Shown here piece by piece: positions 1 through 40,764 of a DNA stretch of 40,764 bases (position 1 is its first letter; each line of letters opens with the position of its first letter). Source of the stretch: Candidatus Hydrogenedentota bacterium (lineage in GTDB: Bacteria > Hydrogenedentota > Hydrogenedentia > Hydrogenedentales > JAEUWI01). A model generated the notes under the pieces. The model was given only the letters and a program-made list of their open reading frames with translations. It searched no databases and had not been told where the DNA came from. The stretch is from positions 1-40,764 of the forward strand of contig JAJRPE010000482.1 of the NCBI GenBank assembly GCA_024280935.1, read 5' to 3'. The translations under genes were made by a program, and so were the position numbers.

Positions 1-739
1 ATTGTTTCAGGGCCAGGATAGCATCGAAATTCAGCGGTATCGGACGCGCTATTATTTCTTCGTAGAAATCCTTGTTGAGCCGGATGTAGTTGTTAAAAAG
101 GGAGGTTTGTTCTGGGTTCTTGGGGTCCCACCAAAGACACGTCTCTCGGGCCATCGATGCGTCTTTGTCCAAGGTGATCGCTTGCCCATTAATCTCTCTG
201 TCCAGCCTGAAAGTGATATGGCAAGTCAGCAGTCGGTGCAACTGGTCCTTGAAACGTGTAACCGTCCCCCACCTTCCCCCCGTGGCTTCTCCGATGCCAA
301 CCTTTTGCAGGAATTCGGCCAAGGACGTACCCAGTTCGATATGAGGCGATTGGGTGCGTACGGCCTCGCTACACAGATAAATCATGATGAGGCGCGGCAT
401 GGAGCCGTAGGGGTAGCCTATGATGCGTTCCTCGCCTGTTGCGGTGAAATAGGCACGCGGCTGAATGGTCAGAGAGAAGGTGCCGTTGTGCCGTCCCCAC
501 ATACGGCGGTCGTTGCCGGGGTTGCTATGGGGGAGATTGGCCTGGACCAGAATCGGCGTTGTAAAACCCAAGTTTTGCTCAAAGGGATCTCCCTCGGCAA
601 TGCTACGCGCCTTCTGCAAGATTCTAATCTGGCTTTCGGTCAGCGTGGTCACCTTCCTCACTGGAACGTTCATATTGTCGAGGACTTGGCCCACGATCGT
701 GGGCTTTCCAGGGGAACTATAGGGTTTTCTAGGAGACAT
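1..739 (-). CDS. repA: RepA-like plasmid replication initiator, N-terminal part (gene continues across the artificial ends to 40367; about 331 aa in total)
   Basis: Manual reverse translation from ATG at 737-739: MSPRKPYSSPGKPTIVGQVLDNMNVPVRKVTTLTESQIRILQKARSIAEGDPF... Frame is continuous through the 141-bp terminal overlap into ...LALDLYTWLNYRVSYLRKPTRITWGQLQQQVGSDY..., typical of plasmid RepA (RepA_C-like). Iterons lie immediately upstream. Confidence 0.88.
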   Translation of the reverse strand, partial: MSPRKPYSSPGKPTIVGQVLDNMNVPVRKVTTLTESQIRILQKARSIAEGDPFEQNLGFTTPILVQANLPHSNPGNDRRMWGRHNGTFSLTIQPRAYFTATGEERIIGYPYGSMPRLIMIYLCSEAVRTQSPHIELGTSLAEFLQKVGIGEATGGRWGTVTRFKDQLHRLLTCHITFRLDREINGQAITLDKDASMARETCLWWDPKNPEQTSLFNNYIRLNKDFYEEIIARPIPLNFDAILALKQ

Positions 740-846
740 GCAGGTTTTACTCTCGTTGCTTACGGTAGGATGAGTAAAGCGAAAATCACCGCTCTTTGTC
801 AAGACAATTAGCTGTTGATAACGTAATTTTTACACAGAAATTTATC

Positions 847-1037
847 CACGCATAAACGGTACCCCTTTTGAACCTATCCACTTTGTTTTCAAGGACTTAC
901 AAAACAGAAATTTATCCACGCATAAACGGTACCCCTTTTGAGGATAAGTAATGTTATCCACGCATAAACAGTACCCCTTTATTCAAAACTTCACGCATAA
1001 ACGGTACCCCTTTTCACGCATAAACGGTACCCCCCTA
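847..1037. repeat. Five iterons, consensus CACGCATAAACGGTACCCCTTTT (candidate oriV)
   Basis: Copies at about 847-869, 917-939, 959-980 (one G to A change), 992-1014 and 1015-1037 (degenerate 3' end). Three copies are preceded by TTATCCAC (DnaA-box-like). Upstream of repA. Confidence 0.92.
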
Positions 1038-1343
1038 ATCCCTGTACCTCCCTGTAGAGAAAAACCTGTATTAGAACCCACCCCTCTTGGGGATAACTTT
1101 CCCCTCGTTTTTACGATCAGAGATTGGGCAGTAGGAAAAGAATTCTTTGTTGGTTTGCTGTGTCCCGATAAGGTTTCCTTCTTGCTGGTATTTCTACTCC
1201 TCTGACCTTGGCGCACTATGCGGCATGACAAGGGTCCGTGTTCTTGCTTACGCTTCGGCCCGCGCCCATCTTCCCTTGACATCCTCGCTTCCTTCGTGCG
1301 CTTTTGGACGAGGAATATCAACCAACGTAAGAAGGAAAATACC

Positions 1344-1589
1344 ATGACGACAACCAATCAACCCATAGAAACTTTACGCGACGGCTCAATCAAAGCCACA
1401 ATCTGGAAAAACGAAGGGGATAACGGATCGTTCTACACCGCCGAAATCAGCCGGACATATCAGAAAGAAGAAACCTATCACGATAGCTACAGTTTTTCGG
1501 GTACGGATTTACTCAAGGTATCTCGTTTGACGCTCAAAGCCTATGATCGCATCGCTGAGTTACTCAGTGTGGACAAAAAGGGCTCATAG
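1344..1589 (+). CDS. Small plasmid-borne hypothetical protein (81 aa)
   Basis: MTTTNQPIETLRDGSIKATIWKNEGDNGSFYTAEISRTYQKEETYHDSYSFSGTDLLKVSRLTLKAYDRI...; ATG at 1344 preceded by AAGAAGGAAA; directly upstream of the toprim gene. Confidence 0.75.
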   Translation: MTTTNQPIETLRDGSIKATIWKNEGDNGSFYTAEISRTYQKEETYHDSYSFSGTDLLKVSRLTLKAYDRIAELLSVDKKGS

Positions 1590-1716
1590 TGAAACTCTCC
1601 GTTCAGGGTCAGAAAACTTTCTGGCCCTGTCCCCCACTTTTGCGTTACGGTGAAGCGACAACCTCTTTTCCTACTGTCCCGCTCCAATTGGATCCCATCA
1701 CTTCCGGCCTGAAACC

Positions 1717-2688
1717 ATGACAAACCGCAACGACGAACTTGAAAATTTTAAGACGGAAATCAACCTCACGGAGTACGCGGCCCACAAGGGCTTTCGTTTA
1801 GACCGAAAAACTTCAAGCCGCAACAGTGCTCTTATGACCGATGGCGCAGGAGACAAAGTAGTTATCGCTCGCGGTTTTGATCGACATTGGGTTTACTTTT
1901 CCGTTCATGATGAGAGTGACAGTGGATCGATTATCGATTTTGTTCAAAATCGCAAGGGTGTTAATCTTGGTGCTGTTCGCAAAGAGCTGCGCCCTTGGCT
2001 TGGAGGTGGGTTATCATCAATACCTCCGCAATCGTTCATGCCAGAGCTTGAACCACTATCACGGGACATTGCTAGCGTGCGGTCACGTTACGCCCGTATG
2101 GTATCTCTTGATGCTTATCATTCGTACTTGAATCAGGCGCGTAAAATTCCGGCTGAGGTGCTTAGTGAATCTCGGTTCTTGGACCGAATTCGAGCGGATG
2201 AACGGGGTACAATCATATTTCCCCATTGGAATCGTGATGGCCTGTGTGGTTACGAAATCAAAGGTCCTCATTTTACCGGGTTCGCACGGGGAGGCCAAAA
2301 AGGCCTTTGGTACTCTCACTCTCCATCCAACAATCAAATTCTTGTGATCGCTGAAACGGCGATTGATGCCCTGAGTTATGCCGCCCTCAAGCCCATGGAA
2401 AATGCGCGCTATGCCAGCACTGGGGGCCAGCTAAACCCGGATCAGAAAGTTTTACTTGCCCGTGCCATGGCTAAAATGCCCGAAAATTCCGAAATTATCC
2501 TTGCTTTTGACAATGACAAGGGCGGGCATGACCTGACTGAGCGTCTGAAGGCCATTCTTTCGCCCATAGAAGCCCCAGGGCTTCGCCTGAGCGTTGATAT
2601 GCCATCCGGTAAGGGTCAGGACTGGAACGATACTCTGCGTGCCTCTGAGGGCAAAATTGGCCCATTTGGTAGTTTGGATAATTCATGA
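1717..2688 (+). CDS. Toprim-domain / DUF3991-type plasmid protein
   Basis: N-terminal INLTEYAAHKGFRLDRKTSSRNSALM..., then LVIAETAIDALSYAAL, STGGQLNPDQ and IILAFDNDKGGHDLTERL (toprim-like). Confidence 0.85.
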   Translation: MTNRNDELENFKTEINLTEYAAHKGFRLDRKTSSRNSALMTDGAGDKVVIARGFDRHWVYFSVHDESDSGSIIDFVQNRKGVNLGAVRKELRPWLGGGLSSIPPQSFMPELEPLSRDIASVRSRYARMVSLDAYHSYLNQARKIPAEVLSESRFLDRIRADERGTIIFPHWNRDGLCGYEIKGPHFTGFARGGQKGLWYSHSPSNNQILVIAETAIDALSYAALKPMENARYASTGGQLNPDQKVLLARAMAKMPENSEIILAFDNDKGGHDLTERLKAILSPIEAPGLRLSVDMPSGKGQDWNDTLRASEGKIGPFGSLDNS

Positions 2689-2711
2689 AGACCTAAAACG
2701 GGCTAAAGTCC

Positions 2712-2756
2712 CCCACTTCAAGGCGTGGGTTAGTGCTTTTTCTGCCGCCTGTGCGG
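2712..2756. terminator. Tandem hairpins between convergent genes (candidate bidirectional terminator)
   Basis: CCCAC-TTCAAGGC-GTGGG (2712-2729) followed by TTAGTGCTTTTT and a CCGCC/GGCGG hairpin. Confidence 0.5.
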
Positions 2757-2813
2757 CGGCGCTGTCTACGGGTAGGGGTAGCTAAAAATCCATGTCTTGA
2801 AGTTTGCCGTTTG

Positions 2814-2844
2814 TTCAGAATTTCATAATTTATGAAATTCTGAA
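2814..2844. repeat. 31-bp perfect inverted repeat TTCAGAATTTCATAA-T-TTATGAAATTCTGAA
   Basis: 15-bp arms with a 1-bp centre, just 3' of the partition operon. Confidence 0.85.
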
Positions 2845-2845
2845 T

Positions 2846-3220
2846 TTATACATTTCTTCTGCGGCCGTCGCTTTGCATGAGTGACTCATAAAGATTTTTT
2901 ATCCGGTCCTTGTTTTCTTTTTTATCCGTTGCTGTAAGTTCCAGGGCGATGCATATGGCCGCAGAGTGATTGGTGCTTTTTGCGTCGCATTCGGTCATCA
3001 GGAATAACTCGATTTGGCGCAAGGCCTCCACTGCTTCCGCAGTCAGGTTGATGCCCATCCGCTCTCGTTTTCCAGTTATCATTTTATTGGCTTTTGGAGC
3101 TTGCGGCTTTGCCGGTGCTTTCCTTGGCTCCTTAACGGTTGTTTTGCTGTGTGGGTCATCGTTGACCGCTTCGGTTCGCAAGGCTGCAAGTTGGTCGGCG
3201 AGTTTCTTGGTTTTGCTCAT
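2846..3220 (-). CDS. ParG/ParB-like small partition protein
   Basis: Basic N-terminus plus short C-terminal domain (KRERMGINLTAEAVEALRQIELFLM...); start overlaps the end of parA. Confidence 0.6.
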   Translation of the reverse strand: MSKTKKLADQLAALRTEAVNDDPHSKTTVKEPRKAPAKPQAPKANKMITGKRERMGINLTAEAVEALRQIELFLMTECDAKSTNHSAAICIALELTATDKKENKDRIKNLYESLMQSDGRRRNV

Positions 3221-3792
3221 GTCACAATTTCCAATGCCAGTTCCAAGAGCTCTTCGCGGTGCTTTCCAGTGACGGCAGAAAATCCACCGACAAAAGCGTT
3301 CTCGAAAGCGGCCGCGAGCGGCAATTCGTTTTCAAGGGCTGGAATGCCCAAATCTTTTGCAATATCTTTGCCATTTTGTTGACCCATGATGGTTCGTACT
3401 CGCACCCGGTTAAATAGAACGTAGGCCTTGGCCTTTTTGGGTTTATGCTTTTTAATCAACTTTGCCATTGGGGCGCTACCGTGGATACTTGCTGGGCTTT
3501 TCTCGCTTACCAGGATGAGCCGGTCGGACTGCCCTATTAACTTTGCCAAGTCCCGTTCGACGACCCCTTCAATACGCATGTGACCTGGTGTATCCGCGAT
3601 AATGAAATCGGCGTTTGGGTTTTCATCGATAAGAGGGACCGCAAAGTGTTGTGCGAAAAACCGAGCGGTGCCCTGTGGGTCCCGGTCATCAACCGCCACG
3701 CTTTTACCCACGTTACGTAATGCACTGGCGAGTAGTAGCGCTACCGTTGTTTTACCAACGCCACCTTTTTGGTTTAAGAATGTTATTTTCAT
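3217..3792 (-). CDS. parA: ParA-family partition ATPase
   Basis: MKITFLNQKGGVGKTTVALLLASAL (deviant Walker A), DDRDPQGTARF, FIIADTPGH. Confidence 0.93.
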   Translation of the reverse strand: MKITFLNQKGGVGKTTVALLLASALRNVGKSVAVDDRDPQGTARFFAQHFAVPLIDENPNADFIIADTPGHMRIEGVVERDLAKLIGQSDRLILVSEKSPASIHGSAPMAKLIKKHKPKKAKAYVLFNRVRVRTIMGQQNGKDIAKDLGIPALENELPLAAAFENAFVGGFSAVTGKHREELLELALEIVT

Positions 3793-3892
3793 ACAGTGGT
3801 ACTTTCTTAAATTATGAATTTATGAAATTGAGATTACTCTCATATTGTGAATGTATCTGTATTGTAATTGCAAATCAAGACTTGTTAATAAT

Positions 3893-3943
3893 CTCAACTT
3901 CTGATATTCATAATTTATTAAATTAATAATGTCAGAAGTTGAG
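3893..3943. repeat. Inverted repeat CTCAACTTCTGA ... TCAGAAGTTGAG upstream of parA
   Basis: 12-bp perfect arms (3893-3904, 3932-3943) around an AT-rich loop. Confidence 0.75.
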
Positions 3944-3950
3944 AAATTAT

Positions 3951-4237
3951 ATGGGTGATTCATCGGATATGTCCGACATTGGCCGCTTTCTTCGGAGTGC
4001 GGAAGGGCAAGAGTACTTGGAGGGCTTTGCGGTGATGCTACGAAACCATACGATTGAGGACGTTGAATTCGTTATCAGGGCACATTTGTAAGTATGCACT
4101 TCAAACTGAGTGGGGGAGGGGCTATCGACGTGACCATTCCGGAGTTTGATATAGGCGCATTCCGTGAAGAGTTTGAAGATGTGATGGAGGGGGAATACAG
4201 AAGCAGTTTCCCAGACGATAGGATCGAGTTTTCTTGA
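3951..4237 (+). pseudogene. Frameshifted paralogue of the 12805..13089 gene
   Basis: MGDSSDMSDIGRFLRSAEGQEYLEGFAVMLRNHTIEDVEFV then a 1-base loss relative to the paralogue; restoring it gives ...GTFVSMHFKLSGGGAIDVTIPEFDIGAFREEFEDVMEGEY... Confidence 0.8.
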
Positions 4238-4386
4238 GGACCAAAGATAATTATTGACGACTTTAAGTATATGGATAAAACATATGTCGTCTCATGGTCT
4301 GGGGCAAAAATATCAAATTTTGTGTATATTGTATAGGTGTCCTAGTAGATAAATTTGTTTGTCGGTTATTTTTAGGAGAGTCCAAA

Positions 4387-5820
4387 ATGAATAAACCAAT
4401 GTACTTTTATACGGTTATTTTTATTATGTTCTTATATCCTGAAGTTGTGTGGTCGGAACCGCCCTCCGAAAAAGCTGTCATTGGTGAACTCAGCATTATT
4501 AATATTGCTCCCTACACTATTTCTGCCAGTACTGCCTATCAGAACGAAAATGGGCGATGGGAAATGCATGGTTGGTATAACTTGGAGCCTGGTGAATATA
4601 TCGAGCATCGGCGCCAATTATATGCTGAAAACCCATCTATATATGTTTTCGCGAGTTCTTCCGATATAGATGCTGTTGGTTGGTGCCACGATGTGCCCGA
4701 GGGTTCTAAGGCTGAACTGGAATGGCCAGGTGCCGCCGAACCGGTTGCGTTCGAAGCATGGATGAGGAACATTAAGCATGGCGTAAGCGCGAGCACTCTC
4801 CACGGACTTCAAAGATGCTTGGCCTTAGGCGAGCCAGGAGAAGATTCACGCATTGTTCGATTTGCTCCGGCTGTGTTGACAGAGGATATCGAAATAGGGT
4901 TATCGCAAGTCACGCGTCGTTTTTCGTACATTGTCTATGATCCTACAATGAATATTTCCAAGCCCCTCATTACCTCACCCCAAGAACTTTCGGAAGCGAT
5001 GCAATATGCGCAACTGTTGGGTGATTCTTTGGCTCGGCAGGTGGCGCACGATGCAGACTGGAAAGATAAAGAGGACTTTCCGTATCTACTAGGTATAGTC
5101 TTAAGTGATTCTAATGACTGGCACGAATTGGGTGTGGAAGTAGTAGAAGCGCCGACTCAAACTTGGGACGAGAAACCCATGCAGATAAAGGCCGGGGACC
5201 TTCTAGTGCAACTCTCTGGACGTCCTGTATTCTCTCGCCGAGATGTGCGGTTGTTATTACGTGAACATGCAGAGGATATTGAGCGAGGTATAGAAAAACC
5301 AATTTCGTTTGTTGTTCATCGAGGGGATAAATCTGTTAAGGGAATGACTACCTATTGGTTTCATCCTATGTATTTTACTCCATACTCGGAAGGGGGTTCA
5401 TTTATCCTTGGGCTGTTTGATTCAATAACGTTTAGCCAAAGCGATAAAATCGGCGGATTTTTGAGCACATTGTTTTTTGCTGCCGACGAGGGCGCGGAAA
5501 CTCGCTGGGATATTGCGCAACGTATTGCAATTGAAAAGCAGCATAATAGAGATGACTTCAATGCGGGTTCGTTTGGAGGTATGTTTGTTAACCCCACGCG
5601 TGGAGCAGTGAAAGCGGTAGCTGGAAAATCGGGTGCGAAGTTTCTCTCGTCAACGGCGGGGCGTGTTGCATTCGAAGTGGTTGAAGGTATGGTTTGGACG
5701 ATTGGCGATGGGACACCCATGCGCTCGCGTTCGGATTTGACCTCAGAGATAGTGGCGAATATCCCCTATTCGATAGGGGGCGGACTGGCTCAAGGAGCCT
5801 TGAGGAGCATTTCGAGATGA
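4387..5820 (+). CDS. Exported protein with a DUF1036-like N-terminus and PDZ-like region
   Basis: Signal peptide MNKPMYFYTVIFIMFLYPEVVWS; IINIAPYTISASTAYQNENGRWEMHGWYNLEPGE resembles DUF1036; IKAGDLLVQLSGRPVFSRRDVRLLLRE resembles a PDZ domain. Confidence 0.6.
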   Translation: MNKPMYFYTVIFIMFLYPEVVWSEPPSEKAVIGELSIINIAPYTISASTAYQNENGRWEMHGWYNLEPGEYIEHRRQLYAENPSIYVFASSSDIDAVGWCHDVPEGSKAELEWPGAAEPVAFEAWMRNIKHGVSASTLHGLQRCLALGEPGEDSRIVRFAPAVLTEDIEIGLSQVTRRFSYIVYDPTMNISKPLITSPQELSEAMQYAQLLGDSLARQVAHDADWKDKEDFPYLLGIVLSDSNDWHELGVEVVEAPTQTWDEKPMQIKAGDLLVQLSGRPVFSRRDVRLLLREHAEDIERGIEKPISFVVHRGDKSVKGMTTYWFHPMYFTPYSEGGSFILGLFDSITFSQSDKIGGFLSTLFFAADEGAETRWDIAQRIAIEKQHNRDDFNAGSFGGMFVNPTRGAVKAVAGKSGAKFLSSTAGRVAFEVVEGMVWTIGDGTPMRSRSDLTSEIVANIPYSIGGGLAQGALRSISR

Positions 5821-6569
5821 AAAAGGTCCCCTTTCAATTTACTGTCAATTGGTTTTTAGTAGCGCTCATGACGTTTTCTATGATTCCGGTGTCCGTCTTC
5901 GCGGCATCGGGACCATCGAGAGCCTTTAAGGCGGTGACTCGTCAAGTTGATTTCCCGAAACCTGTGACCAAGTTTATGACACCAATCTCGGCTGTACGAA
6001 CGCCTGTAGTTCGCACCAGTATGACTCCCGTCTCGTCGCCATTGTCGACTCCTAACTTGAGTACTGGTGGCTCTTTTCGACCGAATAATGGCCCTACGGC
6101 ACTCAAACCTCTATCCGCAGCACGCTCTCAGGAACAAGCTGGCACTGCGCGTCGTATAGAAGTAGAAGGAACTCTTGCAAGAAAGGCAGATGAAAAACGA
6201 ATTCTAGATGATGCCGCCTGGCAAAAAAAACAAGATGATAATACCAGGTGGCGGGAGCGCCAGCGACAAAACCAGGAGTACCAACAGAATAAACAGGCAG
6301 AACCGCAGAGGAATAATTCCGTGAACGTAGTTTCTCGACCGCGTACGACTGACCAAGCGTTGAATACGGGACATCGATTTGTGGGAGATAGTCCCGACCA
6401 CCTTGCTCCTGGGGTGTACCGTTCACAAGATGGAACAAGACAATTTCGATTGACAGATTCGGATATTCAAGGTAATCATGGACAAGTAGGCCCCCACGTA
6501 CACTTTGAAAAATTTGACCCTTTAACTGGGGATAAGACTAAGAACATACATACGCCTCTGAAGGACTAA
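5817..6569 (+). CDS. Exported protein with putative toxin-like C-terminal domain (GPHVHFE...)
   Basis: ATGA overlap with previous gene; signal peptide MKKVPFQFTVNWFLVALMTFSMIPVSVFAA; charged middle; compact C-terminus RQFRLTDSDIQGNHGQVGPHVHFEKFDPLTGDKTKNIHTPLKD. Confidence 0.65.
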   Translation: MKKVPFQFTVNWFLVALMTFSMIPVSVFAASGPSRAFKAVTRQVDFPKPVTKFMTPISAVRTPVVRTSMTPVSSPLSTPNLSTGGSFRPNNGPTALKPLSAARSQEQAGTARRIEVEGTLARKADEKRILDDAAWQKKQDDNTRWRERQRQNQEYQQNKQAEPQRNNSVNVVSRPRTTDQALNTGHRFVGDSPDHLAPGVYRSQDGTRQFRLTDSDIQGNHGQVGPHVHFEKFDPLTGDKTKNIHTPLKD

Positions 6570-6796
6570 TGACTGTGCAATCACGCTTAATATCCAAAGT
6601 TCCGTCTTCGCATCAGAAAGATGGTATTCGTTGGCTACTCCTTGAACCCAATGCACACCAGGGTTGGTTTCTTTTTGGGCATCGGACGTTGGAAGATAGG
6701 TCTGTTTTTGATAGTTGGCATTTAACTCGTTTTGAAGCCGAACGAGAGGCGGCCTTGCAGTGGGGAGTTAATGGGCTTGATTGGTCTGACACTTAA
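6569..6796 (+). CDS. Small protein, candidate cognate immunity protein (75 aa)
   Basis: TAATG overlap with upstream gene; Trp-rich MTVQSRLISKVPSSHQKDGIRWLLLEPNAHQGWFLFG...SWHLTRFEAEREAALQWGVNGLDW. Confidence 0.6.
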   Translation: MTVQSRLISKVPSSHQKDGIRWLLLEPNAHQGWFLFGHRTLEDRSVFDSWHLTRFEAEREAALQWGVNGLDWSDT

Positions 6797-6999
6797 CCTA
6801 GAGACATACAATAAGCGCGATAATTTTAAATAGGTCTTTAATCTTGATGGTATGAGGAATGAGGCGATAACGAAACGGTATGTTCTTCTTCAGAAAAAAG
6901 CAGCAGAGTTAGGCGTTGAAGTTGAATTAGACGCAGACCCGGAAGCTAATGGCTGCGCTCTTAGACCCAGACACCAAGATTGACGGCGCACTTTGAATG

Positions 7000-7085
7000 T
7001 GACAAATAGGGTCTCCAGGTAATTCCGTACATCCACCCAGCGAAAATAGGGGGCAAATACCCCTTGCAAGCATGACAAATAGGGT
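7000..7085. promoter_or_regulatory. Candidate res (resolution) site
   Basis: TGACAAATAGGGT at 7000-7012 and 7073-7085, with CGAAAATAGGGGGCAAATACCCC between, directly upstream of the serine recombinase. Confidence 0.6.
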
Positions 7086-7094
7086 AAACTCTAC

Positions 7095-7703
7095 ATGTCA
7101 GGAGGATTGCCCATGATTGCATGTTATTGCCGCGTAAGCTCGAAGAGCCAAAAGAACGACAGCCAGCGGGCCGAGATTCGGCGGTGGTTGAAGGGGCACG
7201 ACATCGAGGCGGATGCTGTGACCTGGTTCGAAGACAAGGAATCTGCGAAGTCGCTAGAACGTCCGGCTTTGGCGGCGATGCAGGAAGCCATCTTCTCGGG
7301 GAATGTAAAGACCGTTGTGGTTTGGAAGCTGGACCGTATTTCCCGCAATCTGCAGGACGGTATCAACTTGCTTGCCGGATGGTGTGACCGTGGCGTGCGG
7401 GTGGTCTCTGTGACCCAGCAAATCGACATGTCCGGAGCCGTGGGGCGGATGGTGGCCAGTGTCATGTTTGGTCTGGCGGAAATAGAATTAGAGTACCGCC
7501 GGGAGCGCCAGGCCGCAGGTATTCGCGTGGCCCAGGGCAAAGGGGTCTACCAGGGCCGGAAGAAGGGGACAACGAAGGCCAAGCCTGCTCGCGCCAGAGA
7601 GCTGCAGGAGCAGGGCCTAACGACCTCAGAGATTGCCACTGTCCTGGGCGTGAGCGCCCGGACAGTTTTCCGGTACCTGGTCGCCGTGGGGGAGAAGGAG
7701 TAG
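7095..7703 (+). CDS. Serine recombinase / resolvase family protein
   Basis: IACYCRVSSKSQKNDSQRAEIRRWL, VVWKLDRISRNLQDGINLL, MVASVMFGLAEIELEYRRERQAAGI, C-terminal HTH TTSEIATVLGVSARTVFRYL. Confidence 0.92.
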   Translation: MSGGLPMIACYCRVSSKSQKNDSQRAEIRRWLKGHDIEADAVTWFEDKESAKSLERPALAAMQEAIFSGNVKTVVVWKLDRISRNLQDGINLLAGWCDRGVRVVSVTQQIDMSGAVGRMVASVMFGLAEIELEYRRERQAAGIRVAQGKGVYQGRKKGTTKAKPARARELQEQGLTTSEIATVLGVSARTVFRYLVAVGEKE

Positions 7704-7978
7704 TAGGGGGAATAGGTCTGAACGGCGATTACGAAGAAGTATATCTCAACGCCTATGTGGAACATTCCCCAGGCCCTTGAAAAGCTAACCCCCGATACGC
7801 TCTACTGACAAAGCCTGAACGCCCAAACAAAGGCGGCAGTATAGCCCCATCACGGATGCACTTAATAAACACGATCCAGTGTCCAAACAATGGGGTCCAC
7901 TTCTGGGGAAACGATAGCGTTAGCAACCAGAATAATCGGAACTTACGAAGTTCGTATCAGCAGGAGGAGTAGTCAGAA

Positions 7979-8911
7979 ATGTTATTAAAATATCCATTAA
8001 GAGTTCTGAGCTTAACGCTGGTTTGTGTCGCAACGGCATTCAGTGTTAGTGCAGATAAGTTTTTCGACACCCGCGTCTATATCGCTTTGGAAGCAAACGG
8101 CCAAATTTCGGGCGAGCTCGTAGGAGAATCAGGAAGGAGCCTCTCTCGCCAAGACATCTGCACACTAGCTCTCAAGCACCTGGAACAAGAAGCAGTAAAC
8201 GCAGGGATTTCCAACCCCAAAGGCATCACCCGCGCTTTATTTGAAGGTAAATTCAATCCCGACATCAAAGACCTTCGCCTCGCCTATGACGGCATCGAAC
8301 CCCCAAAAGGGCAAGCAATGCTAAACCACCTCAACGAAAACTGCCCAAAATTCGTAGAGCACCTGATTAAAAGCGGAACCATCACAGGAGACATCGTTAA
8401 GAAACTGGATAAAAACGGCAACCCTCTCCGCGATGAAAGAAAAAGAGAAGTAATAGTATCAGCCACAGCCACAGAAGTGCCCTCTTCAGGCTATCTTGGT
8501 GCCGTACACGCCGAATACCGCAATGACAAATGGAACGAGATGTTCGGTTCGCTCAAGTCCCTACAAAACCTAGAAACAAAAGTTGTTATAGACGGAGAGG
8601 TTCAAACGCGCACTATGAATGCCCAAGATATCGGCTTACGCGCCGTCATGCGCTTGAGCACACCAGAACGTTTCGCGAAAAATTTCGGGATTAGAAAAGA
8701 TGCGAACCTCACTTACGACGCGGCCATGAAACAACTCTCAAATAACCCTGTCGCAAAAGCAGCCCTCAAGGATGAAATACAACAATCCTTAGAAACCCAA
8801 TGCGCTTTCACCTACTTCAGACTCCAAACCTGGGATGAAGACAGCAACTTCAACCTCCTGCGGGATTATAACGCGATACGTCGTTATTACATTACGACCA
8901 AGAATGTTTGA
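7979..8911 (+). CDS. Exported hypothetical protein (310 aa)
   Basis: Signal peptide MLLKYPLRVLSLTLVCVATAFSVSA; no recognised domain. Confidence 0.65.
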   Translation: MLLKYPLRVLSLTLVCVATAFSVSADKFFDTRVYIALEANGQISGELVGESGRSLSRQDICTLALKHLEQEAVNAGISNPKGITRALFEGKFNPDIKDLRLAYDGIEPPKGQAMLNHLNENCPKFVEHLIKSGTITGDIVKKLDKNGNPLRDERKREVIVSATATEVPSSGYLGAVHAEYRNDKWNEMFGSLKSLQNLETKVVIDGEVQTRTMNAQDIGLRAVMRLSTPERFAKNFGIRKDANLTYDAAMKQLSNNPVAKAALKDEIQQSLETQCAFTYFRLQTWDEDSNFNLLRDYNAIRRYYITTKNV

Positions 8912-9027
8912 AGAGATTCAATAGAAATAAGAGAAGACGTGAAGGAGCTGCAGGAAGAGTTGGAAAGACTCAAGGCGAAACGTGATGCAATAATTAGCCG
9001 CGCGAAAGCTAATAAATAGTTGTTTAG

Positions 9028-9080
9028 ACGTGAGTGTTCGGACAGTTTTTCGTTACCTGGGCGACGTGGGGAGGGGAGCG
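9028..9080 (+). pseudogene. 3'-terminal remnant of a second resolvase gene
   Basis: CGTGAGTGTTCGGACAGTTTTTCGTTACCTGGGCGACGTGGGG matches the 3' end of the 7095..7703 gene (CGTGAGCGCCCGGACAGTTTTCCGGTACCTGGTCGCCGTGGGG). Confidence 0.65.
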
Positions 9081-9126
9081 TTACAGGCGGTGAGCAGTGG
9101 CCACGGCCTGACGAGCTATTTTATGT

Positions 9127-9336
9127 TTACGGGACTAAATCAGCTTCAGCCACGCGACTAATGTGGCTATTGAGGTAACCGCCTGTTTGAATGGGTTTAA
9201 AGCTTCCATTAATACGTTGTGTCTCAACTGTGCGATTATTCTCTAGTTCCACAAGGTAGTAGCGCCCATCTTCGGCATCCTGTGTGCGAGAGAGGTATTG
9301 GAATTTTTGAGCGCCGTCGGTTGGTATCAAATACAT
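9127..9336 (-). CDS. Small hypothetical protein at the distal end of the CBASS-like operon (69 aa)
   Basis: MYLIPTDGAQKFQYLSRTQDAEDGRYYLVELENNRTVETQRINGSFKPIQTGGYLNSHISRVAEADLVP; co-directional. Confidence 0.5.
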   Translation of the reverse strand: MYLIPTDGAQKFQYLSRTQDAEDGRYYLVELENNRTVETQRINGSFKPIQTGGYLNSHISRVAEADLVP

Positions 9337-9380
9337 TCTTCGTATCTCCGTGTCTGCGGTTTGGTGTCCAGCGGAATTTG

Positions 9381-9563
9381 TCAGCTTTTCTTACTGGGGC
9401 TGCTCTCATGTGTAGGAGCCTTTGGTGGCTTCACTGGCGGCATAGGAACCTTGTGCGTAGTCGGAGGTAGACTGCGCCCTTCATTATTTATTGGAGCTTT
9501 TTGCCTCACGCTTTGAGGTTTGCTTGATGGACCGCTGCTCTTGCCGGGATTTTTTTTAGACAT
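9381..9563 (-). CDS. Small basic Pro/Ser/Lys-rich protein in the CBASS-like operon (60 aa)
   Basis: MSKKNPGKSSGPSSKPQSVRQKAPINNEGRSLPPTTHKVPMPPVKPPKAPTHESSPSKKS; AGGAG ribosome site in the short gap after SLATT-B. Confidence 0.55.
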   Translation of the reverse strand: MSKKNPGKSSGPSSKPQSVRQKAPINNEGRSLPPTTHKVPMPPVKPPKAPTHESSPSKKS

Positions 9564-9577
9564 GACTTGACTCCTAT

Positions 9578-10120
9578 CTAGAAGTTTTCGAAGAATTTAT
9601 CGGCATTGGACTCTGCTCTACCCATGAATTTGTTGCGCACCGGAAGTGGGCTTTGCCCAAGATATTCCCGTGCGGCTTTTGATTTTTCAGACTTCAGTTT
9701 CATCACTAATTCGTGAATCTCCTTTTCTGTTAACTCACCATTGGAAACCGGGAACCAGTCTCGTTGTGCGGACAGGAATATTTCATCCATAGCTGCCAAG
9801 AGCCGGGGAAGCGACTTCATTCTTTTGTCGATTGGAGTATGACTACGCAAAGCGCCTACAACCTGTGAAGATGCGATGATGGTTGCCCAAATTTCCGAGT
9901 GTTTTTGCCAGATAACCCAAGCTCCGATGCCTCCACTAGATGCAAGAGCAACTATCCAGTTCATTGCCATCTGGCAGCGCTCGTTGAATATCAAATACTC
10001 TTCGAGATAGTACAAGTGGACTCTGAGTGAAACTAGTTCTTTCCAGTATTTCTGTTGATAGATACTTATTTCGTTTCTCGCCGCTGTGTTTTGTGATTCA
10101 GCTACCTCTTGACTGTCCAT
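9578..10120 (-). CDS. SLATT-like 2TM putative effector (SLATT-B)
   Basis: Amphipathic N-terminal helix, a hydrophobic pair (MNWIVALASSGGIGAWVIW / IWATIIASSQVVGAL), then helical C-terminus; downstream of a CD-NTase. Confidence 0.65.
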   Translation of the reverse strand: MDSQEVAESQNTAARNEISIYQQKYWKELVSLRVHLYYLEEYLIFNERCQMAMNWIVALASSGGIGAWVIWQKHSEIWATIIASSQVVGALRSHTPIDKRMKSLPRLLAAMDEIFLSAQRDWFPVSNGELTEKEIHELVMKLKSEKSKAAREYLGQSPLPVRNKFMGRAESNADKFFENF

Positions 10121-10180
10121 AGATTTTCCTACTTTGGGGCCTCACTTAGTAGCGATTTTTCTACAGTATAAGTTCGACCG

Positions 10181-10705
10181 TTAAGAATCATCATCAGTGT
10201 TTTCTTGGTCCACGTCGAAGTAGTAGTCACCTTTTTGAATTTTAGCTTGGGCGCTCCGGAAACACCATTCAGGGGCAGTGAAGCTAGGGCTTCGAGCTTG
10301 CTCCAAACGGTCGATGAACGTTTGGACCTGTTGTTCAAATTCTGGAACTGTGTTCTTAGAACTGACAACGGCCGCGAAACGAAACCGGTCTTGAAGGTTC
10401 TTGTACTCGCCTGCAAGTTGAACGCACTGGGAAAGATAATCGTCGAATTTCAGAGCGGAGTATATGGAAGGCAATAAACCAGCAAGGAAGGCGGCCGCCG
10501 CAAGGAATAACTTGATGGCCTGAAGGTCTGACGCAGTGAGTATTTCCCATGTTGCAATGGAACCAAGAAGGAGAGGTAGGGCGATGAAACATGCCTTAAT
10601 GATGCGTAAGCAGCGAAGCCAGATAAAAAGAGACGTGGAAGTGTAAAGACAGCTTTCGGAGAGGCGGCGACATTCCTGGACTAGCTGGGCGCGTTTTGTT
10701 GTCAT
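10181..10705 (-). CDS. SLATT-like 2TM putative effector (SLATT-A)
   Basis: CLRIIKACFIALPLLLGSIATWEIL and LFLAAAAFLAGLLPSIYSAL followed by a long helical region; ATG 10705 lies 5 bp after the CD-NTase stop. Confidence 0.75.
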   Translation of the reverse strand: MTTKRAQLVQECRRLSESCLYTSTSLFIWLRCLRIIKACFIALPLLLGSIATWEILTASDLQAIKLFLAAAAFLAGLLPSIYSALKFDDYLSQCVQLAGEYKNLQDRFRFAAVVSSKNTVPEFEQQVQTFIDRLEQARSPSFTAPEWCFRSAQAKIQKGDYYFDVDQENTDDDS

Positions 10706-10710
10706 GGTGG

Positions 10711-11586
10711 TTATCCTGTAGGGATGTCTGGTCCGAAAATCTTCTGCCATTCACTGCCGGCGCTATAAGGCATGTCGTCACTCTCAAATTTACATGCTTT
10801 GCAGGCGCGTGCGTAGGCCGTGTCCGCACGACTGAGCCAAGAATTCCCAAGGAAAAGCATTTCATAGGTGCCGGGGACCCAGAGGTATCCGTTGGCTTTT
10901 CCTTTGAGAAAATTGAGGTAGTCGCGAATCATCCAGTCATAGTACACAGTTGATTTGTCGCGATACTCCCAGGATTCAAGAAACTCGATGCCTGTAAGCT
11001 CTATCAAAAAGGACTTAATTGGTACATTGCAGTAATCCTGCCAACGCTTCATCATTCTGATGAGGTGCCTTGTATTTTCATTGGTGTTGTCGTTGGATAT
11101 CTTGACGTGAGCTATCTCGGCGTAAGGGTCTGCTTTTTTGTAGGTCCCACCGCCGTGTGTATCACATATCCAAAATTGGTTGTTTGTGAGCAAAAAGGCT
11201 GGGAGAACTTCTACGGCGTAGCTCCCGAAGCCTACTAGGACAACCTGGCCATCACCTCGGAGGCTTGTGTTTGGGTAGGTATAAGCGACAACAGTCTTAA
11301 CTTCTTGCAGGATTTGGGATTGCTTGTTTCCTGGTCGTAGCTGGTAGCGTTCGTATACGGAATTCGGGAGAATGAAAAGGATATCTATGTCGCGAGGTGG
11401 TCGAATTTGAGTAGATTTTCCCCAGGACCCGATAAGGAGGCTATTGGCGGAAGATAATTTCGTACCGTAGTAATGAGCGTTGAGACAGGTACGAATCCCC
11501 CTGTGCTTTGTCGTTCCGTCAGTCTTCTGAGGCTGGGTCAGGAGCAGTTTTCCTAAAAAGGCGGAAAATCTATGGGCTACGGTCAA
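10711..11586 (-). CDS. CD-NTase (SMODS-type nucleotidyltransferase; CBASS cyclase)
   Basis: GSWGKSTQIRPPRDIDILF (GS...DxD) and YAVEVLPAF (third acidic residue). Confidence 0.88.
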   Translation of the reverse strand: MTVAHRFSAFLGKLLLTQPQKTDGTTKHRGIRTCLNAHYYGTKLSSANSLLIGSWGKSTQIRPPRDIDILFILPNSVYERYQLRPGNKQSQILQEVKTVVAYTYPNTSLRGDGQVVLVGFGSYAVEVLPAFLLTNNQFWICDTHGGGTYKKADPYAEIAHVKISNDNTNENTRHLIRMMKRWQDYCNVPIKSFLIELTGIEFLESWEYRDKSTVYYDWMIRDYLNFLKGKANGYLWVPGTYEMLFLGNSWLSRADTAYARACKACKFESDDMPYSAGSEWQKIFGPDIPTG

Positions 11587-11703
11587 ATCCCTTTTCCTTT
11601 GGCTTCAATATACGTGATGAACTGCTATTATACAGCATTGTATCTCTTAAAATTGAATTCACAGAGTACTACATTTTTGACCCCAAAAATATTTACGGAG
11701 CCA

Positions 11704-11834
11704 CCCTTTTCCTACAGCCCCGCAAGCCTGTGAGCGTGTTGTTTCGGGTTTACGCCATCTCGAAGCGCTCGACGTGTATTTCGTCTACGTGCTTCCGCCT
11801 GTGCCAGGTCATATCCGGCGAAATCCCGTTGAAC
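11704..11834 (-). pseudogene. Degenerate, internally deleted remnant of a higA-type gene 3' end
   Basis: CGCCATCTCGAAGCGCTCGACGTGTATTTCGTCTACGTGCTTCCGC matches 34577ff (GGCCATTTCGAAGCGTTCGACGTGTATTTCGTCTTCGTGCTTCCGC), then joins to ATATCCGGCGAAAT found further inside the intact gene. Confidence 0.65.
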
Positions 11835-11847
11835 TCAACGTTCAAAG

Positions 11848-12174
11848 TCAGCTATCAGGTGTATTTTGTCCAATACCTGATAGTGTCACTGGAGAATGGT
11901 TGGGAAATTGAACGGTGATGCTAAGTTCCCCGCCCATAGCCCTCACATGATTTTGTAACGTGGATAACATCATATCGGAGCGTTTCTCTATCCGGGAGAT
12001 ATTCTCCTGGTTGATGTTTAGTTTCCTGGCCAGTTCCGTTTGCGTAAGCTTTTGTGCCTTACGCAGTTCTTCTAGCGTTAGGTATTCGTCTAAGATTTCC
12101 TCCCCTCGGCGCTCTATTTCCTCGCGTCTATCTTTGGGAAGGGCATTCATGACATCCTTTAGTTTCTTAGTCAT
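11848..12174 (-). CDS. XRE-family antitoxin
   Basis: HTH: LTQTELARKLNINQENISRIEKRSDMMLSTLQNHVRAMGGEL; overlaps the upstream toxin gene. Confidence 0.85.
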   Translation of the reverse strand: MTKKLKDVMNALPKDRREEIERRGEEILDEYLTLEELRKAQKLTQTELARKLNINQENISRIEKRSDMMLSTLQNHVRAMGGELSITVQFPNHSPVTLSGIGQNTPDS

Positions 12175-12535
12175 TTTCTTTTCCCTTCAGTTGTTGTAAA
12201 TGGTCATTAAATCTAGTATCTGCTTTTTTGATGAGCTGTTTATAAAACCGCTTTTGGCCCGTTCCAGATTTGTCGCCAGCCACCAGCAAGATGGCCGTTC
12301 GCTCTGGGTCGAACGCAAAGGCGACACGCCAGACGCCATCATCGGCGTTAAAGCGCAGTTCCTTCATATTCTTATGCTTCGAGGCTTTCAGCGTATCTAC
12401 ATTGGGGCGGCCTAAGGTGGGTCCCAGTTTTCTAAGAGGTATTAGCGACGCTAACAGCTCATCTTGAACTTCCTCAGAAAGCATTGAAAACTCATCGTAA
12501 AAGTCCGAATAAAATTCTATGTTCCAATCATCCAT
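12167..12535 (-). CDS. RelE/HigB-like toxin (phage Gp49-like)
   Basis: IEFYSDFYDEFSMLSEEVQDELLASLIPLRKLGPTLGRPNVDTLKASKHKNMKELRFNADDGVWRVAFAFDPERTAILLVAGDKSG. Confidence 0.88.
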   Translation of the reverse strand: MDDWNIEFYSDFYDEFSMLSEEVQDELLASLIPLRKLGPTLGRPNVDTLKASKHKNMKELRFNADDGVWRVAFAFDPERTAILLVAGDKSGTGQKRFYKQLIKKADTRFNDHLQQLKGKEND

Positions 12536-12538
12536 ACC

Positions 12539-12580
12539 TAATTATGACCTAGAAATCATATGATGTCAAGGTCATAATTA
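12539..12580. promoter_or_regulatory. Palindromic operator of the TA operon
   Basis: TAATTATGACCT ... AGGTCATAATTA, 12-bp perfect arms, with ATCATATGAT palindrome inside, directly upstream of the toxin start. Confidence 0.7.
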
Positions 12581-12804
12581 TTTGTGGATTTCTTAGCGCA
12601 GAACTATTCAGGAGTGGGGAATGTCTCAGATAGGGGCCTCATAGATGGCCGGACGGTAAGGCTAGGGAGCGATAGGCGAACGTCAGTGCTTCGGAGAGAA
12701 GGGGAGAGGTGATCCGGTTCAGGAGGTCATCCACAGGCTTGTGATAGAAGGTAATACCTGATACTCCTGTCTTATGTTCACAAGATGGGAAGTTGAGAAT
12801 TTGA

Positions 12805-13089
12805 ATGGGTGATTCATCGGACATGTCCGATATTGGGCGCTTTCTTCGGAGCGCGGAAGGGCAGGAGTACTTGGAGGGCTTTGCGGCCTTGCTGCTAAAC
12901 CAGACAATTGACGACGTTGAATTCGTCAATCAAGGCGTATTCGTAAGCATGCGCCTCAAGTTGCGTGGGGGAGGGGCTATGGACGTAACCATGCCGGGCT
13001 TTGATATAGGCGCGCTCCGCGAGCAATTTGAAGATGTGATGGAGCGGGAATACTACACGGACTATCCCGCCCGCACTCCCACCCCTTAA
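12805..13089 (+). CDS. Hypothetical protein (94 aa), intact copy of the 3951..4237 pseudogene
   Basis: MGDSSDMSDIGRFLRSAEGQEYLEGFAALLLNQTIDDVEFVNQGVFVSMRLKLRGGGAMDVTMPGFDIGALREQFEDVMEREYYTDY... Confidence 0.65.
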   Translation: MGDSSDMSDIGRFLRSAEGQEYLEGFAALLLNQTIDDVEFVNQGVFVSMRLKLRGGGAMDVTMPGFDIGALREQFEDVMEREYYTDYPARTPTP

Positions 13090-14063
13090 TAGCTTATTTT
13101 CAACGTAGCCGCGTCTTCGGGTCGGCTTTTGCGGCGGTCGTAAAGCCGCGTGGTGCTTACATTGGCATGGCCCAGGTCTTCCTGGACCTTGGCGATGTCG
13201 GCCTGGTGCTCCAGGGCGTTCGTTGCGCCGGTGGCCCGCAGGGCGTGGGCGGAGAAGGCATCCAGGTCAATGCCCGCCGTTGCGGCGTAGGGCCGCAGAA
13301 TGCCATCCACGGAGTCGGGGTGTAGCCCCTTGTCCAGCCGCCCGGTAACGTTGTTCTTCACCGGCCGGAAGAGGGGCCCCTTCTTCTCGGAGCCATGCCC
13401 GGCTTCTTCCAGGTATTCATAGATACGCTCGACGACGACGGGGTGGGCGACGATGTTTCGGAGGCGTCCCCCTTTGCCGTGTACCCGGAGATAGGGGGTG
13501 CCCCGCCGTTGGTGGAGATCCCCGACGCGCAGGGTGCAGAGTTCTTCCCGGCGAAGCATCTGGTACAAAAAGGTCGCCACCATGGCGCGGTCGCGCTTTC
13601 CCTTCAGGGTGTCGGCCGACGGCGCATGGAGCAAGCGGCGGGCCTGGCCGTCGGAGATGGCCGGGGTCTTGCCCTCGTTGTTGTTGGCCCTGGGGCGCTT
13701 CACGCCCTTGACGGGATTGTGGGTGATGGAATTCTGCTCACAGAGGTAATCAAAAAGGGAACTCAGGGCAGAGAGCTTGGCCCGGATGGTGGCCGGGGCG
13801 TTGCCCAGGGCCTCCATGCGCTTCCTGTAGGCGATGACGTGGGCGCGGGTCACCTCCCGGAACTGATCCGGGTGCTCCAGGGCCAGTAGGCGGGCAAACT
13901 CGCTCACGTGCTTCTCGTAGACGCGCCGGGTCCGGGCGTTGGCGAGGTTCTCCAGCCACTCGACGGCGTCCGGCACCTTCTTGAGCCGGTGGAATTCCTC
14001 GGCGCTGAGGCTAAGGGTCGTCGCGGCCGCCGCTGCGGGTATGATTTCCTTGGTCTTGCTCAT
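13086..14063 (-). CDS. Tyrosine recombinase (XerC/D-like integrase)
   Basis: REELCTLRVGDL, VHGKGGRLRNI, SAHALRATGATNAL, LGHANVSTTRLYDRR. Confidence 0.92.
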   Translation of the reverse strand: MSKTKEIIPAAAAATTLSLSAEEFHRLKKVPDAVEWLENLANARTRRVYEKHVSEFARLLALEHPDQFREVTRAHVIAYRKRMEALGNAPATIRAKLSALSSLFDYLCEQNSITHNPVKGVKRPRANNNEGKTPAISDGQARRLLHAPSADTLKGKRDRAMVATFLYQMLRREELCTLRVGDLHQRRGTPYLRVHGKGGRLRNIVAHPVVVERIYEYLEEAGHGSEKKGPLFRPVKNNVTGRLDKGLHPDSVDGILRPYAATAGIDLDAFSAHALRATGATNALEHQADIAKVQEDLGHANVSTTRLYDRRKSRPEDAATLKISY

Positions 14064-14070
14064 GGGCTAG

Positions 14071-14104
14071 TTTACCCTTGATAATGTATTTTATCAAGGG
14101 TAAA
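14071..14104. promoter_or_regulatory. 34-bp loxP/dif-like palindrome, candidate recombination site
   Basis: TTTACCCTTGATAA-TGTATT-TTATCAAGGGTAAA: perfect 14-bp arms, 6-bp asymmetric centre, 7 bp upstream of the recombinase start. Confidence 0.7.
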
Positions 14105-14230
14105 TGGCGGGGGCTGGAAATCTAAGTATCAAATATGAAAAACTCTTACAGGAGGAACGAAGCGATGTGTGTTTTGCATGGTTGTATATTGGCAACCTGG
14201 TCTTTGTAGGCGGATGACTGGGGTAAGACA

Positions 14231-14644
14231 ATGGATAACAAGCACAAACATTTAGAGTTGATACAGGGGGTCGTAAACCGGCTTTCAACCAATTCCTTTT
14301 TGCTCAAGGGTTGGAGTGTCGTTCTTGTGTCTGCGTTGTTTGCACTATCGGCTCCCGATTCACGGATTGCGTTCGTTTATCTCGCTTACATTCCTGCGAT
14401 CATTTTTTGGGGGTTGGATGGTTTTTTCCTTTGGCAAGAACGGCTTTTTCGTAAGCTCTATGATCGGGTGCGAGTGCTGCCAGAGGATGAGGTAGATTTT
14501 TCAATGGACGTAAGCGTTATCAACGAAGACGACCGTCCTACATGGGGGACTTCGATACTCTCAAAAACGCTCATCCCGTTTCATGGTGTTCTGATTCTTT
14601 CTGTTGTCATTGTGATGGTCTTAACGCTTACTGCGCAGGAGTAA
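14231..14644 (+). CDS. Small multi-pass membrane protein adjacent to the TIR-like gene
   Basis: Hydrophobic segments LLKGWSVVLVSALFALSA, VYLAYIPAIIFWGLDGFFLW and VLILSVVIVMVLTL. Confidence 0.8.
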   Translation: MDNKHKHLELIQGVVNRLSTNSFLLKGWSVVLVSALFALSAPDSRIAFVYLAYIPAIIFWGLDGFFLWQERLFRKLYDRVRVLPEDEVDFSMDVSVINEDDRPTWGTSILSKTLIPFHGVLILSVVIVMVLTLTAQE

Positions 14645-14652
14645 CAAGAGTG

Positions 14653-15150
14653 ATGAAGCACAGAGCTTTTTACAGTTTCCACTATGCACCAGATAACTGG
14701 CGCGTTGCCACAGTGCGCAATATCGGGGCGATTGAAGGCAACAAGCCCGCTCCGGATAATGATTGGGAAACCGTCACGAAGGGCGGGGATGCGGCGATCA
14801 AGAAATGGATTGCTGACCAAATGTATGGGCGGTCATGCACGGTCGTTTTGGTTGGAACAAACACAGCCGGACGCAAATGGATTAATCACGAGATTATCAA
14901 ATCGTGGGACGATGGTATGGGTGTGGTCGGCATTCACATTCATGGCTTGAAAAACTCAAAAAGCGAAACGTCTACAAAGGGAAGAAACCCGTTTACTTCG
15001 ATTGGATATGGCAATACGGGAAAGAAGCTCTCTTCCATCGTGAAATGTTATGACCCTGTTGGCTCAAATAGCCAAGAGCGATACGATTGGATCAAGCAGA
15101 ATCTTGCAAATGCTGTTGCAGAGGCCAACAAAATACGCAAAGACAATTAA
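14653..15150 (+). CDS. TIR-like domain protein (DUF1863 / MTH538-like, ThsB-type)
   Basis: MKHRAFYSFHYAPDNWRVATVRNIGAI...AIKKWIADQMYGRSCTVVLVGTNTAGRKWINHEIIKSWDDGMGVVGIHIHGLKN. Confidence 0.85.
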   Translation: MKHRAFYSFHYAPDNWRVATVRNIGAIEGNKPAPDNDWETVTKGGDAAIKKWIADQMYGRSCTVVLVGTNTAGRKWINHEIIKSWDDGMGVVGIHIHGLKNSKSETSTKGRNPFTSIGYGNTGKKLSSIVKCYDPVGSNSQERYDWIKQNLANAVAEANKIRKDN

Positions 15151-15283
15151 TTTTTCTCTCAGGTGCCAGATAACAACGTCGGCGGCACCATTATCGAAGT
15201 AGCCAAAATGGGATAGCCGTCTGAGCCTGAAAATAAGCCTACCATACTGGGCACTCGTTTCCTCTGGAAGGAGCACCCTCCCC

Positions 15284-15694
15284 ATGGCAACAAGGAAAGA
15301 CCCGCCCAAACTCTCTGAACTGGAGTGGGAGATCATGAAGCCCCTGTGGGACAGCGGCCCCATGGCGGCGCGGGATGTCTACCAAGCCGTCCCGGAGGAA
15401 CATATCTGGTCCTACAGGACCCTCAAGACCATGCTCTCGCGCCTGGTGGGGAAGGGTGCCCTGGGGTACGAGCAGATCGGCAGCTCCTACCGCTACCATG
15501 CGGTCCACACCCGCGAGGAAATGACCTGTGCAACGATGAAGGCCTTCGTGGACCGCGTCTTCGACGGCGCGCCGCAACCCTTTATGACCCACTTCGCCGG
15601 GTCCTTGGACAAGGACGGGTTGGAGGCCCTGCGGTCGGAGCTGGCCCGCGCTGCGCGTAAGCCAAAGAAGGGGGCAGATGAAGTGCCTGGCTGA
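15284..15694 (+). CDS. BlaI/MecI-family transcriptional repressor
   Basis: KLSELEWEIMKPLWDSGPMAARDVYQAVPEEHIWSYRTLKTMLSRLVGKGALGYEQIGSSYRYHA. Confidence 0.88.
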   Translation: MATRKDPPKLSELEWEIMKPLWDSGPMAARDVYQAVPEEHIWSYRTLKTMLSRLVGKGALGYEQIGSSYRYHAVHTREEMTCATMKAFVDRVFDGAPQPFMTHFAGSLDKDGLEALRSELARAARKPKKGADEVPG

Positions 15695-15782
15695 ATCCGG
15701 GATAAGCCATCGGGGGAAGGGGCCGGGCGGATCCTGTTATGATTGGACCGGACACAATGGAAAGAAGGACAGGAGGGTGCTT

Positions 15783-16817
15783 GTGTTGTTTACAAAGCGG
15801 TGTGCAGTGGCAGGGGGGCTGATGGTGGCCTTGGGGTCTACTCTTTTATCCGGGGCCTATGGGGAAAGTGTGGATGGCCCTAAGCTGGTCGTGTCCGCCA
15901 CGGAGATCAACCTTGGGGTGGTGAAGGCCGTCGACGGCATCGAACGGGTTGTGGAGGTGCGCAATACGGGTACGGACACGCTCGTGATTAACCCGATCAC
16001 GGCCCTGTGTACGTGTGTGGAGGTGTCCACGGACTCTTTGGAGGTGGAGCCGGGCGCGACAGGGTCTTTTGTCCTGCGGGCCATGCTGGCCACCTATCCC
16101 AGCAATGAGGTCAAAGGGAATGTGCGGCTCTACACGAACGACGGGTTGCAGCCGGAGGTGGATATCACCGTCCGGGCGAAAATTGTGCCGGAGTATGTGA
16201 TAGAACCCGTCAAGCTGGACTTCGGAAGGCTCAAAGCCGGGGAGTCGGCGGTGCGTTCCTTTGAGGTGCGGCAGAATGGCGACAAGGCCTTGCGGGTAGA
16301 CCGTGTGGAAGCATCGAAGGGGTTGACGGCCACCTTGGAAGAAATCCGACCGAAAAAAGGGGAGCCAAAGGATCAACCCCGGTGTTACGCGGTAACGGTC
16401 ACGCTGGAACCCGGCATAACCCTGGGTGCGTTCCGGGGGACGGTGGTGGTTTTTACCAATTGCGCACGGATTCCGAAAGCAGAGGTGAAGGTGAGCGCCC
16501 AGATCGCGGGACTGGAGTATACCGTCACGCCGAAAGTCCTGGCCTTTGGCACCGCCTCACCGGGGGACACTCTGGGGGCCTTTGTGGTGGAAGGGAAAGG
16601 TATTGCGGTCACGGAAGCACAGGCCGACAACGCCGGGCTGATGCTGAAGGTTTACAAAGTCGTGGCGGGCAAGCGATACCGGGTGGAAGCCATCGCGGGC
16701 AAGAGCGCGGCGGCGGGACGGCTCCTCAGCATGGTCACGCTACGGATTGGAGATGGTGCGCTATCCGAGGAGGTGCGGGTGAGGGTATTCGGGCGCGTTG
16801 AGCAAAAAAGGGACTGA
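15783..16817 (+). CDS. DUF1573-type exported protein with Ig-like repeats
   Basis: GTG start with upstream AGGAGG; signal-like CAVAGGLMVALGSTLLSGAYG; TEINLGVVKAVDGIERVVEVRNTGTDTLVINPITALCTCVEVSTDSLEVEPGATG (DUF1573 pattern). Confidence 0.75.
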   Translation: MLFTKRCAVAGGLMVALGSTLLSGAYGESVDGPKLVVSATEINLGVVKAVDGIERVVEVRNTGTDTLVINPITALCTCVEVSTDSLEVEPGATGSFVLRAMLATYPSNEVKGNVRLYTNDGLQPEVDITVRAKIVPEYVIEPVKLDFGRLKAGESAVRSFEVRQNGDKALRVDRVEASKGLTATLEEIRPKKGEPKDQPRCYAVTVTLEPGITLGAFRGTVVVFTNCARIPKAEVKVSAQIAGLEYTVTPKVLAFGTASPGDTLGAFVVEGKGIAVTEAQADNAGLMLKVYKVVAGKRYRVEAIAGKSAAAGRLLSMVTLRIGDGALSEEVRVRVFGRVEQKRD

Positions 16818-16911
16818 CCCCGAATAAGACACCACTCAAATATACTCTGTCCTGACCACCACCGTACTTATACTTATAGCTGACTGCCCCATTTTTATAT
16901 TTTTAGGCCAT

Positions 16912-16966
16912 GTACCCGAGCAATACGGTTAAAGGGAATGTGCGGCTCTACACCCACGAAGTAGTG
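16912..16966 (+). pseudogene. Short remnant homologous to the DUF1573 gene
   Basis: CCGAGCAATACGGTTAAAGGGAATGTGCGGCTCTACAC matches CCCAGCAATGAGGTCAAAGGGAATGTGCGGCTCTACAC at about 16098-16135. Confidence 0.65.
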
Positions 16967-16999
16967 GTGGACCCTAATACTTCGCAAATATTCTCCGAG

Positions 17000-17545
17000 T
17001 TATAGCCCTTCACGGATATAAACTATGAGATCAACCATTTCACTCCCCTTTGCCAGCCCTTTCAACTCCATTGATGTCGGTTTAGAGCTGCCATTTTTCA
17101 CGAATATCGTCACAGTCTCCACCTTGTCGTATAGCAAGATAGAAAATCGACCATTTTGACTGCCCGACACATTTTCCCAGTTCCATGGCTCGTCAGGATA
17201 TATACTCATCGACATCACAACAGCGCCCCCCCTGGTGCTAGATACGCTCTCCTTTGTCTCCCAGAGATCCTTGCCCGTTAGAACACCAGGTTTATACCCG
17301 ATTTCAAATGAGGTCACAGCTCGTCCTGTGTTCTGATACACCACGCGTCCCGCGATGCGTGCAAAATAGTCGGGGTTCTCAGTCCGCTCAATGCTGAATC
17401 CTTCAGCGGTTAGGTCCTGGAGCAAATCTTCAGCATTAGTGTACGCGGCGAAATCTTCCGAGTCACCCTCTTTTCCGTTGCAAGCAGCCAGAGCTATGGT
17501 AATAATCACTGTAGCGACGAAGCCTATACCAAATCTACTAAACAT
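17000..17545 (-). CDS. Lipoprotein downstream of the RHS gene (candidate partner/immunity)
   Basis: MFSRFGIGFVATVIITIALAACNG: lipobox LAAC; same strand, about 110 bp after the RHS stop. Confidence 0.65.
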   Translation of the reverse strand: MFSRFGIGFVATVIITIALAACNGKEGDSEDFAAYTNAEDLLQDLTAEGFSIERTENPDYFARIAGRVVYQNTGRAVTSFEIGYKPGVLTGKDLWETKESVSSTRGGAVVMSMSIYPDEPWNWENVSGSQNGRFSILLYDKVETVTIFVKNGSSKPTSMELKGLAKGSEMVDLIVYIREGL

Positions 17546-17656
17546 TTCGAAAGGCTCCCATTTTAAGCCAGTTACAATTGACTACTATAACTACTCCCAC
17601 CGTAGCAAGTACCAAATGGCCCTTACTCTGAAATAAACGCCACCACCTGAGTATTC

Positions 17657-20600
17657 TTACATGGTCTGTTCACATACCTGTACATGGGTCCAAGGATTTA
17701 CTGCACACACTTGCCAAGGGCCGACTACCGCAATAGTTCGCCGTGTATCTATGACCTTCCATCGTGTGGTTGTCCAAGTCCTGACAAAAACGTCCCTATC
17801 CGTAGTATATCTATACTCACCGGTACACTCCACCCTTTCCCGATACCTACATTTTACGGTTGTAACCTTGGTGTGCTTGGTTTTATAGAGTCGGTCCTTG
17901 TACCACATAGCATGCGCAATATTCACCTCTGCTAGACCAAAAATAGTTACTCTATACCTAATGCGATTAGTGGCCCTTTCCGTCGAAAAGGTTCTTGATC
18001 TAGAGTTGCAGCCGATCAGTTCACGTGCAAGGCCCAGCGGATCTCGGAACATCACAGGGTTTAGCCTGACATACGCATATAGATTCGGGCCATCAACCAT
18101 GCCCAATGGATCTCTTGAATTCCACCGCCCAGATGCAGGGTTATATTGCCGATACGGAGCGAGGTAGAGGCCTGTGGAGCCGTCCCATCCGGCCCCGGTG
18201 TAACGCCGAGTTACATCAGAGGAGCTTCCCGTGGAGTTATAGAGGCCCCCCATCGGAGAGTATTCGAATGCCGCAAAAGAACTTTTATCCTGATTCCATA
18301 GGCCCCGCGTGGACTTGAGATGATCTCTTGTGTTGTACTTCCACACACCTGAAGCGGGCACCACCCCATCAACATGGGCAACATTGTTTCCTATGTACGT
18401 GCGCACGAGCGCACCTGAGCTTCCGTCAGCCGCGTCTTCCACACTAATGACCTCCGAAGCCATAGTCCAGTTATACCACGTCTCGTCCAGGCCCGCGACG
18501 CGGCTTCTTCGTTTCTGATCACCACCCGTTTCATAGGTGACATTCCCTTCGCCCGGAAAGTTGGACGTAACGCTGTAGAGTTTACTTTCATAGCGATAGG
18601 CATAGGTCGCTGAGTAGGCACCTTGGGTCTTGGATGTAAGCTGGCCCCAAGCATCGTAAGCCATAGTTTGGGTCGTCCCACCATTCACCATGCTTGTCTG
18701 TTCGTTTGCATTGTTGTAGGCGAAGGTGGTGGTGTCCGTTGTGGTAGCAATAGCGTCGTAGATAGCCTTGGTCAGCAAGTTGTCACCATCGTCGTAAGTG
18801 TAGGTGTATCGACGGAGCAGGGTCGGCGTACTGTCGTAGCGCTCTGCTTTCGTTATTCGCTCCCGGCCATCGTATTCATAGGCCCAATAGGCACTATCCT
18901 CGTGGGTTATCTTCGTGATGTTCCCACCACTATTAAAGGCATAGTCGAAGCCCTGTTTAACCGTTGCGCTGTCCTTGTAATGAATCTTGGTCCTGTTCCC
19001 ATCGCTGTCATATCCGTACTCGGTGTGCATACCATTCGGAATGTCCACCTTGGTCAAGCGGCTGTACGCATCATAGGTGTAGCTCCACGTCTTGCTCCCC
19101 GGCGCGGTAAGTGTGCTTACTTGGCCGATGTCATTGTAGGTATAGGCAACCGAGTTGCTGTGATAGTCGTTCATCGTCAACATGTTTCCACGGTCATCGT
19201 ACGTATACGTTAGCGTGGAGTTGTCATAGTCGGTTAACTGGGTCATCCTTCCCACGTTATCATAGGCATAACGAAGTCCATTGGTGCCGTCCAGCCAATC
19301 CGTAAGCTTCGTCAACCGCGCTTCGCCGTCGTAGTAGTAATTGGCGGCGTAGGTGCTGGAAGCATATTCAACCTTGGTCAGCATGCCCGTTGTGTTGCTG
19401 AAGAAGTACGTCGTGGGAGCGATCGATCCCGTGGAACCAGCGCCCACCTTCGTTGCTCGGCCATAGCTGTCGTAGGCATAGACCGTGACCTTTCCAATGG
19501 CATCTGTCGCCTTGGTCAGCTTAAAGGCACCATCGTATTCGTTGGTGGTCGTATGGTTCATCGAATCTGTTACCGTAGAAAGGAGACCCAAGCTGTTGTA
19601 ACTGTAATCGATGTCGCCAACGGGATCCGTCACTGTCGTCAGGCGACCCATGTGGTCGTAGGAAGATGTGGTCGTATTCCCACCAAATCCCGTGTTAGAC
19701 GTAACCTGGCCCAACAAGTTATAGGCCATAGTGGCATTCACAGAGCCGCCCGATGGAAACACGGTTTTTGTCACCGCCCCCATGTTGTCATATTCATGGC
19801 TGGTTGCGATACCCGCCTTGTCGATACTCTTCGTCATCAGGCCGTCCGCGTCAAACTCCCACTTCGTCTCGTTGTTCAACGCGTCCTTCACCTTCGTCAA
19901 CTGTCCACCACCACCGCAGCCGGAACAGCTCACGTCGCCGTAGTAATAGTAGGTATCTTTTCCTCGGGGATCCGTTGCCCGCGTTACGTTACCCATGTCA
20001 TCGTAGTATGACGTGGAAACAATAGCCAGCCCACCCACGTCTGCAATGACCTTGGTTTGACGCCCCAGGGCATCAAACTCATAGTCCGTGTACACGCCCG
20101 TCGGACTCGTCATGCGGGTTACCAAGCCGTCCGCGTCGTAGGCGTACAGGGTGCCCGCCGCAGCCACCGCCGGATGGGTAATCTTGGTGACGCGGTCATT
20201 GGCATCGTAATGCCACGTGTTCCCAATGCCGAAAGCGTTGGCAATGCGCGTCAGGCGGCTTCCGCCGTTGTCGTAGTACCACGTCATGACCGGACCCGTG
20301 CCGTATTGCCGGGTGAGGACCTTGCCCACGCTGTTGTAGGTGAGCGTAGCGTAGGCCGACGCATCCGGCGCGACCAGTTTCGTCATCATGTTGTTGGCGT
20401 CGTACTGATACTCCCAGCGCTCGTAGTTCGTGGTGTCCTTGTAGTAATCGTGGTACTTTGACCGGCCCAAGTCCGTGGAACTCAACGGTGTATTAACATA
20501 CTTGCTGAGCTGGGTGGTGCCATCCATTTCTTTTATGGTCACCACATTGCCCGCGCCCCGGTCATAGCTCGCTTTCAAGCCCTCGACATTGGTCACTTCA

Positions 20601-23600
20601 ATCTTCGTGGCTTCGCCCGTGCCAACCGTGCTCCAACTCCAGGCAAGATCAATGTCATTGCCGGATTTGTCCGTGATTTTGTCGATGAAGCGCCCGTAAT
20701 AATCTTCGTCTCGACGGTCAACGACAACCAGGGTGTCGTAGCTGTAGAGCACGTCCTTGCTGGCGTGATCCGTTACCTTGGTGAGTTCATCGCTTGCGTA
20801 GGCATACTGCATGCTATTCAGGACGGTTGTGCTCTTCTTCAACTCGACCTTCGTGATGAGCGCTCCGCTGTAACTGAAATCCATCGTGTAGTCGGAGGTG
20901 GGCGAGGTGACCTTGGTCAGCTTTCCGGTGCCTACGGCCCCGTCGTAGGCCAAAGTATTGGCATTCCCGGCATGGTCTTCGATGGACTCCAAGCGCGCGT
21001 AGCGGTAGGTGTCTGTTGTTGCTGCGGAGAACGTGTAGGTGAGGCCGCTTTTCTTTTCCAAGGTATAGGCCAGCGTGGTTGTATCTCGCTTCAACACATC
21101 CGATTTTTCGTAGGACTGTCCGGCCGCATGGCGGTAGTAGTAGTCCGTGCCGCTAAGGGTCGAGTCGTATTCGTAGGTGCGGGCGGAGCCTTGAGAGTCG
21201 TAGAGTGTCACATAGGACGGTGTTGTGCCGATTTGGGTGCGAATGTGTGTGTTCAGGTTGTGCGTCCAGCCATCGCCTACGTTGTTCATCCAAGGCTTTG
21301 TAGTGCCTTGATATTCGCCGCGATGCCATCCCTTTTCGTTGATGTACTGCCGGGCAAAGGACATCCGAAGAGTGCCTTGGACGCTTAACGTAAGATCGCG
21401 TTCATGAAGCTTGAGTGATGTGTTGAATACGTTGATGGTCGGTGTTACGCCGGGAGAGGAAACCGGCACGCCGCTGGTAGGGCACAGGGGCGCGGCCAAA
21501 GTCGGAGCACTCAGCGGCCCCTTCGGTGGCGGGGGTGAACTCGGGGGCGGAGGGTTGCTGGGAGGAGGGGGTCCCCCATCATCATCACAGCAGTCTTCGT
21601 CAGGATCGCAAGGCGGATCATCATCACCACTTGGGTTACCACCACTACCACCACCACGTGCGGCTTTCAGCGCAGCGATCTCCATGCGTGCCGCCCCCGA
21701 CCCATGCACTAAGGCCATGCCATTCCACATGGCGGCAAACTCGCCTCGCGCGAGTTGACGTTCACCATGGGCCGTGTCCACGATGGAAACGTGGACATCC
21801 GTTACTTCCGTCACGAGCACAAAGTGGTCGTTGTTTACATAGGCGATATAGGGGAGGGGAAGCTCGCCTACGTTGTTTGCCGTAACGCCCGTGAGCGTGG
21901 CACCCTTCTTCTCCGCTGCTTGGACCAAGCCCAGCATGGAGGTGCCCGTGGCATCCGTACTTGCCAGCTCCGCCAATTCATCGACAGAGATATCCATGCC
22001 GTCACCAGCCAGCAATCGGGCCAGGGCTTCGGGGCCACAACGCATAGCCAGTTGTTGATCTACTTCCGTCTGGGGCAACAATTCGGCCACGGGCGTGGAT
22101 TCATAGAGGTTTTCAAAAATATATTCCAGTGCGGCGGTCGAGGCTTTGCCCTCGTCCAAGTCGGGCCACCGGTTCGCCACTTCGGCGTAAAGATCCGCTG
22201 CGCCCGCATAGTCTCCCGAAGTCATAAAGATGTTTGCCATCTGCACCAAGGCTTTGGATGTATGGCGATCATCAGGGAATTTGAGCAGAAAAGCGTTGTA
22301 GGCTTCCAAGGCCCCTTCCGGGTCATTTTTAAGCAACTCGGCCTTGGACTCGGCGATGGCTAATTCCAGCTTGGCCCGCATGTAGCCCGCCTCGGCCATA
22401 TAGGGCAGGGTATTTTCATAGAATGCAACGGCATCCGCGTAATTTCCGAGGCTCCAGTGGGCGCTCCCGATGGTATAGCCCAGCATGCCCTTGAGCCAAG
22501 GTTCCACGTCATCGCGCGCAAAGGTCTCTGCAACAAAGGCCCCCTTGGCCTCCTCCAGGATATTGGCTCGGTAGATGGTGTTCATGCCCCGGTTGTTGCG
22601 GGCACCACCCTCAAAGTTTGCCAGCACATAATTTACGGCCAGTTTTCCCATGGATGAGGAAGGCAGGGTTTCGGCAATCTCCTTCAAGCGTTCAAAAGCA
22701 GCATCCCGTTCATGCACATCAAGGAGAAGGGCGGAGGAGTACTGATAATCCACCACGCCCAATTGCATATGGTGATGGGGGTCAAGCTGCATGATTTCTT
22801 CGGCGCGGACCACCGCTTTGCGGGCATAGTCCTGGATAATCTCCAGTTTGCCCCGGTGTTCATATTCGTCTTCGGCGCGGCGACCATAATAGGTCAGCAC
22901 GCCATAGCCCCCCTGAACGTTGGTGGGCTGGTAGACTTCCAACTGTTGCTCGAAGTCTGCGATTTCTTCGGGTGTCCGTTGGCCCGCCTTGATGTCCAGA
23001 ACCATGCGAACAATGCCACGGTCAGCGGCCTTAATGGCCGTAGCGTTGCTGTCATAGTCGTTCATGATATGGACAAAGGCCATGGCCGCGTTGGCGTGCT
23101 TTCCTTGATCCTCGCGAAGGGCTGTGGCCTCTTGTAGCTTCGTCGTTGCTTCGGCCCCTGCGCTCAGGACCGTTGATTCTGTACCTGCCTGGGCAAGTTT
23201 TATGCGGACGGGTTCTTCGTCTTTGCGTTTCTGCAGGGCATCGTCAAGCTGGGCGATGATATGGGCGGCACTGGGCAAGCCCGCATCATAGGGGTTCTCG
23301 GTTACGACGCGGGGACCCGCCGTGGCCGTGCGCAGTTCGTCGCGGCTCAGGGTTTTCAGGGTAGGGACGTTCTCGTCCGGGGTAATACCCAGCGTCAGGT
23401 TGCCAACCACGCCTTTGCCCTGGGCCAGTAGCGTGGGCGTCGTGGAGCCATTGGCCAATTGCTTTCGCTTAGCCTCGCTCAGGGGTAGGGGAGCGCCCGC
23501 GCCGTCCGTATTGGCCGCCAATAGCTCCAGCTTGTCCGCAGCGAGGGGCACAGGCCCGTCTTCCGCCGCCATAAGCACCTGTTGCGCTTGTGGAAAAAAA

Positions 23601-23692
23601 TGCCACGCTTGCACGGAAGTTGGCAAGAAGGTGGCAATAACAAACAGGGAGACAAAACGAAAAAACAGACGGTGGTGAGCAAGCATACTCAT
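17657..23692 (-). CDS. Giant exported TPR - C39 peptidase-like - RHS/YD-repeat protein (about 2011 aa)
   Basis: Signal-like MSMLAHHRLFFRFVSLFVIATFLPTSVQA; TPR-like region; C39-like EVDQQLAMRCGPEALARLL ... NDHFVLVTEV ... IVDTAHGE; Pro/Asp linker; many YD repeats; RHS core end YRQYNPASGRWNSRDPLGMVDGPNLYAYVRLNPVMFRDPLGL; about 124-aa variable C-terminus. Confidence 0.9.
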   Translation of the reverse strand: MSMLAHHRLFFRFVSLFVIATFLPTSVQAWHFFPQAQQVLMAAEDGPVPLAADKLELLAANTDGAGAPLPLSEAKRKQLANGSTTPTLLAQGKGVVGNLTLGITPDENVPTLKTLSRDELRTATAGPRVVTENPYDAGLPSAAHIIAQLDDALQKRKDEEPVRIKLAQAGTESTVLSAGAEATTKLQEATALREDQGKHANAAMAFVHIMNDYDSNATAIKAADRGIVRMVLDIKAGQRTPEEIADFEQQLEVYQPTNVQGGYGVLTYYGRRAEDEYEHRGKLEIIQDYARKAVVRAEEIMQLDPHHHMQLGVVDYQYSSALLLDVHERDAAFERLKEIAETLPSSSMGKLAVNYVLANFEGGARNNRGMNTIYRANILEEAKGAFVAETFARDDVEPWLKGMLGYTIGSAHWSLGNYADAVAFYENTLPYMAEAGYMRAKLELAIAESKAELLKNDPEGALEAYNAFLLKFPDDRHTSKALVQMANIFMTSGDYAGAADLYAEVANRWPDLDEGKASTAALEYIFENLYESTPVAELLPQTEVDQQLAMRCGPEALARLLAGDGMDISVDELAELASTDATGTSMLGLVQAAEKKGATLTGVTANNVGELPLPYIAYVNNDHFVLVTEVTDVHVSIVDTAHGERQLARGEFAAMWNGMALVHGSGAARMEIAALKAARGGGSGGNPSGDDDPPCDPDEDCCDDDGGPPPPSNPPPPSSPPPPKGPLSAPTLAAPLCPTSGVPVSSPGVTPTINVFNTSLKLHERDLTLSVQGTLRMSFARQYINEKGWHRGEYQGTTKPWMNNVGDGWTHNLNTHIRTQIGTTPSYVTLYDSQGSARTYEYDSTLSGTDYYYRHAAGQSYEKSDVLKRDTTTLAYTLEKKSGLTYTFSAATTDTYRYARLESIEDHAGNANTLAYDGAVGTGKLTKVTSPTSDYTMDFSYSGALITKVELKKSTTVLNSMQYAYASDELTKVTDHASKDVLYSYDTLVVVDRRDEDYYGRFIDKITDKSGNDIDLAWSWSTVGTGEATKIEVTNVEGLKASYDRGAGNVVTIKEMDGTTQLSKYVNTPLSSTDLGRSKYHDYYKDTTNYERWEYQYDANNMMTKLVAPDASAYATLTYNSVGKVLTRQYGTGPVMTWYYDNGGSRLTRIANAFGIGNTWHYDANDRVTKITHPAVAAAGTLYAYDADGLVTRMTSPTGVYTDYEFDALGRQTKVIADVGGLAIVSTSYYDDMGNVTRATDPRGKDTYYYYGDVSCSGCGGGGQLTKVKDALNNETKWEFDADGLMTKSIDKAGIATSHEYDNMGAVTKTVFPSGGSVNATMAYNLLGQVTSNTGFGGNTTTSSYDHMGRLTTVTDPVGDIDYSYNSLGLLSTVTDSMNHTTTNEYDGAFKLTKATDAIGKVTVYAYDSYGRATKVGAGSTGSIAPTTYFFSNTTGMLTKVEYASSTYAANYYYDGEARLTKLTDWLDGTNGLRYAYDNVGRMTQLTDYDNSTLTYTYDDRGNMLTMNDYHSNSVAYTYNDIGQVSTLTAPGSKTWSYTYDAYSRLTKVDIPNGMHTEYGYDSDGNRTKIHYKDSATVKQGFDYAFNSGGNITKITHEDSAYWAYEYDGRERITKAERYDSTPTLLRRYTYTYDDGDNLLTKAIYDAIATTTDTTTFAYNNANEQTSMVNGGTTQTMAYDAWGQLTSKTQGAYSATYAYRYESKLYSVTSNFPGEGNVTYETGGDQKRRSRVAGLDETWYNWTMASEVISVEDAADGSSGALVRTYIGNNVAHVDGVVPASGVWKYNTRDHLKSTRGLWNQDKSSFAAFEYSPMGGLYNSTGSSSDVTRRYTGAGWDGSTGLYLAPYRQYNPASGRWNSRDPLGMVDGPNLYAYVRLNPVMFRDPLGLARELIGCNSRSRTFSTERATNRIRYRVTIFGLAEVNIAHAMWYKDRLYKTKHTKVTTVKCRYRERVECTGEYRYTTDRDVFVRTWTTTRWKVIDTRRTIAVVGPWQVCAVNPWTHVQVCEQTM

Positions 23693-23901
23693 TACAAATC
23701 CCCTTTCCCCAGGAAAGTGTACTTTTTGGTCCACAATTTTCAAGGTCGCGACCCAAGTGTAATCGCAGTTATGAAAATACTCCAAATCGGAACAGGTGTC
23801 AAGGAATATTTTTTACTGTCCTGCTTCGCTAAAAAATGATTTACTTGCAACTGCGCACAAGTGTTCCATAGCTCGCTCTTCGCGTCCCAGATTGGGAAAA
23901 A

Positions 23902-24942
23902 TCATCGCCTCGACAGTCCAGGAATCAATAAAAGCCCTGGTAGAACCGGCGCAAAGGTGCCCACGCCATGAAGCACCACGGCGAAGGCGAGTGCTTGGGC
24001 AGAATCCAATTCGGGCAGCACCCAGGACAGGGCCAGGGCGCACCCAAAATGGAAGGTGCCCACGGCGGTGGGCGCGGAGGGCAAGAGTTGGAAAAAGGTG
24101 GTCGCCCCCGTAATGATGAGGGCCGCGTGGAGGCTTGCGCCCATATCCAGCCCCATGCTCAGCAACAAGGGCACCGAGGCCAGGGTGAACAATACCCAAC
24201 AAAACAGGGCGCTCAGAAGGGCACCCGCAAAGCGTGCAGGATGCCCCGCTGTCTTTACGGCACCCAATACTTGGCCCAAGCGCGCCGCGATCCAGCGCAG
24301 GAGCGTGTAGATGGTCCCTTCTCCCTGTAATGCCATACCCATGCGTTCCCGGTACCGCCAGAGCACCCACGCAACCGTCATGACGATGAGCACGCCAAGC
24401 GCGATAGCGGCTATCACGTACAGCGGCGGAATCTTCGTGGGCATCCAATCCGTCAGTGATCCCGATGCATAGCCCAGACGGGCTTCCACGGCACTCAAAT
24501 CCACCTGCGCCAGGAAGAACAGAAAGATACACCCGATGATTGGCAGGTCCTGCACCCGGCACAACACCACGCTGGTCAAGACCCGCTCCACGGGGAGCTT
24601 GGCGCTCTTGGTGAGTACGCCCACCTTGAGCAATTCGCCACCCCGCATGGGCAGGAAGGTGTTGCCCAGGTGTCCCAAACAGATGGCGCGGAAGACCTTG
24701 GGCCACGTCAGGCCTTCGGCACGCCCCAGGAGCCAGTACCACTGCCACGTCCGCAGGGGCACGCTTAACAAGACGATGCACACGGAAGTCCCGACAGCCC
24801 ACCCAGAGAAGGCCCGGACGTGCTGCCACACCTCGGACCAAGAGACACTACGGAACAGGAAGTAAACCAACACGCCACTGAGCACAAGGCCCAGGGCGAG
24901 GCGCACGTAGCTTTTCTTCACGTCCCTCTCTTCCTTGCTCAT
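23902..24942 (-). CDS. Flippase-like / lysylphosphatidylglycerol synthase TM-region family protein
   Basis: Multi-pass; GHLGNTFLPMRGGELLKVGVLTKSAKLPVERVLTSVVLCRVQDL; ITGATTFFQLLPSAPTAVGTFHFGCALAL. Confidence 0.82.
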   Translation of the reverse strand: MSKEERDVKKSYVRLALGLVLSGVLVYFLFRSVSWSEVWQHVRAFSGWAVGTSVCIVLLSVPLRTWQWYWLLGRAEGLTWPKVFRAICLGHLGNTFLPMRGGELLKVGVLTKSAKLPVERVLTSVVLCRVQDLPIIGCIFLFFLAQVDLSAVEARLGYASGSLTDWMPTKIPPLYVIAAIALGVLIVMTVAWVLWRYRERMGMALQGEGTIYTLLRWIAARLGQVLGAVKTAGHPARFAGALLSALFCWVLFTLASVPLLLSMGLDMGASLHAALIITGATTFFQLLPSAPTAVGTFHFGCALALSWVLPELDSAQALAFAVVLHGVGTFAPVLPGLLLIPGLSRR

Positions 24943-26096
24943 GGGCGCGGGCTTTCTTCTTCGATGAAGCCGGTCAGCCAGGCTTCCATCTGTTCGGCAG
25001 CACGCTCCCAGGTGAAATCCTTATACCGTGTCTGTGCCGCATGGCCCATGGGTTGGCGCACAGCATCGTCGGACAGCAGGGTACGCAAGGCTTCTGTGAG
25101 TGCATCGAGATCGCCATAGGGCACAAGCAGCCCGGTTTCCTGGTCTTCAATAGCATCGCACAAGCCCGGAACGTCGTAGCCCACGGTGGGCGTTCCACAC
25201 AGGGCCGCTTCGGGGATGGTAAGGCCGAAACCTTCCTTGTAGGAGGGCAGACAAGTCAGCCAGGCTTCCTGATAGAGCCGGAGCTTATCCGCTTCGGAAA
25301 CGAAACCCAGAAAGGAAATGTTTTCCGTTACCCCCAATTGGGCAGCCAGGCGTTCCAGATGAGGCCGGGCGTCGCCCGTGCCCGCGATATTCAGATGGAC
25401 TGCTGGAATACGTTCCCGGAGCGCGGGTAACACCTTGATGATATGGTCAACGCCCTTATAGTGCTTGAGCCGCCCCAGATACAGGATGGTGGGCCGGGAT
25501 GCTTTCTCTCCCGGCGCGAAGGCGGTGGTGTCCACGCCATAGGGCATGGGTTCTGTTGCCACACGCTGCAAGCCCAAGGCTTGTAGCTCCTTCACCGAAG
25601 ACAAGGACCCCGTCAGGAATGGGGTATTGCGATAGACCCAGGGCACGGGTTGTTCGTAGGCCCAGACGCAGGTTCCCGCAAGCAGACCCGCTTCGCGCAC
25701 GGCGGATGTCCCAAATAGATGATGGACAAAACAGCATAGCGGTTCTTTCACAAAGAGAGGTGTGTACAAGGGGAGCTTGTTCATGAAATCAATGACCACT
25801 TGGGGCCGGAAACGTTTGGCGGCACGCTTGTAGGCCCTGGGCAAGGCCAGGTGATACAAGGCGGGGTGGGCAATGCGGGTTACGCCAATACCCTGGATGT
25901 TCTCCTGATCGGCGGCACCGGGATAGGAGGCGCAAAGGGCTTCCACTTCCCAGCCCTGGTCGGCAAGCCGCTTAAAAACCTCCCAGACATGAAGCTCCGC
26001 TCCACCGGCCAGGGGATTATGGAGATCGCGCCAATTCAGGAGTAGTACCCGGTACTTCGTGGAAGGCAAATCGCACGTCCCTTCATCCGCTGCCAC
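24939..26096 (-). CDS. Glycosyltransferase family 4-like protein
   Basis: LNWRDLHNPLAGGAELHVWEVFKRLADQGWEVEAL; PYGVDTTAFAPGEKASRPTILYLGRLKHYKGVDHIIKVLP; LPSYKEGFGLTIPEAALCGTPTVGYDVPG. Confidence 0.92.
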   Translation of the reverse strand: MAADEGTCDLPSTKYRVLLLNWRDLHNPLAGGAELHVWEVFKRLADQGWEVEALCASYPGAADQENIQGIGVTRIAHPALYHLALPRAYKRAAKRFRPQVVIDFMNKLPLYTPLFVKEPLCCFVHHLFGTSAVREAGLLAGTCVWAYEQPVPWVYRNTPFLTGSLSSVKELQALGLQRVATEPMPYGVDTTAFAPGEKASRPTILYLGRLKHYKGVDHIIKVLPALRERIPAVHLNIAGTGDARPHLERLAAQLGVTENISFLGFVSEADKLRLYQEAWLTCLPSYKEGFGLTIPEAALCGTPTVGYDVPGLCDAIEDQETGLLVPYGDLDALTEALRTLLSDDAVRQPMGHAAQTRYKDFTWERAAEQMEAWLTGFIEEESPRP

Positions 26097-26236
26097 ATTG
26101 CCCCTATGGAGATTGTATTATGCCGAAGGGAATTGCGGGCACACAAGACTCTTGCGGCTTGGCGGAAAAATTCGTATGATGGGTGCTCAGCAACAATGTT
26201 CTTCGGCAGTTCATACCAACAGGGGACCCTTCTCTC

Positions 26237-26995
26237 ATGTCCGTTGTGATCATTATTCCCACCTACAACGAAGCAGAAAACGTCATCGAGGTTTTCCAGA
26301 AAGTACACGCCATTTTACCCGAGGCGCGTGTCTTGTTCGTCGACGACAACAGCCCGGACGGCACCCGCGACAGTATCAAGGCCCTGCAGGAGACCCACCC
26401 CGAGGCGGTGGCGCTCTTGGAGCGCGATAAAAAAGAAGGGCTGGGCAAAGCCTACGTGGCGGGATACACCCATGCCCTCAAAACCTGGCCGGAGGCGCAA
26501 CTGTTTATCCAAATGGATGCCGACCTGAGCCATGATCCGGCCTACCTGCCGGGGATGGTGGAAGCGGCGGCGACCGCCGACCTGGTGGTGGCTTCCCGCT
26601 ACGTGGATGGCGTGAGCATCGTCAACTGGCCCCTCCACCGGCTTATTATCAGCAAACTGGGCACGGCCTTTGCCCGGACGGTGACGGGGTTGCCCATCAC
26701 GGATTGCACAGCGGGGTTTAAGTGCTACCGCCGTGAGGTATTGGAGGCCATCGGGTTGGACACCATCCGGTCCAATGGCTATGTGTTTCAGGTGGAGACC
26801 AGTTTCCGGGCCTGGCGCATGGGTTTCCGCCTCGTGGACTTCTCCATCATCTTTTACGAACGGCAGCATGGTGAGTCCAAGCTCAATCTTTCCATCGCCT
26901 TGGAAGCCTTTGTGATTATATGCCGATTGGGTCTGCAAAAATTGTTTATGAAGCCTATCCGGGCCAAAGGGGTGTCGGCAAAGCCCACGCCCTGA
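26237..26995 (+). CDS. Polyprenol-phosphate mannosyltransferase-like GT2 (DPM1-like)
   Basis: MSVVIIIPTYNEAENVIEVF, FVDDNSPDGTRD, FIQMDADLSHDPAYLPGMVEAA, DCTAGFKCYRREVLEAI. Confidence 0.92.
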   Translation: MSVVIIIPTYNEAENVIEVFQKVHAILPEARVLFVDDNSPDGTRDSIKALQETHPEAVALLERDKKEGLGKAYVAGYTHALKTWPEAQLFIQMDADLSHDPAYLPGMVEAAATADLVVASRYVDGVSIVNWPLHRLIISKLGTAFARTVTGLPITDCTAGFKCYRREVLEAIGLDTIRSNGYVFQVETSFRAWRMGFRLVDFSIIFYERQHGESKLNLSIALEAFVIICRLGLQKLFMKPIRAKGVSAKPTP

Positions 26996-27099
26996 TAGCT
27001 TGTTTTATGCCTTCCTTTACCAAGTGGGCCAATAAGGGAAGAAGACGCTTCTTCGGCAAGGCAGGGTCAGGACCATAGATATTGGTTGTGGCCCGACCA

Positions 27100-29619
27100 C
27101 TAAAAGGGCGTTTGGGGCGCGCCGCCAAAGTTGCCGGGTGTTGGAATCTGGGGCAGACCCGGTGCCGTGGGCAAGTTCAGCCCAGGGATCTCCGGCAAGC
27201 CCGCACCCGGTACGCCGTCCGGCAATCCTGGAATCTCCGGTTCCGGGGCGGCAGGGTTCAGCTTGGCAAGGAGGTCTTGCTGCGTGGGGTCGATCTCCAG
27301 GGACTTGGCGTAGTAGGCGTTGGCCTGGCGGATGCTTATCTTGCCTTCTTCATAGTACTGGCCGATGCTCTTATAGACCGAGGCATCCCCCGGCGTAAGG
27401 CGCAGGAGGTATTGCAAACGGGTAATGGCATCCTGGTACCATCCGATACGGGCCATGCAATCCGCGCTGCTCTTGAGCACCAGGGGGTCGTCGGGGGATT
27501 CCTTGAGGTATTCCTCAAACTGAAGGAGGGCGTTGTTCACGTCGTCCCGGCCGAGATAGAGCTGTCCCAGGTTCTTCCGGGCCATGGCGTAGTCGGGCGC
27601 GATTTCGATGCACTGCGTGTAGTAGTCCATGGCCTTATCGGTCAGGCCGTACTCCGCGCACGCGCTGCCGAGGTTGTTCATGGTCTCCTTGGACTCGGGA
27701 CCGAGCCGGGCCGCGATATCAAAAGCCAACAGTGCTTTTTCTACTTCGCCCTCGATGAACCACGAGCGACCGCGCATGTAGTGGGCATCCGCCAAGACGC
27801 TGTCGGCCGTTAGCTCGCCCTGGGTCTTCTCTGGACGGAGGCTGTGCCAGAAATATTCGTCCCAGGGCGGGGTTAGCTCCGAGGCGTCGTCTCTTTTCCG
27901 CACAGCGAATACAAGGCCGTGCTCCTTGATTTCGTAGTCGGGCAGATCCCGCATATCACGCTTGCGCGTGAAATAGACCGGGCGGTCCGTGTGCTCGATG
28001 ATCCACTTCTCGATGAAATGCTCCTGCCCCGCGTTGGGGATGGCCCCGAAGTTTTTCCGAATGTCTTCGGGCATATCGGCGTAGAGCGATTCCTCGGGGT
28101 AGCCATAGATGTTGGCAAGGCTAACGTCGGGCCGCATGCCCTCCACCGATTGAAAGTAGAGGACCGGAAAGGTGGCGTGGTCGGCCGTGGGAAAGTAGAT
28201 GGCATTCTCATCCAGGGAAAGGAGGGTGTTCTCCCCGAAATCCTTGGCGTAGAAGTAGTGGCTCTTGTCGTTGTGGGCATAGTTCAGGGCCAGGGGACTG
28301 GCGACCATGGCCAGTGCCAAGCCCCAAACCACGCGCTTGGCGGGAATGCGTGGCCACGACTGGCGGGCAATCCAATCCAGGCCAAGGCCCGCGCCGATAG
28401 CCGCCATGATGTAGGCGGGAATCCAGAAGACGTTGTTCAGCCAGAGGGATTGGCGGTCGATATCGAAATTCGTCACCCAGATGATGCCCAGGCTCGTTAC
28501 CAGTCCGATACAGCCGAGAAAGGCCAGAGCGGTTTTATCGCGCTTCCACAGGGCCACCACGCCCAGAAAGGGCATCCAGCAGAGCCATGGGCCGAACTCC
28601 CAGGCATAGAGTTTCAGGAAGGCCCAGAGCTGGGCGGCCAAGCGGCCCGCTGCGTGGGGGTTCTCCTTCATGGCAAAGGAATACTGGGCGCGGGTTACGT
28701 GGTCCTTGAAAGCCGACCAGGTCTCCGGGTTGCCCCAGTCCACCGCAGGGTTAGCCGCCGACCGCAGGGGCAGGTAGGCGTAGATGCCAAGGCACAGGGT
28801 GGCGGTCAGGGTACAAGCGAGGTAGAGCTTCCAGCGGAACCAGAACTTGGGATCAATAAACAAAACAAAGGCGAGGAACACGGGTCCCAAGAGCATCATG
28901 GTGTTGTGGTTGCACAGGCCCAGCCCAAAGACCAGGGCAAAAGCCAGCAGAGGCAGGGAGCGGCGGTGTTCATACCACAGGAGCAACAAAAACACGGCCA
29001 GCACCACAAGAAAGCTGTTGAGGCCGTAAACCTCCGCAATGACGCTTTGCTCCCAGAACTCCGAGGAAAAGGCCAGGAGCAGGGCACCCGCCATACCCAC
29101 CAAACGATTCTTTGTCAGCTTGATGATGATGAGGCAGACTATGAGGACCGCCAGGGCGGCAAAGAAAGCGGACATGAAGTTCACACGGGCCGCGATGGTG
29201 CCCACGGGAATGAAGGTGAAGAGCTTGCCCAGGAGGCACCAGAGGGGATAGCCAGGCGGATGGGCCACGCCCAAGGTATAGGCCGCCGTAATGAGTTCAC
29301 CGCTGTCTTCGCCCGATACGGTGGGTGCCAGGGTAAGGAGGTAGACAACAAGGGCGCTTAACGCGGCCAGCCCCCCCACTCCGTAGTCCATCTTCGTCAG
29401 GGAAGCAAAACTCCTTGGCAAGGATGCCTCGGCGGTATAGGGCGTTGGCGGGTCATCGGAAAAGGCTTCTTTTTCTTTTCTAGTCCGCTTTACGCCCAGG
29501 GCGGAAAGAACAGCTTGTACGTTACTTTCCGTGCTATGCAGTTGTTGGGCAAGCTGCTTATTGGAAACCTTCAGGTAGTTCGCCTCGATATAGGCGCGCT
29601 TGCGATTCTCGAATGCCAT
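27100..29619 (-). CDS. DUF2723-type membrane protein (protein O-mannosyltransferase-like) with TPRs and an N-terminal HTH-like segment
   Basis: LTLAPTVSGEDSGELITAAYTLGVAHPPGYPLWCLLGKLFTFIPVG; TPRs (ETMNNLGSACAEYGLTDKAMDYYTQCIEIAPDYAMARKNLGQLYL); N-terminal NKQLAQQLHSTESNVQAVLSALGVKRTRKEKE. Confidence 0.85.
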   Translation of the reverse strand: MAFENRKRAYIEANYLKVSNKQLAQQLHSTESNVQAVLSALGVKRTRKEKEAFSDDPPTPYTAEASLPRSFASLTKMDYGVGGLAALSALVVYLLTLAPTVSGEDSGELITAAYTLGVAHPPGYPLWCLLGKLFTFIPVGTIAARVNFMSAFFAALAVLIVCLIIIKLTKNRLVGMAGALLLAFSSEFWEQSVIAEVYGLNSFLVVLAVFLLLLWYEHRRSLPLLAFALVFGLGLCNHNTMMLLGPVFLAFVLFIDPKFWFRWKLYLACTLTATLCLGIYAYLPLRSAANPAVDWGNPETWSAFKDHVTRAQYSFAMKENPHAAGRLAAQLWAFLKLYAWEFGPWLCWMPFLGVVALWKRDKTALAFLGCIGLVTSLGIIWVTNFDIDRQSLWLNNVFWIPAYIMAAIGAGLGLDWIARQSWPRIPAKRVVWGLALAMVASPLALNYAHNDKSHYFYAKDFGENTLLSLDENAIYFPTADHATFPVLYFQSVEGMRPDVSLANIYGYPEESLYADMPEDIRKNFGAIPNAGQEHFIEKWIIEHTDRPVYFTRKRDMRDLPDYEIKEHGLVFAVRKRDDASELTPPWDEYFWHSLRPEKTQGELTADSVLADAHYMRGRSWFIEGEVEKALLAFDIAARLGPESKETMNNLGSACAEYGLTDKAMDYYTQCIEIAPDYAMARKNLGQLYLGRDDVNNALLQFEEYLKESPDDPLVLKSSADCMARIGWYQDAITRLQYLLRLTPGDASVYKSIGQYYEEGKISIRQANAYYAKSLEIDPTQQDLLAKLNPAAPEPEIPGLPDGVPGAGLPEIPGLNLPTAPGLPQIPTPGNFGGAPQTPF

Positions 29620-29869
29620 CGATTTTTCCCCTGGGACTACCGCGCCCCGTAGCGACATGCCATTGCGTTGGCAATAGCCCGTTGAGGAATGAAATATAGA
29701 ACGCGGGGGTGGGGGTTTTCAATGTGGGGCAAGAGGGTACTGTAAAACCCCAGGCCTTTGGCCCAAGGAAATGCCCGTAAACCCAGGGGGCGTAGGTATC
29801 TGCTCCTCGAACAGGGCCTACGTGATCAGCTTGAACAGTAGAGCCGTTGAAGGCACGTTCGCCAAGGCG

Positions 29870-30757
29870 TCATATCTCATCCTGGAAACCGGCCAAATCC
29901 TCCTCCGAGATGGTCAGTAAAACCAGCAACATATTCATCGGCGGTATGGGCATATAGTGCTCGGAAACGATGATGCTGCGCGAAGCGGGTCCGTAGGAGC
30001 GAAACCAGTCTGTCTTTGGGCCTTCTCCATATTCCTCAACGGATTCTTCCTTCTTAAATGCCTGCCAGGCTCTTTGCGCATTTTTGGATCGCAGCGCCTC
30101 TTTTTTATCCAATGGGTAGCATTTCCCCTCGATGAGGGCCTCTGATGGAAAACGCCACGCTACGCGACCATTTTGTATGGCTACAATATCGCAGGGGTAA
30201 TCAGAGCAGGATACACTTCTAATTGCCATACTGGTCAACGACGTATGGCATTGTTCCTTAATCGCCTTAATTCGCTCCGGCGTAAGTTCGCCCTGGTTCA
30301 CGAGAGGGTGAATTAGAGCCTTGGGCATCAACAGACTCGCAGCGAAGGCGTCGGCTTCCCGCTCGATCCTGTCATCAACAGCGAATTCCCCTGAAGAATA
30401 ATGGCTTCTCCCGTCGAGCAAGAGAAAAGCACGGTGGTGCTCAAGGTAGAAATGCCCCAATTCGTGGGCGATGGAAAAACGTGTACGCGGGCGATGGTCC
30501 TCAAAAGGCCTATCGTATTTGGTGTTATAAAGCAGGAAAAATTTATTTTTCTTCGGATGGTATTCGAGGAGGCCGTCAAAATGGTCTTTAAAGTCGCCAC
30601 CAGCCACCTTAAGGCGTGGAGCTTCCGTGGCTGCCAAGGCCAACGGATCAACAGGTAATGATAAGAGGCCAGCAGCCTCCAGAATTTCTTCGGCAAACTG
30701 ACCAGCACGTTTTTCCCGATTTTTCTGTATCCTATATTTCAGGCTACTCCCGGCCAT
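29870..30757 (-). CDS. ImmA/IrrE-family metallo-endopeptidase
   Basis: RTRFSIAHELGHFYLEHHRAFLL...DRIEREADAFAASLLMP: zinc peptidase motif. Start (30757 or 30769) uncertain. Confidence 0.85.
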   Translation of the reverse strand: MAGSSLKYRIQKNREKRAGQFAEEILEAAGLLSLPVDPLALAATEAPRLKVAGGDFKDHFDGLLEYHPKKNKFFLLYNTKYDRPFEDHRPRTRFSIAHELGHFYLEHHRAFLLLDGRSHYSSGEFAVDDRIEREADAFAASLLMPKALIHPLVNQGELTPERIKAIKEQCHTSLTSMAIRSVSCSDYPCDIVAIQNGRVAWRFPSEALIEGKCYPLDKKEALRSKNAQRAWQAFKKEESVEEYGEGPKTDWFRSYGPASRSIIVSEHYMPIPPMNMLLVLLTISEEDLAGFQDEI

Positions 30758-31115
30758 ACTCTCCCTCATCGTCGTCATCCGCCAGGTGTTCTTTTCGTAA
30801 CTCTTCCAAAAGGCGGGTGACCTCCACATCGGTTTTGCCAGCATTTCGGGCCAGTGCGGGCACCATATCCTGGCCTATCTGTGTAAGGTCAATATTCTTC
30901 AACCAATCAGGAAGCTCCATCTTTTTACGGCGCTTCTCGCGCTTACCCGTCGTCGCATAGTTTAGAATCGACTGCATTCTCTCTTCGGATATCGGGACCG
31001 CCTCCGCTGCCTCAAATTCCGCTTCCGCTTCTGCTCGTGTTGGCGGCGCGAGATTCAGGTAACGGCGTAGTCCTGGAGAAACCTGCTGCCAATACTTGTC
31101 TGCATCGTGTTCCAT
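30744..31115 (-). CDS. Small hypothetical protein between ECF sigma and ImmA-like peptidase genes
   Basis: MEHDADKYWQQVSPGLRRYLNLAPPTRAEAEAEFEAAEAVPISEERMQSILNYATTGKREKRRKKMELPDWL...; overlaps/abuts both neighbours. Confidence 0.65.
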   Translation of the reverse strand: MEHDADKYWQQVSPGLRRYLNLAPPTRAEAEAEFEAAEAVPISEERMQSILNYATTGKREKRRKKMELPDWLKNIDLTQIGQDMVPALARNAGKTDVEVTRLLEELRKEHLADDDDEGEYGRE

Positions 31116-31126
31116 GGCTCCTCCTT

Positions 31127-31738
31127 TCATTTGAAATGTCCCCGCTTTCTCATCTCCTGCCTTATTTTTTCTCGGGCCTTGCTCCGAGACACAAAAATGG
31201 AATTCTTAGTTGTTCGCAGCGAGTCAGCAAGATAATCGTTGTCTGCGTTGCAGCCCGCCATCAAATCGGTTTCTATGATTCGTCTCTGCATATCGGGCAA
31301 CCCTTGAATAGATTCATGAAGGTCTTTGTAGAGCTTTTCCCTTTCGGGAGTCAGCGGCTCCTCTTGTGCGTCTTCCTGAGCCGTAATATCACGGCCCAAG
31401 GCTTCTAAACTCACAATCTCGATAGACTCCGGCTTTCTACCCGCCCTCAAGGTGTCGTACACCTTATTGAGCGCGCAGGTATAGAAAAAACCGCCCAGTG
31501 TACCCTGTGAGTCGTCGAACTCTCCCGCCTTGGTCCAGACCATCAAGGCAGCATGGTCAATCGCATCATTCAATGTTTCTTCGCAAGCAGTCGTTCCAAA
31601 TTTGTTGCGTAATCCGCCTATTGTTTTCCCGCTGTAGCGGCGAATCACGATTGAAAGCGCTTCTTCATCGTGCTCCATCATTCGAAGCACCAATTCAACG
31701 TCGTCTATTTCCTCGTTCACCGCCGCGTCATTCGTCAT
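31127..31738 (-). CDS. ECF-type RNA polymerase sigma factor
   Basis: VELVLRMMEHDEEALSIVIRRYSGK...EETLNDAIDHAALMVWTKAGEFDDSQGTLGGFFYTCALNKVYDTLRAGRK...LPDMQRRIIETDLMA...DSLRTTKNSIFVSRSKAREKIRQEM. Confidence 0.8.
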   Translation of the reverse strand: MTNDAAVNEEIDDVELVLRMMEHDEEALSIVIRRYSGKTIGGLRNKFGTTACEETLNDAIDHAALMVWTKAGEFDDSQGTLGGFFYTCALNKVYDTLRAGRKPESIEIVSLEALGRDITAQEDAQEEPLTPEREKLYKDLHESIQGLPDMQRRIIETDLMAGCNADNDYLADSLRTTKNSIFVSRSKAREKIRQEMRKRGHFK

Positions 31739-31903
31739 TCAGGCATTTCCTTTCCGCCTCCGAAAACTATACGCACAGGGCTTAACCCGCGCCCCGGAAG
31801 ACTCAGTTAAGGTGCCATCGTATGTTTAGCAGAACATAGGCACGGTACCAACAGTGCCTCAAGACTTTCAACCCAACAGAACAATAGAAAGGAGGTGATC
31901 AAT

Positions 31904-32053
31904 ATGGCGAATTGCGGTGGAAAATCAGGACATGGGCCGAAAACGGTTCCAGTTAAGCCCTATACCCGTTCTAAGCCTGGGAAAACATGTTATGGCCCAG
32001 GCAAGCCGGGGCCGAAGACCGTTTCGGTCAGTCGGCACAAGAGATCAAAATAG
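31904..32053 (+). CDS. 49-aa Gly/Pro/Lys-rich peptide with a perfect Shine-Dalgarno
   Basis: AGGAGGTGATC just upstream of ATG 31904; MANCGGKSGHGPKTVPVKPYTRSKPGKTCYGPGKPGPKTVSVSRHKRSK. Below the ORF-track size cutoff. Confidence 0.65.
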   Translation: MANCGGKSGHGPKTVPVKPYTRSKPGKTCYGPGKPGPKTVSVSRHKRSK

Positions 32054-32095
32054 TAATGGGTACTATTTCATAACCAATGGAGGTTCACACGAACC

Positions 32096-32302
32096 ATGGA
32101 AGCTAAAACGAAAACTCGTTATAAGACAGGTGAAAAATGCGACATATCGGGACATTATCGTTTCGATACCTACACGGACGGGACTTCAACTCCGCGACCG
32201 ACATCAGAAGAAAGCGACATCCCCTTGAGCAAGGGAGAGACCTTTCCGCCGATCCGGTCTGCGAAAAAGTCCTGCTGGTGGAAACTTATCAAGCGCATTT
32301 AG
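32096..32302 (+). CDS. YjzC-like small protein (68 aa)
   Basis: RYKTGEKCDISGHYRFDTYTDGTSTPRPTSEESDIPLSKGETFPPIRSAKKSCWW (KTGE, IPLxKGETFPP pattern); TGGAGGT upstream. Confidence 0.75.
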   Translation: MEAKTKTRYKTGEKCDISGHYRFDTYTDGTSTPRPTSEESDIPLSKGETFPPIRSAKKSCWWKLIKRI

Positions 32303-32306
32303 TGTG

Positions 32307-32345
32307 CCTGTCACCGCCGCCGGGAACACCAGCGGCGGTGACAGG
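32307..32345. terminator. Strong GC-rich hairpin after the YjzC-like gene
   Basis: CCTGTCACCGCCGC-11 nt-GCGGCGGTGACAGG: perfect 14-bp arms; no obvious T-tract. Confidence 0.6.
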
Positions 32346-32599
32346 ACTGTCCATGAATCCAACCCTTCATGAAAAAATCCGACGGGGTGTTGACTTGGTC
32401 TTTAATGCCCGATCGGTAGTCTTCGGGTAGAAGTACGGGCAACTACCGTGATGCCCCAGAATTTGGTGCCGTTGGCATCATGGCAGATAGATGGAAGCCG
32501 GGCAAGCGTCGATTCTCTTCCTTTCCTACTCCCCCGTTTTTGGCAGCGCTGCGGAATTTTTCCTTGCACACGGGGTGGAGCTGGATTACTAAGGAGACG

Positions 32600-33565
32600 A
32601 TGGAGAAGAAAGATGTTTATGAGCGTGTAACGGCGCGAATCCTTGAGGATTTGGAAAAAGGAGTTCGCCCATGGATGCGGCCCTGGAATGCCGAACATGC
32701 AGCGGGCTGCATTTCTCGTCCGTTGCGCCATAACGGAATGCCCTATGCCGGAGTCAACGTAATTATGCTCTGGAGCGAGGCTTCGGAAAAAGAGTACACC
32801 GCACCAATCTGGATGACTTTCCGTCAGGCCAAGGCATTGCACGGCCAGGTGCGCAAGGGCGAACACGGCAGTTTTGTTGTCTATGCCAATACGGTGACCA
32901 AGAAGGAGCAAGATGAGGAGACAGGCGATGAAGTAGAGCGGAAGATACCCATCATGAAGGGGTACACGGTATTTAATGTGGAGCAAATTGATGGATTGCC
33001 CGACCGATATTACAGAACCGAAGAAGAGCCAAGTATAGAGGAATCAGAACGGGACAAGCTCCTCGATGCTTTTTTTGCAAGCACGGGCGCGGAAATACGC
33101 CATGGTGGCAACAAAGCCTATTATAGGGTGGGCAGCGATTATATCCAGATGCCTCCGTTTCCCTTCTTCCGGGACAAGGAGAGCTACTATGCGACGCTTG
33201 CCCATGAGAGCGCCCACTGGACTCGTCATCCAGCGCGGCTTAACCGAAGTTTTGGTCGCAAGCGTTTTGGAGATGAAGGTTATGCCATGGAAGAATTGGT
33301 TGCGGAGCTGAGTAGTGCCTTCCTTGCTGCGGACCTTGGATTTGTCCCGGAAGTTCGCGAGGAACATGCGGCCTATATCGCCAGTTGGATAGGCGTTTTG
33401 CGTAACGATAAGCGGGCTATTTTTACGGCGGCCGCCCATGCGCAACGAGCGGTCGCCTTTCTACAGGCCTTTCAGGCGGCCGCAGATCCGGCACCTGGGC
33501 CAGAAGGCGGTGAATTCCGGCCCGCATTGCCCGTCGCACCCACCAATGAATTTCCATCGCCATAG
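32600..33565 (+). CDS. ArdC-like antirestriction protein (ssDNA-binding plus metallopeptidase domain)
   Basis: MEKKDVYERVTARILEDLEKGVRPWMRPWN...; YYATLAHESAHWTRHPARLNR; EELVAELSSAFLAADLG. Confidence 0.88.
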   Translation: MEKKDVYERVTARILEDLEKGVRPWMRPWNAEHAAGCISRPLRHNGMPYAGVNVIMLWSEASEKEYTAPIWMTFRQAKALHGQVRKGEHGSFVVYANTVTKKEQDEETGDEVERKIPIMKGYTVFNVEQIDGLPDRYYRTEEEPSIEESERDKLLDAFFASTGAEIRHGGNKAYYRVGSDYIQMPPFPFFRDKESYYATLAHESAHWTRHPARLNRSFGRKRFGDEGYAMEELVAELSSAFLAADLGFVPEVREEHAAYIASWIGVLRNDKRAIFTAAAHAQRAVAFLQAFQAAADPAPGPEGGEFRPALPVAPTNEFPSP

Positions 33566-33771
33566 GGGGTTTATGAGGCAATCCCTCCTTTTCCTACTGC
33601 CCTGCACAGCGTGCGCGCGTTTTTGTGGAGTTCAGGCCATTTGGACATTGCTGCCGGGCGACTCTATGATAAGCGGAACTCATGGCCGGAGGATGGGCCG
33701 TGAGTTAGCGCTATATTTAAGGTATGCCACCCTATGAAATTAGCAAGGGTAGCGTTTTGAAAGGGGTTTCA

Positions 33772-34470
33772 ATGTTTCGTATTCTGATGCGCTTTATTTG
33801 CGTGCTTGCCCTTTGTGCGTCTGTTGCTGCGCAAGAGGCGGAGGAAGGAAAGAAAAAAGGGCGTTTTAGCCGATTTAGGGAGGCGGTGGTGAGCAAGACG
33901 AAAAAAGCTAAAACAGTGGTGGTGACGAAGACGAAAAAGGCCAAGGATGTTGTTGTCGATAAAGTGACCTCCGATGACGAAGCGGACCCCGTGGCAGGGG
34001 CCACCCAGGGCGCGGTTGCGGGCGCTGCGGTTGGTGCCCGCCATGGTGCCGCCACGGGTGCGTATTCCGATGATTCCGCCTTAAAGGGTGCTGCGATTGG
34101 CGCGGTAGTCGGGGGCCTTTCCGCCTTGGCGAAGAAGAAAAACGCCGAAGGGGAGGAAGTTACTTTGGTGGAAGAGCCAGAGGCACCCCCGCCGCGTGTT
34201 GCCCCGGAACCTGCCACTGCCCGTGTTGTCACCGCGCCTGTTGTCCAACCGCCACGTACTACTCCAGCACCTGAAATGGTCCGTGTTGTTCCTGCTCCTG
34301 TCGCCCAAGCCCCGCTATCCGCCCCGCGAATTATTCCCGCTCCCACCGTTCAAACGTCGCCACGGCCACAAAGCTTTTGGGACCGCATGCTGCTTCCATT
34401 CCGCCTTATTCTCTTTGCGGCTGTTATTGGCTACATTGTGCATCAAAGGCGTAATGCATTGAAGGTGTAG
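33772..34470 (+). CDS. Exported Ala/Gly/Pro-rich protein with glycine-zipper-like segment and C-terminal TM
   Basis: MFRILMRFICVLALCASVAAQEAEEG; GATQGAVAGAAVGARHGAATGAYSDDSALKGAAIGAVVGGL; LLPFRLILFAAVIGYIVHQRR. Confidence 0.6.
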   Translation: MFRILMRFICVLALCASVAAQEAEEGKKKGRFSRFREAVVSKTKKAKTVVVTKTKKAKDVVVDKVTSDDEADPVAGATQGAVAGAAVGARHGAATGAYSDDSALKGAAIGAVVGGLSALAKKKNAEGEEVTLVEEPEAPPPRVAPEPATARVVTAPVVQPPRTTPAPEMVRVVPAPVAQAPLSAPRIIPAPTVQTSPRPQSFWDRMLLPFRLILFAAVIGYIVHQRRNALKV

Positions 34471-34572
34471 CGCATCAGGAAGGGTTGCCCTCCCATATTG
34501 GCCCCGGCCCTCAATACCCGGATCCTTCTTTTCCTACTGCCCCGCGTAGCGTGTGCGCGTCTTTTTTGGGAT

Positions 34573-34860
34573 TCAGGCCATTTCGAAGCGTTCGACGTGT
34601 ATTTCGTCTTCGTGCTTCCGCGCTTGGGCGAGGTCGTAGCTGGCCTGTAAGCGCAGCCAATGGTCAGCATTTGACCATCCTGATTTTTCCAGCCGGATAG
34701 CCATATCCGGCGAAATGCCGGACCGTCCATTGAGCACGCGGGAAAGCGTATGCCGGGCTACGCCCAGGTGCGCGGCCGCATCGGTTATGCTCAAGCCCAG
34801 GGCGTCGATACAGGCATCCTTGATTGATCGGCCAGGGTGGGGGGGGTTAAACATTGCCAT
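34573..34860 (-). CDS. higA: HigA-type antitoxin
   Basis: [78 protein letters not shown]. Confidence 0.93.
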
Positions 34861-34876
34861 TGGTTGTCTCCTTTTT

Positions 34877-35155
34877 TCAGTGATAATCGACTAAATTTAC
34901 GTCGTACGCGTCGCCGTCTTCCATGCGGAAGATGAGGCGAAAATTACCGGATATTCGTACGCTCCAAAATCCCCGTAGCTTGCCCTTTAGAGCATGCAGC
35001 CGGTATCCCGGTAAGTCGAGACCCGAAGGCCTCACAGCGGCGTCCAAGTGTCCCAGGGCTTCTTCAATTCGGGGGAGGTGTTCGGGCGTAAGGCCGCTTG
35101 TGTCACCACGCTCATAAAGTCGTTTCAGGCCCCGGTGCTTGATGCTTCGTATCAT
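34877..35155 (-). CDS. higB: HigB-type toxin
   Basis: [92 protein letters not shown]. Confidence 0.93.
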
Positions 35156-35431
35156 GCTTATAGCGTACCATGCAACGGTACACATAGCAACAGAAAGATT
35201 TTCCCATGTGGAGTTTTCCTGTGTTGGCTCTCTCCCCTGGCGAAGGGCAATAAGGTCAGTCTGCGCCTGGCTCTTTTTTTGTGGGGTAGTGGTCGGTGGG
35301 TCATTTGACACGTATTGACCCTCCATTTTTGCTTGTGATTGTGGTATGCTTTCTACGGGTAGCCAGATGTGTTTTTGGTACCCAAAAACTGCGTCTGCGA
35401 CACACCCGGCCAACGTTTCACCGTTGAATCA

Positions 35432-35573
35432 CGACCAAAGGGGAGACTTCGCTCTCCCCTCTGGACACCCCATCGACCAGGATAAGGGAGACTTCGGCTC
35501 TCCCTACCTGGACCATACCCATCGACCAAGGTTGGGGGACTTCCCTCCCCCTCTTGGAACACACCCCTGGACC
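35432..35573 (+). repeat. Three imperfect direct repeats (about 42-51 bp), each with an internal hairpin; candidate oriT / structured leader
   Basis: Units begin CGACCA at 35432, 35474, 35523. Hairpins: AGGGGAGA/TCTCCCCT, AGGGAGA/TCTCCCT, GGGGGA/TCCCCC. Confidence 0.7.
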
Positions 35574-35642
35574 CGCCTTTCCCGGCTGGACCAGGACCAA
35601 GAAAGCCGTCCTTGGATGCGGGGGCAGTAGGAGAAAGAATTT

Positions 35643-35987
35643 ATGGGCCGCCCGAAGAAGCAGGAGCACGAGAAGCGCACCGAGCGTCAAAACCTCCGTT
35701 TCACGGTGGCTGAGATAGTCCATATCCAGCAACAGGCCGATGCCGCCGGTATCTCCCCTGCCGAGTATGTGCGTCGACGTGCTCTTGGCTATACCGTTCC
35801 ATCCGGGTCATCCTCACGGGGCACGGACCCGGCTCTAATATCGGAGCTGAACCGGGTTGGCGTGAATGTGAACCAGCTTGCCCGCTCGGTTCATCGGGGC
35901 GGTGACTTCGTTCAGTACTGGCAGGAAATCGGCCAGGAGCTACGCAGTGTCCTTGAAGCCGTCGTACGCAATCAGGAGGACTCCTGA
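35643..35987 (+). CDS. mobC: MobC-like relaxosome accessory protein
   Basis: MGRPKKQEHEKRTERQNLRFTVAEIVHIQQQADAAGISPAEYVRRRALG...ELNRVGVNVNQLARSVHRGGD. Confidence 0.88.
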   Translation: MGRPKKQEHEKRTERQNLRFTVAEIVHIQQQADAAGISPAEYVRRRALGYTVPSGSSSRGTDPALISELNRVGVNVNQLARSVHRGGDFVQYWQEIGQELRSVLEAVVRNQEDS

Positions 35988-35990
35988 GCC

Positions 35991-37442
35991 GTGGTCCCGA
36001 AACTACACGCCAAGGGCAAGAGCTTCCGGGGCTGTGCAAACTATCTTTTGCACGATAAGGAGCGTGCATGCACGACCGAGCGCGTGGAATGGACGGAGAC
36101 GCGCAATCTTGCCACGGACGACCCCGAGGTGGCCTGGCGCGTCATGGCGGCTACCTCGATGGACCAGAGCCGTCTAAAGACCCAGGCGGGCATCAAGAAC
36201 ACGGGCCGGAAGTCCAAGGACCATGTATTGCATCTTACCCTTTCCTGGCATCCTGACGAAGCCGAGGACCTTTCCCGCGAGGAAATGCTCCGAGCGGCCA
36301 ACGGCGCGCTTCGGGCCTTGGACGCGGGCGACCGCCAAGTGCTCTTTGTATCCCATAACGACGAGCCACAGCCCCATTTACACATTATGATGAATAGGGT
36401 TTCCCCCGAGGACGGGCGTATGCTCAGTTCTTCCAAGGAGAAGCTTGCCCTTTCCCGGTGGGCAGAGGCCTACGAGAAGGATCGGGGCCAGATATTTTGT
36501 GAAGAGCGGGTTTTGAACAACGAAGCCCGCGACCGCAAGGAGTTCACACGGGGGGGCAAGGACAAGCCACGCCATATCTTTGAGTTGGAGGCTGCCAATG
36601 ATAATCCAGGCGACGCAAACAAGGTGCGCGTGGAGCAGCGAAAGAAAGACGCGGTTCTGGCACAACGCCGCCGCGAACTGGCTGTCCGGCACGCCCAGCA
36701 ATGGAAGGAATTCCAATCGGCGCATAAGCAGCGTGTTTCCAATATTCAAGGGGAAACTGCGCGTGATCTATCCCGGCAGGTAGATGCTATTCGGAGCGGA
36801 TATCGCCCGGCCTGGACGGAATTACACAGGAAGCACCAGGTGGCGCTTCAAACATTCGAAGAACGGGAAACCCAGCTTCTTGGCCGCGTCCAGAATGCGG
36901 TGAAGCTGGTGGATTTGCGTAGGATTATCGGGCGCGGCCGCAATGATTCTGATGATGGAAAGCCCCAGGGCATTGGCGAGGTGTTCAAAACAGTGAGTTC
37001 CAGCGGTGCCCGCTTGCAGGAGGTTAAGCGTCAGCAGGAGGCACAACGGCGTGCCCTGCAGATTGAACAAGGGGCCAAGGAACGGGAGGCCAAGGCAGAA
37101 CGCCGCCGGGTTGAGGTAAAGCTACTGGTCCAAAACCGGCAGCGCTGCGAGGCGGAGCGTATGCAATTGGTGCTCGCACAGGCCATGGACCGGGCCAAAA
37201 CCCGCGCCGAACAACAGGCCAGGTCGCGGCAACGCCGGGAGGCTTGGAAGAATAACCGGCCAATCCAGGCCCCGGCGCAAGAACGTGCTGCCCAACCTAT
37301 TCCAGTTCAAGAGCAGTCTCCACCGGTTCAAGTTCAGGAACAGCGGCCGCCCCAACAGGACGAACGGGCGCAGCGTATCGCGGCGATAAAACAACGGATG
37401 AAAGACCAGGCACGCGAGCGCCAGGGGGATCGTGAGCGTTAA
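35991..37442 (+). CDS. Relaxase / mobilisation nuclease (MOB_P-like)
   Basis: GTG start; VPKLHAKGKSFRGCANYLLHDKE; HVLHLTLSWHPDE; VLFVSHNDEPQPHLHIMMNRVSPEDGR (histidine cluster); long charged C-terminal region. Confidence 0.92.
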   Translation: MVPKLHAKGKSFRGCANYLLHDKERACTTERVEWTETRNLATDDPEVAWRVMAATSMDQSRLKTQAGIKNTGRKSKDHVLHLTLSWHPDEAEDLSREEMLRAANGALRALDAGDRQVLFVSHNDEPQPHLHIMMNRVSPEDGRMLSSSKEKLALSRWAEAYEKDRGQIFCEERVLNNEARDRKEFTRGGKDKPRHIFELEAANDNPGDANKVRVEQRKKDAVLAQRRRELAVRHAQQWKEFQSAHKQRVSNIQGETARDLSRQVDAIRSGYRPAWTELHRKHQVALQTFEERETQLLGRVQNAVKLVDLRRIIGRGRNDSDDGKPQGIGEVFKTVSSSGARLQEVKRQQEAQRRALQIEQGAKEREAKAERRRVEVKLLVQNRQRCEAERMQLVLAQAMDRAKTRAEQQARSRQRREAWKNNRPIQAPAQERAAQPIPVQEQSPPVQVQEQRPPQQDERAQRIAAIKQRMKDQARERQGDRER

Positions 37443-37744
37443 CGAAAGCCCAGCTTTTTAGAAGTCTGACAAATCAGGTAGGCCATATTGCTTACCGCGA
37501 TGGAGAAATACTCGTTAAATTCGTAGCCATCCAGGGGCGCGTCCCACGCGACGATAATTGCTATCTCCTCGGCCGTCATACCGCATCCTTGCAAGAAGGC
37601 GTAGCTATCCCAATTGTAGCGGCTCATCGTGATGGCACGGGGTTGTCCGTTCAGGGGCTTGATGCCCGCTGGCGGCATGTCCAGATAGCGTGTTTCCAGT
37701 TCGAGAAGGTTCTCGACTTCTTTTTCTGTCATAAAGTTTTTCAT
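37439..37744 (-). CDS. Hypothetical protein (101 aa)
   Basis: MKNFMTEKEVENLLELETRYLDMPPAGIKPLNGQPRAITMSRYNWDSYAFLQGCGM...; converges on the relaxase gene. Confidence 0.6.
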   Translation of the reverse strand: MKNFMTEKEVENLLELETRYLDMPPAGIKPLNGQPRAITMSRYNWDSYAFLQGCGMTAEEIAIIVAWDAPLDGYEFNEYFSIAVSNMAYLICQTSKKLGFR

Positions 37745-37791
37745 GGAAACAACGTACTATGACAGGGGGTATTTTGCAAGCTTTCCTGCTC

Positions 37792-38094
37792 TCAGTCGCG
37801 GCCCCGGTCCCATCCAGACCGCATGCGTTCCTGGGCAGAACCCATGCGCTCTTTGATGTACGCGATACGCTGTTCCCGCGCTATGGCATGGGTGTTTTCT
37901 GTTGACAACGTTTGTGCGTGGCCCGGTGTGAGAGCAGGTGCGGGCTGGTCTCGTTCCCGCTCTGATTTAAGGCGCACCGCTTCGGCTTTTGTGACGGCCT
38001 CGCGTTCTTGGGTGTCTTGTTTCTCCTGTCCCTGTTGCGCTGTTTTGAAGTCCCGCCCCATCTCTGGGGCATCCGGGGGCCAGTTATCGCCCAT
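37792..38094 (-). CDS. Hypothetical charged protein in the mobilisation region (100 aa)
   Basis: Directly downstream of traG-like gene; C-terminus REQRIAYIKERMGSAQERMRSGWDRGRD. Confidence 0.6.
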   Translation of the reverse strand: MGDNWPPDAPEMGRDFKTAQQGQEKQDTQEREAVTKAEAVRLKSERERDQPAPALTPGHAQTLSTENTHAIAREQRIAYIKERMGSAQERMRSGWDRGRD

Positions 38095-38110
38095 GGGTCG
38101 TTACCTCCGT

Positions 38111-40339
38111 CTACGTCTTCGCGTAGTCTGGGTCTTTGTCGAACTTGCCCGCAAAGCGCGGGGAAAATATCCATTTGAGAAGCAGGTTGCTTTGTTTTTC
38201 CCGTAGGGAGCGCTGATAGTAGGCGACCTTTTCCAGCACGAATGCGGAACGGCCGTTTTGAAGGATATATTGCCAGCCGTCTTCACGGTTGATTTCTCGT
38301 GCCACTTCATCGGGCGTGCGGATGGGCACTACCCGGCTTTGCTGATTGTTCATGAGAGAAGAAGTACTTGTGTTCGTGCCGAGCCATTCGCTCACAAACT
38401 TTGTTGTTTCTGGGTCGGAAACCCCGAATACCTGCACAGCGCGGCTGTTCGTTATGAAGGGGTTAATATTGCCACCGTATAGTTCTTTGAGGGTGCCCAA
38501 ATCCTGGACGAAGGGCCAGAGTGTGAGGTTGTACCCTGCCATCAGGCCAAAGGCTTTGTGTACCTCTTCCATCCGACCGAGTGCCAGAAATTCATCAAGC
38601 ATCATCAGGACCGGAATGGTGGAGCGGCCACCCCTGGCCATCTGGTTAATGGCCAGGTTCACGAAGAGGCGGAGGAAACGGTTGTGCGTCCGCAGAAGGT
38701 CGGGCGGCAGAATGAGGTAAATCGTTGTCGGTTCACTTTTAAGGTCCGAAAAACTAAACGTACTTTCCCCAAGTCCTCGTTGAATAGCCGGGCTGGCCAG
38801 CCACTCCGTATGCTTATCAGCATTCGATAGTATGCCAAGGATTTCGTTGGTGCCAATACCTCTTATAACGCGCGTGGCGGCATCTTTGGCCATCCCCCCC
38901 GCTCTTTCGTTGAGTGACATATCCGCCCATAGTTCGGCCTGTTCTTCAGGCATTTGGGTTAGTAAATCGCGGAGCATGGGAAGGGTTGGGGAGGTGTACT
39001 GCCCCGAACTCACCAGGTGCGCGATGAGGCCAGCAATGATTAATCGCGCGCCGTCATCCCAATGCTGGTCTTTTGCGTGTGAGTCGGGAACAACCAGGGC
39101 ATCGGCAATAATGTTGATGTCTTCGCGGATGGTTGGCGCATCCACATCCAGGGCCGAAAGTGGATTGAAACTGGCACAGGTGCCTTTTTCCAGGACGTTG
39201 AAGGGGTCGACCACATGGCAGGATTGACCCATTTCTTGACGTGCCCGCAAGGTGACGGCCGCGTTGGTGCCTTTGGGGTCAATGACCAGGGTCGACCCCC
39301 TCCACAGGAGCAGATTCGGAATAATGGACGTGGCTCCCTTGCCCGCGCGGGACCCGGCCACGGTCAGCATGTGGCGGGGGTCTTCAAGGCCGATATCAAG
39401 AAAGGGGCTGTATAGCGAGCGGCCCATAAACAACGCATTTTTCTTGCGGCTGTAGTTTACGTCCCACTCTTCGATAAGACCGGCGAAGCGGGCCGAACCA
39501 CCTTGCCCAAATTGGCCTTGTTCGAGAAACCGGGCAAACTTCGCATATCTTCGTGCCAACGCGGGCCGCGAAAAATACAGGACAAGCCAGGCCACGACTA
39601 TCAGGTCGATCAAATAATGGTTTTGGGCCACTGTCTGTTTAACCCGTGTCCAGAACGGGGTGCTTTCTTTCCAGGACGTTACAGCGTTGTTCTCAAGAAC
39701 GCGGTATTCCCCGTTCTTGTTCTCGATGTTGTCGAGGTACTGTGAATACTGAGCGAATAACTCATTCGCTCCATCCCTTTTTACTTCCAAATCAGCCAGT
39801 TTTGTTTCCAGAGGGCTTTTGTTCCGTGTAAGCGTGCGCGGCTGCGTTACACCAATGCCAATTTTAGAGGCCAGGCTTTTTTTTACGTCCGCGATTTGCA
39901 TATTCAGGTCGTTTATCTGGGCATTACTTGCCTCAAGCTCAGAAGTCACCCAGTTGATGGAATCGTGCTCAAAATTCTGCCGTTGAACAAGGCCCCGTTG
40001 TACGGGGAAGCCGACGAAAATCAGTGTCAGAACTCCCAATATGACAAGCTCTAAAGACCCCCATTGAAGGCGGCGGGAAAGTTTCGTCGTTGAAAAACGC
40101 TTGGCCTGGGGCATGATGGTGCCGATCAACACGCTTAAAAACGGGGGAAGCATGAACCATAAAAGAATGCTCCACACCACCAGGCCAACCCAGAATGTTA
40201 CCGCCTTTTCCGCAATGTCATAGGGGGTGATGGTACGGGCGATATCACCAATAGGAATGAGTGTGACGGCTTCGGTTAAGGAAGGACTTGCATGCCAGGC
40301 AAGCAGGATTACCACGATAAATAAGAGGGCATTTTTCAT
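38111..40339 (-). CDS. traG: TraG/VirD4-type type IV coupling protein
   Basis: MLTVAGSRAGKGATSIIPNLLLWRGSTLVIDPKGTNA (Walker A), PVLMMLDEFLALGRMEEVHKAFGLMAGYNLTLWPFVQDLGTLKELYG; N-terminal TM and coiled-coil region. Confidence 0.93.
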   Translation of the reverse strand: MKNALLFIVVILLAWHASPSLTEAVTLIPIGDIARTITPYDIAEKAVTFWVGLVVWSILLWFMLPPFLSVLIGTIMPQAKRFSTTKLSRRLQWGSLELVILGVLTLIFVGFPVQRGLVQRQNFEHDSINWVTSELEASNAQINDLNMQIADVKKSLASKIGIGVTQPRTLTRNKSPLETKLADLEVKRDGANELFAQYSQYLDNIENKNGEYRVLENNAVTSWKESTPFWTRVKQTVAQNHYLIDLIVVAWLVLYFSRPALARRYAKFARFLEQGQFGQGGSARFAGLIEEWDVNYSRKKNALFMGRSLYSPFLDIGLEDPRHMLTVAGSRAGKGATSIIPNLLLWRGSTLVIDPKGTNAAVTLRARQEMGQSCHVVDPFNVLEKGTCASFNPLSALDVDAPTIREDINIIADALVVPDSHAKDQHWDDGARLIIAGLIAHLVSSGQYTSPTLPMLRDLLTQMPEEQAELWADMSLNERAGGMAKDAATRVIRGIGTNEILGILSNADKHTEWLASPAIQRGLGESTFSFSDLKSEPTTIYLILPPDLLRTHNRFLRLFVNLAINQMARGGRSTIPVLMMLDEFLALGRMEEVHKAFGLMAGYNLTLWPFVQDLGTLKELYGGNINPFITNSRAVQVFGVSDPETTKFVSEWLGTNTSTSSLMNNQQSRVVPIRTPDEVAREINREDGWQYILQNGRSAFVLEKVAYYQRSLREKQSNLLLKWIFSPRFAGKFDKDPDYAKT

Positions 40340-40366
40340 GGCCTCAGAATACGGGCCACCGTGCTC

Positions 40367-40764
40367 CTAAAGCAATTTAGTACGCGGCACCTGGGGTGAG
40401 CAGGGGCCAAGGACGAAGGCACCGCGCCCATCGGTGATTTTCAAGCCAGGCCAGAGCGCCTGAATCTTTCGCATCGCCTCTTTGGCTTTTCTCTTAAAGT
40501 TCTTGAGATCGTTGTAATCCGAACCTACCTGTTGTTGCAACTGGCCCCAAGTAATACGGGTAGGTTTGCGCAGGTAGCTTACCCGGTAGTTGAGCCAGGT
40601 GTAGAGGTCAAGGGCTAGGGGGGATTGTTTCAGGGCCAGGATAGCATCGAAATTCAGCGGTATCGGACGCGCTATTATTTCTTCGTAGAAATCCTTGTTG
40701 AGCCGGATGTAGTTGTTAAAAAGGGAGGTTTGTTCTGGGTTCTTGGGGTCCCACCAAAGACACG
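40367..40764 (-). CDS. repA: RepA-like replication initiator, C-terminal part (same gene as 1..739)
   Basis: Reverse frame ends with TAG at 40367-40369 and is in frame with the 1..739 segment after circularisation (unit 40,623 bp). Confidence 0.85.
   Translation of the reverse strand, partial: CLWWDPKNPEQTSLFNNYIRLNKDFYEEIIARPIPLNFDAILALKQSPLALDLYTWLNYRVSYLRKPTRITWGQLQQQVGSDYNDLKNFKRKAKEAMRKIQALWPGLKITDGRGAFVLGPCSPQVPRTKLL
40624..40764. repeat. Terminal 141-bp overlap identical to 1..141 (circular molecule)
   Basis: Base-for-base identical starting ATTGTTTCAGGGCCAGGATAGCATCG and ending CCACCAAAGACACG. Confidence 0.97.

What the first reader, a model, noticed from the sequence alone, without database searches (positions are those of the whole stretch)
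9127..11586. Five-gene CBASS-like operon with two different SLATT-like membrane proteins
Seen: minus-strand run CD-NTase (GSWGKSTQ..DID, VEVLP) -> SLATT-A -> SLATT-B -> 60-aa basic protein -> 69-aa protein, with gaps of about 5-60 bp. Known: CD-NTases make cyclic (oligo)nucleotides that activate effectors, and SLATT proteins are predicted 2TM effectors of such systems. Unusual: two non-identical SLATT-like proteins in one operon and no visible Cap2/Cap3 or HORMA/TRIP13 helper. Inference: a heteromeric membrane effector or an effector/regulator pair.
Basis: partly seen in the sequence, partly recalled or inferred. Interest (0 to 1): 0.82.

Follow-up and report, generated by a model that had tools for sequence, protein, structure and literature searches.

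The report
CBASS pair plus separate SLATT–microprotein cassette
A bacterial anti-virus operon turns out to be two systems in a row: a known two-gene alarm-and-membrane-effector pair (CBASS), followed by an apparently undescribed travelling cassette that pairs a membrane protein with a tiny protein carrying a fixed short sequence tag, a tag that elsewhere is found fused to another defence enzyme and on unrelated virus proteins.

Summary
CD-NTase (10711-11586) and SLATT-A (10181-10750) are an ordinary type I CBASS pair; no relative examined has a protein-B homologue after it. Protein B (9578-10120) is a divergent SLATT (7 of 16 family members hit NCBIfam SLATT_4, best 2.8e-10) but not a CBASS subunit. 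I collected 28 B loci; none of the 18 checked has this CD-NTase. In 24 of 28 the gene next to B's stop encodes a 37-74 aa disordered protein like the window's 60-aa one, with a fixed motif [LF]P-x6-PMP, usually followed by KVKPPK. One B locus without it, an MmeI-type restriction operon, carries the motif on the C-terminus of the helicase just upstream; ~85%-identical helicases in B-less operons lack that tail. So B and motif were gained together. B cassettes stand alone in prophages and beside unrelated defence genes (caspase, AbiU2, IetAS, DRT4, type IIG R-M). The motif also occurs on unrelated phage proteins. Best reading: CBASS plus an independent SLATT-B/tag-microprotein cassette, a membrane effector controlled through the tag. 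The heteromeric two-SLATT effector is not supported. The 69-aa ORF has no detected homologue.

The parts
10711..11586 (-). CD-NTase (SMODS nucleotidyltransferase), gene 1 of a type I CBASS; TTG start
   Evidence: Pfam SMODS 1.3e-32, PADLOC Cyclase 1e-124, catalytic residues conserved in alignment with five plasmid relatives
10181..10750 (-). SLATT-A, 2TM CBASS effector, overlaps gene 1 by 40 nt
   Evidence: PADLOC 2TM effector 2.4e-69, NCBIfam SLATT_4 5.8e-8; CD-NTase+SLATT pair in relatives
9578..10120 (-). SLATT-B, divergent SLATT-like membrane protein of a separate mobile cassette
   Evidence: 28 homologous loci; SLATT_4 in 7 of 16 members, best 2.8e-10; hhalign; AF2 pLDDT 87
9381..9563 (-). 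60-aa disordered basic microprotein, partner of SLATT-B
   Evidence: homologous small ORF right after B in 24 of 28 B loci; third-codon-position bias among relatives
9420..9470 (-). conserved motif LPPTTHKVPMPPVKPPK ([LF]P-x6-PMP) inside the microprotein
   Evidence: alignment and motif count
9127..9336 (-). 69-aa ORF, uncertain gene, no detected homologue, perhaps not part of either module
   Evidence: no match in plasmids or in 99 other genomes

Best explanation
Two defence modules lie head to tail. Module 1 (genes 1-2) is a type I CBASS: on infection the CD-NTase makes a cyclic nucleotide that activates the membrane effector SLATT-A. Module 2 (genes 3-4) is an independent mobile cassette of a second, divergent SLATT (B) and a disordered microprotein with a fixed short linear motif ([LF]P-x6-PMP, usually then KVKPPK). 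Shown: B and the motif go together across phyla; the microprotein is under protein-level selection; the motif appears on another defence protein (a helicase) where B has joined that operon. Inferred: the motif peptide acts on B and sets its state, most likely holding a membrane effector closed until infection removes or titrates the peptide (about 0.35); less likely it tethers B to a sensor or activates it (about 0.25).
For: Relatives of the CD-NTase pair with a SLATT-A but not with B. 24 of 28 B loci have the motif microprotein starting near B's stop codon; the two complete loci found after the motif was defined both have it. In L053 the microprotein is missing but the adjacent upstream helicase ends in GLPTPNGTPPMPKVVEPKKE, while 84-86% identical helicases in four operons without B lack this tail and run straight into the GIY-YIG gene. 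Motif regex: 22 of 24 hits in 271,422 aa of B-locus ORFs are these proteins. Third-position bias. B cassettes stand alone in prophages and beside unrelated defence genes. B family matches SLATT models.
Against: No experiment. Binding of motif to B is not shown: AF2 of a read-through B+microprotein left the tail at pLDDT 52-64, and charge complementarity was not found. L026 has no motif; L017 and L020 have acidic partners that fit only a loose version. A and B are 60 nt apart on one strand and could still be co-transcribed and cooperate in this genome. In prophages no other sensor is seen, so what triggers B is unknown.
Confidence: 0.62

Rival explanations
1. One reading: one CBASS operon whose effector is a heteromer, or effector/regulator pair, of SLATT-A and SLATT-B, both under the CD-NTase.
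For: Same strand, close spacing, no clear promoter or terminator between A and B; both are SLATT-like.
Against: No relative of the CBASS pair has B, and no B locus checked has the CD-NTase; B has its own partner and stands alone in prophages.
Confidence: 0.1
2. B and the microprotein are a classical toxin-antitoxin-like addiction pair on mobile elements, with no specific role in phage defence.
For: Two adjacent, nearly overlapping genes on plasmids and prophages; tandem microprotein copies in Methylobacterium loci; in L011 B is interrupted by an in-frame stop while the microprotein is intact.
Against: Frequent position next to defence genes; motif fused to a restriction-operon helicase; toxicity untested.
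Confidence: 0.15
3. The motif binds a common host protein and serves phages and defence cassettes alike; its link to B is indirect.
For: Same motif on about eight unrelated phage proteins with no B detected nearby; a scrambled pattern hit 2 contigs against 16.
Against: The helicase gained the tail only in the operon that has B; no B-free microprotein was found in bacteria, though only one exact pattern was searched there.
Confidence: 0.2

Closest known systems
Type I CBASS with 2TM (SLATT) effector
   Same: Genes 1-2: CD-NTase plus overlapping SLATT, no Cap2/Cap3 seen
   Different: Genes 3-4 are not part of it in any relative examined
SLATT effectors, e.g. of DRT10 (PMC12632851)
   Same: B is a small helical membrane protein of the SLATT kind placed in defence loci; in DRT10 the SLATT gene is required for defence and its authors propose that SLATT toxicity may be held off by a partner molecule
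   Different: B's partner is a motif microprotein, not a reverse transcriptase/ncRNA or cyclic nucleotide
Toxin-antitoxin pairs
   Same: Two adjacent genes, second one small and disordered, mobile distribution
   Different: Motif can be worn by a helicase; no DNA-binding antitoxin; toxicity untested

Membership tests
Type I CBASS (genes 1-2) | CD-NTase with intact active site | tested here: met
   SMODS 1.3e-32, Cyclase 1e-124, GS...DxD...E conserved
Type I CBASS (genes 1-2) | dedicated effector next to the CD-NTase | tested here: met
   PADLOC 2TM effector 2.4e-69, overlapping gene
Type I CBASS (genes 1-2) | no Cap2/Cap3, HORMA/TRIP13 or other helper | tested here: met
   none among ten window proteins scanned around the locus
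Type I CBASS (genes 1-2) | cyclic nucleotide product and phage protection | not testable with these tools
   needs biochemistry
CBASS membership of genes 3-4 | conserved next to this CD-NTase/SLATT pair | tested here: not met
SLATT (protein B) | match to SLATT profile models | tested here: met
   family level only: SLATT_4 in 7 of 16 members (best 2.8e-10), SLATT_1 in 5; none for the window protein itself; below curated cut-offs not checked per member
SLATT (protein B) | 2TM hairpin with cytosolic helices | tested here: inconclusive
   AF2 helices around a short hairpin, pLDDT 87; two moderately hydrophobic segments; no topology program available
Type II toxin-antitoxin (genes 3-4) | two-gene unit conserved in varied contexts | tested here: met
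   24 of 28 loci
Type II toxin-antitoxin (genes 3-4) | first protein toxic, second neutralises it | not testable with these tools
   needs expression tests

The most novel reading that the evidence does not exclude
A family of SLATT membrane effectors is controlled by a transferable peptide tag ([LF]P-x6-PMP-KVKPPK) worn either by a dedicated microprotein or by another defence protein (helicase C-terminus), and phages carry the same tag on unrelated proteins as decoy or trigger: a tag-addressed membrane effector shared among unrelated defence systems.
Probability: 0.33. Interest if true: 0.85.

Novelty: new variant of a known kind. Interest (0 to 1): 0.62.

Why it matters
How SLATT proteins are switched is unknown for most of their families. 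A SLATT with a short, conserved, transferable peptide partner gives a directly testable handle: one peptide, one membrane protein. If phage proteins with the same peptide turn out to lock or trigger it, that would tie a phage sequence motif to a defence effector. It also warns that annotators may wrongly merge this cassette into neighbouring systems such as CBASS.

Tried and rejected
Foldseek of the B model against PDB: nothing with E below 0.001, only generic helical matches. Sequence search of B and A profiles against PDB: nothing convincing. P2-hotspot idea for the prophage copies: the neighbour is a nucleoid-associated protein (phrog_3767), not the portal, so dropped. Charge complementarity between B and microprotein: no correlation. 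Small-only rows misaligned in the fusion alignment and were left out; the AF2 fusion gave no docking signal. tblastn with the short motif in phages and plasmids: no match, perhaps because of the low-complexity filter. Exact motif DNA pattern in 392 genomes: none; microproteins found there differ by a residue or so. Caspase as obligate B partner: rejected, a relative in Pseudoalteromonas piscicida has no B. The founding SLATT and CBASS-classification papers I looked for are not in the library, so absence from the literature is not proven.

Full report
1. Observation. CD-NTase and SLATT-A overlap by 40 nt; the other gaps are 60, 14 and 44 nt. CD-NTase matches Pfam SMODS (1.3e-32) and PADLOC Cyclase (1e-124); SLATT-A matches a PADLOC 2TM effector (2.4e-69) and NCBIfam SLATT_4 (5.8e-8). 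B, the 60-aa and the 69-aa proteins of the window hit nothing in Pfam, PADLOC, NCBIfam or PHROGs.

2. CBASS part. The nearest plasmid CD-NTases (41-50% identity) are followed by an overlapping or abutting SLATT, then by unrelated genes. Nine viral-contig relatives give the same picture where the contig and reading frame allow it to be read; none has a B-like product. tblastn of B against the seven plasmid CBASS loci found nothing. Genes 1-2 are therefore an ordinary type I CBASS.

3. B family. tblastn and profile searches brought 28 independent B loci (window included) from plasmids, chromosomes, prophages and viral contigs, mostly Pseudomonadota, also a Nitrospirae-labelled and a Bacteroidota MAG. 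B is absent from 67 other genomes of the window's phylum and rare elsewhere. None of the 18 B loci checked has the CD-NTase. B is SLATT-related: NCBIfam SLATT_4 hits 7 of 16 members (best 2.8e-10) and SLATT_1 hits 5. hhalign links B to two accepted SLATT groups with E 4.4e-4 and 8.2e-4, better than those two groups to each other (0.016) and far from unrelated controls (0.2-0.87). AF2 gives an all-helical model around a short hairpin (pLDDT 87).

4. The partner. Starting near B's stop codon, 24 of 28 loci encode a 37-74 aa proline-rich protein, often not annotated. Its only strongly conserved part is LPP-x5-PMP-[KP]-V-[KQ]-PPK, in Alphaproteobacteria SIFPTFxVNVPMP, mostly with the same spacing [LF]P-x6-PMP. 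The window's 60-aa protein has GRSLPPTTHKVPMPPVKPPK. Among related prophage copies most substitutions fall on third codon positions, so it is a real protein. Methylobacterium loci have two or three tandem copies. The two complete loci found after the motif was defined both carry it (RGLPTTGTKTPMPQVKPPK and RNLPNMTVKTPMPPVKPPK). Exceptions: two acidic partners (L017, L020) that fit only a loose version, one without (L026), and L053.

5. L053 is the telling exception. There B sits between a DEAD helicase and a GIY-YIG-type gene in an MmeI-type restriction operon. No microprotein follows B, but the helicase just upstream ends ...GNKGLPTPNGTPPMPKVVEPKKE. Relatives of this helicase occur in 262 plasmid records; the best hits, 84-86% identical, align only to about residue 690-700. 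In four of them the helicase gene runs straight into the GIY-YIG gene, B is not found, and the protein ends ...AQGDSANG or similar. B and the motif were therefore most simply gained together, and the motif can be worn as a C-terminal tag.

6. Context. B cassettes stand alone in prophages, some beside a nucleoid-associated protein or DNA methyltransferase gene. Elsewhere they lie next to unrelated defence genes: caspase/PDC-S65 (twice), PDC-S54, AbiU2, IetAS, DRT4, PDC-S59, type IIG enzymes, MmeI, and in L086 a pair that reads as SIR2 plus ThsB-like TIR (the SIR2 assignment is by eye). The two caspases are 63% identical, but their B proteins are 37% identical and fall in different branches, which suggests reshuffled partners. 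There was no systematic background count of defence genes, so this enrichment is qualitative.

7. The motif beyond B. A DNA pattern for PMPKV[KQ]PPK hit 16 viral contigs. Six are B partners; ten (about eight independent proteins) are unrelated phage proteins with no B detected nearby, among them a protein next to a terminase-like gene, zinc-ribbon-like proteins and a C-terminal tail RGLPITNTTTPMPKVKPPKHSD. A scrambled pattern of equal degeneracy hit two. Three of the eight also keep LP at the same spacing. Mimicry or a common target is possible; neither is shown.

8. Mechanism. Shown: two separable modules; coupling of B with the motif; selection on the microprotein. Inferred: the peptide controls B. 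The lock (antitoxin-like) version is favoured by translational proximity, tandem copies, stand-alone prophage cassettes and a locus with B broken but the partner intact (L011); AF2 gave no docking. The adaptor version is favoured by the helicase fusion. Precedent for a SLATT proposed to be held off by a partner molecule: DRT10 (PMC12632851).

9. Verdict. Observation confirmed. The interpretation as one five-gene CBASS with a two-SLATT effector is not supported; CBASS plus an independent SLATT-B/tag-microprotein cassette fits the data best. I found no description of the cassette in the library, but the founding SLATT paper is not held.

Noticed in passing
window 14231-15150 (+): Second defence locus: a membrane protein matching PADLOC PDC-M50A (5.8e-52) overlapping a ThsB-like TIR protein (PDLC00433 1.3e-65; Pfam ThsB_TIR). 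The TIR is 60% identical to one that follows a B cassette in L086.
   Followed up: partly
window 11848-12535 (-): RelE/Gp49-like toxin and HTH antitoxin pair directly upstream of the CBASS genes.
   Followed up: no
window 7095-7703 (+) and 13086-14063 (-): Serine-recombinase-like and tyrosine-integrase-like genes (by eye) flank the defence genes, suggesting a mobile island.
   Followed up: no
L068 8227-8253, L070 11154-11180, L071 10298-10324, L075 6133-6159, L076 5121-5147, L077 10690-10716, L066 2511-2537, L072 1761-1787: Unrelated phage proteins carrying PMPKVKPPK, several with the extended LP-x6-PMPKVKPPK motif, with no SLATT-B detected nearby: decoys, triggers or users of a common target.
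   Followed up: partly
L053 6192-8348 (-): Restriction-operon DEAD helicase with the B-partner motif added at its C-terminus, absent from close relatives in operons without B.
   Followed up: yes
L017 about 6513-6686 and L020 about 5457-5645: B genes from two phyla followed by acidic small proteins sharing S[IV]P[ED][VL]DE instead of the basic PMP motif; perhaps a second specificity class.
   Followed up: partly
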